Shown here: positions 1-64,000 of the stretch, piece after piece
Layout: every line of letters starts with the position of its first letter
How positions within the stretch are numbered: the first letter of the stretch is position 1
Source: Enterococcus malodoratus ATCC 43197
Lineage (GTDB): Bacteria > Bacillota > Bacilli > Lactobacillales > Enterococcaceae
DNA: 64,000 nt
Assembly (NCBI RefSeq): GCF_000407185.1
Contig: NZ_KE136481.1
Span: 907,636-971,635 of the forward strand
Direction of reading: 5' to 3'
Notes under the pieces: model-generated
What the model saw: only the letters and a program-made list of their open reading frames with translations
What the model was told of the DNA's origin: nothing
Databases searched by the model: none
Made by a program: the position numbers and the translations under genes

Positions 1-2444
1 TGCAAGACGGTATCCTTATCACGTCGTAAAACAAATGGCTGGATCATCTTGGCAATCTCTGAGACGGCCATTTGACGGAAACGACCGATCGTCGGGAAGA
101 ATCCCGGCATAACGGTTTGGAACAACGACCATAGCTCTTCCAGATTATTCTCAATCGGCGTACCGCTTAACGCGAAGCGATGCGGAATCGATAAATTACG
201 CAGAGCACTAGACGTTTTCGTTGAGGCATTTTTCACCATCTGCGCTTCATCAAGGATCATATACTGATAACCTTGCTTTTCATGCAGGTCTATATCTTGC
301 CGCAAACTTGCATACGAAGTAATAACGATTTCGTCAGCGTTCTCAAGTAACTGTTCCCGCTCTCCGCGATTTCCCGAGATAACCATTGATTCTAGACTAG
401 GCGCGAATTTCTTGATTTCTGCCTGCCAGTTATAAACTAAACTTGCTGGCGTTACGATCAATGCTTTGATCGGCTGTTGTCTCTTCTCTGCTAACAAAAA
501 GGTGATAACTTGGATTGTTTTACCTAGCCCCATTTCATCGGCCAGGATTCCCCCGAAACCATAGTCGCTCAGCATTTTCAGCCAGCGGAAGCCAGCTTCC
601 TGATACGGCCGCAAAGTAGCCTGCAAATTGTCTGGCAGCTCCACCGGATAGTCTTCTGAATGAGTCAGATCCTGTACCATCGCAGTAAAGCTTTCACTAA
701 ATTGCGCCTGCGGGTTATCCTTCAAACGCTGCTCCAACATGATTCCTTGACTCTTCGGTAAACGAATCAATCCGTCTTTGGCACTGATTTTTTCCCGTAA
801 TTGACCGATCAGCTCGCTGGTTTGCTGGAAAGCCTCTGAATCAAAGGATAAGACTTCTCCATTATCCAATGTATAAAAGCGATCCTTCCGCAACAAACTA
901 TTAAGTACATGATCAATCTCATTGTCATTAATGCCAGTAACATCAAATTTGATATCCAGCCAAGAACCCTCTTGTCCAACTTCAAGTGTTGGCTGGAATT
1001 CTTCACCGTCTAAAAATAGTTGACGCAATTTTTTACCCATACGCACTTCGGCGAAGCGGCGGAACTCCTCTACCTCGACTGTGAAGAAGTAATATAGATT
1101 ATCTTTGACCGGCAATTTCTTCTCAAAACCCGTATCGATTTTTTGGTAACGATACGTATCAAAGAGTGCTAAAATTTGTTTCTCTTTTTTTCGATCCCGT
1201 AAAATCTCCACGTTGTTCGGAAGTTTTGGCTGATGAGCCTCATTAGTAGAGAAGTAGGCGTTACCATAATGGAATTCGGCTTCTGCTTTGACCATCCCTT
1301 TGATCTTGCGGAAAATCACGACCGCCCGCAAAGGTTCTTCTTTCATGATCTCCGCGACATCATCGGTTACGATTACTCGCCCGATTTTTCGTAAGTAAGG
1401 AAAAACATCTGTGAACAATTGCGAAAGCTGGCGCTGCTCATAAGCAATAACCGGTTCTTTCAAACGTTTCATCAATTGCTTCATTGTAATATAGGTATCT
1501 TGCTGTTCGTGAGTCATCAAATAGTAAGAATTTTCAACAAAGCCTAGGAAATAGTTACTATAATAGTTCGTAAATCCATCCTCAATCGTTAAACCAAAAT
1601 CATCTTCACCACGTTTTTCCAAAGTGAAGGATAACGGTAATTCTTGTCCTTCGTGAACTTCAGAATACGTTTTTTCACCTAATTTGATACTTAAGTGGCC
1701 TGTTTTTTCCATCGCTCTCAATAATTCCTGCATCCGATGAACCGGCAGCAAGAGATAGCGCTTGTCTAATTTGCCTTTGACTTGCAGACCTGTTTTACCC
1801 AATAGCTGATACGTTTCGCTGATTCCAACTAAATCTTCAATCAAGTCTCGGCATTTAGGATCAAAGGCCCCGGCCTCAATCTGGAAGCGGTATTGTTTAT
1901 TGACCGTATAGGCTGAATCTGTTTGATACGCATGCAGGAAGTCATACAGGTTTTTTACGATATAACTCCGCTTGTTCAAATTACTGCCGATTCTTAATGA
2001 CAACGTCAAAACATCCAACTCAGGATGATAAGGATTCGTTGGGATCGCCTCGACTATAAAATCAACAAATAGCGATTGCAACGGTTCTGCTTCTTTTTCC
2101 AAGCGTGAAAATCCTTGGTTCAACAGATCAGCAAAAGACACGCTGCTCTCCATCTTTTTCGGCAAAACAGTCTCGGGTTTGATCACTCGAGAAAGACCTT
2201 TTTCCCGCAGGTACAACTCCACTGCTACAGTATGTTTGCAATATCCGTGCTCTTCCCAGTAAGGACAAGCGCAAATATCATTTTCTTTTCCACTGCCATC
2301 TAAATCAACCAGATAAAGTTCGCTGCCTAATACTTCACCATGCCAAACACGTCTAGCTGGGTCCGCCTCAACGGATAAGACCCGTCCCTCTTTTAAATAA
2401 GTTCTGCCGCGTTCAATCACTTTTTCTGGAATACTCCATCTCAT
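1..2444 (-). CDS. SNF2-family DEAD/DEAH helicase with SWIM zinc finger (3' end outside window)
   Basis: ATP-dependent DNA translocase of the SNF2/RapA-like superfamily. The N-terminus carries a SWIM zinc finger (Cys-x-Cys, then Cys-x-His near residues 57-71). Far downstream, near residue 638, is the helicase motif I (LADEMGLGKT), followed by a DEAQ Walker B near residue 731. The helicase C domain should lie beyond base 1, so about 814 residues of an expected protein of over 1000 are visible. The ATG follows directly on the TAA of sbcC with no spacer, so it is translated as the last gene of an sbcD-sbcC-helicase operon, suggesting a shared role in DNA repair or nucleic-acid remodelling. The specific substrate is unknown. 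Confidence 0.9.
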   Translation of the reverse strand, partial: MRWSIPEKVIERGRTYLKEGRVLSVEADPARRVWHGEVLGSELYLVDLDGSGKENDICACPYWEEHGYCKHTVAVELYLREKGLSRVIKPETVLPKKMESSVSFADLLNQGFSRLEKEAEPLQSLFVDFIVEAIPTNPYHPELDVLTLSLRIGSNLNKRSYIVKNLYDFLHAYQTDSAYTVNKQYRFQIEAGAFDPKCRDLIEDLVGISETYQLLGKTGLQVKGKLDKRYLLLPVHRMQELLRAMEKTGHLSIKLGEKTYSEVHEGQELPLSFTLEKRGEDDFGLTIEDGFTNYYSNYFLGFVENSYYLMTHEQQDTYITMKQLMKRLKEPVIAYEQRQLSQLFTDVFPYLRKIGRVIVTDDVAEIMKEEPLRAVVIFRKIKGMVKAEAEFHYGNAYFSTNEAHQPKLPNNVEILRDRKKEKQILALFDTYRYQKIDTGFEKKLPVKDNLYYFFTVEVEEFRRFAEVRMGKKLRQLFLDGEEFQPTLEVGQEGSWLDIKFDVTGINDNEIDHVLNSLLRKDRFYTLDNGEVLSFDSEAFQQTSELIGQLREKISAKDGLIRLPKSQGIMLEQRLKDNPQAQFSESFTAMVQDLTHSEDYPVELPDNLQATLRPYQEAGFRWLKMLSDYGFGGILADEMGLGKTIQVITFLLAEKRQQPIKALIVTPASLVYNWQAEIKKFAPSLESMVISGNRGEREQLLENADEIVITSYASLRQDIDLHEKQGYQYMILDEAQMVKNASTKTSSALRNLSIPHRFALSGTPIENNLEELWSLFQTVMPGFFPTIGRFRQMAVSEIAKMIQPFVLRRDKDTVL

Positions 2445-5400
2445 TTACGTTTCACTCCATCCTTCTAGCTGGTAACGAATACTGCTGCGTCCCGTCCCGC
2501 TAGTTTCCACAATAATTTGTTGTGGAATACGTTCTTTCAACTCTCTTACGTGACTGATGATACCAATCATTCGTCCCGCGTTTTCAATACCTTCTAACGC
2601 TTCCATCGCCATCTCCAACGCTTCTTCATCCAATGAACCAAAGCCCTCATCGATAAATAGCGCTTCGATCGCCACTCCGCCAGCCTGATTCTGAATCACT
2701 TCTGCTAATCCTAGTGCCAGTGACAGTGCAGCGATAAAGCTTTCGCCGCCCGACAAAGTATGGGAACTGCGAGTCGCTCCAGCATTATCATCATAAACAT
2801 TGATTTCTAACCCTGTATTGCCTTTTGAACGTCCGCTTTCCTGCTTCAATTCAAAACGATAGCGGCCTTTCGTCAGCTGGTTCAGCTGCTGGTTGGCGCT
2901 CTGCAAGACTTCTGCCAAATACCACTGCAATACGTAGCGCTCCAAACTGATTTTTTGCGGATTGTCGCCATTCATCGTCTGATAAAGCTGAATCATCTGA
3001 CTTAGTTCAGCCAACTGCTCTTTACTTTGCTCTTGAAGACTCTCGATTTTCTCAATTAGTTCACGTTGCTGCTGCAAATGGTTCTCGTTTGCATAATATT
3101 GCTGCTGGTAGTCTTGAACTTCTGCTTCGCTTTCGGTCAGCAGGCTTTGTAATTGATCCAATTCCGGCTTTTGTTGATCCTTAATCGTTTCTATCAGCCG
3201 TTTTTGACGATCTTTTAAAACTAAAAGCTGCTGCTCGTATTCTGCAATGGCATTTTCTAACAATGAAAGATCCACGAGTGGTTCTGCCAGCAGCTCGATT
3301 TCCAAACCTGCTTCCGTCAATTGCTTTTGCAGCTGTTGTTGATAGTTTTGCAGATTTTCAGCAGTCTCTTGCTGCTGTTTCGCCAAAAGTCGGCTATTCT
3401 CTTGCAGGCGAATCCGCTGCTGTTCAATTTCTTTGATCGCTGTCTGATGGGCTTGCAGAAGAATCCGGTGCTCTTCTAAAGCTTGAGTCAGTTCCGCAAT
3501 GCGAGCCTCTACTGTTGTTAATTGCCAATCCGCTGTCTGCTCTTCTAAACTAGCAAGTCGGCCATCTAAGGTACGCAAATCACCGTTCACAGCATTCAGC
3601 GTTTCCTCGATTTCCTGTTTCTTCGCTTGATCATCCGAGGTTTCACTCGTTAGCTCTTGCAGAGCCTGCTTGGTTTCCACGATCTCGGCCAGCGCGGCTT
3701 CCGTCTCTTTTTTCCGATCCTCGAGAAATTCGACGATTTTCTCTACCTCATCTGTAACCGCCGTCTGATAAAAATCATCAAAGCTGCTTTGAAGCTGCTC
3801 GATTTGCAGTTCCAGTGTTTTTTGTCCGGTCAGACGTTCCTCCTGCAGCTTATCAAACGTCTGCTTCGCTACTTCATAACGAGCTTCCGACTGTTCTCTG
3901 ATCAGTTCTAATTGCTTGATACGAGCTTCTTGGGTTTCAAGCGCTACTTGTAACTGTCCCAGATTATCGGTGGTCAGTTCACTGTGCTGCGCTGGATTCG
4001 GATGTTCTTTTGATCCGCAAACGGGACACGGTTCGCCCGGTAGTAAATCCATACTTAAACGGGCAATCTCCGCGGATGCCCACTGGCTTTTCAACTTCTT
4101 ATAATCAGCCGTTTCACTAGTTAATTGATTGCTGGTTCGACTGGTTTTCTCAACTAATTGAGCCAATTTGATCTGCTGATCTTCTTCCTCTTCCTGCTGA
4201 TCAAAAATCTGCTTCGCCAGTTCTTGCAGCTTCGTGACTTGTTGCTGAAATTGCAGCTCTTCATAGCGTCGATCCTGCCAAACCTTTTCAGTGCTTTGTT
4301 TGGCTTCTAGGATTTTTTTCTTATCTTCATGATTTTTCAACTGCTCATTGATTTGAGCTAATTGCGTTTGCTGCTGTGCTTGTTTAACTGTCAATTCAGC
4401 TTTTTGTTCAGCCCATTGATTCTTTTGTTTGACTAACGGTAAAATCAATTCCAGGTTTTGCAGCTCTTTTTCCTTTGATTGCCAAACGGCACTCCGTTGT
4501 TCAAGCTCGGCTGTTTCTTTCTGAGCATCGCTGTATCGCTGTTCCAGCTCTTCGGAATGGCGCTGATTCGTTTGAACCTCTTGTCTTTGCTGATCTTGAA
4601 GCTTTTCTAATTCTCTCGTCCGGTCATAGGTGGGCCGGATTTTTTCGATTTCTTTTGCTCGGCTTAACTGCTTTTTCTTTTCTTCATGTTCCGGCAGCTG
4701 TTCTTCTAATGCCTCAAGCTGGCCGCGAGTTTCCTCGGCTTGGCGGAAACTTTCAGACAGCTCCTGAGCCTTTTGGTATTGTTGTTGAAGTTCTTTTTGC
4801 TTAGTTTGTTTTTCTGTAAGTTCAGCCCGACTTTTTATCAATTCTTGTTCTTCTGCTGCTAGATAGTTTCGAGCCAAATTTAACGACTCCGCGTAGGTCG
4901 CACCTTTATCAGCAACCACCTGCTGAAATAGTTGATCGATTCGTGTCGTCAACTCACCAACGGCCTTTTCCAGCTCCGTCTTTTGAAGCTTCAAATTGTC
5001 CGTAAAATTACGATAGAAACTAGTTCCGAATAAACTGCGCAGAACGGTTTCTTTTTCAGTACTGTTGGCATTTAAAAATGTTCGAAACTCTCCTTGCGGC
5101 AACATCACAATTTGCCGAAACTGATCCTTTTGCAGATGTAGGATTTGATAAATCACTTCGTTGACGGCATCCACCTTGGTGTAGGCCTCTGCTTCCTGTC
5201 CCGCATCGTCAAAAACACTTAATTGAACTTTTTGATTTTTAGTTGTCTCGCCTTTGCCGTTTTTCTTTGCCAAAGTCTGCTTGGGCCAGCGTTCGATTGA
5301 ATAACTTCGGCCTTGATGTTCAAAAATAAATTGAACTCTGGTTTCTTCCGTCGGCTCGGCAAAGGAGGAACGAATTTCATTTGAGGAACGCACACCGCCT

Positions 5401-5567
5401 GACGCATCGCCATACAATGCAAAGGTGATCGCATCAAAAATTGTAGTTTTACCTGCTCCGGTTTTGCCGCTGATCAGAAATAGCGGAGCTTCTGACATTT
5501 CTTCAAAGTCCACTTCTTCATGTAGAAACGGACCAAAATTTTCCATGATAATCTTTTTAGGAAGCAT
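2445..5567 (-). CDS. sbcC: Exonuclease subunit SbcC (Rad50-like ATPase)
   Basis: ATPase subunit of the SbcCD nuclease, which cuts hairpins and processes double-strand breaks. At 1040 aa it has the family layout: an N-terminal Walker A (GKTGAGKT, residues 34-41), a long Gln/Glu-rich coiled coil, a zinc-hook CPVC near residue 512, a second coiled coil, then the ABC signature LSGGE near residue 937 and Walker B FIDEGFGSLD near residue 970. The start ATG overlaps the sbcD stop (TAATG), indicating translational coupling. It is followed immediately by the SNF2 helicase. Confidence 0.97.
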   Translation of the reverse strand: MLPKKIIMENFGPFLHEEVDFEEMSEAPLFLISGKTGAGKTTIFDAITFALYGDASGGVRSSNEIRSSFAEPTEETRVQFIFEHQGRSYSIERWPKQTLAKKNGKGETTKNQKVQLSVFDDAGQEAEAYTKVDAVNEVIYQILHLQKDQFRQIVMLPQGEFRTFLNANSTEKETVLRSLFGTSFYRNFTDNLKLQKTELEKAVGELTTRIDQLFQQVVADKGATYAESLNLARNYLAAEEQELIKSRAELTEKQTKQKELQQQYQKAQELSESFRQAEETRGQLEALEEQLPEHEEKKKQLSRAKEIEKIRPTYDRTRELEKLQDQQRQEVQTNQRHSEELEQRYSDAQKETAELEQRSAVWQSKEKELQNLELILPLVKQKNQWAEQKAELTVKQAQQQTQLAQINEQLKNHEDKKKILEAKQSTEKVWQDRRYEELQFQQQVTKLQELAKQIFDQQEEEEDQQIKLAQLVEKTSRTSNQLTSETADYKKLKSQWASAEIARLSMDLLPGEPCPVCGSKEHPNPAQHSELTTDNLGQLQVALETQEARIKQLELIREQSEARYEVAKQTFDKLQEERLTGQKTLELQIEQLQSSFDDFYQTAVTDEVEKIVEFLEDRKKETEAALAEIVETKQALQELTSETSDDQAKKQEIEETLNAVNGDLRTLDGRLASLEEQTADWQLTTVEARIAELTQALEEHRILLQAHQTAIKEIEQQRIRLQENSRLLAKQQQETAENLQNYQQQLQKQLTEAGLEIELLAEPLVDLSLLENAIAEYEQQLLVLKDRQKRLIETIKDQQKPELDQLQSLLTESEAEVQDYQQQYYANENHLQQQRELIEKIESLQEQSKEQLAELSQMIQLYQTMNGDNPQKISLERYVLQWYLAEVLQSANQQLNQLTKGRYRFELKQESGRSKGNTGLEINVYDDNAGATRSSHTLSGGESFIAALSLALGLAEVIQNQAGGVAIEALFIDEGFGSLDEEALEMAMEALEGIENAGRMIGIISHVRELKERIPQQIIVETSGTGRSSIRYQLEGWSET

Positions 5568-6700
5568 TAAATTGCGCCTCCTTTTTTAAGAATCGAGTGC
5601 AGTCCGTCTTCGATCCATTTTTTTTGTAATGCTGTTAAATCGTCCTGCGAAACCTCAGTAAAAAAATCTTCTGTTAATGTGATCGGCGATTTCTCTTTGA
5701 TATTTTCAGTCTTCAAGCGTGTTTCAATGGCTGTTTCAAAGCCATTCGCACGTTCAACCTGAATGATTCGAGGATATACCTGACGCAATTGATTCATTAA
5801 ATTAGGAATAACCGCTCGATCCTCTAACAGAATCGATAAGTAATTCTCACGATCAACTGTTGCATAAAATTCTGGGTCCAGCAGTTCTGCGAAACTGGCT
5901 TGCAGCTCCTCAATTTCATGAAGAGGTGTCAATTCACGAAAAGAGAACTCCCCAGTATCCGTCTCCAAGATCCAAACCCCTTTTGCCTGATTCTTCTCCG
6001 ACAAAGAATATTTTAACGGCGAACCGCTATAACGCGCATTGTCCACCTTTAGTGCGTCTTTTCCATGCAGATGGCCTAACGCTACATAATCAAAATCGGT
6101 TAATAAATTGCCATTGATCCCATCAAGTCCGCCAACTTCGATTTTTGTTTCAGAATCAGTCTTGCTGCTGCCTGAGACAAAAAAATGACTGACTAAAATA
6201 TGCTTTTTAGCTGGATCAAAACTCGCTTTAATTTTTTCGATCACCTTAGGCATTGCCGCTTGAATCGTGCGCAGCTCGGGATCTTCAAAATAGATCCGGG
6301 CATCGACAGGTTCAAAGTATGGCAGCAAATAGAATTGCGTATCGCCCATCTCTATAGGATTAAACGCTTCAGCCAACCGTGTGTGAAGATGAAAATTTGA
6401 TTGATTGAACCAAGGCGCCCCCGTTGCTAAACGCGTAGCGCTGTCATGATTTCCGGAAATCGCCAATAACGGAAACTCTTCCGTCAAATTCCATTCTGCG
6501 ATCGTTTGATTTAATAACCGGACACTGTCCTCTGACGGCACCGAACGATCGTACAAGTCCCCTGCTATCATAATGGCATCAACCGCTTCGGCTTTTGCGA
6601 TTTTTAGTATCTGATCAAGAATGTATGCTTGATCTGGCAACAAGTCATAGCCGTGAAGTTTTTTCCCGATATGCCAGTCAGCAGTGTGTAAAACTTTCAT
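5567..6700 (-). CDS. sbcD: Exonuclease subunit SbcD (Mre11-like nuclease)
   Basis: Manganese-dependent nuclease partner of SbcC. The metallophosphoesterase signatures are in order: DWHIG (D8, H10), GDLYD (D48) and GNHDS (N84, H85), with later metal-ligand histidines in SHFFV and GHLHG. The length (377 aa) is normal. It is the first gene of the sbcD-sbcC-helicase operon and is divergent from the DUF554 gene across 156 bp, which should contain both promoters. Confidence 0.97.
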   Translation of the reverse strand: MKVLHTADWHIGKKLHGYDLLPDQAYILDQILKIAKAEAVDAIMIAGDLYDRSVPSEDSVRLLNQTIAEWNLTEEFPLLAISGNHDSATRLATGAPWFNQSNFHLHTRLAEAFNPIEMGDTQFYLLPYFEPVDARIYFEDPELRTIQAAMPKVIEKIKASFDPAKKHILVSHFFVSGSSKTDSETKIEVGGLDGINGNLLTDFDYVALGHLHGKDALKVDNARYSGSPLKYSLSEKNQAKGVWILETDTGEFSFRELTPLHEIEELQASFAELLDPEFYATVDRENYLSILLEDRAVIPNLMNQLRQVYPRIIQVERANGFETAIETRLKTENIKEKSPITLTEDFFTEVSQDDLTALQKKWIEDGLHSILKKGGAI

Positions 6701-6856
6701 TGATCCACCCTTTTCCTAATTAAGTCCTTCCCAAAAGTATAACACGATTTGCCATATTTTTCTGCTTAGCAAGTGGATGTCGCATGAGAAAACTCTTTCT
6801 CTCCAAAGGATTTTAGGCTAGGATAAACAGAGTGTCATAAAAAAGGAGTGAAGGCT

Positions 6857-7585
6857 GTGCCAATTGGTATTATCATTAATTCATTTTCGATTATTTTAGG
6901 CGGCATCTTAGGCGGGTTTCTTGGTCACCTGCTGTCGGAAGATTTCAAAAAACAGATCACCTTGATCTTTGGGGTTTGTTCAATGGCGATGGGGATTCCC
7001 AGCATCAGTCAGATGGCGAATATGCCTGCGGTGATTTTGGCAATTATTTTAGGAACCTCTTTAGGACTGATTTTCCACTTCAATGAAAAGATCAATTTTG
7101 CAGCAGCCTTGATGCAGCGGCCTATTGCGAAGTTTCCTCAGCAAGAATTGACGCTTTCCCATGAAGAGTTCATGAGTACTTTAGTCACGATCATCGTGCT
7201 TTTTTGTGCCAGCGGAACAGGGATTTTCGGCAGCTTAACCGAGGGAATGACAGGCGACCATACGATTCTGATCGCAAAGTCGATCTTAGATTTTTTCACC
7301 GCCGCCATCTTTGCCTGCAATATTGGTTATGTCGTGGCGGTCATTGCGATACCGCAGTTCATTGTTTTCTTCTGTCTATTCTTGATTGCCGCAGTCATTT
7401 TCCCTTTGACTACTCCTTCGATGATTTTAGACTTTAAAGCCTGTGGCGGTTTTTTAATGCTGGCGACAGGGTTTCGAATGATCAAAGTCAAAATGTTTCC
7501 TACTGCTGACATGATCCCAGCAATGCTTTTAGTCATGCCGATCAGTTGGATCTGGACCACTTGGATCGTACCGTTATTAGGCTAA
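6857..7585 (+). CDS. DUF554 family membrane protein
   Basis: A hydrophobic 242-aa protein of the DUF554 (YdfK/YqgA) family with about six to seven membrane segments and glycine-rich turns, for example GGILGGFLG near the N-terminus. Function is unknown; the family is often described as a possible transporter. A longer frame opens at 6848, but that GTG lies inside the ribosome site AAGGAG (6843-6848). The GTG at 6857 sits 8 nt after it and starts the first hydrophobic helix, so it is preferred. It is monocistronic and ends at a bidirectional terminator shared with plsC. Confidence 0.85.
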   Translation: MPIGIIINSFSIILGGILGGFLGHLLSEDFKKQITLIFGVCSMAMGIPSISQMANMPAVILAIILGTSLGLIFHFNEKINFAAALMQRPIAKFPQQELTLSHEEFMSTLVTIIVLFCASGTGIFGSLTEGMTGDHTILIAKSILDFFTAAIFACNIGYVVAVIAIPQFIVFFCLFLIAAVIFPLTTPSMILDFKACGGFLMLATGFRMIKVKMFPTADMIPAMLLVMPISWIWTTWIVPLLG

Positions 7586-7586
7586 A

Positions 7587-7618
7587 CAAAAAAACGCTGA
7601 ATTACTCAGCGTTTTTTT
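7587..7618. terminator. Bidirectional intrinsic terminator (DUF554 / plsC)
   Basis: A 7-bp stem ACGCTGA/TCAGCGT (7594-7600 with 7606-7612) is flanked by an A-run on the left and a T-run on the right, so it can terminate both convergent genes. The plsC stop codon lies inside the loop. Confidence 0.85.
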
Positions 7619-8231
7619 CTTTGGCAACATATTTAAAATTCGGGTTAATCTCACGATCTAATTGATCAAAAGCACCTTGCACTCGGCGTTCTACTTCGGC
7701 TAAACCAGCCTTATCCATCTTTTTGATGTCTGAAACATCGATTGGATCACCAAAACGAATAATTACCGGTGTCCGCTTAAACAATTGTGAAAATTTTGTC
7801 GGCCCCTGATAAACAGAGGGTACGATCGGCTTCTTCGATAAACGAGAAATCAAAGCCATCCCGCCCTTTAATTCTGATGAGTGACGAGTTCCGCTTGGAA
7901 ACATGATCAAACTTTTGTCAGATTCTTTTAACATTCTAACTGGACGTTTCACCACGCTTGGTCCCGGCTTGTCACGGTCAACAGGAAAGGCGTTCAAGTG
8001 GACCAATATAAAACGCAGAATTGGATTTTTGAATAGTTCTGCTTTTGCCAAAAAACTAAATTGCTTTGGCGATGCTCCTAAAGCCATATAAACCGGGTCC
8101 CACCAAGTTCGATGCGGAGCAACTAAGATATAATTTCCTTCAGGGATTTTCTCTTTATTTTGATATTGAGCATTGCCGTTGACGACAGCTAAGATCCCTC
8201 GAGCGATAACGCGAATAAATTTAAAAAACAT
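7602..8231 (-). CDS. plsC: 1-acyl-sn-glycerol-3-phosphate acyltransferase
   Basis: Adds the second acyl chain to lysophosphatidic acid at the inner membrane face to make phosphatidic acid. The catalytic HX4D is at H40-D45 (HRTWWD), and the acceptor-binding block FPSGTR is at residues 111-116 (usually FPEGTR, so one conservative change). Length 209 aa is typical. It ends inside the bidirectional terminator and is divergent from the tRNA methyltransferase gene. Confidence 0.92.
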   Translation of the reverse strand: MFFKFIRVIARGILAVVNGNAQYQNKEKIPEGNYILVAPHRTWWDPVYMALGASPKQFSFLAKAELFKNPILRFILVHLNAFPVDRDKPGPSVVKRPVRMLKESDKSLIMFPSGTRHSSELKGGMALISRLSKKPIVPSVYQGPTKFSQLFKRTPVIIRFGDPIDVSDIKKMDKAGLAEVERRVQGAFDQLDREINPNFKYVAKEKNAE

Positions 8232-8306
8232 TTTTTCTTCCTTTCAGTTAACTAACTAAACGTAGTATAATACAACGGTATGATTTTTTTAAGGGGGCAA
8301 TCGAAA

Positions 8307-9041
8307 TTGTTAAGAAAAGGCGAACGAATTGATCAACTTTACGCCGAAGACATCCAAATTATCCAAAGCTCCGAAGTTTTTTCTTTTTCCATTGATGCGG
8401 TTCTATTAGCAAATTTCGCTCGGGTTCCGAAACGCGGAAAAATCATTGATCTTTGTGCTGGCAATGGTGCTGTCGGCCTTTTTCTAAGCCGAAAAACTTC
8501 AGCCGCGATCGATCAAATTGAGTTGCAGCCTCGTTTAGCCGATATGGGCGAACGCAGCATCCTATTAAATCATTTAGAACAGCAAATGACGATGCACGAG
8601 CTGGATTTAAAAAATACCTTCGATGTTTTCAGAGCTGATTCGGCCGATCTAGTCGTTTGCAATCCGCCTTATTTTAAAGAATTGCCTACTAGTATAAAAA
8701 ATCCCAATCCTCACTTGGCCATCGCACGACACGAGATTCATGCAACACTCGAAGATGTTGTCAGTGTTTCGGCAAAATTATTAAAAATGAACGGCCGCTT
8801 TACCATGGTCCATCGACCTGATCGTTTCTTAGAGATCGTTGATTGCCTGCGTGCCAATCGGATCGCACCAAAACGTATCCAGTTTGTTTATCCTAAACCA
8901 GGAAAAGAAGCCAATACGCTTTTGATCGAAGGGATCAAAGACGGCAAGAGTGAAGGGCTGCGCTTCCTTCCTCCATTATATACTTATGATCAATCTGGCA
9001 GCTACTCTGCCGACCTACAGGAGATGCTTTATGGCAACTGA
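8307..9041 (+). CDS. tRNA1(Val) (adenine(37)-N6)-methyltransferase family protein
   Basis: SAM-dependent N6-adenine methyltransferase of the TrmN6/YabB type. From the chosen start, the SAM-binding loop DLCAGNGAVG is at about residues 48-57 and the catalytic NPPY at 119-122. An upstream in-frame ATG exists at 8280, but AAGGGGG (8291-8297) is a ribosome site placed 9 nt before TTG 8307, and the protein from there begins LRKGERIDQL as family members usually do. I therefore prefer the TTG start (244 aa). Its TGA overlaps the next start. Specificity for tRNA1(Val) is by homology only. Confidence 0.85.
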   Translation: MLRKGERIDQLYAEDIQIIQSSEVFSFSIDAVLLANFARVPKRGKIIDLCAGNGAVGLFLSRKTSAAIDQIELQPRLADMGERSILLNHLEQQMTMHELDLKNTFDVFRADSADLVVCNPPYFKELPTSIKNPNPHLAIARHEIHATLEDVVSVSAKLLKMNGRFTMVHRPDRFLEIVDCLRANRIAPKRIQFVYPKPGKEANTLLIEGIKDGKSEGLRFLPPLYTYDQSGSYSADLQEMLYGN

Positions 9042-9306
9042 GCAATTTTTTTACGTTTTATTATGCAAGGATCACTCTTTTTACGGCGGATATACAACTG
9101 ACTTAGCTCGTCGTTTAACTGAACATAATGAAGGAACCGGAGCAAAATATACCCATCCGCAAAGCCGGCGTCCGGTTCAGATGATTCACGCCGAGAAGTT
9201 TTCTACTCGCAGTGAAGCGACCAAAGCCGAATCGGCATTTAAGAAATTACCGCGTAAACAAAAAGAACGCTACTTAGCAGAAAATCAAGCAAAAAACGTT
9301 TTGTGA
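9031..9306 (+). CDS. GIY-YIG nuclease superfamily protein (YhbQ/YazA type)
   Basis: A small 91-aa single-domain GIY-YIG protein. It shows the tandem motif as YVLLC...YGGYT (residues 8-21) followed by the conserved Arg in LARRLTEHN. CAGGAG at 9018-9023 places the start at ATG 9031, inside the end of the methyltransferase gene (11-nt overlap), so the two are co-translated. The frame is open further upstream, but that part is an overlap artefact. The biological role of this family is poorly defined. Confidence 0.88.
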   Translation: MATEQFFYVLLCKDHSFYGGYTTDLARRLTEHNEGTGAKYTHPQSRRPVQMIHAEKFSTRSEATKAESAFKKLPRKQKERYLAENQAKNVL

Positions 9307-9328
9307 TCTCTCACAAAACGCTTTTTTT
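9291..9328. terminator. Bidirectional intrinsic terminator
   Basis: A 10-bp perfect stem CGTTTTGTGA/TCACAAAACG (9297-9306 with 9311-9320) with loop TCTC, A-run before and T-run after. It overlaps the stop codon of the GIY-YIG gene and also serves the convergent acyltransferase gene. Confidence 0.9.
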
Positions 9329-9335
9329 ATATTGA

Positions 9336-11231
9336 TTATTCGCCTTTTAACAGCTCTTTAGCGATTAAGTGGCAATAATGGATCGACCCTACATCATTAG
9401 GATGAACTTGGTCATCATAGAACCAATCCGTATGATCTTTACTGAAATTGTACCAATCAATCAAATGAACATTCTTATATTCTTTTGATGCGGCTTCCAG
9501 TGTGGCGTTCACATCATTTTGCCAACGACGGGTCGGAACATGTGTATTGATAATAAAGATCTGATGCTTGTCACCCAGCACATTCATGATCTGAGCGAAG
9601 TCATCTTTGTTGAAGGCGCCATTCGTTCCTAGGCTCAACAGAATCGTATCATTCAACTCGCCCTTATCCTTCAACGCCTGAAGTAATGGCGGACTATCTT
9701 TCAACTGTCTGCCTACCTCTCCATCAACGACCATTTTAGGGAAAATTTCTGTCAGCCCTTTAGAACCCGCTAACAACACGGAATCCCCAAAAGCGGTAAC
9801 TTTCAGATTTTTAGCCTTAGTTACTTCACGACGGCTAAGATCATATTTATCCGCTAAACTCGTCGGTACTTCACTGCTGCTGGTCGATCCTTCCGATTGA
9901 GCCGAATCGTTCGAAGCACTTGAAGCAGGTGTTTCTTCTGTTTTATTTGCAGCCTGCTTATTTTGTTCGATCTGCTTTTGCAAAGCTTGCTGATTCGCAT
10001 CGACTTTGTTTGTCGGAGCAATGATCACACCAACAACGGCCACTAAAGTAATAACGCTCGACAGGATAAAACCAATCTTTCTGCGGCTCTTGATTGGTGC
10101 CCAGAAGGATTTCTTCAATGAAGCAAAGGTTTTACGATAATTGAACGAACGCAATGGTTTTTCCACGTAACGATAGGAAAGCTCTGTCACGAAAAGGATC
10201 AAGATCACTTCCATGATCGTATGAAGGAAGGTATGGTTCGCAACATTTACCTTGGCTTCATAAAAAATCATCACCGGAAATTGATATAAATAAATGCCGT
10301 AACTGCGCTTGCCGATCCAAGTAAAGACTGGATTCGTCAACCACTTATTCCAACTAGCACCTGGATGGGCCGTAATAGCCACCAAGATGACACTTAAAAG
10401 TGTCACTAAAAACATTCCGCCATAATAAACAAAGGATAAATCATCTCGCAGGAACAAGAACGCGACTATCAATAGCAGCAGCGAGCCTAAGCCAATTCCG
10501 TTCAAGATCCGCTTGGCCTGCTTTGGAATCTGCGCTTTCAAACGTGTACTTGGCCAAATAAATGCTAAAGCACCACCTAGTAGAATGGAGAATAACCGAG
10601 TATCAGTACCGTAATAGACACGCGTCGGATCTTGTCCCGGCTTGAACAGTACCGCCATTAAAATGGCAGAGAAAAGCGCCGCTCCCAGGATGCCCAAAAA
10701 TACTTTGCCTTTATTTTTCACCAGCTTCATCAATAAAACAAAAACGATCGGCCACAGGATATAATTCTGTGTTTCTACTGCAAGTGACCAAATATGTGTA
10801 AATGGCGACTCACCAGAAAAGCGGTCGAAATAGGACATGCCGTGATTGATCTGCCACCAGTTATTAACGTAGAACAAACTGCTGATGACATTTCCTCGCA
10901 GATTATTCAGTAGATTTCGCTGAAACAATGTTATGTACGCCGAAGCTCCGACTAGCATTGTCACCAATGCCGGATACAAACGTTTCATCCGGCGATAATA
11001 AAACTGCTTAATATCGATTCGCCCCGTCTGTTTCCATTCCTGCAAAAGCAGATCCGTGATCAAATAACCAGAGACCACAAAAAAAACAGGAACTCCTAAA
11101 TACCCGCCGCGCATTTGAGTGGGCATTAAATGATATAAAATTACGCCGATTACTGCTAAGGAACGAATTCCGTCAAAACCAGTAATATAGCGACTATGTT
11201 TTAGTCTTTTTCCCATATTTTTACTTTCCAA
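9336..11231 (-). CDS. OatA-like acyltransferase (acyltransferase-3 plus SGNH domain)
   Basis: A 631-aa polytopic membrane protein. The N-terminal two thirds is an acyltransferase-3 domain (about ten membrane segments, starting RYITGFDGIRSLAVIGVI). A Ser/Gln-rich linker follows, then an extracellular SGNH esterase-like domain with GDSV near residue 482, LGTNG, and the DxxH pair DQVHPND near residue 610. This is the architecture of peptidoglycan O-acetyltransferase OatA, which acetylates MurNAc and confers lysozyme resistance. Other surface polymers cannot be excluded as acceptors. It appears monocistronic. Confidence 0.85.
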   Translation of the reverse strand: MESKNMGKRLKHSRYITGFDGIRSLAVIGVILYHLMPTQMRGGYLGVPVFFVVSGYLITDLLLQEWKQTGRIDIKQFYYRRMKRLYPALVTMLVGASAYITLFQRNLLNNLRGNVISSLFYVNNWWQINHGMSYFDRFSGESPFTHIWSLAVETQNYILWPIVFVLLMKLVKNKGKVFLGILGAALFSAILMAVLFKPGQDPTRVYYGTDTRLFSILLGGALAFIWPSTRLKAQIPKQAKRILNGIGLGSLLLLIVAFLFLRDDLSFVYYGGMFLVTLLSVILVAITAHPGASWNKWLTNPVFTWIGKRSYGIYLYQFPVMIFYEAKVNVANHTFLHTIMEVILILFVTELSYRYVEKPLRSFNYRKTFASLKKSFWAPIKSRRKIGFILSSVITLVAVVGVIIAPTNKVDANQQALQKQIEQNKQAANKTEETPASSASNDSAQSEGSTSSSEVPTSLADKYDLSRREVTKAKNLKVTAFGDSVLLAGSKGLTEIFPKMVVDGEVGRQLKDSPPLLQALKDKGELNDTILLSLGTNGAFNKDDFAQIMNVLGDKHQIFIINTHVPTRRWQNDVNATLEAASKEYKNVHLIDWYNFSKDHTDWFYDDQVHPNDVGSIHYCHLIAKELLKGE

Positions 11232-11361
11232 CTTTACTATAGAATATCAAATTAACTATACGTATAAATCTGACAAACTGCAACATTTTCTCAATAAAAA
11301 AAGTATTTCCTAAATATTTTAGTTTTTATCTTTAGTTATTTTGATGAAAAAGCTCTTATTC

Positions 11362-11391
11362 AAAAAAAGTTGAGACATTCGTCCCAACTTT
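11362..11391 (-). terminator. Intrinsic terminator of the YitT-family gene
   Basis: On the minus strand, AAAGTTG-GGAC pairs with GTC-CAACTTT around an ATTC-type loop, followed by a T-run. It starts at the stop codon of the YitT-family gene. Confidence 0.75.
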
Positions 11392-12271
11392 AATCCATGG
11401 ATTCTTCATAAAACCGGCCCATGATCCGGACATTCTCAGAGATACTTACAAACGCAGCCGGATCATTTTCCCGCATGATTGATTCTAACAGAGGCAGTTC
11501 AAAGCGCGTGACAACCGTAAACAGCACAGTTTGTTTGTCGTGCTTATAGGCCCCTTCTGCTTCATTGATAATCGTGATCCCGCGACGCATTTGATCTTGG
11601 ATTCCGGCAATTACTCGATCAGGACATTTGGTTACGATCATGACCTGCATCTTCCGTTGTTTAGTATAAAGCGCGTCAGTCAATTTTCCGCTCATGAAAA
11701 TCGCCAAGGCAGAATAGAACATGTATTGCCAACTAAATAAAATTCCGGCCATCAGCATAATCATCACGTTGAAGATGATCGAGATGGAGCCGACTGAACT
11801 CCCAGTTCTTTTGCGGATGGTAATACTCAAAATATCCAATCCGCCAGAGGATAAACCATTTTTCAAGGCAAAACCAATGCCGACACCCATGATCGCCCCG
11901 CCAAAGATCGCACAGATGATTGGATCTTTCGTTAACGTCGTCTGTGGAATTATGTGGATGAAAAACGACGTTAAGAAAACCGTGATAAAGGTAAAAATCG
12001 TAAACTTATGACCGATCTTGAACCATGCCAAGAAAAACAGCGGCACGTTGATCAAGAACAAGGTGATTGATACTGGTACGGTGAAGCCGACTACACGATG
12101 CGACAGTGTCGTTAAAATCTGTGCAAAACCGGTCGCCCCACTAGAATAGATGTGTCCTGGCTGGTAAAAAAAGTTCACGGCAATCGCCGCTAAAAATGCA
12201 TAAACTACTGCGACAGATAATCGGGTGGCATAATCGTGGTGCGGCCACTCCTCTATCTTCTTTTTCATCAT
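11390..12271 (-). CDS. YitT family membrane protein (DUF161 + DUF2179)
   Basis: A 293-aa protein with five to six N-terminal membrane segments (YitT/DUF161) and a soluble C-terminal DUF2179 domain (about residues 205-285, from QVMIVTKCPDRVIAGI). The family is widespread in Firmicutes, usually in several paralogues, and its biochemical role is not established. No operon partner is apparent. It lies downstream of aspS on the same strand, separated by a terminator. Confidence 0.85.
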   Translation of the reverse strand: MMKKKIEEWPHHDYATRLSVAVVYAFLAAIAVNFFYQPGHIYSSGATGFAQILTTLSHRVVGFTVPVSITLFLINVPLFFLAWFKIGHKFTIFTFITVFLTSFFIHIIPQTTLTKDPIICAIFGGAIMGVGIGFALKNGLSSGGLDILSITIRKRTGSSVGSISIIFNVMIMLMAGILFSWQYMFYSALAIFMSGKLTDALYTKQRKMQVMIVTKCPDRVIAGIQDQMRRGITIINEAEGAYKHDKQTVLFTVVTRFELPLLESIMRENDPAAFVSISENVRIMGRFYEESMD

Positions 12272-12323
12272 GTCCTGTCCGCCTCATTTCAAAATTTCAC
12301 TCACATTATACGTATTTTCATGA

Positions 12324-12356
12324 AAAAAAGAAAGCACCTGCCACGCAGGCAGGTAC
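12324..12356 (-). terminator. Intrinsic terminator downstream of aspS
   Basis: Stem ACCTGCC/GGCAGGT (12336-12342 with 12348-12354). Read on the minus strand it is followed by a T-rich stretch, ending the hisS-aspS operon. Confidence 0.75.
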
Positions 12357-12402
12357 TTCTCTTAGTATATTCTTAGAGTTGCTGAAAAGTTTGCGGATTT
12401 TT

Positions 12403-14175
12403 TTATTCTTCTACTTTAGTAACATCAATACTCAATTCATAAAGCTGCAATGGAGAGACGGTACTTGGCGCATCAGACATTGGATCTGCCGCTTTCCCGT
12501 TCTTAGGAAAGGCAATGACTTCACGAATATTATCTTCGCCGGCCAACAGCATTGCGAAACGATCCAACCCAAGAGCGATCCCGCCGATTGGAGGAAAACC
12601 ATAATCCAAGGCTTCTAATAAGAAACCGAATTGTTCATTGGCACTTTCACGAGTAAAGCCTAATGTTTCAAAGACTTGTTCTTGCAATTCACGTGTGTTG
12701 ATACGTAGTGAACCGCCGCCTAATTCATACCCGTTCAAGACGATATCGTAGGCTTGTGCATAGACTTTTTCAGGATGATCCTTCAAACTTGGAATATCTT
12801 TTTCCATCGGCATTGTGAATGGATGGTGAGCAGATACATAACGACCCAACTCTTGATCAAACTCAAATTGCGGCCAGTCAACGACCCATAGATAATCAAA
12901 GCGATCTTCATCGATCAAGCCAAGCTCTTTCCCAACTTTTGAACGAACCGCTCCTAAAGCAGTCACCGCTGTTAAGAATTGATCTGCCGCGAACATCAAA
13001 ACATCGCCGGCTTCAGCATTCGTTGCTTTCTTCAATTCTTCACTGACACCGCCCATAAATTTCGCGATCGGTCCAGTTAGTTCGCCGTTTTCGTCCACTT
13101 TGATCCAGGCCAAGCCCTTCGCACCAAATTGTCCAACGAATTGGCCTAAACGATCCAATTCTTTACGTGAATATTTATCAGCGGCCCCTTTAGCGTTCAA
13201 CGCTTTGACTACGCCGCCGTTGTCTGACGCCATCCGGAATACTTTAAAATCAGTCGCAGAAGCAATCTCAGTAATATCGATCAATTCCATGTCAAAACGT
13301 GTGTCTGGTTTATCTGAACCATAACGTTCCATTGCTTCGTCCCATGTAATACGTGGGAATGGCAACGTTACTTCAACGCCGCGAACATCCTTCATTACTT
13401 GAGCAATCAGTTCTTCGGTATATTCTTGAATTTCTTCAGCCGTTAAAAAGCTGGTTTCAATATCAATTTGAGTAAATTCTGGTTGACGGTCGCCACGTAA
13501 ATCTTCATCACGGAAACAGCGAACGATTTGATAATAGCGGTCAAAACCAGCAGTCATCAATAATTGTTTTAAAATTTGCGGTGATTGCGGCAATGCATAG
13601 AAATGTCCGGCATGGACACGTGAAGGCACCAAATAATCCCGCGCTCCTTCTGGCGTTGATTTTGCCAAGTAAGGTGTTTCAATATCTAAGAAATCATTGT
13701 TGTCTAAGTAACGACGAACGGATTGCGTTAAACGATGACGCATCATCAGGTTTTGAGTCATTTTCGGACGACGCAAATCCATATAGCGATACTTCAAACG
13801 TACTTCATCGCTGATGTTTTGTTCATCTTCAATTGAGAAAGGCGGTGTTTTAGCACTATTCAAAATAGTGATGTCTTCCCCCTTAACTTCGAACTCACCT
13901 GTCGCCATTTTATTATTCACGGCACCTGAGTCGCGGCGAATCACTGTCCCTGTGATTTCAACAACATATTCACTACGGCATTGATCGGCAATCTCCCAAG
14001 CTGTTTTTGATTCTTCTGGATTGAAGACTACTTGAACGACACCTTCACGATCACGCAGGTCGATAAAAATCAATCCGCCTAAATCACGGCGTTTTTGCAC
14101 CCACCCTTTTAATGTTACCTTTTGATCCAAATACTCATCGGACACTCGTCCGCAATAGACAGTACGTCTAGCCAT
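12403..14175 (-). CDS. aspS: Aspartyl-tRNA synthetase
   Basis: Class IIb synthetase charging tRNA-Asp. The N-terminal OB-fold anticodon domain is followed by the class II core: motif 2 region [18 protein letters not shown] and motif 3 [15 protein letters not shown] near the C-terminus. Length 590 aa is normal for the bacterial type, including the GAD insertion. It lies 59 bp downstream of hisS with no terminator between them, so it should share the T-box leader found upstream of hisS. Confidence 0.98.
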
Positions 14176-14234
14176 TTTTTCATTCCTCCATTTATTTAAG
14201 TAATCTACCGTGTTATCAGTAAGATTTATTTCGT

Positions 14235-15533
14235 TTAGTCAAGCTTCGGCATAGTCATTTCATCATAGATTGCCGCAAAATCTTCATACACGTCGGTTAG
14301 TGGGAAAGCTTTTTCTTCCCGCGTTGCAGAATCCTTCACGTTGATCACGCCTTTAGCCAATTCATCTTCTCCCAAAGTAAGGACTAATTTCGCGCCTTCC
14401 TTGTCAGCCGTTTTGAACTGTGCTTTGGCTTTTCGGCCCATAAAGTCACGGTCAGCGGAAAAACCAAACCCGCGAATCGCTTGAACGACCTTCAATGCTT
14501 CCAGATTCGTCGCATCGCCAAGACCAACTACATAAGCATCCAAACTTGCCGCATTTGGAATCATTACGTCCTCTTGTTCTAGAGTTAATAAAATCCGTTC
14601 GATTCCCATCGCAAATCCGATTCCTGGTGTTTCCGGCCCGCCAAGTTCTTCGACCAAACCATCATAACGTCCGCCGCCGCAAATAGTTGTTTGAGCACCC
14701 ATTCCCGGAGCATCGCTCATGATTTCAAAGATCGTGTGATTGTAATAATCCAATCCGCGTACCATCCGGTGATCGATTTCATAAGAGATATCTAGGTATT
14801 CTAACGTCTTAGTAACACCTTCGAAGTATTCTTTAGCATAATCACTCAAATAGTCCAAAATGCTTGGTGCGTCAGCAACGATTGGCTGATCTTTGCGGTC
14901 TTTACTATCTAATACACGTAAAGGATTTTCATGTAAACGACGCCGTGAGTCTTCGCTTAATTCTTCCTCATGAGCCTCAAGATACGTAATCAGCGCTTGG
15001 CGATAATTTGCCCGCGTTTCCTTGTCTCCTAAAGTATTGATGACCAAACGCAATTGACTGATTCCTAATTGCTTAAAGAAATCCATCGCCATCGCCATAA
15101 CTTCTACATCAAGGCTTGGGTTTTCGCTGCCAAAGGCCTCCACACCGATTTGGTGGAATTGACGCAAACGGCCTTTTTGCGGACGTTCATAACGAAACAT
15201 CGGTCCGGTATAGTAAACCTTGTAAGGCTTCTTGAATTCTGGTCCAAACAATTTATTTTCAACATAGGCGCGGACAATTGGCGCAGTGCCTTCAGGTCGA
15301 AGCGTCACGTGGCGCTCGCCTTTGTCGTAAAAGTCGTACATTTCTTTTGAGACGATGTCCGTAGTATCACCCACGCTGCGGGCAATTACCTCGTAGTGTT
15401 CAAAAATCGGTGTGCGGATCTCTTGATATTGGTAGTCATTGAATACTAGGCGTGCTGTTTCTTCAACAAACTGCCATTTTTCGCTTTCTCCCGGTAAAAT
15501 ATCATTGGTCCCTTTTGGTCGCTGATAACTCAT
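14235..15533 (-). CDS. hisS: Histidyl-tRNA synthetase
   Basis: Class II synthetase charging tRNA-His. Motif 2 is [19 protein letters not shown], and the two His-specific blocks [10 protein letters not shown] and [14 protein letters not shown] are present. Length 432 aa is typical. It is the first gene of hisS-aspS and is preceded by a T-box leader whose terminator ends about 230 bp upstream; the intervening stretch contains a copy of the interspersed repeat. Confidence 0.98.
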
Positions 15534-15607
15534 GGTTAATCTCCTTCATATTGATGTATTTAATTTGGCTATTTTTCGAACTTGCTAAAACAGGAAGTAA
15601 AGTGACC

Positions 15608-15765
15608 GCTAGCTCAGATTTAATGAAATCATTTTTCTAAAAAACAGAAAAATGAATTTATCCTCGTACGCATACGATTCTGCTAAACAGCTTGTTCACT
15701 ATATTGTTACAAACTTAAAAATACCCTTCAAACTCAACAAACTGCTAAAAGCAGAACTCGCAAAA
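15608..15765 (-). repeat. Interspersed intergenic repeat, copy A
   Basis: On the minus strand this begins right after the T-tract of the T-box terminator with GCGAGTTCTGCTTTTAGCAG. It ends with GTATGCGTACGAGGATA, a hairpin CATTTTTC/GAAAAATG and GAGCTAGC. The last about 65 bp closely match copy B (32743-32857): the shared core reads GTATGCGTAYGARGATA followed by TCATTTTTC, a short loop, and GAAAAATG. It lies in the hisS 5' UTR. Confidence 0.6.
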
Positions 15766-16008
15766 AGCCCTTGTTCAAATTGAACAAGGGCGAAAGTCGT
15801 CGCGGTACCACCTATTTTTTAAAAGAGTTATCCTCTTTTTCTCTAGCAATTAACGCTTGCGTAACGGAGCGGCTTTGCACGCACTCATCTCCAGACTGTC
15901 TTTCAATTACTTTTCACGAAATTGCTTTCAGCCAAGGCAATTTTTTCTGTACGTTTTTTCGTAATTTACTGGTTCCTTCATAGATATTTCATTGATGTTT
16001 TTATCTCT
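15762..16008 (-). promoter_or_regulatory. T-box riboswitch upstream of hisS-aspS (specifier reads Asp GAC)
   Basis: The minus strand carries the T-box sequence AGGTGGTACCGCG (15801-15813) followed by a terminator GCCCTTGTT/AACAAGGGC plus T-run (15762-15791). In Stem I the AGTA motif of the specifier loop lies between CCAG and AATTAC, which pair with CTGG and GTAATT on the 3' side. The 3' side of that loop reads GAAA-GAC-A, putting codon GAC (Asp) at 15898-15900 in the specifier position. It should antiterminate when uncharged tRNA-Asp accumulates, controlling both synthetases. The specifier call rests on manual folding. Confidence 0.85.
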
Positions 16009-16012
16009 TCCT

Positions 16013-16041
16013 AAGCTACTAAAAATAAGCTCGAAAGTCAA
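16013..16041 (-). promoter_or_regulatory. Probable promoter of the hisS T-box transcript
   Basis: On the minus strand, TTGACT (-35, 16036-16041), a 17-nt spacer and TAGCTT (-10, 16013-16018). The -35 is good and the -10 weak. Transcription would start a few bases before the T-box Stem I. Confidence 0.5.
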
Positions 16042-16165
16042 GTGATTTCCCGATTATCCATGAAGAATAAAAAAGAGTGGTCGCTTTTTTTTACACTTTA
16101 TTTTAAACTTGAAAAAGAATGACTATTTCTTTAAATGAAAAGAAAAAGCAAGGAGCGAATGTTTT

Positions 16166-17101
16166 ATGACAGATGTACGAATTGGAAAGTCACAAGTCTA
16201 TGCTAGCGCTTTAGGATTAGGAACAAACGCAGTTGGTGGGCACAACCTTTACCCGAACTTGACCGATGACATTGGAAAAGAGGTTGTTCGTACCGCCATC
16301 AATAACGGCATCACTTTATTGGATACGGCTTTTTCTTACGGTCGCGGCCGTTCCGAGGAATTGATCGGTGAAGTCCTGCAAGAGCCTGAATTTGACCGCT
16401 CTCGTGTGATAGTCGCGACCAAAGCCGCCCATGATATGCGGCAGAATGGCAAATTCAACAACTCGCCAGAATTTCTGCGTGATGCGGTTGAGGCAGCCCT
16501 GCAAAGACTTCAAACAGATTATCTTGATATTTTTTACATCCACTTTCCTGATGAAGCGACACCAAAAAATGAAGCAGTCGCTGCTTTACATCAGTTGAAG
16601 GAGGAAGGAAAAATCCGTGCAATCGGTGTCTCGAACTTCTCACTGGAACAACTGAAGGAAGCCAACCAAGACGGCTACGTCGATATCGTTGAAGAGCGCT
16701 TCAGCCTGATCCACCGCGAGCATGAAAAAGAATTATTTCCATATCTAAAAGCAAATAATATCAGTTTTGTCCCTTACTACCCATTGGATTCCGGCTTGCT
16801 GACCGGAAAATATAGTGAAGAAACTCATTTTGAGGACAGTGATCTTCGCAATAAAAATCCTGACTTCAAGGGTGAACGCTTTGCTGAGATCATCCAAAAG
16901 GTCGATCAATTAAAACCGATTGCAAATAATTATGACGCCTCAGTTACCCAATTAGTATTGGCTTGGTATATGAAGCATCCGCAAATCGATGTGGTCATTC
17001 CTGGGGCGAAACGTCCGGATCAAGTCGAAGCAAATGCGAAAGCAGTTGATATTCATTTATCAACCGAAGACTTTGATACGATCGACCAACTATTTAAATA
17101 G
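16166..17101 (+). CDS. Aldo/keto reductase, copy 1
   Basis: NAD(P)H-dependent oxidoreductase of the AKR superfamily (311 aa). The catalytic tetrad is visible as D53 (LLDTAFSYG), Y58, K86 (VATKAAHD) and H126 (YIHFPDE), with the C-terminal cofactor motif VIPGAKRPDQVEAN. AAGGAG precedes the ATG. It is one of two adjacent paralogues of identical length and about 80% identity by eye. The physiological substrate cannot be told from sequence. Confidence 0.9.
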   Translation: MTDVRIGKSQVYASALGLGTNAVGGHNLYPNLTDDIGKEVVRTAINNGITLLDTAFSYGRGRSEELIGEVLQEPEFDRSRVIVATKAAHDMRQNGKFNNSPEFLRDAVEAALQRLQTDYLDIFYIHFPDEATPKNEAVAALHQLKEEGKIRAIGVSNFSLEQLKEANQDGYVDIVEERFSLIHREHEKELFPYLKANNISFVPYYPLDSGLLTGKYSEETHFEDSDLRNKNPDFKGERFAEIIQKVDQLKPIANNYDASVTQLVLAWYMKHPQIDVVIPGAKRPDQVEANAKAVDIHLSTEDFDTIDQLFK

Positions 17102-17110
17102 AAGAAAACA

Positions 17111-17150
17111 GACTATGACGACTTGCTGTCATGGTATTTTTTTTTCTTAT
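17111..17150 (+). terminator. Intrinsic terminator after aldo/keto reductase copy 1
   Basis: Stem ACTATGAC/GTCATGGT (one G-U pair) followed by a run of nine T. It separates the two paralogues, so each is its own transcription unit. Confidence 0.7.
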
Positions 17151-17247
17151 AAACTAGAATAGTCGCTTTTTTTTAGACTTTAAACTACACTTGAAAAATA
17201 ATCGCCGAGTTGATTCTAACCCGGCAAATAAAAGGAGTGAATGTTTT

Positions 17248-18183
17248 ATGACAGATGTACGAATCGGAAAATCACGGGTTTACGCTAGTGATCTAGGGTT
17301 AGGAACAAACGCTGTCGGCGGGCACAACCTTTTCCCAAACTTGAATGATGAAACCGGAAAAGACGTGATCCGTACAGCCATCAAAAATGGGATCACTTTA
17401 TTAGACACAGCCTTTGCCTATGGGTATGGCCGTTCAGAAGAATTGATCGGCGAGGTGCTGCAAGAACCTGAGTTTGATCGTTCACGAATCATTATTGCGA
17501 CGAAAGCTGCACACGACCCAGAGAACAATTATAAATTTAATAACTCTCCAGAGTTTTTGCGCCACTCTGTTGAAGCAGCTCTGCAGAGACTTCAAACCGA
17601 TTATATCGATATTTTTTATATTCATTTTCCAGATGAAACAACACCAAAAAATGAGGCGGTCGCTGAGCTGCATCGATTGAAAGAAGAAGGAAAAATCCGT
17701 GCAATCGGCGTCTCGAACTTTTCATTGGAACAACTAAAAGAAGCCAATCAGGACGGCTATGTCGATATCGTTGAAGAACGTTACAGTTTGATCCATCGCG
17801 AACACGAACAAGATCTCTTTCCTTATTTCAAAGACCATGGGATCAGCTTTGTTCCTTACTTTCCTTTAGCTTCCGGCTTGCTTACTGGCAAATATAGCAA
17901 AGAGGATCAATTTGACGACTCCGATCCGCGAAGCAAACGGCCAGATTTCAATGGCGAACGCTTCACTGAGATCATCGACAAAGTCGATCAATTAAAACCC
18001 ATCGCTAATAGTTACGATGCGACTGTGGCTCAATTGGTACTGGCTTGGTACATGAAGCATCCACAAATTGATGTAGTCATTCCTGGCGCTAAACAGCCCA
18101 AACAAGTCGAAACCAATGCAAAAGCTGTTGATATTCGATTATCCGCGGAAGACTTTAACAAGATTGATCAACTATTTAAATAG
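17248..18183 (+). CDS. Aldo/keto reductase, copy 2
   Basis: A 311-aa paralogue of the preceding gene with the same tetrad (D, Y, K, H) and C-terminal cofactor motif (VIPGAKQPKQVETN). The frame is open from 17191, but AAAGGAG (17231-17237) and alignment with copy 1 place the start at ATG 17248. The upstream region also resembles that of copy 1 (GTCGC plus T-run, then a TTGAAAAA block), showing that the duplication included the promoter. Substrate unknown. Confidence 0.9.
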   Translation: MTDVRIGKSRVYASDLGLGTNAVGGHNLFPNLNDETGKDVIRTAIKNGITLLDTAFAYGYGRSEELIGEVLQEPEFDRSRIIIATKAAHDPENNYKFNNSPEFLRHSVEAALQRLQTDYIDIFYIHFPDETTPKNEAVAELHRLKEEGKIRAIGVSNFSLEQLKEANQDGYVDIVEERYSLIHREHEQDLFPYFKDHGISFVPYFPLASGLLTGKYSKEDQFDDSDPRSKRPDFNGERFTEIIDKVDQLKPIANSYDATVAQLVLAWYMKHPQIDVVIPGAKQPKQVETNAKAVDIRLSAEDFNKIDQLFK

Positions 18184-18186
18184 AAG

Positions 18187-18221
18187 AAAAGAGCATGACA
18201 TCATTCGTCATGCTCTTTATT
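18187..18221. terminator. Bidirectional intrinsic terminator
   Basis: Stem AAGAGCATGAC/GTCATGCTCTT with flanking A and T runs between the convergent reductase copy 2 and hydroxyacid dehydrogenase genes. The dehydrogenase stop codon lies in the loop. Confidence 0.85.
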
Positions 18222-19178
18222 TACGACATTTTTTTCTTTACCATCTAAGAAAGCCGCGAAATTATCGACCGCGATCCCCATCAAACGTTCGCGTGTTTCT
18301 AACGGACGCCACGCAATATGAGGTGTGATAATACAATTTTTAGCATTCAATAGCGGATTGTTCTCTGCCATCGGTTCTTTGGAAATAACGTCGACTCCTG
18401 CCGCGAAGATCTTTCCGGCATTTAAAGCATCTGCAACCGCCGCTTCATCGATCAACCCACCCCGAGCAGTGTTCAATAAAATGACGCCGTCTTTCATTTT
18501 GGCGATTGACTCCTGATTGATCATCGCTTGAGTTTCCGCCGTTTGCGGAACATGCAGGCTGATGATATCGGATTGTTGATACAGTTCATCGATTGAAACC
18601 TGTTGAGCCCATTCGGCTTGCGGTGCTTTTGGCCGATGGTTCCAGTAAATGACCTTCATGTTAAAAGCATGGGCGATCATCGCCGTTGCCTGAGCAATTT
18701 CGCCATAACCGACTAAGCCGATCGTCTTGCCTTGCAACTCCATCAGCGGCGTCTTTTGATACGTAAAATCAATACTTCGCTGCCACTCCCCTTGTTGAAC
18801 GGAATCATTATGCACCCCAACTTGGTTAGCGATCTCCAATAAAAGGGCGAAAGTAAATTGCGCCACTGCATCAGTTCCATAGGCTGGGATATTCGTTACC
18901 GGAATTTTCCGCTTTCTGGCTGCTTCAAGATCGACTACATTGTAGCCAGTGGCGATCACTCCGATGTATTTCAGCTGCGGAACCGCCGCCAAAACCTCTT
19001 CATCAATCGGCGTCTTATTCGTAAGGATCGCCTCGGCCTCACCAATGCGTTCGATTATTTCCTCTTTATCCGTAAAAGAAGTCCGGTCATAAACAGTCAC
19101 TTCACCGAATGCTTCAAAACCTTGCCAGCTTAAATCTCCTGGATTCAGCGCATAGCCATCTAGTACAACGATTTTCAT
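18201..19178 (-). CDS. D-2-hydroxyacid dehydrogenase (NAD-dependent)
   Basis: A 325-aa oxidoreductase of the D-isomer 2-hydroxyacid dehydrogenase family, interconverting a 2-keto acid and a D-2-hydroxy acid. Rossmann motif GLVGYGEIAQ (from residue 154), the substrate Arg in NTARGGLIDE, Glu in SKEPMAENNP and the catalytic His in TPHIAW are present. Resemblance to glycerate/hydroxypyruvate-type members is only general, so the substrate is left open. It has its own ribosome site (AAGGAGG) and is monocistronic. Confidence 0.88.
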   Translation of the reverse strand: MKIVVLDGYALNPGDLSWQGFEAFGEVTVYDRTSFTDKEEIIERIGEAEAILTNKTPIDEEVLAAVPQLKYIGVIATGYNVVDLEAARKRKIPVTNIPAYGTDAVAQFTFALLLEIANQVGVHNDSVQQGEWQRSIDFTYQKTPLMELQGKTIGLVGYGEIAQATAMIAHAFNMKVIYWNHRPKAPQAEWAQQVSIDELYQQSDIISLHVPQTAETQAMINQESIAKMKDGVILLNTARGGLIDEAAVADALNAGKIFAAGVDVISKEPMAENNPLLNAKNCIITPHIAWRPLETRERLMGIAVDNFAAFLDGKEKNVVNKEHDE

Positions 19179-19277
19179 AATTAGCCTCCTTGGTAAATCA
19201 TTCCATTAAACAATAGCATTGCTGCTTATTCGCTGTAAAGGAGATTCCCTCATTTGGTTAGGCCCACCATGACCAAA

Positions 19278-19321
19278 AAAAGTGATTAAAAGACAGGTCG
19301 CTCCATCTATTAATCACTTAT
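19278..19321 (-). terminator. Intrinsic terminator of the sortase/regulator operon
   Basis: On the minus strand AAGTGATTAA pairs with TTAATCACTT across a 19-20-nt loop and is followed by seven T. It lies just after the stop of the winged-helix gene and marks the 3' end of the adhesion operon. Confidence 0.75.
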
Positions 19322-19329
19322 CGAATATT

Positions 19330-20016
19330 TTATTCAGTATAGAAATCCGGTGATAATTGATAACCTTCTCCCCAAACCGTTTTTATTGCCTCTTCCGTCA
19401 AATTCATTTTTTCAATTTTCTTTCTCAATTTTTTTACGATTGATGATAGATGAGACAAGTGTGAGTTTGTGACTCCGGTGCCCCAAATTTTATCGCAAAG
19501 AGCCTCTCTCGTGATCACTTCGCCATTCGAATAATACAATTCATTAAATACTTTTTCCTCCAGTTTAGAAAGGTTTAGTTGATCCATCTGTTCTGGAATC
19601 TTGATCTTTTGACCAAAACTTGAATCAATTCCTGCCTTTCTAAAGCCTGCTTGTTCGGAACGAAGAAATTTTGAATTCATTAGTTTTTCTCGTAAGGAGT
19701 CCATGGTCAGATTGATCGTAGTTACTTCTTTGACCGTCAGTAATTCCTCAGAATCTGATACTTCGCCAACTTTACGAAAAAGCAGATTTTTTTTATTTTC
19801 AAAACGCGGCAATAAAAAATTGATCTCTGCATTTGAAACCGTCTCACTAAAAATAATAATTTGAAAATGATTCATCAGTTCAGGATAGGTTTGATTTTGA
19901 ATCAAGTATTCAAACAAACTCGACGAACAGAATACTTCATAATTCAAATACTGCAGCCTTTCTTGTAATTCTCCATCGGATAAGATATTGCGAGTTAATA
20001 TTAATACGTGTCCCAT
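19330..20016 (-). CDS. Winged-helix regulator with receiver-like N-terminus lacking the phospho-Asp
   Basis: A 228-aa protein whose C-terminal about 100 residues form an OmpR-type winged helix (LEEKVFNELYYSNGEVITREALCDKIWG, then SIVKKLRKKIEKM and GEGYQLSP). The N-terminal 120 residues are receiver-like in secondary structure, but where the phosphorylated Asp would be the strand reads IIIFSE, and the acidic pair near the N-terminus is absent. It is likely an orphan, non-phosphorylated regulator. It lies 42 bp after the sortase gene in the same direction, so it probably controls adhesion genes. Such orphan winged-helix proteins are common in enterococci. Confidence 0.75.
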   Translation of the reverse strand: MGHVLILTRNILSDGELQERLQYLNYEVFCSSSLFEYLIQNQTYPELMNHFQIIIFSETVSNAEINFLLPRFENKKNLLFRKVGEVSDSEELLTVKEVTTINLTMDSLREKLMNSKFLRSEQAGFRKAGIDSSFGQKIKIPEQMDQLNLSKLEEKVFNELYYSNGEVITREALCDKIWGTGVTNSHLSHLSSIVKKLRKKIEKMNLTEEAIKTVWGEGYQLSPDFYTE

Positions 20017-20058
20017 ATGGGAATCACCTTCTTTAAATTAATAAGTAATTTTAAACAT

Positions 20059-20871
20059 TTATATTTTGGAACTCTTTATCTTTTTACCAATAAAAATAAC
20101 TAAGGTTATAACCAATCCAAACAACAGTAATAACAAATACGTCTTTGGACGATCATTGTTAACTTTCACCTTCTCTGAATGCTCTTTTGAATAAGGAATC
20201 CTAATTCCCCTGACCAATAAACGATGACTATTAACACCATATGGAACACAAGTAACCAGCGTTACATAATCTTCGTTGATAATAGGTAACAAATCTTCTG
20301 TTTCACTTGGTTCAACCTTTTTTATTTGATCAATTTCATAACATAAAGTTTCATTCATTACATTGATAAAAAATTTGTCTTTATTCTTCAATTTGACTAT
20401 ATCTGTAAAAAATTTTGCATTAGGTAGTCCGCGGTGAGCACTTATAACAGCATGACTTGATTTGCCACCGACTGGGAAGGAACTTTGAACCAAATGTCCT
20501 GCGCCTTTTTGCAATACTTTTTCACTGGTACCATGATATATTGGGAGCCTTACCTTAATCTTCGGTATCTCAACCGTTGCCATGACCCCATCAAAATTTA
20601 ATATACTCATATAATTATCCGGTATGGACATTCCACTATTTTGAATAAATGGATCTTTTATTTTTTCTCCAGAAATACTATCGTTATACGCTCTTGCTAA
20701 AGAAATCTCTCTTTCTGAATCTTCATTCGAATACTTGTCAAAATTCTTTTCATATTCAGAAATAACTTTTTCTTCTTGAATACCTGCGAAAAAATTCGAT
20801 ACGATAGGATAGCTTAAAAGTCCAATACCTATAAAAACAAGAATTGGAAAAAGTATTTTATAAATTTTCAT
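20059..20871 (-). CDS. Class C (pilin-polymerising) sortase
   Basis: A 270-aa membrane transpeptidase. It has an N-terminal membrane anchor (residues 5-30), the class C lid motif DPF (73-75), the catalytic His in SAHRGLP (H146), the active-site TLVTC (C208), the following Arg (R217) and a C-terminal membrane helix (about 243-262). Class C sortases link pilin subunits through LPXTG and a pilin-motif Lys. The gene directly upstream encodes a protein with both signals, its probable substrate. Confidence 0.93.
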   Translation of the reverse strand: MKIYKILFPILVFIGIGLLSYPIVSNFFAGIQEEKVISEYEKNFDKYSNEDSEREISLARAYNDSISGEKIKDPFIQNSGMSIPDNYMSILNFDGVMATVEIPKIKVRLPIYHGTSEKVLQKGAGHLVQSSFPVGGKSSHAVISAHRGLPNAKFFTDIVKLKNKDKFFINVMNETLCYEIDQIKKVEPSETEDLLPIINEDYVTLVTCVPYGVNSHRLLVRGIRIPYSKEHSEKVKVNNDRPKTYLLLLLFGLVITLVIFIGKKIKSSKI

Positions 20872-20885
20872 ACGGTCAATTTAAT

Positions 20886-20919
20886 CTAGACTTAAATAGC
20901 CTTAACTATTTAAGTCTAG
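20886..20919 (-). other. Perfect 14-bp inverted repeat between pilin and sortase genes
   Basis: CTAGACTTAAATAG (20886-20899) is perfectly complementary to CTATTTAAGTCTAG (20906-20919) with a 6-nt loop. No T-run follows on the minus strand, so it is unlikely to be a strong terminator. It may be an mRNA-stabilising or processing hairpin that separates pilin from sortase expression. Confidence 0.7.
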
Positions 20920-20927
20920 TCTCCTTA

Positions 20928-22535
20928 TTAAGCTTCTTTACGTGATTTTTTAAATACGATATAAGCCGCTGTAAGTGTTAATATTCCTGCAGCTGCTAGA
21001 ACAATTGATGCAGCACTACCAGTTTTTGGCAATGTAAAGCCTTTACTATTATAGACTTTATTTGTTTGTAATTTTGCTGCTAAATCACTATTTTTGCTTA
21101 CTTCTAGTGCTATTGGATTTCTTAATAATTGATACCCCTCTTTAGCCTTTGTTTCTACTACATAATATGTAGTTTTTGCGGTCTCCCAAGAGTCATTATC
21201 ATTACCATATTTCAATCCTTCAAAAATAACTTGCCCGGTAGCATTTGATTCAACAATATAATCTGTTGCTGCTGCGTATCCGGTATCTCCTGGGAAAACT
21301 GTTTTTCCGGCTGCTGTTTTCTTCACAAATTTCCCAGCTTTTGCATTTGATTCTGTATCGGCAATCGCAAATTTAACATTTGATAATGCTGTACTTGTCC
21401 CACTAGCGAGTTTAACAAATCCGGTCGAACCAGTATGCACTTCTGGTACAGTAGGTTTTGTTGGATCAACAGGGTCCTTGGGATCTCCCGGAACTTTAGA
21501 ATCATCTGTATTCGCAACAAAATCAACACCAATACTATTCGTATAATTCAATGTGGCTTTGTTTTCAATTTTATCAACAGTTAATGCATCAGCGGTTACA
21601 GTTGTCAGGACTTCTAAAGTAAATAAAGGATAACTTGCTGTTCCAGCCTTCGCTACTTTTTTCATCCCAGCTTTTGTTAACGTAAAGGTTAGTTTTGTAT
21701 CTACACCTTGTGGTGTTGTTACTGCTGTATAATCCGTTGTCGGTGTTAGTGTAAATGCTGCCCCGTCAACCATAAAACTTACACCTTTATACGACAATCC
21801 TTTGGATAGTACATCTACCATTTCAAACTTTTTAGCATAAATCTCTTGACTGTTTGTATCTGTATAATACAGATCTTCTGGAATATCAGAGATAATTCTC
21901 CATTTTACATCATCTCCGACATTTACACCCTTATTGGTAACGTCAGCCGTTTCGATTTCCTTTTTAATGTTTGGACCATCTTTTAATTTGTTCTTGGGAT
22001 AAGCATGTACATCATAATTCCAGTCTGTACCATCCTTATTAGTGGATGGTAGTGAAATTAGAAATGGAATTCCTTCCGCATCCTCAACTACTGGGTTTGC
22101 TACTTCTGTAACTAAATAGATTCCTTGATCTGCCGCTGCAACTTCATATTTTGCTTCTCCATTTGCATTTGTTGTTTTTGTTTGACTTGGTGAACTTAAG
22201 TTGATTCCGTAAGTTCCTGGATTTGCTAAAACAGTTGCCGCTTCGGGCAATTCGGCAGCACTTGCAGCATTAAAATTAATATTTGTTTTGTAAATATTAA
22301 AGCTAATATTTTCCAACGGTTTTAACGTAGGAAAGCCAGTTAGATCTAGTTTATCCCCCATAGATCCCGGTAGTCCTGTTAAGTCTGTCTCTTTATATTT
22401 ATGGATAGTGAAGTCAACAGGTTTTGTTGTATCAACTGTTGAATCTGCAAAGAACCCCGTTCCCCCAGCAAATACTCCACTTAAAACAATCAAAAACGCA
22501 AACATTAATGAGCCTATTTTTTTTACAATTTTCAT
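20928..22535 (-). CDS. LPKTG pilin backbone protein (SpaH/EbpB-like)
   Basis: A 535-aa cell-wall pilin subunit. In order: signal peptide (residues 1-30), pilin motif HAYPKN with Lys181 as the likely inter-subunit isopeptide donor, a D2-type isopeptide domain (about 190-345), a Cna-B-like domain with the E-box YVVETKAKEGY (about 370-490), LPKTG at 502-506, a hydrophobic helix and the tail KKSRKEA. Presence of pilin motif, E-box and LPXTG identifies a shaft pilin. It starts 2 bp after the adhesin stop and is followed by its class C sortase. Confidence 0.92.
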   Translation of the reverse strand: MKIVKKIGSLMFAFLIVLSGVFAGGTGFFADSTVDTTKPVDFTIHKYKETDLTGLPGSMGDKLDLTGFPTLKPLENISFNIYKTNINFNAASAAELPEAATVLANPGTYGINLSSPSQTKTTNANGEAKYEVAAADQGIYLVTEVANPVVEDAEGIPFLISLPSTNKDGTDWNYDVHAYPKNKLKDGPNIKKEIETADVTNKGVNVGDDVKWRIISDIPEDLYYTDTNSQEIYAKKFEMVDVLSKGLSYKGVSFMVDGAAFTLTPTTDYTAVTTPQGVDTKLTFTLTKAGMKKVAKAGTASYPLFTLEVLTTVTADALTVDKIENKATLNYTNSIGVDFVANTDDSKVPGDPKDPVDPTKPTVPEVHTGSTGFVKLASGTSTALSNVKFAIADTESNAKAGKFVKKTAAGKTVFPGDTGYAAATDYIVESNATGQVIFEGLKYGNDNDSWETAKTTYYVVETKAKEGYQLLRNPIALEVSKNSDLAAKLQTNKVYNSKGFTLPKTGSAASIVLAAAGILTLTAAYIVFKKSRKEA

Positions 22536-22537
22536 TT

Positions 22538-25500
22538 CTAAACTCCCCTTCTCTTTCTATTTATTCCATATCCCCCAAATGCAATCGCAAGAATACCTAA
22601 CCCTACAACCATAACTTTTAAAGCGGTGAAGGCTCTCCCAGTTTTTGGAAGTGTATATGTTTTTGAATTGTAGATAACATATGCATCATCGGCTGAACTC
22701 CATTCAACTGCTGGGGGCTTCGCTCCATTTTTTGCTGCTTCTCCAGTAAATGTCATTTTTACCTGACCAGTTACAATTTCTACTTTTACTTTCCAATATC
22801 CATAGGGCAGTTGGTAACCAGATTTAGTTTTTGTTTCACGTAATTCATATTCACCTGTTTCCAAATCTGAGAATGTTAACTTTCCATTTCCGTTGCTTGA
22901 TTCAATTTGTTGGAAGCTTGGATCAGTTGGTTTTGTTAAAGTAAATTCGACACCCTCCATAATTTGTTTACTAGAAGCGTCCTTTTTCAAAATTGTAAGA
23001 TCTTTAGACGCCTCCCATTGCGCATACAAAGTAACGTTCTTTGCAGGCATTCCAAATGAAGCCGGTGTAAATGAATCAGTGTTTGCGTTATACGCATAGT
23101 TGGTTCCAGTACCATTTTGCTTATCATTCCAGCCTATGAACTTAAATTCATTACGAGCCATAGTTCCTGGTTTTTTCAATTTTACTGTTTCTCCAACCGT
23201 ATATGACGTGCCGTCTGTTGGAACTGTTCCTCCGGTATGCCCATTTCCATCATAGATAACGTTAAACGCCGTATTCACCGTTACAATATTTTCTGCTGAC
23301 CCATCTGCGACGCCTCCTGGTTCAGTCGTTCCGCTAGGAGAATTATTTCCAACTACAGTTGGATTGATCCAATAAGAAGCAATGTTTTTAATTGTCTTCG
23401 CTGAATAATTTGCAGGTACAGATAGTTGTACATGAATTTTTAAATCTTTCCCAGCTAAACCAGTTAATTGTGCCTTACTTAAATCTACACGCAACAAGGA
23501 ATTGTCATCTTTCATAACTACAGTACCTGCATCAATTCCATCCACTTTAGTAGTTGCTGTTCCAGTAAAAGTTGTACCGGTCGGAGCTGAGTCGGTTAAA
23601 ACTAATTGGTCATAACCTGCTAAACTATCAGGTAAACTCATCGTTACTTGATAATCTAATGTTTGTGCTGTTCCGGCATTGATAGTCTTCGTATCTTTAT
23701 ACGTACCATCTTTATCTTTTACTTGTTTTGTTATTGATTTTGGCTCTTCAATAACTGTAATTTTTGAATCATTACTATCAACTGGTTCATCACCGTTAAT
23801 TGAAATATCCGCTTTATTCGTCAGCGTTGTCCCTTTAGTAATATTTTCTGTTGCCTTAACAGTCACGAAAATTTCAACAGTACTATTTGCCGGAGCTAAT
23901 AAATCAATCCCAGCTTGATTCAAATGCACTTCAAGTTTTCGTGTTGATGAGCTGTATTTACTCTCACCTACCTTAGTACTACCATCCATTAGATCGTTTC
24001 CAGTAATCACTAAGGTTTTTGTTCCTGCTTTAACAGTCAGTGAATTAGCCAGCGTATCATCTAATGCTGTTTTGCTTGGAAGAGTATCTGTTATGTCGAT
24101 TGAATCATAACCAACGACTCCAGTTGCAGCCGTTGGCATTTCAATAAGGTAAGTAAATTGATCGTTTTTAGCTATTCCTTTTTCAAAAATATTCTCAGAA
24201 AAATCTACTTTGCTAGTTGTTTTACCCTTTGCAACTTTTTTGTGTAAAGAAACATCGGCGGAATCAGCTAAAGCTAATTTAAAATGAACATCATGCTTAC
24301 TATTTGCGTCCTTTTCAAAATGCTTAGAACTAATTGCTCCGGTTTTTGAACTGGCTGTGATAAATTCCGTTGCCGCAATAGCTACTGCCTTAATAGCTGA
24401 CCCGTCAGCCTTTACGACAATACGATTAGTCTGTGAGCCATTGGACCATTTATTACTGTCACTACTACCACGTGAACTCCAATCATATTTAGCAAAATCC
24501 GTTGTACTGATTGAAACTCCTTTGTTCGCATATTTTTTCTTCCATACTTTATAGAGTGTTTGACATTGTTTTTCATAATACTCGCTAACAGTTCCCGTAT
24601 TAATAGAAGAAACTTTTTTACCACTCGCTTTAGCGTGTACCGCAGCATGATCTGTTGCCCCAGATACTTTATCTGAGTCATTATATTCATGTACAGTTAC
24701 CCCGATAATATCTCCATTATCAGCAGTAATATCCCCCGTTTTGCTAACGACACCACCAATATCTTCTGCAATAGATGTATCATCCGTACAAGCTCCGGAA
24801 ATAGTTCCCTTTGCTGTCGCAAAAATATCCCCAGTTGCTACTAATCCAACATCTTTAGATTTTTCGACAATTAAACTCCCTGCAGTAACAGAAACTTTTC
24901 CTGCCACGCTTGAACCTACTTGCGCATCAGTATTCAAGTTACCTACAACTTCGATCTTAGAATTTGAATCATTGATGATTAAATCTTTCATCAATAAACG
25001 AACGCCAATCTTATCTGACTTCACGTCCATAGTTCCTGCTTTTTCTAAAGTAAGATTCTTTTTATAAACACGTATGTTTCCTACTCCGTTAAAAGTTCCT
25101 CCAGATTGAATCAACTCACCATCAGCAACATACAGTGATGCCCGCGTATTTGGTCCACCAACCAGATTCTCTTCTACAGCAGAACCGCCGACAGACGAGG
25201 TTACTGTACTATCAGTGACAGTATAATTATTAAGAATATGAATCGAATCATTAAAATCAGAATCATTTTTCGCGGTTATTGTTGCATTATTCGCGATTAG
25301 GTTATGAAGCTTAATTGCGTTAATGGATCGTAATTGTCCATATTCAACAATTCCTGTAACATCGGCCTCCAATGTACTGTCCGTAATTTTCAAATAATTC
25401 TCTGATTCGGTGAACCCAGTACTACGACCATGATAAAAACCTGCTGCATTTCCAATGCTTGCAGAATGGGTTCCTTTTACTTTGGCACCATTCTCAATGA

Positions 25501-27118
25501 TTCCATAAGATGCATGATGTGAGAACGTCGTCTCCATTTCACCTAATGCAATACCATAAGAACCGCCTAGCCCTTCAACAGTAGCTGCATTGACTTTCAG
25601 GTATCCATTACCATTGGTAAGATCGGCACGTACCCAAATACCTGAACTTCCTTTACCAGTACTTGTAGTACATTCGCCGACAATTTTCGTTGCAGCCCCA
25701 GTCGCTTCAAGTGCAACTCCAGTAAATATTCCTGCTGCATATTCTTCTGGTGTGACCCCAGATACACTGCTTGTTCCTGCTACCTGCGCACCACCACTAG
25801 CAATCAACTTCTTATGTGCAGTGATACCACCAGCACTACCGCCAGTACGAGAAACGCCACTCAATGTAGCATTATCGACTTCAATCGAATCTAGACTATA
25901 TATCCCAGCGTGATAGCCCTCTGCATTAACCGTAGAGCCTGAATTAATTTTTGCTAATCCTTGGACATACAAACCTTTTCCTTTTTCAAAATCAATATTA
26001 TTTTCCGCATTAACATCTTGAGGATTGGCTTTTGACTCAAAATTTAATGAACTAGCATTCCTTACTGTCATAGTTTCGAATAGGGCGCCCAAAGAGTCCC
26101 CTTTTATATCTAAAGTTGCTTTGTCAAAAATTGCTTTACGAACAATAATTCCTGCAGTCGTTTTACCATTCGGATCACTATGAGATGTTTTCATACTAGT
26201 GAAGTCTAACAAGCTCCCTGGATCATTAGTGAATCCATTATCTAAAACTAGTTTCCCATCACCAGTAAACGTTATGGTGCTATCTGGACCATGAATATAT
26301 TTGATTGTTGAAATGACGCCTGTGTTGACTTTGACTGTTACTGAAGCATTTGCGGCAACTTCAACGTATGTGTTTAAACTAGAAGTTTGAGTTCCAGATA
26401 CGCCTGTTGCAGTAAATGAATTAGCTCCAGTAAACGTCAACGTATCACCATCAGCAAGTTCAATTTTATCTCCAGTAACTGCTGCTAAAGGCGCAATATC
26501 CTTTTTAGTTTTCTTATTTTCTTTTTTTGGTTGCTTCTCATATTCCTTTGAATCACTAGTTTCCTTAGAGGCTGATTCTTCTACGCTATTGTTTGACTCA
26601 TAAGTTTCATTTGAACTTAGTTGAACCTCTTCTACAGCGGACAGACTTGTTTCTCCTGATTCTGATGAGGTTTCTGTAGCATTTTCTTGACCAAATACTT
26701 GCTTCAAGACTAAATCTTCAGAAATAGTAGTCTTAAAATCGAAATCTTCACCAAAATTTTTGGCTTCCTCTTTCGCAAGAGGCCTTACTTCAAGACCACT
26801 TTCTACTTCTGAGTTTCTAGCAATGATCGCATGATTAATATTATCTGCGATATCTTCTTTGTACCAACCCCAAAAATCTGGATTTTTCTCTAAATTATTT
26901 TGGTTAGGTACTACTTCGGTTGAAAGAGTTTCATTATTAGATAACTCCACTTCGGATAACTTTTCTCCCTTTTCATTCAAAAAAGTAATCGAGTGTTTCT
27001 CTGACGAAGGTGTATCTGGATTCGTCTCGACAGAATATACAATCAAATTACTTGGAAATATTAACAGTAGAACCCATAGGATCTTTGAAATATACCCTGC
27101 CGCTCTTTTCATTTTCAT
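22538..27118 (-). CDS. Large LPKTG surface adhesin, probable pilus tip
   Basis: A 1526-aa wall-anchored protein. Visible parts: signal peptide (1-31); short beta domain with FWGWY; Ser/Glu-rich and Lys-rich linker (about 145-215); a long repetitive stretch (about 215-870) of short strands, turns and Asn/Gly/Val that looks like a right-handed beta-helix; two D2-like isopeptide domains (about 950-1270); an InlB B-repeat-like block (NVIYDGNGHTGGTVP to LYAQWE, about 1290-1370); a Cna-B domain with ELRETKTKSGY; LPKTG at 1490. AGGAGG lies 8 nt upstream of the ATG. First gene of the pilus operon; ligand unknown. Confidence 0.88.
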   Translation of the reverse strand: MKMKRAAGYISKILWVLLLIFPSNLIVYSVETNPDTPSSEKHSITFLNEKGEKLSEVELSNNETLSTEVVPNQNNLEKNPDFWGWYKEDIADNINHAIIARNSEVESGLEVRPLAKEEAKNFGEDFDFKTTISEDLVLKQVFGQENATETSSESGETSLSAVEEVQLSSNETYESNNSVEESASKETSDSKEYEKQPKKENKKTKKDIAPLAAVTGDKIELADGDTLTFTGANSFTATGVSGTQTSSLNTYVEVAANASVTVKVNTGVISTIKYIHGPDSTITFTGDGKLVLDNGFTNDPGSLLDFTSMKTSHSDPNGKTTAGIIVRKAIFDKATLDIKGDSLGALFETMTVRNASSLNFESKANPQDVNAENNIDFEKGKGLYVQGLAKINSGSTVNAEGYHAGIYSLDSIEVDNATLSGVSRTGGSAGGITAHKKLIASGGAQVAGTSSVSGVTPEEYAAGIFTGVALEATGAATKIVGECTTSTGKGSSGIWVRADLTNGNGYLKVNAATVEGLGGSYGIALGEMETTFSHHASYGIIENGAKVKGTHSASIGNAAGFYHGRSTGFTESENYLKITDSTLEADVTGIVEYGQLRSINAIKLHNLIANNATITAKNDSDFNDSIHILNNYTVTDSTVTSSVGGSAVEENLVGGPNTRASLYVADGELIQSGGTFNGVGNIRVYKKNLTLEKAGTMDVKSDKIGVRLLMKDLIINDSNSKIEVVGNLNTDAQVGSSVAGKVSVTAGSLIVEKSKDVGLVATGDIFATAKGTISGACTDDTSIAEDIGGVVSKTGDITADNGDIIGVTVHEYNDSDKVSGATDHAAVHAKASGKKVSSINTGTVSEYYEKQCQTLYKVWKKKYANKGVSISTTDFAKYDWSSRGSSDSNKWSNGSQTNRIVVKADGSAIKAVAIAATEFITASSKTGAISSKHFEKDANSKHDVHFKLALADSADVSLHKKVAKGKTTSKVDFSENIFEKGIAKNDQFTYLIEMPTAATGVVGYDSIDITDTLPSKTALDDTLANSLTVKAGTKTLVITGNDLMDGSTKVGESKYSSSTRKLEVHLNQAGIDLLAPANSTVEIFVTVKATENITKGTTLTNKADISINGDEPVDSNDSKITVIEEPKSITKQVKDKDGTYKDTKTINAGTAQTLDYQVTMSLPDSLAGYDQLVLTDSAPTGTTFTGTATTKVDGIDAGTVVMKDDNSLLRVDLSKAQLTGLAGKDLKIHVQLSVPANYSAKTIKNIASYWINPTVVGNNSPSGTTEPGGVADGSAENIVTVNTAFNVIYDGNGHTGGTVPTDGTSYTVGETVKLKKPGTMARNEFKFIGWNDKQNGTGTNYAYNANTDSFTPASFGMPAKNVTLYAQWEASKDLTILKKDASSKQIMEGVEFTLTKPTDPSFQQIESSNGNGKLTFSDLETGEYELRETKTKSGYQLPYGYWKVKVEIVTGQVKMTFTGEAAKNGAKPPAVEWSSADDAYVIYNSKTYTLPKTGRAFTALKVMVVGLGILAIAFGGYGINRKRRGV

Positions 27119-27306
27119 TCATAAAGCCTCCTTTATATTCTATTTCCAAGAGTGATTTCAATAAATCAGAACTTTTGATCTCTAAGAAATACGTATATAG
27201 AACTTCCTTTTCACTAGTTCACTCCTTCTAATATCAAATTCCTCCATTAAATATTTATTTGAAAAAAAGCACAAAAGCTTTAGTTCCGTAAATAGGGTCA
27301 TTCTTT

Positions 27307-27987
27307 TTATTCACTCCACTTATAGCCATAGCCGCGAACAGACGAAATGCTGAAAAGTGACAGCTTAGACCGCAAGCGTTTGATGTGACCATCGATGACT
27401 CGTAAATCAATATTTTCAATATCATTACTCCAAAGTTTTTCTGCAATGTCCTCACGACTTAGCGCGATCCCTTTGTTCTTTAGAAAGAGAACCAACAATT
27501 CATATTCTTTCTTAGTTAATGAAACAACTTGATCTTCTTTTTCAACGACTCTTGTTTTTATATCAATCGAAATTCGTTCGTTAGCCGAACTTAAGTTGTA
27601 AGCAGAAGCCGTTTCTGTATTCGCATCCTTTTTTAACAGGTATTGGATGTATTTGAGCATGATGGTCAAACTTTTATCCTTACTTAAGTAATGATCTACA
27701 TTGATATCAATTGCTTCCATCTCTACTTCCTCTTCGGGAAAGGCCGTCAAAATGATACTTCGCAGACAAGGAGTGATTTCTTTTAAAATCGTTAACAGTT
27801 TGACCCCATCCATATCTTTCATACAAAAATCAGAAATGACTAAGTCGTAATTATTTTTCGTAAATTCCGCCACTGCTTTGATAGGTGTATTAAAGTAGGT
27901 CACTTCATAGCCCTCATGAACAATTGCCTGCATTAACTTCTCAGCATATTTTTCGTCGTCTTCCACTAACATGATTCTTTTTTTCAA
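27307..27987 (-). CDS. OmpR-family response regulator
   Basis: A 226-aa two-component response regulator. The receiver domain has the acidic pair ED-D at 9-11, phospho-acceptor D53 (LVISDFCM) and a conserved Lys region. The C-terminal winged helix runs from about 125 (SLTKKEYELLVLFLKNKG) to RGYGYKW. The frame is open from 28020, but GGAGG followed 8 nt later by TTG at 27987 fits best; the ATG at 28002 contains the ribosome site itself. It lies directly upstream of the adhesin operon and is the probable partner of the kinase at 31055-32440. Confidence 0.88.
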   Translation of the reverse strand: MKKRIMLVEDDEKYAEKLMQAIVHEGYEVTYFNTPIKAVAEFTKNNYDLVISDFCMKDMDGVKLLTILKEITPCLRSIILTAFPEEEVEMEAIDINVDHYLSKDKSLTIMLKYIQYLLKKDANTETASAYNLSSANERISIDIKTRVVEKEDQVVSLTKKEYELLVLFLKNKGIALSREDIAEKLWSNDIENIDLRVIDGHIKRLRSKLSLFSISSVRGYGYKWSE

Positions 27988-28669
27988 TTTATATACCTCC
28001 ATCAAAATTAAGGGGATCATTGCCGCTGCTTAATTTTTTCAATTACGTAATTTTTTTCGTTTATATAACAACGTTTTAAAGTAGTTAACTAAAAATTAAT
28101 TAATTACACGTGAAATAACGTCCTTTGCTAATTATAATCTTAACAAAAGTTAAACAGTTTTTCAAAACATTATTATATATTTTTATTATTTTTATCGTTA
28201 AATTTGTGTGTTTTGTGTGTTTTTTGTATAAATAGTGCATTTATCTATTTTTTAACATAATTATCAGCCTAATAAAAATGTTCTATTTCGATTATTTTCT
28301 AACGAAACGGCTATTTCTTCACTTTTAACTACCCTTTTGCAAAAATGCCATTAAATTACAAAAAATGCTGTAAAAATAAAAAGAATAACCTGGCCTTTTT
28401 CGAATTGAAAATAACTCATTTTTAATAAAAAAATGAGTCTGTGCTTTTTTGAATAGCTACTCGCTAACGCATCTATGTATTTTTCAAGTTAGCTTTATCA
28501 GAATACGCAAAATAGCCTGGTAGTCTTACACTACCAAGCTGCAAATAGTTATTCAGGTGTTCCGATTCTAATCGAATGTACTTATTTCTAATTAGTGCCC
28601 ACCACAAATACAGCAGATGATTGTTTTAAAATTCATCAGCTCTTTATAATGAAGGGAAAAGATTTTATA
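27988..28669. other. AT-rich intergenic region with a candidate operator
   Basis: No gene was recognised in about 680 bp. On the minus strand there is a TATAAT (28131-28136) beside a dyad TTAAC-AAAA-GTTAA (28140-28153), a possible promoter/operator for the response-regulator gene. A hairpin GCTTGGTAG/CTACCAGGC (28511-28539) followed by TATTTT may terminate the 365-aa gene. A repeat-like stretch lies between. Confidence 0.4.
28411..28510 (-). repeat. Possible divergent copy D of the interspersed repeat
   Basis: As with the better copies, it follows a minus-strand terminator, begins TTTTGCGTATTCTG, and ends in a hairpin ACTCATTTTT/AAAAATGAGT. The middle does not align well by eye, so membership is uncertain. 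Confidence 0.3.
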
Positions 28670-29767
28670 TTATCTCTTTCGATCTTTTTTTCTTTTCTTT
28701 TTACCTCCCCCATACTTCTGCTTTAATTTTTCATCCTTTTTTTCCTTTTCTAATTGCTCACTGCTTTTTATCTTGCGGAGTTTTGTCTTCTTCTTAAATA
28801 GCGACCTGAATGTTTTCTTCTCAGTTTCCTCTACCGGATCTTCTTTCATGACTGACATGGAATCAGGTTCATTTTCGTCAGACAATGATCCGTCCGCCTC
28901 ATCTGCGCCTGTTTCATCCACATCATTTAACAGAGGATCAATCAAAGGAACTCCTTCAGACAATTTTTTATTGATTATTTCCCGCAGTTCTTCCTCGCTC
29001 ATGTTTTCTAGATCCGTATTTGATGGCATAGTTTTACCTGCTGCCGAGTTATCTACTTTATCGGATACTGCCGAAACAGGTTCTGACTGTTCGACAGCTG
29101 GGCTATCGTTTGCCTCAGTTACATCCTTAACTGCCGCTTTTCTTGTTGCCTTCTTTCTTTTGATAAGAGTGCGGCGGGTACAATTCATAATGTCCGAACC
29201 TACGACCTCTGCAAAAAGACGCGTACCTTCCTTTTTAAAAATCGTCATCGAAGTCAAAAGCTCCATTACAGCATCCATCTTTTCACTCGATAGATTGGGA
29301 TCAGCATCTCGTAAACTCCAGGTATGGCGCTTCTCATTTTCATCTAAAAAGATCGATACGATCTTGTACTCTTGATTTTCCAACTCCTCGATTGGTGTGG
29401 TCTTCTCCAGTAAAATTTTTTTATATGAACGAACATCATCATCAAACGAGTGATATTCCTTTTTATTCCTGAATAGCCTTGCAATTACAGTATCCCACTC
29501 ACCGCTTTTGAAGTAATTTTTAAAGAAAGGAGCCAATTTGCGTGACGTATCAGTAGGCTCTGCAAAAAGGAATATCTGATGCATAACCTCTTTTAGCATT
29601 CCTGAAAAATCACTTACTGACAATGCATCCCGTAATAAGATCGCAAACGCGTATTCCAGCACGGATAAACTATCATTCGTCGCTTCGAAATAGTGAATGA
29701 TCCTCTTTTCCAATGACTCTCTTTTCATTCCGAAGATCTGACGCGTTGCTAGTTTCTGCTCTGACAT
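28670..29767 (-). CDS. Unknown protein with acidic middle and Lys/Arg-rich tail
   Basis: A 365-aa protein that I do not recognise. There is no signal peptide or membrane segment, so it is probably cytoplasmic. Residues 1-190 look globular and helical (HYFEATNDSLSVLEYAFAILL). A Lys-rich patch (RTLIKRKKATRK) follows, then a low-complexity Ser/Asp/Glu region (about 215-320), and a very basic end (KKTKLRKIKSS to KKKRKKDRKR). The charge pattern would suit nucleic-acid or ribosome contact, but that is speculation. It lies between the membrane-protein/kinase pair and the response regulator, all on the same strand. Confidence 0.7.
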   Translation of the reverse strand: MSEQKLATRQIFGMKRESLEKRIIHYFEATNDSLSVLEYAFAILLRDALSVSDFSGMLKEVMHQIFLFAEPTDTSRKLAPFFKNYFKSGEWDTVIARLFRNKKEYHSFDDDVRSYKKILLEKTTPIEELENQEYKIVSIFLDENEKRHTWSLRDADPNLSSEKMDAVMELLTSMTIFKKEGTRLFAEVVGSDIMNCTRRTLIKRKKATRKAAVKDVTEANDSPAVEQSEPVSAVSDKVDNSAAGKTMPSNTDLENMSEEELREIINKKLSEGVPLIDPLLNDVDETGADEADGSLSDENEPDSMSVMKEDPVEETEKKTFRSLFKKKTKLRKIKSSEQLEKEKKDEKLKQKYGGGKKKRKKDRKR

Positions 29768-29926
29768 ATATATCGCTCCCTGCTTTTTTTAGAATACGGT
29801 TTCATTTGTTTGTTCCCTGATATCTTTCTACAATTAATATACGATAAAAACAATTATTAATTAATAATTTGCGGCCAATTAAAATACTCAATCTTTTTCA
29901 TTTTTATTATCAGAATGAATAAAAGA

Positions 29927-29970
29927 CTTAGCAGCCTTTTACTTATCTGCTAAGTCTTACGATGATTTCT
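29927..29970 (-). terminator. Intrinsic terminator after the kinase/membrane-protein operon
   Basis: A 12-bp stem AAGACTTAGCAG/CTGCTAAGTCTT with a 12-nt loop, followed on the minus strand by TTTTATTC. Confidence 0.75.
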
Positions 29971-30009
29971 GTATAAGGATAGACATTCTACATAGTTCTG
30001 AGGCACCAG

Positions 30010-31065
30010 TTAATTCAGCTTAAAACGCTTATTAAGAAAGTAAAATAAAGGTAAAACAATCAACGCAGAGTAAATCACAATCGCCAGAACGATATAGTTC
30101 TCATAGTCTCCAATGATCAGTGTCCGCGAATGATAGATTTCCACGGATTGTTTCCTAGGTTGATTCAGTTTAGCAGCTAACTCTTTCGTATCGATCTGAA
30201 CAGCCGAATCGTGCTGCTGCTTGACCTGATCTTTGATTCCTGATTTCTCTATAAGGTATGTCTCTAATTGATTTTCCTCTTCTAAATTACTCGCCTGTTC
30301 TTGTGTTAGGTGAATCGTCGGCAGAGAAAAATCAACTGCCAAACCTTCGCTGCCGAAAGAAAATAATATAGGCAATAACAACCAGAGAAAACGTTTCTTG
30401 TTCCCCTTTTTAAAGACAATTTTATTTAATTCCTGCGTTTGCAGATAGACAAAGACGATTAGAACGATCACTAAAATGACTGGGCAGATCGTTAATAAAA
30501 AGATGATATAAGTGAACAATGTCCGATATTCAACATACCAAGGCCGTTCTTTAGGATCTCCCGTGATATTTTTGTATTTTTGCAAGCTCACATGGGAATA
30601 CTTTTTATTTGCATGGATCTCATCGTTGCTTTTAAACGCATGAATTGTTTTTGTCACATTTTTATCAAAGTTATAAAAGGTAATCCGGCTCTCAACATTA
30701 TCCAATGTCTCTACTTTAACTTCATCGATCCCTAGATCTTTGCCATTCTCTAAAGACCAAAAACGAACCTCCGACATTTCCGCCAATTTTTCTTTGTCTA
30801 ACCCCAATAATTTCTCTTTTTTATCATACTCAAAATCGCGGCCATCAATTCCAACCTGCTTTTTCTCCAGAAGTTTGCCATTTTCTGAAGTGATCGTTAC
30901 TTTCAATGGAAGCTTGACCTGCTTACTTTGTTCAATGATAGTGAGCTTAGGAAAATAGGTGCCGGAACAAAGAGCTTTTTCGGATTCTTCTGTAGCAACA
31001 GCACGCGTTGGAAAAAATATTACTAATAGAAATAAAATGAGCAGTATCTTTCTATTAATCTTCAT
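30010..31065 (-). CDS. Exported membrane protein coupled to a histidine kinase; function unknown
   Basis: A 351-aa protein with a signal peptide (about residues 1-25), an extracellular beta-rich domain (about 30-185), a strong double membrane segment (about 190-217, then 231-250), a second extracellular stretch rich in Gln/Glu, and a C-terminal membrane helix ending in a short basic tail. I do not recognise the family. GAGGAG places the start at ATG 31065 rather than the in-frame ATG at 31080; this overlaps the kinase stop by 11 nt, so the two are translationally coupled. It may be a sensing or accessory partner of the kinase. Confidence 0.75.
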   Translation of the reverse strand: MKINRKILLILFLLVIFFPTRAVATEESEKALCSGTYFPKLTIIEQSKQVKLPLKVTITSENGKLLEKKQVGIDGRDFEYDKKEKLLGLDKEKLAEMSEVRFWSLENGKDLGIDEVKVETLDNVESRITFYNFDKNVTKTIHAFKSNDEIHANKKYSHVSLQKYKNITGDPKERPWYVEYRTLFTYIIFLLTICPVILVIVLIVFVYLQTQELNKIVFKKGNKKRFLWLLLPILFSFGSEGLAVDFSLPTIHLTQEQASNLEEENQLETYLIEKSGIKDQVKQQHDSAVQIDTKELAAKLNQPRKQSVEIYHSRTLIIGDYENYIVLAIVIYSALIVLPLFYFLNKRFKLN

Positions 31066-32440
31066 CGCGTTTCTCCTCATTCGGTATGACTAGGTGCGTA
31101 ACAACATGCTCGCCCTCAATCTGATAGTCACAAGTCCCATGTAAGAAGTTTGCTAAATCCTTGATCAAATAGATACCGTTGCCACTACTGTATGAGTAAT
31201 CCTGTGTTGCGTTTGGCCCTATGAAAGGCGACGTATTGCTTTCTAAGATCGTTTGAATATGATGATGTTGAGTAACATTCTTGAACGTTAAATGAGCTGC
31301 ATTGTCCACCATTTCAAGCGAGATCTCCAACTCAGAGTTTTCTATAGTGTAGTGAACCATATTTGAACTGATATTATGCAGCAGCAATCGTACCGCTACC
31401 TTATTTTGATAAATTGGCGCCTGCTCAGGACCATCAAAAAAGAAGCTCAACCTTTTATGTTTCAACTCATTCATTTGATATAACTGCGAGGTTCGCACCA
31501 TATCGACTAAATCAAACAGCTCTAAGCCTGCATCGAATTGATACACGTTTTCTCTTAGTTGATGCAGAATATCATTGATTTCCAGCAGTAACTGATTATA
31601 CACAGCAATTTCATTTTTCAAAAAGGCCTGCGTTTCTGCTTCTTTTGTGTGCATCAAGGTCATTTCACTTTCCAGCAACTGATTGTGCAAAGGCCCTTTC
31701 AAATCATGAACCATCGCCTTTGAAAGATTGATCGTGTTCTCTAAGTGTTCGCGTTCTAGAGCCAGCGCAATTTCAAGATTCGTATTTTTGCCATAGACAC
31801 TATGAAGCGTATGTTTCTGCTTCAAGAAGAAATTGTTCAGCCGCTCGTTTAATTGGTCGTCGTTTTCTGAAAGCGAACCTTCGTCCAATTCGTTCCGTTC
31901 TGCCCGATCTAAAGATGTCGATATTTGGTATAGAGGCGTTAAGAGTTTCCGCTGCAGCCAAATGATGATCAAAACTAAAGCAATGTAGATCAGAAGAATC
32001 AGTATATTGAACTTGAAAATGAAACTTTGCAATACCTGAACAAATGGAACTTGGTAAATGACATACCAAACAGAACCCCTTTGCTCGCCGATTTTCGTCT
32101 GCTCAAAAGACTCTAAAAACTTCGCATTATCATTAACGATTCCTTTGATTTTTGCATCATCGGCTAAATCAATCGTTGAATATAGCCGCTCGCCTGATTC
32201 AGCTCGAACAATGATTTCGATCGCTGTATCCTCAACTAACTTATCTAGATCCGCTTTCCAATGTTCTGTCTGCAAAGACTGATTTATCTCCTGTTGAATA
32301 TCCTCGATGTAATTATTTTCCGCATCGCGATACAAATTACGAAATACATACACACTCTGTACAATGATGCAGGCAAAGACAAGATATATAATAATCGACA
32401 CAATTAAAAGACGTTTGTTGAATAGATTTTTAGGCTTCAT
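31055..32440 (-). CDS. Sensor histidine kinase
   Basis: A 461-aa two-component kinase. TM1 (about 10-32) and TM2 (about 139-163) enclose a roughly 105-residue extracellular sensor. A HAMP-like/coiled-coil linker leads to the H-box HDLKGPLHN (phospho-His H245) and a weak C-terminal HATPase domain with N-box LLHNISSNMVHY and G-box SGNGIYLIKDL. The H-box differs from the common HELRTPL. No response regulator is adjacent; the nearest, at 27307-27987, lies downstream on the same strand beside the adhesin genes and is the likely partner. Confidence 0.88.
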   Translation of the reverse strand: MKPKNLFNKRLLIVSIIIYLVFACIIVQSVYVFRNLYRDAENNYIEDIQQEINQSLQTEHWKADLDKLVEDTAIEIIVRAESGERLYSTIDLADDAKIKGIVNDNAKFLESFEQTKIGEQRGSVWYVIYQVPFVQVLQSFIFKFNILILLIYIALVLIIIWLQRKLLTPLYQISTSLDRAERNELDEGSLSENDDQLNERLNNFFLKQKHTLHSVYGKNTNLEIALALEREHLENTINLSKAMVHDLKGPLHNQLLESEMTLMHTKEAETQAFLKNEIAVYNQLLLEINDILHQLRENVYQFDAGLELFDLVDMVRTSQLYQMNELKHKRLSFFFDGPEQAPIYQNKVAVRLLLHNISSNMVHYTIENSELEISLEMVDNAAHLTFKNVTQHHHIQTILESNTSPFIGPNATQDYSYSSGNGIYLIKDLANFLHGTCDYQIEGEHVVTHLVIPNEEKRDED

Positions 32441-32653
32441 TCAATTTCTCCATTTTTTTGTTATATCAACTATTATTATACATTAAATATATTATGCAAA
32501 ATTATTTTTATACATTTAAACCTTATCTTTCAAATAAAATAATTTTGTTACACTTTCCTTTTTAGTCTATTTCTCAAATATTTATTTAACTCTATCCCCG
32601 TTTACACGCTTTACAAGCCGATATTACAGTAAATTGAAGATGATTCTCAAAAT

Positions 32654-32690
32654 AAAAAAGCCATTTTCTTAAAAAATAGAAAATGACTTT
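32654..32690 (-). terminator. Terminator-like hairpin in the kinase/proS intergenic region
   Basis: AAAGCCATTTTCT pairs with AGAAAATGACTTT (one mismatch or wobble). Read on the minus strand it is followed by TTTTTTATTTT. Possibly a second stop for proS read-through. Confidence 0.5.
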
Positions 32691-32742
32691 TGGATAATTT
32701 GTATATGAATCAGTAATAATATTTCAGTGATAATATACGTCG

Positions 32743-32857
32743 CAGCTAGCTCTTACTAAGGAAGACATTTTTCCAAAGAACGGAAAAATGATTCTATCTT
32801 CATACGCATACCATTTTTCTAGCCTGCTGAAGCAGGAAGAAAAACTGGCAAAAACAA
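32743..32857 (-). repeat. Interspersed intergenic repeat, copy B
   Basis: On the minus strand, directly after the proS terminator T-tract: GCCAGTTTTTC...CTGC/GCAG, then ATGGTATGCGTATGAAGATAG, hairpin CATTTTTCC/GGAAAAATG and GAGCTAGC. It aligns with copy A over its last about 65 bp and with the tandem array in the pdu operon (ATGGTATACGGCTTGAAAATAG). Confidence 0.6.
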
Positions 32858-32895
32858 GCCTGGAACAATCAAATGTCTTTGATTGTTCCAGGCTC
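32853..32895 (-). terminator. Intrinsic terminator of proS
   Basis: A perfect 16-bp stem GCCTGGAACAATCAAA/TTTGATTGTTCCAGGC with loop of 4, followed on the minus strand by TTGTTTTTG. Confidence 0.85.
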
Positions 32896-33031
32896 TAAGA
32901 ATATAACCGCACAGATCAACCTTTTGGGAAACCAAATTCCCGACCGTCCTGCTTACTGGTGGCTGATTGATTAAACAGTAATTGCAAAAACTTTTTTATA
33001 TAAAAGTGATACTGTGGCGGACTTCCTCAAA

Positions 33032-34471
33032 TTAGTAGGCGCGTGCGATCCAAACAGTATGTTTCGCAGGCTTTCCAGTAACAATGTCGACTGTTTTTTC
33101 AACAGGCGGATTGAATGGAATGTTTCTTGTCGTGAAGCCAGTTTCTTCTTTGATCTTAGCTTCAGTCTCTTCGGTACCATCCCAACCGATCAAAACAAAT
33201 CCTGGCGTTTCGCCGGCTTCTTTTGATTTTTCGATATGGGCTTTCAATTCGTCTAATGTTTCAATATCAGTATGTTCATTCTCTTCATAGCGTTTTTGTG
33301 CGCTAGTGAATAAACGTTTTTGCATAACATCTAATTGTTCAACGATGTGATCTTCAATACCGTCTAATGAAACGGATTCTTTTTCATCTAAATCACGCAT
33401 TTTGATTACTGCTTGATTATTTTCTAGATCACGAGGGCCAAATTCGACACGAAGCGCCGCGCCTTTTAGTTCCCATTCATTGAATTTATAACCTGGTGTA
33501 TTGTCAGTTGTGTCGATACGAACACGCAAGTCTTTTGCTGCTAAAGCTGCCTTCAATTCTTTTAAGCGATCAAGAATTTCAGGTTTCTTTTGCCAAGGTC
33601 CAACTGGAACTAAGATAACTTGTGTTGGTGCAACTTTTGGCGGCAATACTAATCCTTGTTCGTCCCCATGTACCATGATCAATGAGCCGATCAGACGAGT
33701 AGAGATTCCCCATGAAGTCGTATATGCATGTTCATGTTCGTTGTTACGGTTCAAGAATTTGATATCAAAAGCTTCTGCAAAGTTTTGACCAAGGTAATGA
33801 GACGTTCCTGCTTGGACGGCTTTCCCGTCACGCATCATTGCCTCTACAGAGTATGTGTCAACCGCTCCTGCAAAACGTTCAGACGGTGTTTTTTGTCCGC
33901 GGTATACAGGAATCGCTAGAGTATCTTCGATCAAGGTAGCATAAGCTTCTAAAATCGCCATTGTCCGTTCACGCGCATTTTCTTCTGATTCGTGTGCAGT
34001 ATGTCCTTCTTGCCATAAGAATTCTGAAGTACGCAAGAATGGCATCGTCTTTTTCTCCCAACGGAAAACGTTCGCCCATTGGTTGATTTCATAAGGAAGA
34101 TCACGGTAAGAGTTGATCCAGTTAGAAAAGGCATCGCCGATCAATGTTTCAGAAGTCGGACGCAATGCATATGGTTCTTCCAATTCTTCGTCGCCGACTT
34201 TTGTCAACCACGGTAATTCTGGCGCAAATCCTTCTACGTGTTCTTCTTCTTTTTCTAAGAAATGTTTAGGAATCAGCATTGGGAAGTAGACGTTGCGAAT
34301 ATCTTGTGTTTTCAGGTATCTATTAAAGTCCTCTTGAATATGTTCCCATAATTCCCAGCCATCTGCTTTAAAGATGATACAACCACGAACAGGTGAATAA
34401 TCCATCAGGTCAGCCTTTTGAATTGTTTGTAAATACCATTTTGAAAAATCTTCTTTTTGTAAGTTTGTCAT
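33032..34471 (-). CDS. proS: Prolyl-tRNA synthetase, archaeal/eukaryal type
   Basis: A class II synthetase charging tRNA-Pro. At 479 aa it lacks the about 180-residue editing insertion of the usual bacterial enzyme (about 570 aa). It has the archaeal/eukaryal-type layout: N-terminal LQKEDFSKWYLQTIQKADL, motif 1/2 block RPTSETLIGDAFSNW and NVFRWEKKTMPFLRTSEF, an anticodon domain (PTQVILVPVG), and a C-terminal extension ending in Tyr (RAY). It is preceded by a T-box leader with a Pro specifier. A second, bacterial-type proS elsewhere in the genome is likely but cannot be seen here. Confidence 0.95.
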   Translation of the reverse strand: MTNLQKEDFSKWYLQTIQKADLMDYSPVRGCIIFKADGWELWEHIQEDFNRYLKTQDIRNVYFPMLIPKHFLEKEEEHVEGFAPELPWLTKVGDEELEEPYALRPTSETLIGDAFSNWINSYRDLPYEINQWANVFRWEKKTMPFLRTSEFLWQEGHTAHESEENARERTMAILEAYATLIEDTLAIPVYRGQKTPSERFAGAVDTYSVEAMMRDGKAVQAGTSHYLGQNFAEAFDIKFLNRNNEHEHAYTTSWGISTRLIGSLIMVHGDEQGLVLPPKVAPTQVILVPVGPWQKKPEILDRLKELKAALAAKDLRVRIDTTDNTPGYKFNEWELKGAALRVEFGPRDLENNQAVIKMRDLDEKESVSLDGIEDHIVEQLDVMQKRLFTSAQKRYEENEHTDIETLDELKAHIEKSKEAGETPGFVLIGWDGTEETEAKIKEETGFTTRNIPFNPPVEKTVDIVTGKPAKHTVWIARAY

Positions 34472-34499
34472 TCATGCATCCTCCTAGAAAATAAAAATA

Positions 34500-34740
34500 A
34501 AAAAACCGTTCCGTCCCTACATAATTGTAAGGACGAAACGGATAATTTCGCGGTACCACCTTGCTTGGTCAAACTTTGTTGACCCAACTTTCAGCTCCAA
34601 TAACGCTAGAGTCGCGTGCTGCTTTCACAGCAATCAACTTTGGTAGGTTCATAAATCTCAGTGGGCGTGTTGACCTTTCAGACGGTGAATCAACTCTCTG
34701 CTGCCGATAAAATTTATTACTATTCCAAATGCTTAACACC
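34500..34740 (-). promoter_or_regulatory. T-box riboswitch upstream of proS (specifier Pro CCU)
   Basis: The minus strand carries AAGGTGGTACCGCG (34549-34562) and a terminator CCGTTYCGTCC stem with T-run (about 34500-34541). In Stem I, AGTA-ATAAAT on the 5' side faces ATTTAT-GAA-CCT-ACC on the 3' side, placing CCT (Pro) at 34645-34647 in the specifier position. Uncharged tRNA-Pro should relieve termination. Confidence 0.9.
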
Positions 34741-34769
34741 ATATTAAAGACTTCTCATCAAAATTGCAA
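34741..34769 (-). promoter_or_regulatory. Promoter of the proS T-box transcript
   Basis: On the minus strand TTGCAA (-35, 34764-34769), a 17-nt spacer and TAATAT (-10, 34741-34746), immediately before T-box Stem I. Confidence 0.65.
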
Positions 34770-34790
34770 GCCCAAATTTCAAATTTTTTT

Positions 34791-35642
34791 CTAATCTTCT
34801 GGAACGTAGCGTTCTTCCAGACGGCTCATCCACCAGCCCAAAGCTGCACCTAAAATACATAAAACCGCACAACCAAGGAAACCAAGGAAGCCAATTCCGC
34901 TATAACCTGTCGGTACGATCATGACCGTCGAAGCAAAAACGATCCCTAAAATAAAATGATACATCGGTGCATAGTAATGACTGAAAACCCAGTCCATTAC
35001 CTTCGATAAACTCAAGACCGTAATTAAACCGCCGATGCCGATTGGAATAATAACTCCCATATCAACAGTTTTGAAACCATCCGCCATCGCTTTGTACATC
35101 CCCATATAAACCAAAAAGTTTGAAGGGCTTAAGCCGGGCACGATCAGACCCAAACCAATTAGAGCACCTGCGATCATCCAAGTGAAAAAGTTTTGATCAA
35201 CAGTTCCAAACAGACTTGATCCCTTCCACAAGAATAAGAAGCCTACGACGAAACTAACAGCGATAATAACATAATCCTTTGTTCCTCGGCCTTTTTTTCC
35301 GGCTTCTTTCCATAACGCAGGAACGGTTCCGATAATACAACCAACAAAGAACCAAAGCATAATCGTTTCAAATTCTCCCAGTAGGAAGCTGACCGCAAAG
35401 GATAACACAAAAACACCCGCTAATCCGCCTAATCCAACTGGAATAAAAAACAATACATTCTCTTTGAAGTTTTTCGTGATGTGGGCCAAAAATGAAATAA
35501 TTCGTTCATAAATACCAAATACTGCTGCCAGAGCCCCACCGCTGACACCCGGTAAAATAAATCCAGAGCCGATGAACATCCCTTTGATGAAGCGTAAAAA
35601 CCAGTCGCTTTTGTTCGGCTGTGTAACTTTTTCGTTTTCCAT
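34791..35642 (-). CDS. DUF368 membrane protein (PopT-like undecaprenyl-phosphate translocase)
   Basis: A 283-aa protein with about eight membrane helices. It has the two family signatures near the N-terminus (GSGFILPGVSGGALAAVFG) and middle (GLIVPGLSPSNFLVYMGMY). DUF368 proteins (PopT) have been shown to recycle undecaprenyl phosphate across the membrane for wall synthesis. The assignment here is by family only. It sits just upstream of the proS T-box promoter on the same strand, but the leader implies independent control of proS. Confidence 0.87.
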   Translation of the reverse strand: MENEKVTQPNKSDWFLRFIKGMFIGSGFILPGVSGGALAAVFGIYERIISFLAHITKNFKENVLFFIPVGLGGLAGVFVLSFAVSFLLGEFETIMLWFFVGCIIGTVPALWKEAGKKGRGTKDYVIIAVSFVVGFLFLWKGSSLFGTVDQNFFTWMIAGALIGLGLIVPGLSPSNFLVYMGMYKAMADGFKTVDMGVIIPIGIGGLITVLSLSKVMDWVFSHYYAPMYHFILGIVFASTVMIVPTGYSGIGFLGFLGCAVLCILGAALGWWMSRLEERYVPED

Positions 35643-35896
35643 AAAAAAATAATCCCCATCTTTCTTTTATATCATTAGTTAGTGTAACGATAAAAAGAAA
35701 ACGGCGCAAGACTATCCAAAGCGCTTCCGTCTAAAACTTAAAGAAAGTTTTGAGATTATGACGAATCTTAGTCGCTTCAATTCGTCTTTTTTTACCGTTT
35801 CTAACTGATTCAACTTTATTTTTTTTATTTATTAGGCTTTTATTTGCTTAAAAATTCGATGCGCGTTACGCTTAATTTGGGAGGTGGCAACATACA

Positions 35897-37492
35897 ATGG
35901 ATACTTCAAATGAAAAGAAATTGGAACAGCTCGGCTCTTTTGAAATCAGTGATCAAATGCTGACTTTGGCGCAAGATAATCAACGGCAAAATGTTTTTTT
36001 GAACGCAGGAAGAGGCAACCCAAATTGGATCAACAAGAAAGCGCGTTTGGCTTTTAATCGTTTAATCAAATTTGGCCTGCAGGAGTCTGAACGCACGATT
36101 GCTGAAGGTGACTTGATTGGCTACACTGAACTGCAGGATATTTCAACGCATTTCACCGAATTTTTGTCGCCGGAAACAAACGAGATCGATCATTTTTTAC
36201 TGCAAATGTTGAAGTACACTGATCAACTAGGGATCGATAGCAATGATTTCGTCAAAGAACTGGCTGACGGTGTTCTTGGCAATAACTATCCCGTTCCTAG
36301 CCGCGTGCTTAAAAATAGCGAGATTATTTTAAATCATTACTTAGAATCCGTTTTATACAATGGAACTTCATTGACCAATCAAACAGACATTTTTCCAACC
36401 GAAGGCGGTACTGCTGCCATCGTTTATATCTTTAACTCGTTAAGAGAGAACAAATTGATTCGCCCCGGAGATCGGATTGCAATCAATACGCCTATTTTTA
36501 CACCGTATCTGCAAATTCCAGAATTATCCGATTACGAATTGGTTGAGGTTGATCTGCAATCGACAGAAGAAAATCATTGGGAGCTGCTGCCAAGCGAGAT
36601 CGAAAAATTAACTGATCCCGATCTTAAAGCCTTTTTCATCGTTAATCCCAGCAATCCTGGTTCAAGGGCATTAGATGCTTCGGCGCTCGCTGAAATAAAA
36701 AAGGTCGTTCAAACGAATCCGGATTTAATGATCATTACTGACGATGTTTACGGCACCTTTGTTGAAAATTTTCAAACGATCTATGCGGTCGTTCCCCACA
36801 ATACGCTACTGGTCTATTCTTTTTCAAAATTATTTGGCGCAACCGGTTGGCGAGTTGGGTTGATTGCAGCCCATAAAGAGAACGTGTTTGATCGCTTGAT
36901 TCAGACTTTGCCAAGTGAAGATCAGAAATTATTGACTCAGCGCTACCAACTAGTGGTAAAGGAGCCAGAAAAAATGGCTTTTATTGATCGTTTGGTAGCC
37001 GATAGCCGCTCGATCGGTTTATATCATACCTCCGGCCTGTCAACGCCCCAGCAAATCATGGAAGTCCTATTTGCTCTGACGCATTTACTGGCTGGTGAAA
37101 CCGATCCTTATATCGATACCTCACGAAAAATTATTAACGAGCGGTACAAGAATCTGCATGACGCGTTGCAGCTTGCTGCGGATGAATCCTGTGATAATTC
37201 GAAATACTATTCTCTAATCAATATTTATGAACTGGCCGAAAGAAGATACGGTAGAGCCTTTCGCGAATACTTAGCCAGTCATTTCGAATATATCGATTTT
37301 CTTGTCCGCTTGGCAGAAAAAAATGGTGTGGTTTTAATCGATGGTGTCGGTTTCGGCACGGCCGCTGGACAAGTCCGTGTTTCAGAGGCCAATTTGCCGA
37401 CAAAGGACTACAAATTGATCGGTCGTGAAATTCTTGAAGTTTTAAAGGAGTACCATGCTGCATTTGAAAAATTGAATTCTTCTACAAAATAA
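35897..37492 (+). CDS. aspD: Aspartate 4-decarboxylase (PLP-dependent)
   Basis: A 531-aa fold-type I PLP enzyme that converts L-aspartate to L-alanine and CO2, with some aminotransferase activity. The long N-terminal extension before the aminotransferase core and the total length match the decarboxylase rather than ordinary aminotransferases (about 400 aa). The PLP lysine is K311 in YSFSKLFGATGWRVG; NPSNPGSRALD and DDVYGTF are the other cofactor motifs. GGGAGG lies upstream of the ATG. In other lactic bacteria it pairs with the antiporter AspT to generate proton motive force; no aspT is adjacent here. Confidence 0.88.
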   Translation: MDTSNEKKLEQLGSFEISDQMLTLAQDNQRQNVFLNAGRGNPNWINKKARLAFNRLIKFGLQESERTIAEGDLIGYTELQDISTHFTEFLSPETNEIDHFLLQMLKYTDQLGIDSNDFVKELADGVLGNNYPVPSRVLKNSEIILNHYLESVLYNGTSLTNQTDIFPTEGGTAAIVYIFNSLRENKLIRPGDRIAINTPIFTPYLQIPELSDYELVEVDLQSTEENHWELLPSEIEKLTDPDLKAFFIVNPSNPGSRALDASALAEIKKVVQTNPDLMIITDDVYGTFVENFQTIYAVVPHNTLLVYSFSKLFGATGWRVGLIAAHKENVFDRLIQTLPSEDQKLLTQRYQLVVKEPEKMAFIDRLVADSRSIGLYHTSGLSTPQQIMEVLFALTHLLAGETDPYIDTSRKIINERYKNLHDALQLAADESCDNSKYYSLINIYELAERRYGRAFREYLASHFEYIDFLVRLAEKNGVVLIDGVGFGTAAGQVRVSEANLPTKDYKLIGREILEVLKEYHAAFEKLNSSTK

Positions 37493-37531
37493 AAAGATTC
37501 GAAGCTCAAGCAAATGGGCTTCGAATCTTTT
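37493..37531. terminator. Bidirectional intrinsic terminator
   Basis: A 15-bp stem AAAAAGATTCGAAGC/GCTTCGAATCTTTTT with a 12-nt loop between the convergent aspD and quinone-reductase genes. Confidence 0.9.
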
Positions 37532-38097
37532 TAAATTTTGCTGTAAACCGATTCAAGATACTCCTGACGTTCTTCATCCGTTAGGTTTTTCACTGAACCC
37601 AAATGATGCCAAGTAATATTCCGCATGCCAATATCTTCTAGCGTTGTCGTAAGCTGGTGCTTATAACTGCGGGTACAGCGTTTTTCCAAGCCCTCTGTCG
37701 GTTGGTCGGAGGTGGTGAAGACAACGACTGAATCAACTGATAACAACGGTTGAATCCCGTTTCCACCGTCGAAAAAAGCGAATTCATTTAACAATACTTT
37801 ATCAAGAAAGCCCTTTAAGCTTGCCGGTGAGCTATACCACCAAATTGGGAATATCAATACTAGCTGTGACGTTTCCCGCAACAAATTCATGTAATGCAAT
37901 ACTAAAGGATCTAACACCGACCCACTTTGGTACCCAGCCAACTCTTCTTCACACATGACTGGATTAAAGCCGTCTTTATTGAGATCAATTACCTGATAAA
38001 TCTTCTGATCTTGTTCCAACCCCGCAACCAGTTTGTTCAGCACACCATGATTAAAACTTTCCTTCCACGGATGATCAATAATCAATGTTGTTGTCAT
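37531..38097 (-). CDS. NAD(P)H:quinone oxidoreductase, flavodoxin-like fold
   Basis: A 188-aa flavoprotein of the flavodoxin-2 (NQO/KefF/MdaB-like) family. Visible features are the N-terminal phosphate-binding start TTTLIIDHPWKESFNHGVLNKL, the FPIWWYSSPASLKGFLDKVL block that packs the flavin, and FTTSDQPTEG. It reduces quinones or similar electrophiles by two electrons. Monocistronic with AGGAGGATG at the start. Substrate not predictable. Confidence 0.85.
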   Translation of the reverse strand: MTTTLIIDHPWKESFNHGVLNKLVAGLEQDQKIYQVIDLNKDGFNPVMCEEELAGYQSGSVLDPLVLHYMNLLRETSQLVLIFPIWWYSSPASLKGFLDKVLLNEFAFFDGGNGIQPLLSVDSVVVFTTSDQPTEGLEKRCTRSYKHQLTTTLEDIGMRNITWHHLGSVKNLTDEERQEYLESVYSKI

Positions 38098-38315
38098 TTC
38101 ATCCTCCTCTTTACCCTTTTTATCAAAAATAGCACAAATTCATTGCATTTAGATTTCAGTTTGATTTCAAACAAGCTAAGAACATGATAAAGTTAAGTTA
38201 TCTTTCTTTAAGAAGAATACTTTTGCCCTTCTCAATTTTTCCGAGTAATAGCTAGAACTCTTACCACTTTCTTGATCGTAGAATCATTATCTTATCATGA
38301 ATAAGGAGCGAATAT

Positions 38316-38843
38316 ATGCATTATATTCCTAACATATTAACAACTTTTCGTATCTTGGCCTCACTATTGATTCTTTTTCTTTCAGACGATCTGTTCTTCC
38401 CTTTGTACCTTTTTGCGGGCTTGACCGACATCATTGATGGCTGGATCGCGCGTAAAATGAATTGGACGAGCGCTTTTGGGACATTACTAGATAGTATCGC
38501 AGATTTGATCTTCTTTATTGTGGTCGTCATAAAAATCATTCTGACAATTACGCTGCCCGCATTTCTTCTTTGGGGCGCATTGGTCGTCGTCATCATTCGC
38601 TGTGTCACGTATTTGATCGGTTATTTTCGCTTCCATCAATTTGCTAGTTTGCATACCTATTTGAATAAGCTGACTGGTTTATTGCTCTTTTTGTCTCCGA
38701 TAATCTTACGCGTTCTCCCAATTAACGCGTTTGGAATCATTCTTTTGATCTGCGGTATTTTATCTGCTATCGAAGAATGTCTGATCGTAGCTGTCACTCA
38801 AAAGCTGGATAAAAACGTGAAAACTTTTTTTGATAAAAATTAA
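38316..38843 (+). CDS. CDP-alcohol phosphatidyltransferase family protein
   Basis: A 175-aa membrane enzyme with the family signature DG-x2-AR-x8-G-x3-D-x3-D read as DGWIARKMNWTSAFGTLLDSIAD (about residues 42-64) and about five hydrophobic segments. Members make phosphatidylglycerophosphate or related lipids. The sequence is not close enough to the main PgsA to name, and it is likely a second, accessory synthase. Monocistronic with AAGGAG upstream. Confidence 0.85.
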   Translation: MHYIPNILTTFRILASLLILFLSDDLFFPLYLFAGLTDIIDGWIARKMNWTSAFGTLLDSIADLIFFIVVVIKIILTITLPAFLLWGALVVVIIRCVTYLIGYFRFHQFASLHTYLNKLTGLLLFLSPIILRVLPINAFGIILLICGILSAIEECLIVAVTQKLDKNVKTFFDKN

Positions 38844-38939
38844 ACTGTCTCATTGCAGGATATTTTTATCCTAGGTAAACTAATACTAGGAACGACACGT
38901 GTCATGTCTCTCTTATTAAAAAATTAGGAGGTGGCCCTC

Positions 38940-39416
38940 ATGGCCAACGAGGATCAAAAAGATTTCAACGCGATGATGAACGAAGATAAAGGAATGCCAA
39001 AAATGCAAATCGTGACCGATGAAGCAACGATCAAGCGTTACGGCGGAACAAAAATGTACTTCGCGCCCCCATTAGATTACAACGAGATCATGAAAAGAAT
39101 CCCTTACGGAAAGATCATCACAACTAGCGCGATCAGAGACTACTTAGCCAAACAGAATGATGGTGATTTTACCGAACCGATCACTGCTGGTGCCTTCATC
39201 TCAATTGCTGCTTGGGCCAGTGAACAACGCGACACGGACTTGACTCCCTACTGGCGAACCCTAAAGGCTAAAGGAGAAATCAATCCGAAATTCCCCGGTG
39301 GCGTGGACGCTCAAATTGAGAAACTCGAAGCGGAAGGACACACAGTCGTTTGTCGAGGAAGAAAAATTTTCCGTTATTATGTTGAAAACTTTGAAGAAGC
39401 CATGTATGAGCTATAG
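38940..39416 (+). CDS. Alkyltransferase-like (MGMT-fold) DNA-binding protein lacking the active cysteine
   Basis: A 158-aa protein with the DNA-binding fold of O6-methylguanine-DNA methyltransferase (PYGKIITTSAIRDYLAKQ, then ITAGAFISIAAWA). Where the suicidal PCHR motif would fall the sequence reads PYWR, so methyl transfer is not expected; alkyltransferase-like proteins instead flag lesions for nucleotide excision repair. AGGAGGTG (38926-38933) selects ATG 38940 over the GTG at 38931 inside that ribosome site. Role inferred from fold only. Confidence 0.7.
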   Translation: MANEDQKDFNAMMNEDKGMPKMQIVTDEATIKRYGGTKMYFAPPLDYNEIMKRIPYGKIITTSAIRDYLAKQNDGDFTEPITAGAFISIAAWASEQRDTDLTPYWRTLKAKGEINPKFPGGVDAQIEKLEAEGHTVVCRGRKIFRYYVENFEEAMYEL

Positions 39417-39446
39417 CCGTTTTCTTTTCGAAAACGGTTTTTTTTA
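39417..39446 (+). terminator. Intrinsic terminator
   Basis: Stem CCGTTTTC/GAAAACGG with loop TTTTC-like followed by eight T, directly after the alkyltransferase-like gene. Confidence 0.85.
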
Positions 39447-39646
39447 TTGTATTTTTTTGTTCACTTTTTTTAACATATTTCCTACGATCCAAGCCCTCAA
39501 AGGCTTCTAGCCGCTTGGTCTTATAGTGCATATTTTTATTATATATTTTTACTCTGGGATTCGATAAACTTATTGGTAGGATAGGATTCTTGTGGGATTC
39601 ATTTAGTTAACAAACCCACATAAAATATTCGAACAGGAGGAAGACG

Positions 39647-40861
39647 ATGGAGATTAGTGAACACACGCTCGCAGATTATTTGCTGAAGCGAACCGCTCTT
39701 TTTAACTCAACTAGTCCCCTCACCGTAACGGCTCTTTGCAACGAAAAAGACAAATACGTTGATGGCTACTTAAATTATCTTTACACCCTTAAACAGGGCA
39801 ATCAAACATACATCGTTAAGCATTCGAAAAAAACGATTTCCAGTGGAATCTCGCTGGCTCCGATCGATCCTAAACGGAATTATTTAGAGTACATGACCTA
39901 TCAGCTGCGGGCTGGTTTAGCTCCTCAGATGGTCCCAGAAACGTATTTTGCAGATCCTGCTGCGCATCTTTTTATCATGGAGGATCTTTCATACCTGACT
40001 GTTTTGCGTTTCGCGCTCTGCCGCGGAGAACAATTTCCGCGCTTAGGAAAGCAAGTCGGTGAATATCTCGCGCGAACGCACCTAGCAACATCAAAAATGA
40101 AATTATCGGCCGACTACTGGTACGCGTTGAAGAATTATTTCAAGAATTCGGATATGCGAGTAATTATCACCGATTTCATTTTGAAACCGCCGCCTAGAAA
40201 TAATACTCAGAAGACCGCCTATCAAGAAGCAACACTAGATATTCTAGCGGCCATTTTGGAGGATGTCGAAGTGAAAAATGATTGGGAGACATTGATTGAA
40301 CGGATTTCCAGCGAGGATGACTGTTTGATTCATGGTGATTTCCATTCTTCCAATGTTTTCGTCTCACAAACCTCCTTTAAAGTAATCGATATGGAATACA
40401 CCATGACAGGACCTTTTTCCTATGATATCGGCTATTTTTTGGCAAATATTCTTTCTCAGTATGCGGGATTCAGTATCAGGGGCGATGCTACGATGTGCTC
40501 TTTCCTGCTGCAGGTCATCAAGGACGTTTATAAAACGTATTTCGCTTATTTTTCTGACCATGCCGCGGGCATTCAGCAGGAACGCTTCGTAGAAATCTTC
40601 CAAGATTCGCTTGGTTACTTAGCGATGGCCAATATTAATCGAATCGCCAATTTAGGCGAATTTCCGGATTTTGACAGTTTGGGCGATCCTCAAGCAATCT
40701 TTTTAGCCAAAGGACTTTCCATGATGCTGGCGCAAACCTTGCTACAAAAAAGAAAACAGTTAGAAACAACTGAAGAAGTCTGCGAATTGATTCAGTGGAC
40801 TCGAAACAAATTTTTCCATCAATTAATGCCTAACAATGAAAACGCTCTTATTTTAGTTTAA
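39647..40861 (+). CDS. Methylthioribose-kinase-like sugar kinase at the head of the pduS-pduT operon
   Basis: A 404-aa kinase of the APH/choline-kinase fold, most like S-methyl-5-thioribose kinase (MtnK). It shows FIMEDLSYLTVLRFALCRGEQFPRLGKQVGEYLARTH, the catalytic loop LIHGDFHSSNVFV (Asp and Asn) and the metal-binding Asp in VIDMEY followed by GPFSYDIGYFLANIL. AGGAGG precedes the ATG and pduS follows after only 17 bp, so it is co-transcribed with microcompartment genes. It is not the GHMP kinase PduX. Likely substrates are 5-methylthioribose, 5-deoxyribose or another small pentose; no phosphate isomerase or aldolase is nearby. Confidence 0.8.
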   Translation: MEISEHTLADYLLKRTALFNSTSPLTVTALCNEKDKYVDGYLNYLYTLKQGNQTYIVKHSKKTISSGISLAPIDPKRNYLEYMTYQLRAGLAPQMVPETYFADPAAHLFIMEDLSYLTVLRFALCRGEQFPRLGKQVGEYLARTHLATSKMKLSADYWYALKNYFKNSDMRVIITDFILKPPPRNNTQKTAYQEATLDILAAILEDVEVKNDWETLIERISSEDDCLIHGDFHSSNVFVSQTSFKVIDMEYTMTGPFSYDIGYFLANILSQYAGFSIRGDATMCSFLLQVIKDVYKTYFAYFSDHAAGIQQERFVEIFQDSLGYLAMANINRIANLGEFPDFDSLGDPQAIFLAKGLSMMLAQTLLQKRKQLETTEEVCELIQWTRNKFFHQLMPNNENALILV

Positions 40862-40878
40862 AGAAATGAGGAACGAAT

Positions 40879-42228
40879 ATGCTATTGGAACAAATCACTT
40901 CCGCCGGTATCGTAGGCTGCGGCGGAGCGGGCTTTCCTACTGCTGTCAAATACAATACGAAAACGGAGTATTTTATTATCAATGCAGCGGAATGTGAGCC
41001 CCTCTTGAAAACAGACCATTACGTGATGAACCACTTCGCAAAAGAGTGTGTTCAAGCCATCGCAGCGGTTGGCAAACTCTTAGAAGCGAAACAGATTGTG
41101 ATTGCCACCAAAGGGCATTACACGAAGGAAATCAATGCATTAGAACAGGCGATTCAGGAACAAAAAGTTCCCGTCTCCGTCTTCAAAATGAATAATTTTT
41201 ATCCGGCGGGCGATGAACAGATCATGGTCTTTGAGGTTACTGGACGAACCGTACCGCCTGGGGGAATCCCGATCGAAGTCGGCTGTGTGATTTCGAATAT
41301 CGCTACTATGCTTAATATTTATCACGCTCAACAGGGGGAAAACGTCACTCATAAGCTGTTGACCATCACTGGTGCAGTCAAAGAACCAAAGATCTTGGAA
41401 GTTCCGATCGGTACCTCCTTTGACGACTGTTTGGCATTAGCTGGCGGAGCAACGATTGATGACTTCATGTTTATCAACGGCGGACCGATGATGGGTAAAA
41501 CTGGTACTCAGGATGAATTTCCACAACAAGTCGTTACCAAAACGACTTCCGGCATCATTATTATGGAAAAACGCGATTTTATTTACGAATTGCTGGAAAA
41601 AGAAATTCCGCAAATGATTAATAAGGCTCGCTCCTCCTGTATTCAATGTCGTTTATGCACGGAACTTTGTCCGCGTTACCAAATCGGCCATCCAATTCAT
41701 CCCCATCGCGTGATGCGCCATTTGACCATCACCGAGATACCAGATGATATTGATGACGATCCGATCTGGAGAGAAGCGCTCCTTTGCTGTGAATGCGGCA
41801 TTTGCGAAACGATCGCTTGTCCGATGGGGCTTTTACCACGGCAAGTCAATAAATATGTAAAGCAGCGTTTAGCCGAAAAAGGGATTCGCTACCAGAAAAA
41901 TGATCAGCCGCTCACACCAACTTTGATGCGTGAATACCAGCAAGTCCCGCCAGTAAAAATTTTACTGAAGGATGGTTTGAAACAATATGCCGATCTAAAA
42001 GTAGAAGATCTGCTGAAACATGAATCAACTACCGTAAATATTCCGCTGAAAATGCATATTGGCGCTCCTTGCGAGCCGGTGATCCAAGTAGGCGATCATG
42101 TCAAAGCAGGCGATTTAATCGGTAGAAAACCTGAAAAGGCTCTAGGCGCGGATGTTCATGCCAGTATTGATGGCATGGTGACTGCGGTATCCGCCAGCAT
42201 TACAATTGAAAGAAGGGACAACCAATGA
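40879..42228 (+). CDS. pduS: PduS, cobalamin reductase / RnfC-like electron-transfer protein
   Basis: A 449-aa flavin iron-sulphur protein that passes electrons from NADH, proposed to reduce cobalamin for PduO. An N-terminal glycine-rich NADH/FMN loop (GCGGAGFPTAVKYNT), two ferredoxin-type clusters with Cys254/257/260/264 (CIQCRLCTELCP) and Cys303/304/306/309/314 (CCECGICETIACP), and a C-terminal barrel-sandwich domain (GDHVKAGDLIG) match RnfC-like PduS. It overlaps pduT by ATGA. In the microcompartment it is expected to contact shell protein PduT. Confidence 0.93.
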   Translation: MLLEQITSAGIVGCGGAGFPTAVKYNTKTEYFIINAAECEPLLKTDHYVMNHFAKECVQAIAAVGKLLEAKQIVIATKGHYTKEINALEQAIQEQKVPVSVFKMNNFYPAGDEQIMVFEVTGRTVPPGGIPIEVGCVISNIATMLNIYHAQQGENVTHKLLTITGAVKEPKILEVPIGTSFDDCLALAGGATIDDFMFINGGPMMGKTGTQDEFPQQVVTKTTSGIIIMEKRDFIYELLEKEIPQMINKARSSCIQCRLCTELCPRYQIGHPIHPHRVMRHLTITEIPDDIDDDPIWREALLCCECGICETIACPMGLLPRQVNKYVKQRLAEKGIRYQKNDQPLTPTLMREYQQVPPVKILLKDGLKQYADLKVEDLLKHESTTVNIPLKMHIGAPCEPVIQVGDHVKAGDLIGRKPEKALGADVHASIDGMVTAVSASITIERRDNQ

Positions 42229-42782
42229 AACTAATGGATACTATCGGATTTTTAGAATTGAACAGTATCGCTAAAGGAATCGAGGTCGTGGACTACATGT
42301 TAAAAGCAGCCGACGCAACCTTGATTATGGCGCGAGCCAGTTGTCCTGGAAAATACTATATTATGATCAGCGGACAAGTTGCAGCGATCGAACGCTCCAT
42401 GGAAGTCGGTGTTGAAATGGGCGGCCGATACGTCGTCGGTGAATTATTGATTCCCCGAATTAACCCATCTGTGATTCAAGCCATCAACATGGCAAAGGTG
42501 CCAGAAAATATTCGAGCAGTCGGCGTACTGGAATATTATTCGGCAACCGGTTCGATTATTGCCGCAGATTTTGCCGTCAAAGCGGCGGATGTAGAGCTTT
42601 TAGCGATTCAGCTTGGGACAGGAATTGCCGGAAAATCATTTGTCGTATTGACTGGCGATGTTGCCGCAGTGAAAGCCGCTGTCGAAGCTGGAACACAAGG
42701 CGCCAAGGATCAAGCGATGCTCATTAACAAGATCGTCTTATCTAACCCGCGTCCAGAATTAATCGATAGCCTTATACAATAA
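42225..42782 (+). CDS. pduT: PduT, tandem-BMC shell protein with Fe-S pore
   Basis: A 185-aa shell protein with two BMC domains (about 1-90 and 95-180), forming pseudohexameric trimers. The first domain carries Cys40 in RASCPGK at the pore loop; in characterised PduT three such Cys bind a 4Fe-4S cluster, thought to move electrons through the shell. Translationally coupled to pduS by a 4-nt overlap. Last gene of the plus-strand operon before a strong terminator. Confidence 0.94.
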   Translation: MKLMDTIGFLELNSIAKGIEVVDYMLKAADATLIMARASCPGKYYIMISGQVAAIERSMEVGVEMGGRYVVGELLIPRINPSVIQAINMAKVPENIRAVGVLEYYSATGSIIAADFAVKAADVELLAIQLGTGIAGKSFVVLTGDVAAVKAAVEAGTQGAKDQAMLINKIVLSNPRPELIDSLIQ

Positions 42783-42832
42783 AAAAAGATGCCATGGATT
42801 TAGTTAAATCAATCCATGGCATCTTTCTATTA
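42783..42832. terminator. Bidirectional intrinsic terminator between pduT and pduW
   Basis: A 16-bp perfect stem AAAGATGCCATGGATT/AATCCATGGCATCTTT (42785-42800 with 42811-42826) with flanking A and T runs at the meeting point of the two pdu transcription units. Confidence 0.9.
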
Positions 42833-42833
42833 A

Positions 42834-44018
42834 TTAAATCAAATGAAACGTATCTCTGACAATCATCAGCTCCTCGTTCGTTTCAACGACTAATACTTCA
42901 ACCGAAGAAGCAGCCGAACTAATTCTTCTGCTGTTTTTCTGATTCTGGTCTTGATCGATCGCAATACCAAAGAAGGTTAAATCCTGACAAATCATCTCGC
43001 GGATAACCGCTGAGTTTTCTCCAATCCCAGCAGTAAAAATCAGGACATCAACCCCATCAAGCTCCGCAGCATAAGCGCCAATCGTTTGTTTGACTCGACC
43101 TGCAAACATATCAAGCGCCAATTTTGCTCTTTCATTACCCTTTTCTGCTTCGCTAATAATATCTCGCGTATCACTGCTGAAATCAGTAACACCCTTGAAG
43201 CCGGATTCAGCATTCATCAACTTATCCATATCACTGGCTGAAAGATTCTTCTCATTTTGTAAAAATGGAATGATCGAAGGATCAATGTCCCCACAGCGCG
43301 TCCCCATCATAAGACCTGCTAACGGTGTGAATCCCATAGAAGTAATCACCGATTTTCCGTCTTTGATTCCACAAATACTCGCACCATTTCCCAAATGACA
43401 AGAAATAATTTTCATCGACTCAATTGGTTTTTCTAAATAATTTGCCGCTTCGGCAGCGACAAATTGATGGCTCGTCCCATGAAAGCCGTAACGCCTTACG
43501 CTGTCTTCTTCATAAAAGCGATATGGCAGCGGATAGACATAATTCTTGGCTTCCATCGTTTGATGAAAAGAAGTATCAAAAACCGCCACCTGCGGACAAT
43601 CTGGTAAATCCTTTTGTAATGCTTCAATCCCTACAACGTTCACAGGATTATGCAAAGGAGCCAGTTTTCCTAGATCTTTGATTTTTTGTAATGCGCACGA
43701 ATCAACTAAGCTGGATGTTTTGAAATCTTCGCCGCCATGAGCCACTCGATGACCGACACCTGAAAGCTCGTCCAAGCTGGTTAAGACCTTTCTTTCAAGC
43801 AAGAAGTGCAGCAGAAAATTAATTGCTTCCTCATGCGATTTTCCCTTAACCGACGTTTTTACCTTCGCATCTTTTATCGAGTAAGAAAAAATCATCTCAT
43901 CTTCCAAACCAATTCGTTCAAATAATCCTTTTACTAACAGTACTTCCTCTGGCATTTCGAATAATTGAAATTTCAACGAGGAACTGCCGGCATTAATTGA
44001 CATAATTTTACTCGCCAT
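42834..44018 (-). CDS. pduW: Acetate/propionate kinase of the pdu operon (PduW-like)
   Basis: A 394-aa acyl phosphate kinase that would make ATP and propionate from propionyl phosphate. The ackA signatures are [14 protein letters not shown] at the N-terminus, [32 protein letters not shown] and FTAGIGENS. It differs clearly from the housekeeping acetate kinase at 60779-61975 and sits at the 3' end of the pdu run after pduF, as in Listeria. Substrate preference is inferred from context. Confidence 0.9.
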   Translation of the reverse strand: MASKIMSINAGSSSLKFQLFEMPEEVLLVKGLFERIGLEDEMIFSYSIKDAKVKTSVKGKSHEEAINFLLHFLLERKVLTSLDELSGVGHRVAHGGEDFKTSSLVDSCALQKIKDLGKLAPLHNPVNVVGIEALQKDLPDCPQVAVFDTSFHQTMEAKNYVYPLPYRFYEEDSVRRYGFHGTSHQFVAAEAANYLEKPIESMKIISCHLGNGASICGIKDGKSVITSMGFTPLAGLMMGTRCGDIDPSIIPFLQNEKNLSASDMDKLMNAESGFKGVTDFSSDTRDIISEAEKGNERAKLALDMFAGRVKQTIGAYAAELDGVDVLIFTAGIGENSAVIREMICQDLTFFGIAIDQDQNQKNSRRISSAASSVEVLVVETNEELMIVRDTFHLI

Positions 44019-44033
44019 ATTTTCCTCCCTTAT

Positions 44034-44090
44034 GACAGCAAAGTCGCCATCGTTTCTTCAAACGTCAGGCGACCTTGCTGTGATATTTTT
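44034..44090 (-). other. Hairpin between pduF and pduW
   Basis: CAGCAAGGTCGCC and GGCGACTTTGCTG pair over 13 positions (one G-U on the minus strand) with a 19-nt loop. No T-run follows on the minus strand, so it may modulate or process the pduF-pduW mRNA rather than end it. Confidence 0.5.
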
Positions 44091-44807
44091 TTATCCTAAA
44101 CCTTTTACTAATAAGGTCGCAATACAAGCACCAATGATCGGGCCGACAATCGGAATCCATGCGTAGCCCCAATTGGCATCGCCCTTGTTAGGGATCGGCA
44201 TCAACGCATACATCAATCGCGGACCAAAGTCACGACAAGGGTTGATCGCATAACCGGTAGTTGAACCTAGGGACAACCCGATCCCAATCAAAACAAATAC
44301 CAGCATTAACGGTTGCAAGCCTGGTGGAATATCGGCCGGCATTAATTGGATCGCTAATACGAAGAAACAAGTTGCAATAATTTCACTAACTAAGTTTAAT
44401 GCTGTGCTTGGAATTGCTGGTCCAGTAGCAAAAATCCCAACGCTGTTGCCTTCTTCTACAGTCGTATGCTGGAAATGCGGCCAGAAATGAATCGCAGCAA
44501 TCAGTGCTCCGATAAATGCGCCGGCAACTTGAGCCAGAATAAACGGAGCGACTTGCCCCCACTCAAAGGAACCCGCAACGGCAAAACCAATTGTTACTGC
44601 TGGATTCAAATGACCCGGCGAACCAAAATGCCCGCTTGCTAAAACACCCAGCATAACTGCGACACCCCAGCCCACGGCAATATATAACCAACTGGCGCCT
44701 ACACCTTTTGCTAAAGTACCTTTTAGATTGACTGAGCAACCAACACCTGAACCAAAAAGAATTAGAACAATCGTACCAAAAAATTCACCAAATACAGGAC
44801 TATTCAT
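44091..44807 (-). CDS. pduF: Aquaglyceroporin, propanediol diffusion facilitator
   Basis: A 238-aa MIP-family channel with six membrane helices. The first half-helix motif is the normal NPA (HLNPAVTIG); the second reads NPC (GYAINPCRDFGPR) where NPA is usual. The Arg and Asp following it are the glycerol-facilitator type, so glycerol or 1,2-propanediol is the likely solute. It is separated from pduQ by 148 bp that hold a candidate promoter, so it can be expressed apart from the main operon. Confidence 0.88.
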   Translation of the reverse strand: MNSPVFGEFFGTIVLILFGSGVGCSVNLKGTLAKGVGASWLYIAVGWGVAVMLGVLASGHFGSPGHLNPAVTIGFAVAGSFEWGQVAPFILAQVAGAFIGALIAAIHFWPHFQHTTVEEGNSVGIFATGPAIPSTALNLVSEIIATCFFVLAIQLMPADIPPGLQPLMLVFVLIGIGLSLGSTTGYAINPCRDFGPRLMYALMPIPNKGDANWGYAWIPIVGPIIGACIATLLVKGLG

Positions 44808-44881
44808 TATGAGACCTCCTTATTCTTTTTAATGTCTTTATTTTTCTTGCAGAAAAACAAATGCGACTTTCGTGACATCCT

Positions 44882-44947
44882 CCTGACAATTTACCTATCT
44901 ATATTATAATAGTTTTCTCACATCGAAAGTTGCAAAATATTGTCAGG
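44882..44947 (-). promoter_or_regulatory. Promoter of pduF flanked by a 9-bp inverted repeat
   Basis: On the minus strand TTGCAA (44930-44935), an 18-nt spacer and TATTAT (44906-44911, overlapping TATAAT) form a promoter. It is bracketed by perfect inverted arms CCTGACAAT (44939-44947) and ATTGTCAGG (44882-44890), which look like paired operator half-sites, one just upstream of -35 and one just downstream of the start point. Confidence 0.5.
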
Positions 44948-44955
44948 AAAAATGA

Positions 44956-46074
44956 TTATTTTATTATGTTTCGATAAATATCTTTTATTTCTTCGACTGA
45001 AAACTGAATCGGATTGGTCTTAAATGTCGTATCATTTAATGCGTTGTTTGCGATGACCTCTTCGGCTAGCAAGGCTGCCTCTTCTTGAATTCCAAAGCTA
45101 TTCAGCTTGATCGGTGCCTTGCACTCGATTGCCAATTGCTGAACAGCTTGAGACAGATTTGAAACAGCTAAATGATCGGGCAAACTCGGTGGGCAAATGC
45201 CCAGTTTACGTGAAATTCGCGCGTAATTTCTTCTGGTCTCTTTATTCTTGCTGTTTGCTTCAATCACATAAGGAAGCAGCATAGAATTCGCCAAACCATG
45301 AGGAACTTTAAAATTCGCCCCTACCTGATGCGCAATCGCGTGACAGACACCCAAACCTGCTGCATCAAAGGCTAAACCTGCTAGAGTCGACGCTTCATGC
45401 ATTTGAACACGCGCGTCTAACTCCATCCCCTGATTCACACAAGTTGGTAAAAACTGAAAGACCAATTCTGTCGCCTTCTCAGCCAAAGCATTTGTATAAT
45501 TGGTTCGATTGGTCGAAGCTAAGGATTCCAGCGCATGAGTTAATACATCCAGCCCGCTAAATGCTGTAACAGATGGCGGGCTAGACATGACTAGACTTGC
45601 GTCTAAGATGGCCTCGTGAGGAATAATCGCTTCATGAAAAATCGGATACTTTATTTTGTTTTGTGTATCCGTGATAACCGAAGCGCTAGTTACTTCCGAT
45701 CCAGTCCCACTGGTAGTTGGTATCGCAACAAACCGCTTCACTTTATTGCCGGTCGTTCGTTTATAAAAGAACAGCATCGCTTTAGCTGTATCAATCGCAG
45801 AACCTCCGCCAACTGCGATGACCACAGTTGGTTGAATTTTAGTCATTCTCTCGATCCCTTCTACTACGGTTTCGATTGGAGGATCTGGGATAATATCAGA
45901 AAAAATCTCAACACTATTTGTTCGTTTTACATAACCTAAAATTCTCTTTAAACTATCAGACTCCGCTAAATAAGGATCACATACAAAACAGAGATTTTCT
46001 TTTTCAAATTGCTGCAGCCGCTCTAGACTGGCAAATCCAGAATAAATTTCTGGTTTCATTGCCCATTTTTTCAA
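44956..46074 (-). CDS. pduQ: PduQ, iron-dependent propanol dehydrogenase
   Basis: A 372-aa group III (iron) alcohol dehydrogenase that reduces propionaldehyde to 1-propanol and regenerates NAD+ inside the compartment. Visible are the nucleotide loop VVIAVGGGSAIDTAKAM, IPTTSGTGSEVTSASVI, and the metal-binding region SGLDVLTHALES to CHAIAHQVGANFKVPHGLANSMLLP. Its start lies 15 bp after pduP. Length is normal for PduQ (about 370). Confidence 0.93.
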   Translation of the reverse strand: MKKWAMKPEIYSGFASLERLQQFEKENLCFVCDPYLAESDSLKRILGYVKRTNSVEIFSDIIPDPPIETVVEGIERMTKIQPTVVIAVGGGSAIDTAKAMLFFYKRTTGNKVKRFVAIPTTSGTGSEVTSASVITDTQNKIKYPIFHEAIIPHEAILDASLVMSSPPSVTAFSGLDVLTHALESLASTNRTNYTNALAEKATELVFQFLPTCVNQGMELDARVQMHEASTLAGLAFDAAGLGVCHAIAHQVGANFKVPHGLANSMLLPYVIEANSKNKETRRNYARISRKLGICPPSLPDHLAVSNLSQAVQQLAIECKAPIKLNSFGIQEEAALLAEEVIANNALNDTTFKTNPIQFSVEEIKDIYRNIIK

Positions 46075-46089
46075 AGAAAAGCCCCCTTT

Positions 46090-47475
46090 CTAGCGGATTG
46101 AAAACCCATCAGTCAGAACACAACGGCGTTTCCGAGCAAAATCCCGTGCGGATGTCGTACATTCGCCCGTTGGTGTTGCAATCGTGAAGGTTGTTGGACC
46201 TTCCCCGCCAAACCCTAAGCCAGCGAAAGAAGAGCCGTTTTTAACAAAGATCGATGTTTGAAATTTCTTGGCCGCAAGATTCATTCGTCCCACATTTTGA
46301 GAATGCATCGTCGCGGTGTGATGCCGGCGATTCTCAATCTGCAAAGCGGTTGCCAGCCCCTCATCGAAATTATTGACCGTAACGACTGGTAAGATCGGCA
46401 TCAACATTTCTTTCACGACGAATGGATGAATCTTATCCGCTCTTAAAATGATGACCCGTACATCAAAGTCTACGTTGATCCCCGCTTCAGCTAAAATGTA
46501 GTTTGCATTTTTTCCAATAAATTTCCGGCTGGGAGCACCATTCTCCATAATCGTCATATCCACCATTTTTTGAATAATGGCTTCGTCTTGAACCAAATAC
46601 GCGCCGTTTTTTTCCATCTGCAAAATCAAATAATCGACGATTTGCTCCACAGCTACGACACTTTTTTCTGCTGTACATAAGATATTGTTGTCAAAAGAGG
46701 CGCCGATCACAATATCTTTTGCAGCCTTTTCAATATTTGCGGTCTCATCAACCAGTGAAGGCGGATTTCCTTCGCCTGCTGCAATGACTTTCTTACCGCT
46801 TTGCATCGCTTGTCGAACAACTCCCGGACCACCAGTAATTGCTAACAATGGAACATCTGGATGAATCATCATTTCCTGAGCGGCCTCAATTGAAGGCGCG
46901 GCAATCGTTACGATTAAGTTTTGAATGCCGCAAGCTTCATAAACTAGCTCATTCATCTTACTTACGACCCAACGAGAAACTTTCTTTGCTCCCGGATGAA
47001 CACTGAAATAGACTGCATTTCCAGCCGCCAGTATTCCTATTGAGTTGCAAATCACGGTTTCCGCCGGATTGGTACTCGGAGTGACCGCCCCGACTACACC
47101 GTATGGAGACAACTCATATAGTGTCATCCCGTTATCGCCAGTCAAAGCTTCCGTGTGCAGATCTTCGACTCCCGGTGTTTTATCTAAAACGAGTTGGAGC
47201 TTCTGAAGCTTATCTTCATAGCGCCCCATCCCCGTTTCTTCTAACGTGTCGCAGGCAATCTTTTCAATATGCGGTCTCATTCCGCAACGAATCGCTTCAA
47301 TCACGTTTCTTCTTGTTTCTAAGGTTTGATTTTCGTAGCATTCTTGGGCAAATTTTGCCGCTTGAATCGCTTCTTCAACAGTCTCAAAAACACCAAATTC
47401 CTTCGCCGGAGAGGTTGTTGTTTGAGCTTCTTGAAGAATTTTTGTGATCAGTTCCTTTATTTCTTCTTCACGCAT
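46090..47475 (-). CDS. pduP: PduP, CoA-acylating propionaldehyde dehydrogenase
   Basis: A 461-aa aldehyde dehydrogenase making propionyl-CoA from propionaldehyde, NAD+ and CoA. The catalytic Cys is in NNILCTAEKSVV (near residue 268), and the cofactor loop TGGPGVVRQAMQSGK is present. Residues 1-18 (REEEIKELITKILQEA) form a short amphipathic helix followed by a Thr/Ser/Pro linker, the classic encapsulation peptide that targets PduP into the shell. It begins 1 bp after the pduO stop. Confidence 0.95.
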   Translation of the reverse strand: MREEEIKELITKILQEAQTTTSPAKEFGVFETVEEAIQAAKFAQECYENQTLETRRNVIEAIRCGMRPHIEKIACDTLEETGMGRYEDKLQKLQLVLDKTPGVEDLHTEALTGDNGMTLYELSPYGVVGAVTPSTNPAETVICNSIGILAAGNAVYFSVHPGAKKVSRWVVSKMNELVYEACGIQNLIVTIAAPSIEAAQEMMIHPDVPLLAITGGPGVVRQAMQSGKKVIAAGEGNPPSLVDETANIEKAAKDIVIGASFDNNILCTAEKSVVAVEQIVDYLILQMEKNGAYLVQDEAIIQKMVDMTIMENGAPSRKFIGKNANYILAEAGINVDFDVRVIILRADKIHPFVVKEMLMPILPVVTVNNFDEGLATALQIENRRHHTATMHSQNVGRMNLAAKKFQTSIFVKNGSSFAGLGFGGEGPTTFTIATPTGECTTSARDFARKRRCVLTDGFSIR

Positions 47476-47476
47476 G

Positions 47477-48469
47477 TCAAATCTCCTTCAACTTCTCTAA
47501 ACCCTTTTGAGCGATCGCCATATCTTCCTCAACCGCGCCGCCGCTGATACCTAAACCACCGATAACTTTCCCCATTGAATCCTTAATTACGAAGCCGCCG
47601 CCGAAAGTAACGACTTGTCCATCAGTCAAGGTTTCCAATTGGTAAAGATCCCCTGCCGGTTGAACGAGCGCCTTTAATTCATGGGTATCTGTTTTCATTG
47701 CAACAGCGGAGTAAGCTTTTTTCTGCGCCAAAGATTCACTAACTAAGAGTGCTCCTGACATTCGATAAAAACTTACTAAACTGCCCGTTTCATCAACCAG
47801 CGCCATTGAGACTGGAACACCCATTGTTTCAGCTTGCTCCTCGCAAGCCTGAAAGATTTGATGGTGTTTTATCAAATGACTTTTTTGGCTTAGGGTTCCG
47901 CTTTGTTCTAAATACCGACGTAATATTTCATCTACTAACTTTTTTTCAGTCTCACTATGATCTTCCATTCGAGCAAAAATATAGAGACAATCAGATAATC
48001 GATTAACAAATTTCCGTACGTCCTCCCGCACCTCAGCAGATTCTGACAGCTCTGTCAGCAAGCGTTCGCCATGCCGGCAAACAGCCCGTGCCACATGCAG
48101 TTGAGCGGCTGAAAGTGTCTGCCCCGGTAAAATGAAACTATGCACTTCAGGCAAACGTTTGGTGTATTGATCGATCCAGTCCTCCATTTGCTGAATATCG
48201 CTTGCTGCGATCAATGTACTTTTCGCTTCTAGCTTAGAGAAATCTTTCTCCGTTGCAATTTCCGCATTCAATAGGAATAGTTTTTGCTGAACCCATTCCA
48301 AATGCTGAATAGTCTCTGAATCCTTCGCTAGTTTCTGAGCCACACTGACTTGTGCGCAGCATTCGTCAAATGTTCCATATGTTTCTACTCGTGGATCTGA
48401 TTTTTTTACTCTTGTTCCATCAAAAAGGCTCGTTGTTCCTTTATCTCCCGTTTTTGTATAAATCGCCAT
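47477..48469 (-). CDS. pduO: PduO, ATP:cob(I)alamin adenosyltransferase with C-terminal heme-binding-type domain
   Basis: A 330-aa two-domain enzyme. The N-terminal PduO-type adenosyltransferase (residues 1 to about 180) starts MAIYTKTGDKGTTSLFDG and contains the ATP and cobalamin block AVCRHGERLLTEL; it makes adenosylcobalamin for the diol dehydratase. The C-terminal GlcG/HbpS-like (DUF336) domain runs from about 195 (HHQIFQACEEQAETMG) to GGLGISGGAVEEDMAIAQKGL. The frame extends upstream to 48574, but GAGGAACG just before ATG 48469 and the conserved start fix this one. Confidence 0.95.
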   Translation of the reverse strand: MAIYTKTGDKGTTSLFDGTRVKKSDPRVETYGTFDECCAQVSVAQKLAKDSETIQHLEWVQQKLFLLNAEIATEKDFSKLEAKSTLIAASDIQQMEDWIDQYTKRLPEVHSFILPGQTLSAAQLHVARAVCRHGERLLTELSESAEVREDVRKFVNRLSDCLYIFARMEDHSETEKKLVDEILRRYLEQSGTLSQKSHLIKHHQIFQACEEQAETMGVPVSMALVDETGSLVSFYRMSGALLVSESLAQKKAYSAVAMKTDTHELKALVQPAGDLYQLETLTDGQVVTFGGGFVIKDSMGKVIGGLGISGGAVEEDMAIAQKGLEKLKEI

Positions 48470-48485
48470 ATCGTTCCTCAGCTCC

Positions 48486-48749
48486 CTAAAAATCAAACGT
48501 GTCAATAATTCCAACGATTGCATAATCAACAGCATCTGAAGGAGTCGAAAACATTTTTCTGGCAGAAGAACCACTGGTCAATAAGACATAGTCTCCGATA
48601 CCAGCCCCTACTGTATCCGCCGCTACCTGTTGAAAGCGAATATTCTGTTGTTCAGAGTTAATCGGTTGGATGATCATCAGTTTTTTTCCAATTAACGATT
48701 CATCCTTCTGGGTCGAAACTACACTCCCAACTACTTTTGCCATCAGCAT
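48486..48749 (-). CDS. pduN: PduN, pentameric vertex shell protein (EutN/CcmL family)
   Basis: An 87-aa pentamer-forming protein that caps icosahedral vertices. It starts MLMAKVVGSVVSTQKDESLIGKKLMIIQPI and contains the family run DTVGAGIGDYVLLTSGSSAR and the C-terminal VDYAIVGIIDTF. It overlaps the upstream pduM gene by 7 nt and precedes pduO by 16 bp. Confidence 0.95.
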   Translation of the reverse strand: MLMAKVVGSVVSTQKDESLIGKKLMIIQPINSEQQNIRFQQVAADTVGAGIGDYVLLTSGSSARKMFSTPSDAVDYAIVGIIDTFDF

Positions 48750-49237
48750 AGGGTTGAACTCCTTTCTACAACAATGACTTTCTTTTCCCGCAATCGATCC
48801 TTCGCCAAGTCTGTAACTAATTGTTTTGCCGCAAGCAGTAAAATATCCTCTTGCGTCAGCATAGCTATTTGCTGGTAGGTTATGACCTTATTCGGAAATA
48901 GAAAATATTGTTTTCCTTGATTGTTAAGCAACTTCACACTGCACTCGTTGAATAATTCATTTGGAATCAAATCCGTGTTTGAGAAAGCCAGTTCAAATGT
49001 TAGACGACAATCATAGTCATAGCTTTGATACAGCCACCTCACTAGAGGATCTTCCGTGTCTTTTTTTATGAACCGCTCTAAAAATAGGATATCTACCTCA
49101 GTCAAATGAATCTGCTTATTGTATAAAAAGCCGCTGATTCCTTGATTAATATGGGAAGGCGTACGACAAGAAAGAAATAAGGTATTTTGTTCTCGCTGAT
49201 TGATGATTGAAATAATACGCTCAACTAACTCGTCCAT
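48743..49237 (-). CDS. pduM: PduM-like microcompartment assembly protein
   Basis: A 164-aa protein with only weak recognisable identity to PduM, called mainly by position (between the eutJ-like gene and pduN), length (Salmonella PduM is about 163 aa) and the N-terminal pattern MDELVERIISIINQRE. PduM is needed for proper compartment assembly; its biochemistry is unknown. The frame opens at 49303, right after the upstream stop, but TTGGGAG placed 6-8 nt before ATG 49237 and alignment to PduM favour the shorter form. The longer start also has a possible GGAG, so this is not certain. Confidence 0.72.
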   Translation of the reverse strand: MDELVERIISIINQREQNTLFLSCRTPSHINQGISGFLYNKQIHLTEVDILFLERFIKKDTEDPLVRWLYQSYDYDCRLTFELAFSNTDLIPNELFNECSVKLLNNQGKQYFLFPNKVITYQQIAMLTQEDILLLAAKQLVTDLAKDRLREKKVIVVERSSTLC

Positions 49238-49306
49238 ATTCTTACTCCCAATTCTTATTGCAGACATAGTTACCATACAATTAGAGATCGCTTTGCCGTC
49301 CATCTG

Positions 49307-50146
49307 TTACTCCACGATTGGGGTGGAAGACATCGCAATTCCAATTGGTGTTACAAATTGAGGATATTTTGGTTTATAAACCCTTTGATCCAAATAGTTC
49401 GAAAATTCTTGTTCAAATTCAGATAGATAAGACGCTCCGCCAACAACATAGATTGGTTCTGTTGGATGCTTTTTTAACACATTGGCGGTAATGTTAGCCA
49501 TTCGTTGAATCACTGGTCGGCAAATGATAAAATTCTCTCGATCACGGGCTGGATCTCGTTTGATCTGTTCCGCTTCCTCAATGGAAATCCTGCTATTGCC
49601 CGCGATTACTAAAGTCATATGCGTGCCGCCGGTGGGCTCATCCTCTACAATGATCGGCTGGCCCTTCTCAAAAATACTGATCCCAGTCGTCCCGCCGCCA
49701 ACATCAACTACAGCTCCTTCATTGACACCTAAGACCAATGCCGCCGCTGTTGGTTCATCGACAAGTTCGTCTGCCAGCATATTCGCACTTTCAATGACAT
49801 TGGCCACCACACGTTTGTTGTTTCCAACGGTGCCTGGCGGAATTGCACCTGATGCAGCTTTCAGAGGAAAACCGAGCGTTTCCTCTGCTTGAGCACGCAG
49901 CCGATTAACGATTTGAACTGACTTTTGATAATCAACAACCAGTCCGTCTCTGATAACATCCGCGTATTCAAAAGCACCAAAAACCGGTCGATTCTTTCCA
50001 TCTAAAACAACCAAAACGATAGAGGAAGTACCCAAATCGACTCCAACTTTATAGCCATCTTCAGGATCAAACTCCTGTGCTTGTTTTGTATTCACAAGTT
50101 CATGAAAAGATGTTAATAATTGATTGGCTTTCTCGATTGACTCCAT
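49307..50146 (-). CDS. EutJ-like Hsp70-fold protein
   Basis: A 279-aa actin/Hsp70-fold ATPase of the EutJ family. It has a short N-terminal helix, then phosphate 1 motif VGVDLGTSSIVLVVLD (about residues 31-46), the connect and phosphate 2 region VDVGGGTTGISIFEKG, and the adenosine motif VYVVGGASYLSEFE near the C-terminus. EutJ-like proteins occur in Eut and Gram-positive Pdu loci and are thought to act as chaperones or reactivation factors; direct evidence is scant. It lies between pduL (15 bp upstream) and pduM. Confidence 0.87.
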   Translation of the reverse strand: MESIEKANQLLTSFHELVNTKQAQEFDPEDGYKVGVDLGTSSIVLVVLDGKNRPVFGAFEYADVIRDGLVVDYQKSVQIVNRLRAQAEETLGFPLKAASGAIPPGTVGNNKRVVANVIESANMLADELVDEPTAAALVLGVNEGAVVDVGGGTTGISIFEKGQPIIVEDEPTGGTHMTLVIAGNSRISIEEAEQIKRDPARDRENFIICRPVIQRMANITANVLKKHPTEPIYVVGGASYLSEFEQEFSNYLDQRVYKPKYPQFVTPIGIAMSSTPIVE

Positions 50147-50161
50147 ACTTCCTCCTTTGGA

Positions 50162-50794
50162 CTATTCTCTAATAATTCGTCCTCGTGTATTTGGCTGAAT
50201 ATCCGCACCGTTGGCCTCATCTGTATCTACATGCATTTCTAAAACAAAATTCTCTCCTGGCCGTAATTCAACATCGTTAAAAATGCCTCTTCGCGCACCT
50301 TCGAAAATTTCTACTGAAACGACTTGTCCTTCTTTTAAGTTCAAACGCTCCATATCCTGATAATTCAAATGAATATGCCGTTTCGCTATGATCGCGGCCG
50401 GAATCGTCAACTCTGCCGCATCACTGCGGATCGTGATTTCAATCGCATCATCTAAGTGACCAGACAACCGGATTGGAGGCTGAACACCTAGATTTCTTGC
50501 ATCCGTTTTTGAGATTTCCACCTGTGAACGTTTGCGTAACGGGCCTAAAATACGAACCTTTTTGATCTCGCCTTTTGGTCCAACTAAAGTCACCGTTTGC
50601 TTTGAAGCAAATTCTCCCGGTTGCTTTAACGGTTTCAAAGGTTCAATCGATTCATTAGGAAATAGAATACTGAAATGTTCTTCCGTTAGGTGTATGTGTC
50701 GGTTGGAAATGCCAATGGAAAATGTTTCTGCCTGCATCTCCAATAACACTTCACGAACAATTTTTCTAATTTCCTCAATGCTGTAATTATTCAT
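50162..50794 (-). CDS. pduL: PduL, phosphate propanoyltransferase
   Basis: A 210-aa zinc-dependent phosphotransacylase, unrelated to Pta, converting propionyl-CoA and phosphate to propionyl phosphate and CoA. The two barrels carry the metal His motifs NRHIHL (H33, H35) and KRHIHL (H140, H142). Residues 1-20 ([19 protein letters not shown]) form an amphipathic encapsulation peptide, so it should work in the lumen and recycle CoA there. Overlaps pduJ by 8 nt. Confidence 0.95.
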
Positions 50795-51071
50795 TGCCTA
50801 CTTTAGGTACTAAAATTTCGTCGACATCGCGATGCGGTCTTGGGATTACGTGAACGGAAACCACTTCCCCCACTTTTTCAGCTGCAGCACAACCTGCATC
50901 AGCCGCGGCCTTCACTGCACCAACATCGCCGCGTACCATAACTGTAACTAGTCCTGAACCAATTTTTTCAGTTCCAACTAGCGTTACATTCGCCGCCTTA
51001 ACCATTGCATCGGCCGCCTCTACGGCACCAACTAGTCCTTTTGTTTCAATCATTCCTAATGCATCATTCAT
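50787..51071 (-). CDS. pduJ: PduJ, hexameric BMC shell protein
   Basis: A 94-aa single-domain BMC protein ([45 protein letters not shown]) that tiles the facets of the shell. It is close to PduA (57981-58259); the two differ mostly at the C-terminus. AGGAGG (51079-51084) 7 nt upstream is the ribosome site and coincides with the edge of the tandem repeat array that separates it from pduK. Confidence 0.95.
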
Positions 51072-51080
51072 GTCTATTCC

Positions 51081-51442
51081 TCCTATTTCATCTCAAAGAA
51101 TTAATTTTTCTTACGTAAAAATTAGTTCTATTTTCAAGCCGTATACCATTCCACTAGAACGTTCACTCTGTATATGCGTTTCTTTTTTTACTTGTTTTTC
51201 TTCTGATAAAACTGCAAAAAGTGGAACTGACATCCTATTTCATCTCAAAGAATTAATTTTTCTTACGTAAAAATTAGTTCTATTTTCAAGCCGTATACCA
51301 TTCCACTAGATCTTTTACTCTGTATATGCGTTTCTTTTTTACTTACTTTCCTCCCGATGAAACTGTAAGTAGTGGAACTGGCATCCTATTTCATCTCAAA
51401 GAATTAATTTTCCTTACGTAAAATTAGTTCTATTTTCAAACG
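51081..51442 (-). repeat. 152-bp tandem repeat array (about 2.4 copies) between pduK and pduJ
   Basis: Three copies start at about 51081, 51233 and 51384 (period 151-152 bp), the third truncated. Each contains GAGATGAAATAGGA, a hairpin AATTAATTTTT/AAAAATTAGTT, AATGGTATACGGCTTGAAAATAG and AACGCATATACAGAGT. The unit resembles repeat copies A and B elsewhere in the window. Adjacent copies are about 90% identical. No gene lies in the 386-bp gap. Confidence 0.9.
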
Positions 51443-51457
51443 ATCTACCTTCTGTGC

Positions 51458-52033
51458 CTATTTCTTCTTTTTTGATTCCGAAGTTTTTTTTGACCCTTTA
51501 GGTGGATTCTTTTTCTTTTTTGGTTCTTCTTTGGTCACTTTTTCTTTGGTTGGCTCTTCCTGAATCGTTTCTTCTTTTGTAATTTCTTCTTTACTCGGCT
51601 CTTCTTTTATAGCCGCTTCTTTGAACGGTTCCTCGATAACCGGTTTTCCATCTGGTTGCGATTTCTCTTCAACCTTCTCCGGTTCCTGTTGTGGTTCCAC
51701 TGGTTCACTCACCGCTGGCGTTTTCTCTGGATTCTCATCCGGCGATTTCGAGGCCGACTCTTTCGTAAAGAAAAACTTTTCTAAATTATTGGCTGGGCGA
51801 GGAATAACCAGTGCTGATAGAAAGACATTGTTTGCGACGGCTTTGGCTTTACCGGCATCTACCGCCGCTTTTACCGCTCCGACATCGCCAGCGACCTTCA
51901 CTGTCATCCAACCGAATCCTCGTGCTTTCTCAACACCAAGAAGTTCGACGTTCGCAACTTTGACCATCGTATCTGATACTTCGATTGCACTAGCCAAACC
52001 TTTTACTTCGACTAAGCCAATTGCTTGTTTCAT
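51458..52033 (-). CDS. pduK: PduK, BMC shell protein with charged C-terminal extension
   Basis: A 191-aa shell protein. Residues 1-90 are a BMC domain (AIGLVEVKGLASAIEVSDTMVKVANVELL). The remaining about 100 residues are low-complexity, with imperfect repeats of the kind KEEPSKEEITKEE and a poly-Lys end (GSKKTSESKKKK). Enterobacterial PduK has a Cys-containing C-terminal domain; this protein has no Cys at all, so the tail is of a different type. It overlaps pduH by ATGA. The extension may face the cytoplasm or lumen and tether partners, which is inference. Confidence 0.88.
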   Translation of the reverse strand: MKQAIGLVEVKGLASAIEVSDTMVKVANVELLGVEKARGFGWMTVKVAGDVGAVKAAVDAGKAKAVANNVFLSALVIPRPANNLEKFFFTKESASKSPDENPEKTPAVSEPVEPQQEPEKVEEKSQPDGKPVIEEPFKEAAIKEEPSKEEITKEETIQEEPTKEKVTKEEPKKKKNPPKGSKKTSESKKKK

Positions 52034-52407
52034 AGTTTCACCTCCATAGGATCAATTGATTTGAATGGCACACCCTTTACTAAACGTGCCGCATTCCCAC
52101 CGAAACTTTTTAAAACTAATGGTGGACAAGTTACAACTCGTTGAATCGATTGATAAGGAGTTTCTGGTGCCAAATTTTTATAATGAAGGGCCGCTTCATT
52201 ATTTACATAACCAATTCCAACATTTAGCGAAGAAGTGTTTGCCGCAACATACGCAGCCTTCGTCGCCGTTGAAAATTCTTTTTGCTCAATAGAAAAAGGA
52301 ATTTTTTCTTCTTCTAAACCATAAAGAACATATTGAATATCCTCGATCGATGCTGATTTAGACAGATAGATCAATACCATTGGCCGAACATTTAGATCAA
52401 GCTCCAT
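52030..52407 (-). CDS. pduH: PduH, diol dehydratase reactivase small subunit
   Basis: A 125-aa DdrB-like subunit that pairs with PduG to eject damaged cobalamin from the diol dehydratase. It carries MVLIYLSKSASIEDIQYVLYGLEEEKIPF and VGIGYVNNEAALHYKNLA, typical of the beta-subunit-like fold. It overlaps pduG by 11 nt and pduK by 4 nt. Confidence 0.92.
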   Translation of the reverse strand: MELDLNVRPMVLIYLSKSASIEDIQYVLYGLEEEKIPFSIEQKEFSTATKAAYVAANTSSLNVGIGYVNNEAALHYKNLAPETPYQSIQRVVTCPPLVLKSFGGNAARLVKGVPFKSIDPMEVKL

Positions 52408-54232
52408 CGAATCCCTCCCTCAAGTAGGAAAGGATCAAACCAGTCGCCACTGCATTACGCGGTCCCTCGATTTGTCGAATGTTCCCACGTCCAGCTACCA
52501 ATCCGTAATGAGACAGCGCGTTCGTTACAATCTGCGGAATTTCAAAATCTAAAGCAGATCCGCCAACAATTACGACAAACGGAATATCTCGAATACTCCC
52601 TGTTGGACTGACGCGCCGCAAAGCCCGCAACGCGTTCGTTACAAAGACACGTTCCTTTGCAGTTTGTCGAACGATTCGAATTTTTTCAATCGAGTCATCA
52701 CCAGGTATTGGTACATAGCCATCTGGTGTCACAACCACCACTTTAGCGAACAACGCTGGATCTAAAGGCGTATCAAAGAATTGAACGGAACCGTCTTCAT
52801 GGCGAATGTAGAAAATATTCTCTACCTTTGCTAAGGGATATTTCTTGATATCCTCAGCTAAATAAACATCTTCTTGGCCTAATTCGGACTGAATCAACAT
52901 CGTTACCATATCACCAGCACCTGCCAAGTGTGTTGCCACGATTGTTCCATCCTTCTTAATAATGGATGCATCTGTCGAACCGGCACCCAAATCCAAGATC
53001 GCCAGTGGCGCAGAAGTTCCCGGTGTGGTCAGCGCTCCTAAGATCGCCGCTTCCGCCTCTGCACCGCCAATCTCAACCTTGATCCCTAAATCCTGTTGAA
53101 TCTCATCCGCAATTTTCGACATCTGTAAATGATCGGATTTGACCATCGATGCGATTCCAACTGCCTGTTCCATTGAGAATTCACCAGCCACGCCGCCTTT
53201 GACACTGATCGGCACAAAAGTATCGACTGCTAATAAATCTTGAATGAAGATTTGATTGACTGGACGATCCGTTAACTCCGCCATCGTTAAGCGTACTTTT
53301 TCCAGCATCCCGCCAACGTTTGTACCTGATTCGCCAGTGACATTGTCAATCACTTCGAAGGCCGAAACCGTCTCCATAATTTTTTCTGCACCTGCTGATA
53401 TGCCTACCGTACTGCGGCGATTCCCACCAGTTACTTCAATTTTCCCAGCAGGAATTGTTCGCGCTTTAACATCGCCTTTTGGTGTCTTTATAACTACCGC
53501 CGAGCGATTTCCGATTAAGGCACGGGCAACAGGAACAATATTCTTAGTTGCTTCCGAATCAAGCTCAAAGACCGTGGCTATTCCATAAGGATTGGATAAC
53601 TGTGATACACCGCGACCGGTTTCAGCCACCTCAACTGCTGCTAGCATATTTACTGGAACCTTATCGATATAAGAAACTTCATCGACAATCGGAATCTTCT
53701 TTGATAATCGGTTGTTCACCAAAACTCCATCATCCGATTGCATGATAGCCGCAGTAATCAGAAAGCCATTTGCTACAAAATGATTGATTTGGCGTGCCAC
53801 AGCATCAAAGTCAAAGGACTTTTCAATGATCAAAATATAAGGAGTATCCTTCTTCCCGATCTTTTCAATCTCAGCAAAACGAAGCGTAGTTCCTACGCCC
53901 AAGCCTAAGCCGCCGGGCGTTTTGGGATTATGGCCGATCATCGTTGACTCGGTGATGATCGTTTCCGTAATCGTCTCCATCGCAACATCGCCGATAACCG
54001 GTGTTGCCTCATTGATTCGAATTAAATCGATTTCTTCGACCTTTAATCGATTTTTTGCGCAGGCTTCATTGATTGCTTTATAGATACCAAATAGATTCTT
54101 CTTCGTCCCTTTAATACCCGTCGTTTCAGCAATGGCAGATTCTAGGAATCGGACATGTTGATGATCATCAATTTCAACCAAAGCTACTTCAGTTGAGGAA
54201 TTTCCAATATCAATCCCAATTACACGTTTCAT
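52397..54232 (-). CDS. pduG: PduG, diol dehydratase reactivase large subunit
   Basis: A 611-aa DdrA-type ATPase with an Hsp70/actin-like core. Phosphate 1 motif GIDIGNSSTEVALVEI is at the N-terminus, TLRFAEIEK and the insert domain are in the middle, LDLGAGSTDASII is phosphate 2 and VIVGGSALDFEIPQ is the adenosine motif. With PduH it exchanges inactivated for fresh adenosylcobalamin in an ATP-dependent way. Length equals that of known DdrA (about 610). Confidence 0.96.
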   Translation of the reverse strand: MKRVIGIDIGNSSTEVALVEIDDHQHVRFLESAIAETTGIKGTKKNLFGIYKAINEACAKNRLKVEEIDLIRINEATPVIGDVAMETITETIITESTMIGHNPKTPGGLGLGVGTTLRFAEIEKIGKKDTPYILIIEKSFDFDAVARQINHFVANGFLITAAIMQSDDGVLVNNRLSKKIPIVDEVSYIDKVPVNMLAAVEVAETGRGVSQLSNPYGIATVFELDSEATKNIVPVARALIGNRSAVVIKTPKGDVKARTIPAGKIEVTGGNRRSTVGISAGAEKIMETVSAFEVIDNVTGESGTNVGGMLEKVRLTMAELTDRPVNQIFIQDLLAVDTFVPISVKGGVAGEFSMEQAVGIASMVKSDHLQMSKIADEIQQDLGIKVEIGGAEAEAAILGALTTPGTSAPLAILDLGAGSTDASIIKKDGTIVATHLAGAGDMVTMLIQSELGQEDVYLAEDIKKYPLAKVENIFYIRHEDGSVQFFDTPLDPALFAKVVVVTPDGYVPIPGDDSIEKIRIVRQTAKERVFVTNALRALRRVSPTGSIRDIPFVVIVGGSALDFEIPQIVTNALSHYGLVAGRGNIRQIEGPRNAVATGLILSYLREGFDGA

Positions 54233-54270
54233 GATTCATTGCTCCTCTTCCTGAATTTCCGAACTAGAAA

Positions 54271-54783
54271 TTAATTATCACCTTTAAGTTTCTTCCGTTT
54301 TTCATAATATTCCGCTGCTTCGCGCACATAAGCTGCGCTGATTTTCGCATCATATTTCGTTTCCAACTCACTCGCGATATCTAGTAGTTCCTGTTTGCTT
54401 GAACGATAAGGACGCAAAGCGTTATACATTTCCAACACTCGTGCATCAGGAACAGCTGTTAACTCAGACGCGCGATCAAAATTATTAGAGATTGTTTTTC
54501 TACCTGCACTCGTAGCGATTTCTCCTTGCGCTTTCAAAATACGGGGCGTAATTTTTAAATCGTCAGGTGTTAATGATCCATTCAATACATTTTCTAACGT
54601 AATATCATCCAATGTCTTACCAGTATTTGTTTTGATCCAATCCGGATGATTTTTTGCGATCGGATAGTCAGCAACAGTCGCTGCCCCAGAACTTACAGTA
54701 GTTTCTGTCGCTGCCGGACTTGTACCGCTATTCATATCTTTTAAGATTCCTCGAACCAAACTCTCGATAGATTGCTCATTCAT
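54271..54783 (-). CDS. pduE: PduE, diol dehydratase small subunit
   Basis: A 170-aa gamma subunit of adenosylcobalamin-dependent propanediol dehydratase. The N-terminal helix NEQSIESLVRGILKDM plus a Ser/Thr/Ala linker looks like an encapsulation/solubility tail. The body has DYPIAKNHPDWIKTNTGKTLDDITLENVLNG and ITPRILKAQGEIA, diagnostic for PduE. GAGGTG overlaps the in-frame GTG at 54792, so ATG 54783 is taken as the start. Confidence 0.95.
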   Translation of the reverse strand: MNEQSIESLVRGILKDMNSGTSPAATETTVSSGAATVADYPIAKNHPDWIKTNTGKTLDDITLENVLNGSLTPDDLKITPRILKAQGEIATSAGRKTISNNFDRASELTAVPDARVLEMYNALRPYRSSKQELLDIASELETKYDAKISAAYVREAAEYYEKRKKLKGDN

Positions 54784-54796
54784 TCTAGTCACCTCA

Positions 54797-55462
54797 CTAT
54801 AAAGTTACAGAAATTTCTTCTGCTGGTTTTCCGATTACTACGTGCTTCGTTTCTTTAATATGGAGCAATGCTGATAACGCTTGATATTTCGGCCGAGCCA
54901 TTTGGTCATTCATCATTGGCACTGGATTTGGCGACTCGCCTTTCGCATATTTTGCGGCGTTTTTCCCAATCGCACGATAGGTTTCTAAAGTGATCAGCGG
55001 TGCTTGCGGGAATAACTCCAAATTTGACAGCGGTTGCAAATCCTTTTGATGGATAATCGCTGTACCTTTTGATTGGATCGAAACACAAACACCCGAACCA
55101 GATAATTTATCTCCTTCAACACCGGCAAAGGCTACATCAGAAGTCCGATAAACTTTAACAACCCGAGCTTTTAAGCCTTCTTCTTCAATACCGGCAATCA
55201 CTTGTTTTAGGATTTCTTTATGGGGAACGCCAAGAATATTGGTTGTTTGTGAATCTGCAAAAGCTGGCGCCACAGCAATAACTACTTCATCCTGAGAATT
55301 TCCTGGTTGAGCAACGCCGACAGATTTAAACCAATCAGACGATGTTGTGGACTCTGTCTTTGTTTGTTCAAAAGCAACAGGTTGATCTCCTGTGTTTGCT
55401 TCCATTTCAGTTAACACTTCTTTGATAATGGAGCGCAAAAGATTTTCATTCAGTTCTGTCAT
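54797..55462 (-). CDS. pduD: PduD, diol dehydratase medium subunit
   Basis: A 221-aa beta subunit that helps bind the adenosyl side of the cofactor. The N-terminal helix [17 protein letters not shown] followed by a polar linker is the known encapsulation signal that brings the whole dehydratase into the shell. The core includes [26 protein letters not shown] and [21 protein letters not shown]. It lies 12 bp after pduC. Confidence 0.95.
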
Positions 55463-55474
55463 TTTTACTCCTCC

Positions 55475-57136
55475 TTAAATGTCTTTCGGATTGATTGCTT
55501 TAGGGATCGCTTTTACTTTTTCCCACTCGGCCCCATCTAATCGGTACCCAGTTCCCGGTCCAGCATAATCATTCTTGTCATTGACGGCAGAGATCACATT
55601 CCAATCTGCATCAAAGATTGAAGACGTTTGTAGGAAGTCTCCCGCTACACGTTGTTTCAAAAGATTGAGCAAGCTTGTTGCGACATCTTCAAAACCACTT
55701 TCTGACAAGCCCTTAACAAGATCCAAACCTGTCTTACCTTGAGTTAATAATTCTTGTGCTGCTTTGATATCTTGCACCATGTCACGTTCCGGCATGTCTT
55801 GTGATCCTCGAGCATAGGTTGCTGCTTCAACTTCTTCATCAGTGATCGTTGGCAAGCCTAGCTTATCAAACAGCCCTTGCAAAGCTCTCGCAGCCTTATT
55901 ACGAACTGCCACAACATCCTCTTCACTAACCGGCCGTAATCCGCCATCAACTTTCAAATCCCGTTGAATGACATTGTAATCATCGAAATCATCAGCATCA
56001 AAGTTGGAACCGGCAAACATGTTGTCATAGTTTGGCGTTGCTGAATAACCTGATGAAATGAAGTCTGTACCTGGTAAGAATTGCATCAGCAAACGAGCCG
56101 TTCTCCGAATGTCTGAATGTGAGAAGGTTTGGTCATTTCCTGAAGCCACTTCCAAATCAAGCAGCATCGCAATCAAGTTTTCAGCTAAAATAGCTCGAAT
56201 CCCTGAAGGAACTGCCCCTGGAACTCCGATACAGCTGATCGAACCATTTTGCAAGCCTTGAACTCCGGCTGCTTTTGTTAAATAGATACAACGTGTTTCA
56301 AGGTAGAGCATTGATTTGCCTTCTGCGTATCCCATTTGTACTTCTGATCCAGTCCCTGAAGTGAAACGCATCTTCAATCCGCGAGAGGCATAACAAGAAG
56401 CTAAGAATCCTTTAGACCAAGGCGTATCATCGCCATCGGTAAATACTTGTTCCGTACCATAAACAGAGATTGTTTCGGCATAAGCGGTAAAGCCGCGCAT
56501 TCCTAAATCAAGCTCTGTTGCTTCTTCTAATGAACACTGTGTCAATACGCCTGGACGTCCAGTTTGCGAACCAACCATGATCGCCACTGCGTTGAATGGC
56601 GCATAACGAGCAACGGCTACCGTTGTTTCCTGTTCATCAAAGCCGCGCAAAGCACCTTCCGCCGCATCCGCTGCGATCTGTACAGGATTATCGCGAACGT
56701 TGGTTACGTGAGATTGAGTCGTTGGACGACGACGAGCCCGCATTTTTTGAACCGCCATCATCATTTCAACCACGTTCATATATCCGACTACTTCATTTAA
56801 TTTCCCTGGTGTTGCCGCAGTCGTCAATTGAACGATTTCTTCTCTTGAAATATTTGGATCAACGATTTTATTCGCTAACTCTTTCGAAGGAATAGCCATT
56901 ACTTCTTCGGTGCGAGTTAAATCAATTCCGTATTGAGCGATATATGAATCAATCAAATCAAAGTCAGCTTTGTCTTTCCCATCAAGTTCAACCACTTCAC
57001 CATTAACGATCTTGATGCTTGGTTTAGGGTCATTCGGACTTTGCATCGCAATTAATCCTTCTTCTACCCATTCATCTACGAAACCATCTTGATTGACCGG
57101 TCTTTTTTCTAGTTCTTCAAATCGTTTTGATTTCAT
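55475..57136 (-). CDS. pduC: PduC, diol dehydratase large subunit
   Basis: A 553-aa TIM-barrel catalytic subunit converting 1,2-propanediol to propionaldehyde (or glycerol to 3-hydroxypropionaldehyde) through an adenosyl radical. It starts RFEELEKRPVNQDGFV and contains the strongly conserved TNVRDNPVQIAADAAEGALRGF, QCSLEEATELDLGMRGFTAYAET, SGTGSEVQMGYAEGKSMLYLE and GSISCIGVPGAVPSGIRAI. Diol and glycerol dehydratases are too similar to separate by eye; the pdu context favours diol. Confidence 0.97.
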   Translation of the reverse strand: MKSKRFEELEKRPVNQDGFVDEWVEEGLIAMQSPNDPKPSIKIVNGEVVELDGKDKADFDLIDSYIAQYGIDLTRTEEVMAIPSKELANKIVDPNISREEIVQLTTAATPGKLNEVVGYMNVVEMMMAVQKMRARRRPTTQSHVTNVRDNPVQIAADAAEGALRGFDEQETTVAVARYAPFNAVAIMVGSQTGRPGVLTQCSLEEATELDLGMRGFTAYAETISVYGTEQVFTDGDDTPWSKGFLASCYASRGLKMRFTSGTGSEVQMGYAEGKSMLYLETRCIYLTKAAGVQGLQNGSISCIGVPGAVPSGIRAILAENLIAMLLDLEVASGNDQTFSHSDIRRTARLLMQFLPGTDFISSGYSATPNYDNMFAGSNFDADDFDDYNVIQRDLKVDGGLRPVSEEDVVAVRNKAARALQGLFDKLGLPTITDEEVEAATYARGSQDMPERDMVQDIKAAQELLTQGKTGLDLVKGLSESGFEDVATSLLNLLKQRVAGDFLQTSSIFDADWNVISAVNDKNDYAGPGTGYRLDGAEWEKVKAIPKAINPKDI

Positions 57137-57154
57137 CTATTTTTCACTCCACTC

Positions 57155-57964
57155 TTAAATGTATGATGGTTGATCATTTTTAGGCGTACTACCCATCGTT
57201 CCCAATAATTGGCAACCAATATCGCGAGCTGAAATAATTGCTTGACGAACAGCTCCAGAATCGCCTGTGATTGTCATCGTTACCTCATTTGAGAAACTTT
57301 GGCCATTTTGCGGTGTTGCGTAAGATACTACATCAACATTCGCTGATTTCAGTGCCGTATCAGCCATTACTACACCAATTGCGGCAGGAGCTCCAACTAA
57401 AATTCCGAAAGCTTTTCCGACCGGAGCACCAAATACTTTATTGCATGCGTAACTAGCACGTGCTGTATATTGACATTCAATATGTCCAGCCTCGTTGCCG
57501 TATACATCTCCAAATGTGCGCGTATCCACTTCTTTCAGCGTAACCTCTACCGCACGTTTCACATCAGATACATCATCGCCGCCAAAGATCACGATCGAAC
57601 CATGACCAGCTCCGCCTTTTGTATCACGAGGCATTTCAATCAAGATGACTTCTGTATTTGTCGCTTTCACTGCTTCATCAGCAGCCATAATATGAGGTCC
57701 GGCACCAGTACGAGCACCAACAATTCCGATTGAACGATATTTTTTCTCTAATTTCATTGTTTCTAATAGAGATGAATCTACGTTAGCGATTACTAACCCG
57801 ATCGTATCTCCAAATTCTGTAGCTCCTACAAATTCAGTCAATGCACATTGCTTTTCAATCATTTTATGATCTCCTCCGTTAGTGGTTTTCAACTCATTTC
57901 CTGTTTCCATTTTTGCGAGCACACGCTTCATGATCTCTTCGATCTTTTGATCTGTGTTTGCCAT
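57155..57964 (-). CDS. pduB: PduB, trimeric tandem-BMC shell protein, with internal start for PduB'
   Basis: A 269-aa pseudohexameric shell protein with two BMC domains (from about residue 45 and 160) able to form a gated substrate pore. The N-terminal helix DQKIEEIMKRVLAKM resembles the part that links shell to cargo. Inside the gene, GGAGGAGATC precedes ATG 57862, giving a 235-aa PduB' without the first 34 residues, as in Salmonella. It lies 16 bp downstream of pduA. Confidence 0.95.
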   Translation of the reverse strand: MANTDQKIEEIMKRVLAKMETGNELKTTNGGDHKMIEKQCALTEFVGATEFGDTIGLVIANVDSSLLETMKLEKKYRSIGIVGARTGAGPHIMAADEAVKATNTEVILIEMPRDTKGGAGHGSIVIFGGDDVSDVKRAVEVTLKEVDTRTFGDVYGNEAGHIECQYTARASYACNKVFGAPVGKAFGILVGAPAAIGVVMADTALKSANVDVVSYATPQNGQSFSNEVTMTITGDSGAVRQAIISARDIGCQLLGTMGSTPKNDQPSYI

Positions 57965-57980
57965 CAGCTATCCCACCTTT

Positions 57981-58259
57981 CTATTCTGACTTAGGGAGCA
58001 AGCCTTCAACTTCAGTATGTGGACGTGGAATAACATAATTAGAAACAACTTCTCCTACTGAGTTAGCCGCAGAAACACCTGCATCAACGGCTGCTTTTAC
58101 CGCACCTACATCTCCTCGTACCATCACTGTCACTAATCCAGAACCAATTTTTTCCGTTCCAATTAAGGAAACATTCGCAGCTTTTACCATCGCGTCAGCT
58201 GCTTCAATAGCACCAATCAACCCCCTAGTTTCAATCATTCCTAACGCTTCCTGTTGCAT
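57981..58259 (-). CDS. pduA: PduA, hexameric BMC shell protein
   Basis: A 92-aa BMC-domain protein ([63 protein letters not shown]) forming hexamers with a central pore used for propanediol entry. First gene of the main pdu run. AGGAGG precedes the ATG. A promoter, a terminator-like leader hairpin and a cre-like site lie upstream. Confidence 0.96.
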
Positions 58260-58281
58260 AAAACATTCCTCCTAATTTTTT

Positions 58282-58295
58282 TGATAGCACTTACA
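58282..58295. promoter_or_regulatory. Candidate cre (CcpA) site in the pduA leader
   Basis: TGATAGCACTTACA matches 12 of 14 positions of the degenerate cre consensus TGWAARCGYTWNCW. Lying between the leader hairpin and the pduA start, it could act as a roadblock for glucose repression. Confidence 0.4.
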
Positions 58296-58310
58296 TTTAT
58301 AATGATAAAC

Positions 58311-58342
58311 AAAAAAGATAGAACAAATTTGTCCTATCTTTT
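58311..58342 (-). terminator. Terminator-like hairpin in the pduA leader
   Basis: AAAAGATAGGACAAA pairs with TTTGTTCTATCTTTT on the minus strand (one G-U) and is followed by a T-run. It starts about 12 nt after the predicted pduA transcription start, so it looks like an attenuator. Confidence 0.55.
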
Positions 58343-58360
58343 AGTCGGATTATTCCCAAT

Positions 58361-58389
58361 GTTAAAATATTGTGGTCACAAAGTGTCAA
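58361..58389 (-). promoter_or_regulatory. Probable pduA promoter
   Basis: On the minus strand TTGACA (-35, 58384-58389), a 17-nt spacer and TTTAAC (-10, 58361-58366). The weak -10 and the neighbouring TTTGACG...TTGACAC repeats suit an activator (PocR)-dependent promoter. Confidence 0.5.
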
Positions 58390-58542
58390 GACAACGTCAA
58401 ATAAACCTTAATCAAAGTTCAACTAAGGTCAGAAAATAGTAATATTTTGTCTTCTGCTGGTCAAAATAATGTTATTGGTCTAAACGAGATTTAAAATAAT
58501 TTTGTGTTCTGGTAAAATGATAGTTGACTAGGAGGCGCTTAC

Positions 58543-59439
58543 ATGGAAAATATCAGTACATTGAATTCGCAAAGTTCCTTGCAACTTTCCAAAACAATCC
58601 AAGATTTTGCTCTTGCAGCCGATTTTGGGTCGGTACTTGTTGATATACATGGAAAGGAAACTTCCGACCTATATAACTTCTCTCCTTTTTGTCAGTTAAT
58701 GCGTTCAAAGCCAGAATTCAAATCTCTTTGCCAAAAGTGTGATGCATTCGGAGGCTTAGAAGCCTCAAAAAATGGTAACCCTTGTATTTACCGTTGCCAT
58801 GCTGGACTCACAGATATTTCATTACCTATTATTCGCAATAATCAATTGATTGGATTTGCATTATTTGGTCAAGTAGAGATGAATGACGACTCGCAAAATT
58901 CATTTACCCGCATCCATCCGATCGTTACTCCTTGGGAATCTCCACAGGAATTACGTCAAGCCAGAAAGAAAATTAAGACCGTCAATACAACTCAAATTGA
59001 ATCTGCCGCCGCTTTACTCAAAACGATTGGCGATTATCACTTCAATGACGATGACCCGCGGGATCAAATTAAATTTAACTTTCACTCAAGTAAAAAAGAA
59101 ACTAAAGATTCTATCAACTCCAAAAATGATGAAATTCGCAAAGCCATTTCTTACATTGATACGAACTTAACGACCAATTTAACACTTGAAGACGTCGCTA
59201 ACCATGTGTATCTTAGTCAATTCTATTTCAGCCGTCTATTCAAAAAGGAAATCGGTGTCAGCTTCATTACCTATTTGAATAGACAACGAATCGAACAAGC
59301 AAAGGTTCTATTGGCACAATCGAATTTAAGCATTAAATCCATTTCGCAAAATATTGGTTATTCCCAAACGAGCTATTTTTGTAAAATATTCAAAGAACTT
59401 GTCGGCATGACTCCGGTTAACTATAGAAAAGAAAAATAA
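58543..59439 (+). CDS. pocR: PocR, AraC-family activator of the pdu operon
   Basis: A 298-aa regulator. The N-terminal PocR sensory domain (about 15-175) has its Cys-rich signature in LCQKCDAFGGLEASKNGNPCIYRCHAGLTDISLPI, and two C-terminal AraC helix-turn-helix motifs (about 195-298) read LTLEDVANHVYLSQFYFSRLFKKEIG and SIKSISQNIGYSQTSYFCKIFKELVGMTP. It is divergent from pduA and is expected to activate pdu genes when propanediol is present. A B12 riboswitch transcript on the opposite strand converges on its 3' end and may control it by antisense RNA. Confidence 0.93.
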   Translation: MENISTLNSQSSLQLSKTIQDFALAADFGSVLVDIHGKETSDLYNFSPFCQLMRSKPEFKSLCQKCDAFGGLEASKNGNPCIYRCHAGLTDISLPIIRNNQLIGFALFGQVEMNDDSQNSFTRIHPIVTPWESPQELRQARKKIKTVNTTQIESAAALLKTIGDYHFNDDDPRDQIKFNFHSSKKETKDSINSKNDEIRKAISYIDTNLTTNLTLEDVANHVYLSQFYFSRLFKKEIGVSFITYLNRQRIEQAKVLLAQSNLSIKSISQNIGYSQTSYFCKIFKELVGMTPVNYRKEK

Positions 59440-59444
59440 TTCAT

Positions 59445-59476
59445 TAAGAGCAGCCGAATTACGGCTGTTCTTTTAT
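59445..59476 (+). terminator. Intrinsic terminator of pocR
   Basis: Stem AGAGCAGCCG/CGGCTGTTCT (one G-U) followed by TTTTATT. On the opposite strand there is no T-run, so it would not stop antisense read-through. Confidence 0.7.
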
Positions 59477-59477
59477 T

Positions 59478-59577
59478 GCCACAGCTAACTCATTTAAAAA
59501 AACTTTTTGTAGCCATGCGATTCTACTGGCGTTATTGTCCATGATTTTTTTTCGCTGCGAAAAGTGGAGCTCGCAAA
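59478..59577 (-). repeat. Interspersed intergenic repeat, copy C
   Basis: After the riboswitch terminator T-tract on the minus strand: GCGAGCTCCACTTTTCGCAGCG, later AGTAGAATCGCATGGCTAC and finally GAGTTAGCTGTGGC. It shares the two ends and the spacing logic of copy A (GCGAGTTC...GCAG; AGCAGAATCGTATGCGTAC; GAGCTAGCGGTCAC), but the internal hairpin is degenerate. Confidence 0.45.
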
Positions 59578-59608
59578 AAAAGTGAGGTGTCTGAAAGACA
59601 CCTCACCA
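59574..59608 (-). terminator. Terminator of the B12 riboswitch transcript
   Basis: Stem GTGAGGTGTC/GACACCTCAC (59582-59591 with 59597-59606), followed on the minus strand by seven T. It lies about 65 nt beyond the B12 box, as expected for a ligand-controlled terminator. Confidence 0.85.
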
Positions 59609-59664
59609 AATAAACGTCACTTTGACTATTCATGGTGAAATAATTCTCCCAATACAATTACCTC

Positions 59665-59812
59665 AGCAAAAGGGCAGGTATCCTGACTTCGCTTCATCCT
59701 CCATCTCGCCTTCCCGAAAGTGGCTACTTGAGATTTCGTCTGCTTATACAGTAGAAAGGGTCTGCCAAGGATTCTCACCTTGTTCCCTGTTCCAAATGCT
59801 TCTATTCAATTC
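59665..59812 (-). promoter_or_regulatory. Cobalamin (AdoCbl-type) riboswitch, antisense-facing pocR
   Basis: The minus strand contains the conserved core GGGAACAAGGTGAGAATCCTTGGCAGACCC and further on the B12 box GTCAGGATACCTGCC (59673-59687), spaced as in cobalamin riboswitches. It has its own promoter upstream and a terminator downstream. No minus-strand gene follows before pocR, which is on the plus strand, so the output is either a short RNA or an RNA antisense to pocR. Confidence 0.9.
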
Positions 59813-59823
59813 TTTACGAGTAC

Positions 59824-59852
59824 ATAATAACGCAGAATGTATCCGCTGTCAA
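59824..59852 (-). promoter_or_regulatory. Near-consensus promoter of the B12 riboswitch RNA
   Basis: On the minus strand TTGACA (-35, 59847-59852), exactly 17 nt, then TATTAT (-10, 59824-59829). The -35 contains the pduV stop codon. This supports an independent transcript starting near 59816. Confidence 0.75.
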
Positions 59853-60289
59853 AATTCATCTGTCAACAGAAAATTTTTTAGGCCTGATATTCCTTCCTGA
59901 TTTACTGTGGACAATGAGAAAACTTTTTGTGCTCCGGCCAGACGCAATCTCTTCTGTGCCAGATCATAATCTGCCTCAGTATGCTCCAAATCGGTCTTCG
60001 TAATAATGCCGATCATCGGTTTGGTGAAACGTGATGAAAAACATGGCGGAAAATAATTCTGTCGGCTCGTGATGCTTTGGACCACCGCAATACAATCAGC
60101 TCCAACGGCTGAACTCACTAATGCATTATAATAAAAACGGTTCTCCATAAATTCACCCGGCGTATCAATCACATTATCTGTAAAATAGACCTGCTGTGTT
60201 TTATGGTATTTAATTTCCCAATCATTCAGAAGCTGCATCAACGTTGTTTTTCCTGATCCGGTTTCGCCAATAAAAATGACTCGTTTCAT
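59849..60289 (-). CDS. pduV: PduV, EutP/PduV-type small GTPase
   Basis: A 146-aa P-loop protein with Walker A/G1 GETGSGKTT (residues 8-16), G3-like DTPGEF and G4-like TKTDLEHTE. PduV is thought to localise to the compartment surface and affect its movement. It starts 2 bp after pduU. Its stop codon lies within the -35 of the riboswitch promoter. Confidence 0.92.
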   Translation of the reverse strand: MKRVIFIGETGSGKTTLMQLLNDWEIKYHKTQQVYFTDNVIDTPGEFMENRFYYNALVSSAVGADCIAVVQSITSRQNYFPPCFSSRFTKPMIGIITKTDLEHTEADYDLAQKRLRLAGAQKVFSLSTVNQEGISGLKNFLLTDEF

Positions 60290-60291
60290 AG

Positions 60292-60642
60292 TTAGGTCCT
60301 GGTAATTTCTGCAACATCAAAATCCAAGATGGTTGCTAGTGAATTTATTACTTGCTTTAACGCAAATTCTACTGATGATACTTCACCAATAATCACTACT
60401 GCTCCACTAAAACGATCCATAAAACCAATCGATACATTACCTGATTTTTTGGCAATGTCGGCACCAATGATCGACGCTTCACTCGGAGTAATCGTCAAAA
60501 TCCCAATCGCATCACCGGAATGTTCAAGACCAAGCTTTTCAAAAACTTCTTGATTGGCATGAGGAATCAAATGAGCAAGTGTGACCTGTTTCCCTGGAAC
60601 ATATTCTTGAATGGAACGCTCGATATTTCTTTTTTCACTCAT
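60292..60642 (-). CDS. pduU: PduU, circularly permuted BMC shell protein
   Basis: A 116-aa minor shell protein of the permuted BMC type, whose N-terminal strand forms a small barrel capping the pore ([21 protein letters not shown], then [23 protein letters not shown]). The frame opens with GTG at 60651, but GGGAGAG abuts that codon, so ATG 60642 is the better start and gives the Salmonella length. It forms a two-gene unit with pduV, separated from pduA by pocR and the riboswitch. Confidence 0.93.
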
Positions 60643-60680
60643 AACAGTCACTCTCCCACCTTCATAAAAAGTTTAGCACA

Positions 60681-60722
60681 AAAAAATAGCATAGTTTTGT
60701 TCTAATACAACAAAATTATGCT
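60681..60722 (-). terminator. Terminator-like hairpin in the pduU leader
   Basis: AGCATAATTTTGTT pairs with AACAAAACTATGCT (one mismatch) and is followed on the minus strand by ATTTTTTTG. It is either a second ackA terminator or an attenuator before pduU, comparable to the one before pduA. Confidence 0.55.
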
Positions 60723-60739
60723 TTCAGATTTCCTCTTCT

Positions 60740-60772
60740 TAAAAAAAGCCCTCGCCGATCCGGCAAGGGCTC
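60740..60772 (-). terminator. Intrinsic terminator of ackA
   Basis: AGCCCTTGCC/GGCGAGGGCT (one G-U), loop GGATC-like, followed on the minus strand by seven T, directly after the ackA stop. Confidence 0.88.
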
Positions 60773-60778
60773 AAACAA

Positions 60779-61975
60779 TTATTTACCTAAACGCTCAACA
60801 TCACGAGCGATCATTACTTCTTCATCCGTTGGAATCACGTATACTTTCACCCGAGAGTTTTCAGTTGAAAGTTCGGCTTCTTTTCCGTGGATGCTCTTAT
60901 TGATTTCTTCATCGATCTCGATACCGAACCAAGTCATATTTTCTAAAACCATCCGGCGAACAGGATCGGCATTTTCACCAACACCAGCAGTGAAGACGAT
61001 AGCATCAACACCATTCATCACAGAAATGTATTGAGCAATATATTTACGGATACGATCACAGTAAATATCCAAAGCTAAAATAGCTTCTTCATTGCCTTCT
61101 TCAGCACCTGTTTCGATATCACGCATATCGCTTGAGATACCTGTTAAGCCTAAAACGCCTGATTTTTTATTCAAAACATCGATCATTTCATTAATATCTG
61201 AAATGCCAGCTTTTTCCATAATATATGGTAATAATGATGCATCGATATCCCCAGAACGAGTTCCCATTGTCAAACCAGCTAATGGGGTAAAGCCCATTGA
61301 TGTATCAACTGATTTTCCGCCTTCAACAGCAGTCACTGATCCGCCGTTACCAATATGGGCAGTGATGATTTTTGTTTCTTCGATCGGTTTGCCTAATAAT
61401 TCAGCCGCACGTTCGGAAACGTAGCGATGGCTTGTTCCGTGGAAACCATATTTACGCGCAGAATATTTATCGTAATATTCTTTTGGAATACTATATAAAT
61501 AATTTGTCGCTGGCATGGTCGCATGGAAAGAAGTATCAAAAACAGCCACACTTGTTATGTTAGGCAAAATATGACGGAAAGCTTTGATTCCCATTGCGTT
61601 TGCCGGATTGTGCAACGGCGCAAATTCACTAAGACCTTCAATTTTAGCTAAGACATCGTCATCAATCAAAACAGAATCTTTAAAGTATTCACCACCAGCG
61701 ACCACACGGTGACCAACGCCAGTAATTTCATCAAATGATGCAATGATTTTTAGTTCGATCAATTGATCCAACAGCATTTGAACAGCGACCTCATGATCTT
61801 TGATATCTAAAATTTGTTCAAATTTTTGTCCATCTCCGTATTTGATCGTAAAGATCGAATCATTCAAACCGATTCGCTCAACGATTCCTTTTGCGATTAC
61901 TGACTCATCAGGCATTTGATATAGCTGCCATTTTAGACTTGAACTACCTGCATTGATTGCAATTGTTTTTGACAT
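60779..61975 (-). CDS. ackA: Acetate kinase (housekeeping)
   Basis: A 398-aa kinase making ATP and acetate from acetyl phosphate. Signatures: [71 protein letters not shown] and [15 protein letters not shown]. It lies after the comG-methyltransferase genes, its usual chromosomal place in enterococci and relatives, so it is the central-metabolism enzyme rather than the pdu one. Confidence 0.97.
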
Positions 61976-62021
61976 TTTAACTCTCCTTTTAATTAAATTG
62001 CTATTCGCTCATTTGAGCAGT

Positions 62022-63029
62022 TTATAAATTAGAAGACTTCCAGTCCTCGAATTTTTTAAAGAACTCTGTTACCTGTGTTGGATCTTTTAATGAAGGCAAA
62101 TGAACAAGTAAAACTTTTTCTGCCTGTTCTGCTGTCTCGCCTTTTTTCTGCAATAATAAAATACTTTTTCGCGAATGTTCTGATTTGAACAACTCATCTG
62201 GCAATTGAATGATGCCTTGCAATAACACGTCATCCTTTAACCATTTTTGCAGCAAGGGTCCTTGGTCTGTCTCAAGAAAGTTACTTGGAACTAAAAATAA
62301 TCCAAAGCCGGCTGGTTTTAAATAATTCATCGCTTGCTCCATCAATAAATGATGTGCATAGCTGTGATCCTTTTCAGAATGGGTGGCAAATTTCTCTGCC
62401 TGTTGATCGTTTGGATAGTAACCTACAGGAAGATCCCCGATAACGTAGTCAACTGGATCAACTAACAAATCTTGCAAGCTGTCTTGATGGAACAACTTTA
62501 TTTCTTCTCCCATCAATAAACTATCTGAAGCGGCAATTGCAAGCAATGTTTCGTCATTATCCACGCCGATTCCATTAACCGAAAAATTTGCAGCTCGCAA
62601 ATTGATCAATGTAGTCAACAAAAGATTCCCCATACCAACGGTAATATCTAAAATTTCTAACGATTGTTCCTTTTTAACCGTCAGCTGTTCGATCAAAAAG
62701 ACAAACAAAAAGCCGATACTATCAGGCGTCAATTGGTGATTAGGCTGTAAACTTTCGGTTTTTGATCCTTTAAGCAAAATCAATTGCGTCAGTTTGCGCC
62801 AATCTTCTTTTTCTAACTCCAGCCCTAGTAGTTCTTGATAAATTGCTTCTATTTTAGCCACCGTAACTTCATCAGGTTGTTGATCAAGCACACGTACTTT
62901 TGCATTATCAACTAAGTTCTCCGTATTTTCGATGTAAGCGTCAAAAAAAGAAGTCCCTAGTGAATGTTGCAACGCGATGATTGCTTCTTCCATTAAAGAA
63001 AAAGCGGTTTCGATTTTTTCTGGATTCAT
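62022..63029 (-). CDS. Class I SAM-dependent methyltransferase (YtxK-like)
   Basis: A 335-aa protein of the N6-DNA-methylase-like family found between comGG and ackA in many Lactobacillales and Bacillales. SAM-binding motif EILDITVGMGNLLLTTL is central, and the catalytic tetrapeptide position reads DLPVGYYP rather than NPPY. Substrate is unknown; restriction activity is unlikely. GAGGTG before ATG 63029 decides the start over ATG 63041. Confidence 0.82.
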   Translation of the reverse strand: MNPEKIETAFSLMEEAIIALQHSLGTSFFDAYIENTENLVDNAKVRVLDQQPDEVTVAKIEAIYQELLGLELEKEDWRKLTQLILLKGSKTESLQPNHQLTPDSIGFLFVFLIEQLTVKKEQSLEILDITVGMGNLLLTTLINLRAANFSVNGIGVDNDETLLAIAASDSLLMGEEIKLFHQDSLQDLLVDPVDYVIGDLPVGYYPNDQQAEKFATHSEKDHSYAHHLLMEQAMNYLKPAGFGLFLVPSNFLETDQGPLLQKWLKDDVLLQGIIQLPDELFKSEHSRKSILLLQKKGETAEQAEKVLLVHLPSLKDPTQVTEFFKKFEDWKSSNL

Positions 63030-63195
63030 CTTGCACCTCACTAACTAATATAACACTCACGATACCTGTTCTATTTTAGCGAACATGTTCTAATTAATCA
63101 ATCGCTTTCTTTCTTTTATCATTGTTTTCCTAATTCAACATAAAGGTATCTTCTACAATACATTCTCCTGCATTTGTCAGATTTCCGTAACTATA

Positions 63196-63516
63196 TCAAT
63201 CTGACGAGCTTGATGTGCTATTTTTTTCATAAAATTGATATGTTTTCTTTTTAATTTTCACGATAATCTTTAATTGTTCCGGTTCTTTTTCATAGATTAA
63301 TTCCCCTTTATTAAAGATCCAGGTTCCTTTGCTTTTATTCAAGTTAGGATAATCAGCCAAGAAAAGCTCTTTCGCGATTTTTGCCTGATACAATTGTTCC
63401 GTTCTTGAAACCAAATCAGCTGTTTGGTAATAACTTGTTAATAGATTTAATAGTAGAAAGCTGAACAAAAAAATAGCCAATAAAACGGAGAGCAGTACTC
63501 CGCCTCGGCTATTCAA
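63196..63516 (-). CDS. comGG: ComGG-like minor pseudopilin
   Basis: A 106-aa membrane protein with one N-terminal hydrophobic helix (GGVLLSVLLAIFLFSFLLLNLL) and a polar C-terminus. It is the last gene of the comG competence pseudopilus operon. A much longer open frame exists, but AGAGGG followed 10 nt later by TTG 63516 gives the usual comGG length and short N-terminus. It overlaps comGF by 8 nt. The call is by position as well as by weak sequence pattern. Confidence 0.75.
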   Translation of the reverse strand: MNSRGGVLLSVLLAIFLFSFLLLNLLTSYYQTADLVSRTEQLYQAKIAKELFLADYPNLNKSKGTWIFNKGELIYEKEPEQLKIIVKIKKKTYQFYEKNSTSSSSD

Positions 63517-63931
63517 AGATCCAGGTTCCCTCTTTCTTTTTCCCATCAGTGAAGGTGACAACAAAATCCACGCCATTATTTTTTTCTTGGCAAACAAATT
63601 GATTCACTCCCATCAACAATGGCTGATTCCCGCCTGATTGTCTTTTAATTATTCTATTATTTACTTTTTTGATTACTAGAGGAACCATCTTCCCCTTACT
63701 CTCTATTTCAGTTGATATTTCCGTTTGCGATGTCCCTATGTACTTTACTTCATGCAGCTCATTATCCAACTGGAGCAAAAAGATTTCCCATTCTAATTGG
63801 TGATACCCGCTCAACACCTGTTCCATTTTGTGAGCATGCTGAATTAATCCTGAAAGTAGTAACAGGATTCCACTAAGCATTAATAGCGCTACTAAACTTT
63901 CCAACAAGATGAAGCCCTTATTTTTTTGCAA
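63509..63931 (-). CDS. comGF: ComGF-like competence pseudopilin
   Basis: A 140-aa type IV pilin-like protein: prepilin peptidase site KGFILLESLVALL (G-F with Glu at +5) and a hydrophobic helix, then the ComGF-type body ending EGTWIFE. The start is TTG 63931 with GGAGAG 7 nt upstream, overlapping the end of comGE. ComG proteins assemble the DNA-uptake pseudopilus. Confidence 0.85.
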   Translation of the reverse strand: MQKNKGFILLESLVALLMLSGILLLLSGLIQHAHKMEQVLSGYHQLEWEIFLLQLDNELHEVKYIGTSQTEISTEIESKGKMVPLVIKKVNNRIIKRQSGGNQPLLMGVNQFVCQEKNNGVDFVVTFTDGKKKEGTWIFE

Positions 63932-64000
63932 TTATGATCTCTCCTTGATGATTCAAAGCCATTCCTTGTTCTAGCGATATTTCAATCTGTGGTTTTGCTG
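63918..64000 (-). CDS. comGE: ComGE-like pseudopilin, C-terminal fragment (cut by window edge)
   Basis: Only the last 27 codons are visible, encoding ...KPQIEISLEQGMALNHQGEIIIAKK and TAA at 63918-63920. The reading frame is open to the window edge and overlaps comGF by 14 nt, the arrangement seen in comG operons. Named by position only. Confidence 0.6.
   Translation of the reverse strand, partial: AKPQIEISLEQGMALNHQGEIIIAKK

Follow-up and report, generated by a model that had tools for sequence, protein, structure and literature searches.

A cobalamin riboswitch antisense to pocR in Enterococcus malodoratus: predicted control of the pdu activator and recurrence of the layout in Bacilli

At the 3′ end of pocR in Enterococcus malodoratus ATCC 43197, on the strand opposite to the gene, lies a cobalamin riboswitch with a promoter and a terminator of its own. 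The best explanation of this arrangement, and one in which we place considerable confidence, is a riboswitch-controlled antisense RNA of the AspocR type. The parts of such a circuit, their order, their pairing, and their conservation are seen in the sequences described below. The window analysed here is a stretch of 64,000 nucleotides from a genome of 4.62 Mb, referred to as G000. AspocR (Rli39) is the experimentally shown circuit of Listeria monocytogenes (Mellin et al. 2013, as described in reviews), for which RNAs of 230 nt and 1,400 nt, partial repression, and action in trans are reported. As far as those reviews describe it, the window resembles that circuit in having a cobalamin riboswitch antisense at the 3′ end of pocR and a divergent pdu operon.

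The pocR locus and its riboswitch

The pocR gene (58543–59439, plus strand) encodes an AraC-type activator of 298 amino acids with the PF10114 PocR sensory domain and an AraC helix-turn-helix, and it is the predicted antisense target; its product shares 94% identity with PocR from both E. hulanensis and Enterococcus sp. MJM16, and the genome is of the E. avium kind. The divergent pdu operon is headed by a pduA-like BMC shell gene (57981–58259, minus strand). This gene, pduB, and pduC (55475–57136, minus strand), which encodes the large subunit of the B12-dependent diol/glycerol dehydratase, are located on the riboswitch strand past pocR; a pduV-like gene (59849–60289, minus strand), a pduU-like gene, and ackA are found on the same strand upstream of the riboswitch. 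Minus-strand TGTAAGCGCC / TGTAAGTGCT motifs, which we take to resemble CcpA cre sites, occur near 58540 and 58290, by the pocR ribosome-binding site and ahead of pduA. Elsewhere in the window, a T-box leader (RF00230; 15783–15990, minus strand) barely exceeds its gathering score (93.5 against 93).

RF00174 is matched over its full length (model positions 1–189 of 189) at 59656–59829 on the minus strand, with 67.9 bits and an E-value of 1.3e-14, against a gathering score of 31.5 bits. An earlier note on this DNA had recognised a cobalamin riboswitch on this strand and had placed its aptamer at 59665–59812, bounds that proved slightly short. The promoter that it had described as near-consensus, TTGACA-17-TATTAT, is of the sigma-A type (59824–59852, minus strand; predicted start near 59817) and matches the consensus at 11 of 12 positions, a quality reached once when the 95-nt region was dinucleotide-shuffled 400 times. 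The terminator of that account is also present, as part of the expression platform: an intrinsic terminator with a T run (59574–59607, minus strand) whose 12-bp stem at 59607–59581 is followed by seven T residues. The platform further contains a P13-like hairpin with an ATTGGGA loop (59636–59665, minus strand) and an antiterminator 5′ strand (59634–59642, minus strand) that pairs with 59607–59599. Because the 3′ strand of the P13-like hairpin overlaps the antiterminator 5′ strand, the antiterminator and the combination of P13 with the terminator are mutually exclusive. With the 3′ arm of the terminator omitted, the leader folds as the antiterminator (−17.8 kcal/mol); with this arm included, it folds as the P13-like hairpin plus the terminator (−30.8, z −4.6, 0 of 200 shuffles as good). 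The fold of the whole leader was no better than its shuffles (z −1.28, 17 of 200 as good).

These helices were followed in an alignment of nine enterococcal sequences, 8 of them distinct, from the E. avium group, E. mundtii, and G310. P13 is paired in 97.5% of 80 cells (slid controls 39–60%), the antiterminator in 98.6% of 72 cells (33–57%), and the terminator in 99.0% of 96 cells (39–67%). Two-sided changes are found at two pairs of P13, none of the antiterminator, and one of the terminator, and with so few of them the support for the helices is conservation and not strong covariation. In the E. avium group, the terminator 5′ arm and its upstream partner form a duplex that 1–5% of 300 mononucleotide shuffles equal, and this duplex is weaker in E. 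mundtii (11% as good) and G310 (5%). No uniform antiterminator pairing emerged from this duplex test in lineages B, C, and D (defined below), and the antitermination mechanism is therefore argued for the window's lineage only. Across 8 aligned enterococcal loci, promoter, aptamer, and platform are conserved and the adjoining spacer is not; the layout, the promoter, the terminator, and the antiterminator are all kept in the nearest relatives. The spacer of the window holds CCACTTTT(C/T)GCAG at 59555, and a further copy lies in the pdu operon at 51212, both on the minus strand; similar copies occur in the spacer of G010, and the element is possibly a small dispersed repeat.

It had also been claimed that no sense gene follows the riboswitch, and this holds: the next feature is pocR, which is encoded on the other strand and entered from its 3′ end, and no minus-strand ORF of at least 60 amino acids lies between the two. 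Minus-strand ORFs of 41 and 50 amino acids in this gap overlap the terminator or the aptamer. A hidden sense gene was considered and rejected; ORFs of at least 40 amino acids do occur between riboswitch and pocR in some loci, but they vary from locus to locus, many of them overlap the aptamer or pocR, and the spacer is unconserved. The three other RF00174 matches in G000, one of them below the cut-off, all stand ahead of sense genes. Going by their translations, these are an ABC permease gene, a gene for an ECF S component accompanied by a cobD-like gene, and a DUF4430-like gene accompanied by one for an ECF component. The gap also contains a hairpin read by eye as the terminator of pocR mRNA (59446–59474, plus strand), which is absent from the computed terminator list and has a weak minus-strand T run; similar hairpins are present in the alignment of relatives. 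The antisense polymerase would have to pass through this hairpin, and some of it might stop there.

At the other end of pocR, before pduA, lies a terminator-like hairpin (58313–58342, minus strand) whose stability was reached by 0 of 60 shuffles, the opposite strand being without such a site. When 330 nt past the pocR start were scanned, a hairpin with a T run was found on the riboswitch strand in 19 of 23 loci, at −12.7 to −17.3 kcal/mol (18 of the 19 at 0/60 shuffles, one at 1/60); in E. mundtii it is preserved with altered pairs. In the scan of 23 loci the hairpin is weak in G105 and was not found in Listeria G081, G735, and G372; G735 has the riboswitch without the hairpin, and G372 has neither. 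The window differs from AspocR in this respect, as the hairpin is absent in all 15 Listeria loci (G081 and 14 further), which carry the riboswitch. The hairpin at 58342–58313 would probably form the 3′ end of the predicted long antisense RNA, of about 1.5 kb, and would shield pdu from read-through. Instead of a terminator, it may be a DNA operator, its centre (ACAA..TGT) being alike across clades by eye, a reading that is disfavoured by the T run, which lies on the riboswitch strand. When the other strand of the 19 loci was scanned, nothing was found in 13, weak sites (−1.1 to −4.5) in four, and strong ones in two (G010 and G019).

From these elements we infer transcription, B12 binding, read-through, and pocR repression in the genome of E. 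malodoratus. The constitutive-looking promoter (59852–59824) would make a leader bearing the cobalamin aptamer. Binding of B12 would leave the antiterminator strand sequestered in the P13 hairpin, the terminator at 59607–59581 would fold, and only an RNA of some 240 nt (about 243 predicted, against the 230 nt given for Listeria in reviews) would be made, which stops short of the pocR mRNA. Without B12, 59642–59634 would pair with the terminator 5′ arm and the polymerase would continue, yielding an RNA antisense to all of pocR (about 1,510 nt predicted, against 1,400 nt given for Listeria) that probably stops at 58342–58313, ahead of the pdu promoter. PocR would be lowered by this RNA or by the act of transcribing it, and pdu would therefore be induced only when propanediol and the cofactor are both present.

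Survey of pocR loci and competing explanations

PocR homologues were gathered by protein search and not via the riboswitch. After duplicates were dropped, together with G233 and G425, in which a contig end truncates the 3′ flank, the set comprised 37 loci, to be read as at least that many, as part of the PocR searches scored at most 6 candidates per genome; from one search 7 of 50 loci were taken, the other 43 being weak or mostly HTH-only matches. The 37 loci span Enterococcus, its relatives, Listeria, and one other order of Bacilli. They consist of 23 with neighbours tabulated and 14 further with 1.5-kb flanks, which come from a genus with rliH matches and were taken as Listeria. In 35 of the 37, an RF00174 riboswitch directly adjoins the 3′ end of pocR and is antisense to it, which indicates that the layout is not accidental and supports the earlier reading of it as AspocR-like. 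The exceptions are G372, in whose pocR locus no riboswitch was found, and G215a, one of two G215 loci, in which the riboswitch lies upstream of pduU-pduV. In G215a these two genes lie between the riboswitch and antisense pocR, so that read-through would make pduU-pduV mRNA and then antisense pocR, an excludon-like order that starts from a sense-type riboswitch (L095:7223-8421).

A terminator after the aptamer was found by scan in 35 of 36 riboswitch-bearing loci, and in the one missed, G215a, a hairpin and T run are visible by eye. The promoter matches 10–11 of 12 consensus positions in all 11 loci of lineages A and B, with 0–22 of 400 shuffles as good; G215a, outside these 11, has 9 of 12. 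The near-consensus promoter of the window contrasts with AspocR, since the match was not above chance in G081, the one Listeria locus tested, nor in G735, G017, G014, and G187. None of five PocR-like regulators from outside pdu clusters, four of them with tabulated neighbours, has an antisense cobalamin riboswitch (RF00174), and two of the five precede a sense RF01482 riboswitch. PocR-like paralogues of 43–52% identity (L092:8229-9110, L093:9010-9885, and L094:9432-10301), likewise without an antisense riboswitch, adjoin ECF-transporter-like genes and the ornithine cluster. The pocR gene is interrupted in the assembly of E. raffinosus DSM 5633 (L011:6001-6893), where the riboswitch still scores 77 bits.

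Several other explanations of the locus were weighed. The riboswitch could be an orphan, left behind by the loss or relocation of its sense gene, and the related sense-type riboswitch of G215, placed upstream of pduU-pduV and then antisense pocR, speaks for such a history; the conservation of promoter, aptamer, and platform in the eight enterococcal loci beside an unconserved spacer, as well as the recurrence of the antisense placement in 35 of 37 loci, make it improbable. Distal sense control, in which read-through would serve the pdu operon past pocR, is more doubtful still. The pduA-like gene does lie on the riboswitch strand, about 280 nt past the pocR start, and no hairpin intervenes in Listeria and G735, but in 19 of 23 loci, that of the window among them, a terminator-like hairpin intervenes, and the logic would run backwards, with B12 turning off B12-dependent enzymes. 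The least credible of all, to be given hardly any weight, is a protein sponge, with the read-through RNA titrating an ANTAR antiterminator such as EutV. In published accounts, EutX of E. faecalis and Rli55 of Listeria do combine a B12 riboswitch with a constitutive promoter, and they share with the window a B12 riboswitch that governs a noncoding RNA gating the regulator of a B12-dependent pathway; however, those RNAs sequester EutV, whereas no ANTAR domain was detected in G000 by a search that gives one each in G002 and G016, and in the 23 tabulated loci the riboswitch, where present, adjoins pocR and pdu genes.

A further explanation keeps the riboswitch-controlled antisense transcription and supposes that it acts mainly by polymerase collision in cis and not by RNA pairing. 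In its favour, the transcription units are convergent and the whole gene is overlapped, but Listeria AspocR acts in trans according to reviews; we regard this as a secondary possibility, to be taken seriously and still rather unlikely.

Lineage of the window aptamer

For the AspocR-type antisense RNA, which we prefer, the lineage of the aptamer bears on what can be carried over from Listeria. The loci were typed by eye, ahead of the topology test, into lineage A (that of the window), B (G010 and G006), C (Listeria and G735), and D. In the PocR and PduC trees, A joins B (100/100 and 100/97), apart from C and D. The riboswitch tree drew on 13 genomes, from which 51 of 55 matches were taken (four weak ones left out); the dropping of 4 more weak matches and the addition of two further pocR riboswitches gave 49 rows. 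In this tree, the antisense riboswitches of B, C, and D, together with the LysR case described below, form one clade (12 rows, 97/89), and the window's riboswitch type falls among ordinary sense riboswitches (31 rows, 87/93). The signature ..CTTTCTACTGTA.. is common to the window aptamer and all three other G000 riboswitches.

A single clade of all antisense riboswitches was rejected (42 rows, with G215a left out, the LysR ones included, and long branches dropped), this constraint costing 22 log units with the platform (AU p 0.010) and 20 with the aptamer core only (AU p 0.023). A stricter test, with all 15 pocR riboswitches in one clade, gave p 0.0002, 3e-7, and 0.0016 on three data sets, and is harsher than fair because the LysR riboswitches nest among them. 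The weak points of riboswitch trees are short sequences, long branches, and gene conversion among the riboswitches of one genome.

Simple descent from the Listeria pocR riboswitch is rejected by these trees. The window aptamer, of another lineage than that of AspocR, is 52% identical to the Listeria one, and its function is therefore not transferable by descent; on the evidence of sequence, the window element would work like AspocR without being the same RNA by descent. As the window aptamer groups with sense riboswitches and not with the other antisense ones, the antisense slot seems to have been refilled in its lineage by an ordinary sense-type riboswitch. The earlier note had called the layout conserved or convergent, and both words apply, since the slot is conserved across Bacilli and the aptamer comes from a different riboswitch lineage. 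The window also differs from AspocR loci in that rliH (RF01460), matched in 15 of 15 Listeria loci, is not matched in the window at the gathering score.

LysR-facing riboswitches and related systems

In G002 (E. avium), a short cobalamin riboswitch lies between Or-4 (NF040744), the last gene of a D-ornithine 4,5-aminomutase operon (OraE NF040743, OrtA, OrtB, Ord), and a LysR regulator gene on the opposite strand. The same order of Or-4, riboswitch, and lysR is found in G010 and G215 by ORF reading only. It was the riboswitches that led to these three ornithine loci. When 395 genomes of the order were searched by LysR, nine loci were obtained, of which the four closest (G215 again, G127, G181, and G119) have Or-4, the riboswitch, and antisense lysR, so that the design is present in six genomes in total. 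In the five more distant loci no riboswitch faces LysR, although one of them, G332, has a riboswitch further along on the other strand. The LysR-facing riboswitches are located at L183:7172-7298 (plus strand, with lysR at 7414-8301 on the minus strand), L184:8908-9033 (minus strand), and L185:8774-8904 (plus strand), and also in L187, L188, and L189. OraE carries a B12-binding domain, and from the position of the lysR gene we infer that this LysR controls the ornithine aminomutase operon. In G000, no such LysR was found at E 1e-60 among 6 of its 21 candidates.

A broader reading of these observations is that B12-dependent catabolic pathways of Bacilli are gated at their regulators by noncoding RNAs under B12-riboswitch control, that the pocR slot, being under selection, was refilled by a sense-type riboswitch in the window's lineage, and that the design arose at, or spread to, the LysR gene by the D-ornithine 4,5-aminomutase operon, a generalisation to which we give an even chance. 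If it is true, AspocR would be no Listeria curiosity and would represent the usual cofactor check before activator synthesis in the pdu loci of these bacteria. The aptamer swap at an unchanged position would provide natural replicates in which the requirements of an antisense riboswitch could be tested, and for the ornithine loci a second circuit of equally inverted logic is predicted, with B12 turning genes on via an OFF riboswitch.

A computational survey of antisense-acting riboswitches (Serrano-Gutierrez and Merino 2023, PMC9943018) predicts them for the pocR genes of further Listeria and of Vagococcus carniphilus, and likewise describes, in its main text, riboswitches 3′ of and antisense to the regulated gene. 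That main text names Enterococcaceae and does not contain the words Enterococcus, LysR, or ornithine. The SAM riboswitch antisense to ubiG-mccBA of Clostridium acetobutylicum is similar, in published accounts, in that the ligand ends an antisense RNA and relieves the sense gene; it differs in its ligand and in its target, which is an enzyme operon and not a regulator. In our literature search, which mostly did not extend to subscription journals, no title or abstract opening reported an Enterococcus pocR riboswitch or an ornithine/LysR riboswitch. Within the literature searched, the Enterococcus lineages with an antisense pocR riboswitch, the grouping of the window aptamer with sense riboswitches, the terminator-like hairpin on the pduA side, and the LysR-facing design in six genomes are apparently new.

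Two minor observations concern other riboswitches of these genomes. In G002, an RF01482 riboswitch (L101:10278-10427, plus strand) is flanked by adenosyltransferase-like and dehydrogenase-like genes in a eut-like region, with a gene for a EutV-like ANTAR protein downstream, and it looks like EutX. Tandem cobalamin riboswitches, two before one sense gene, are found in L154 and L165 (G215:C1:1676337-1676744).
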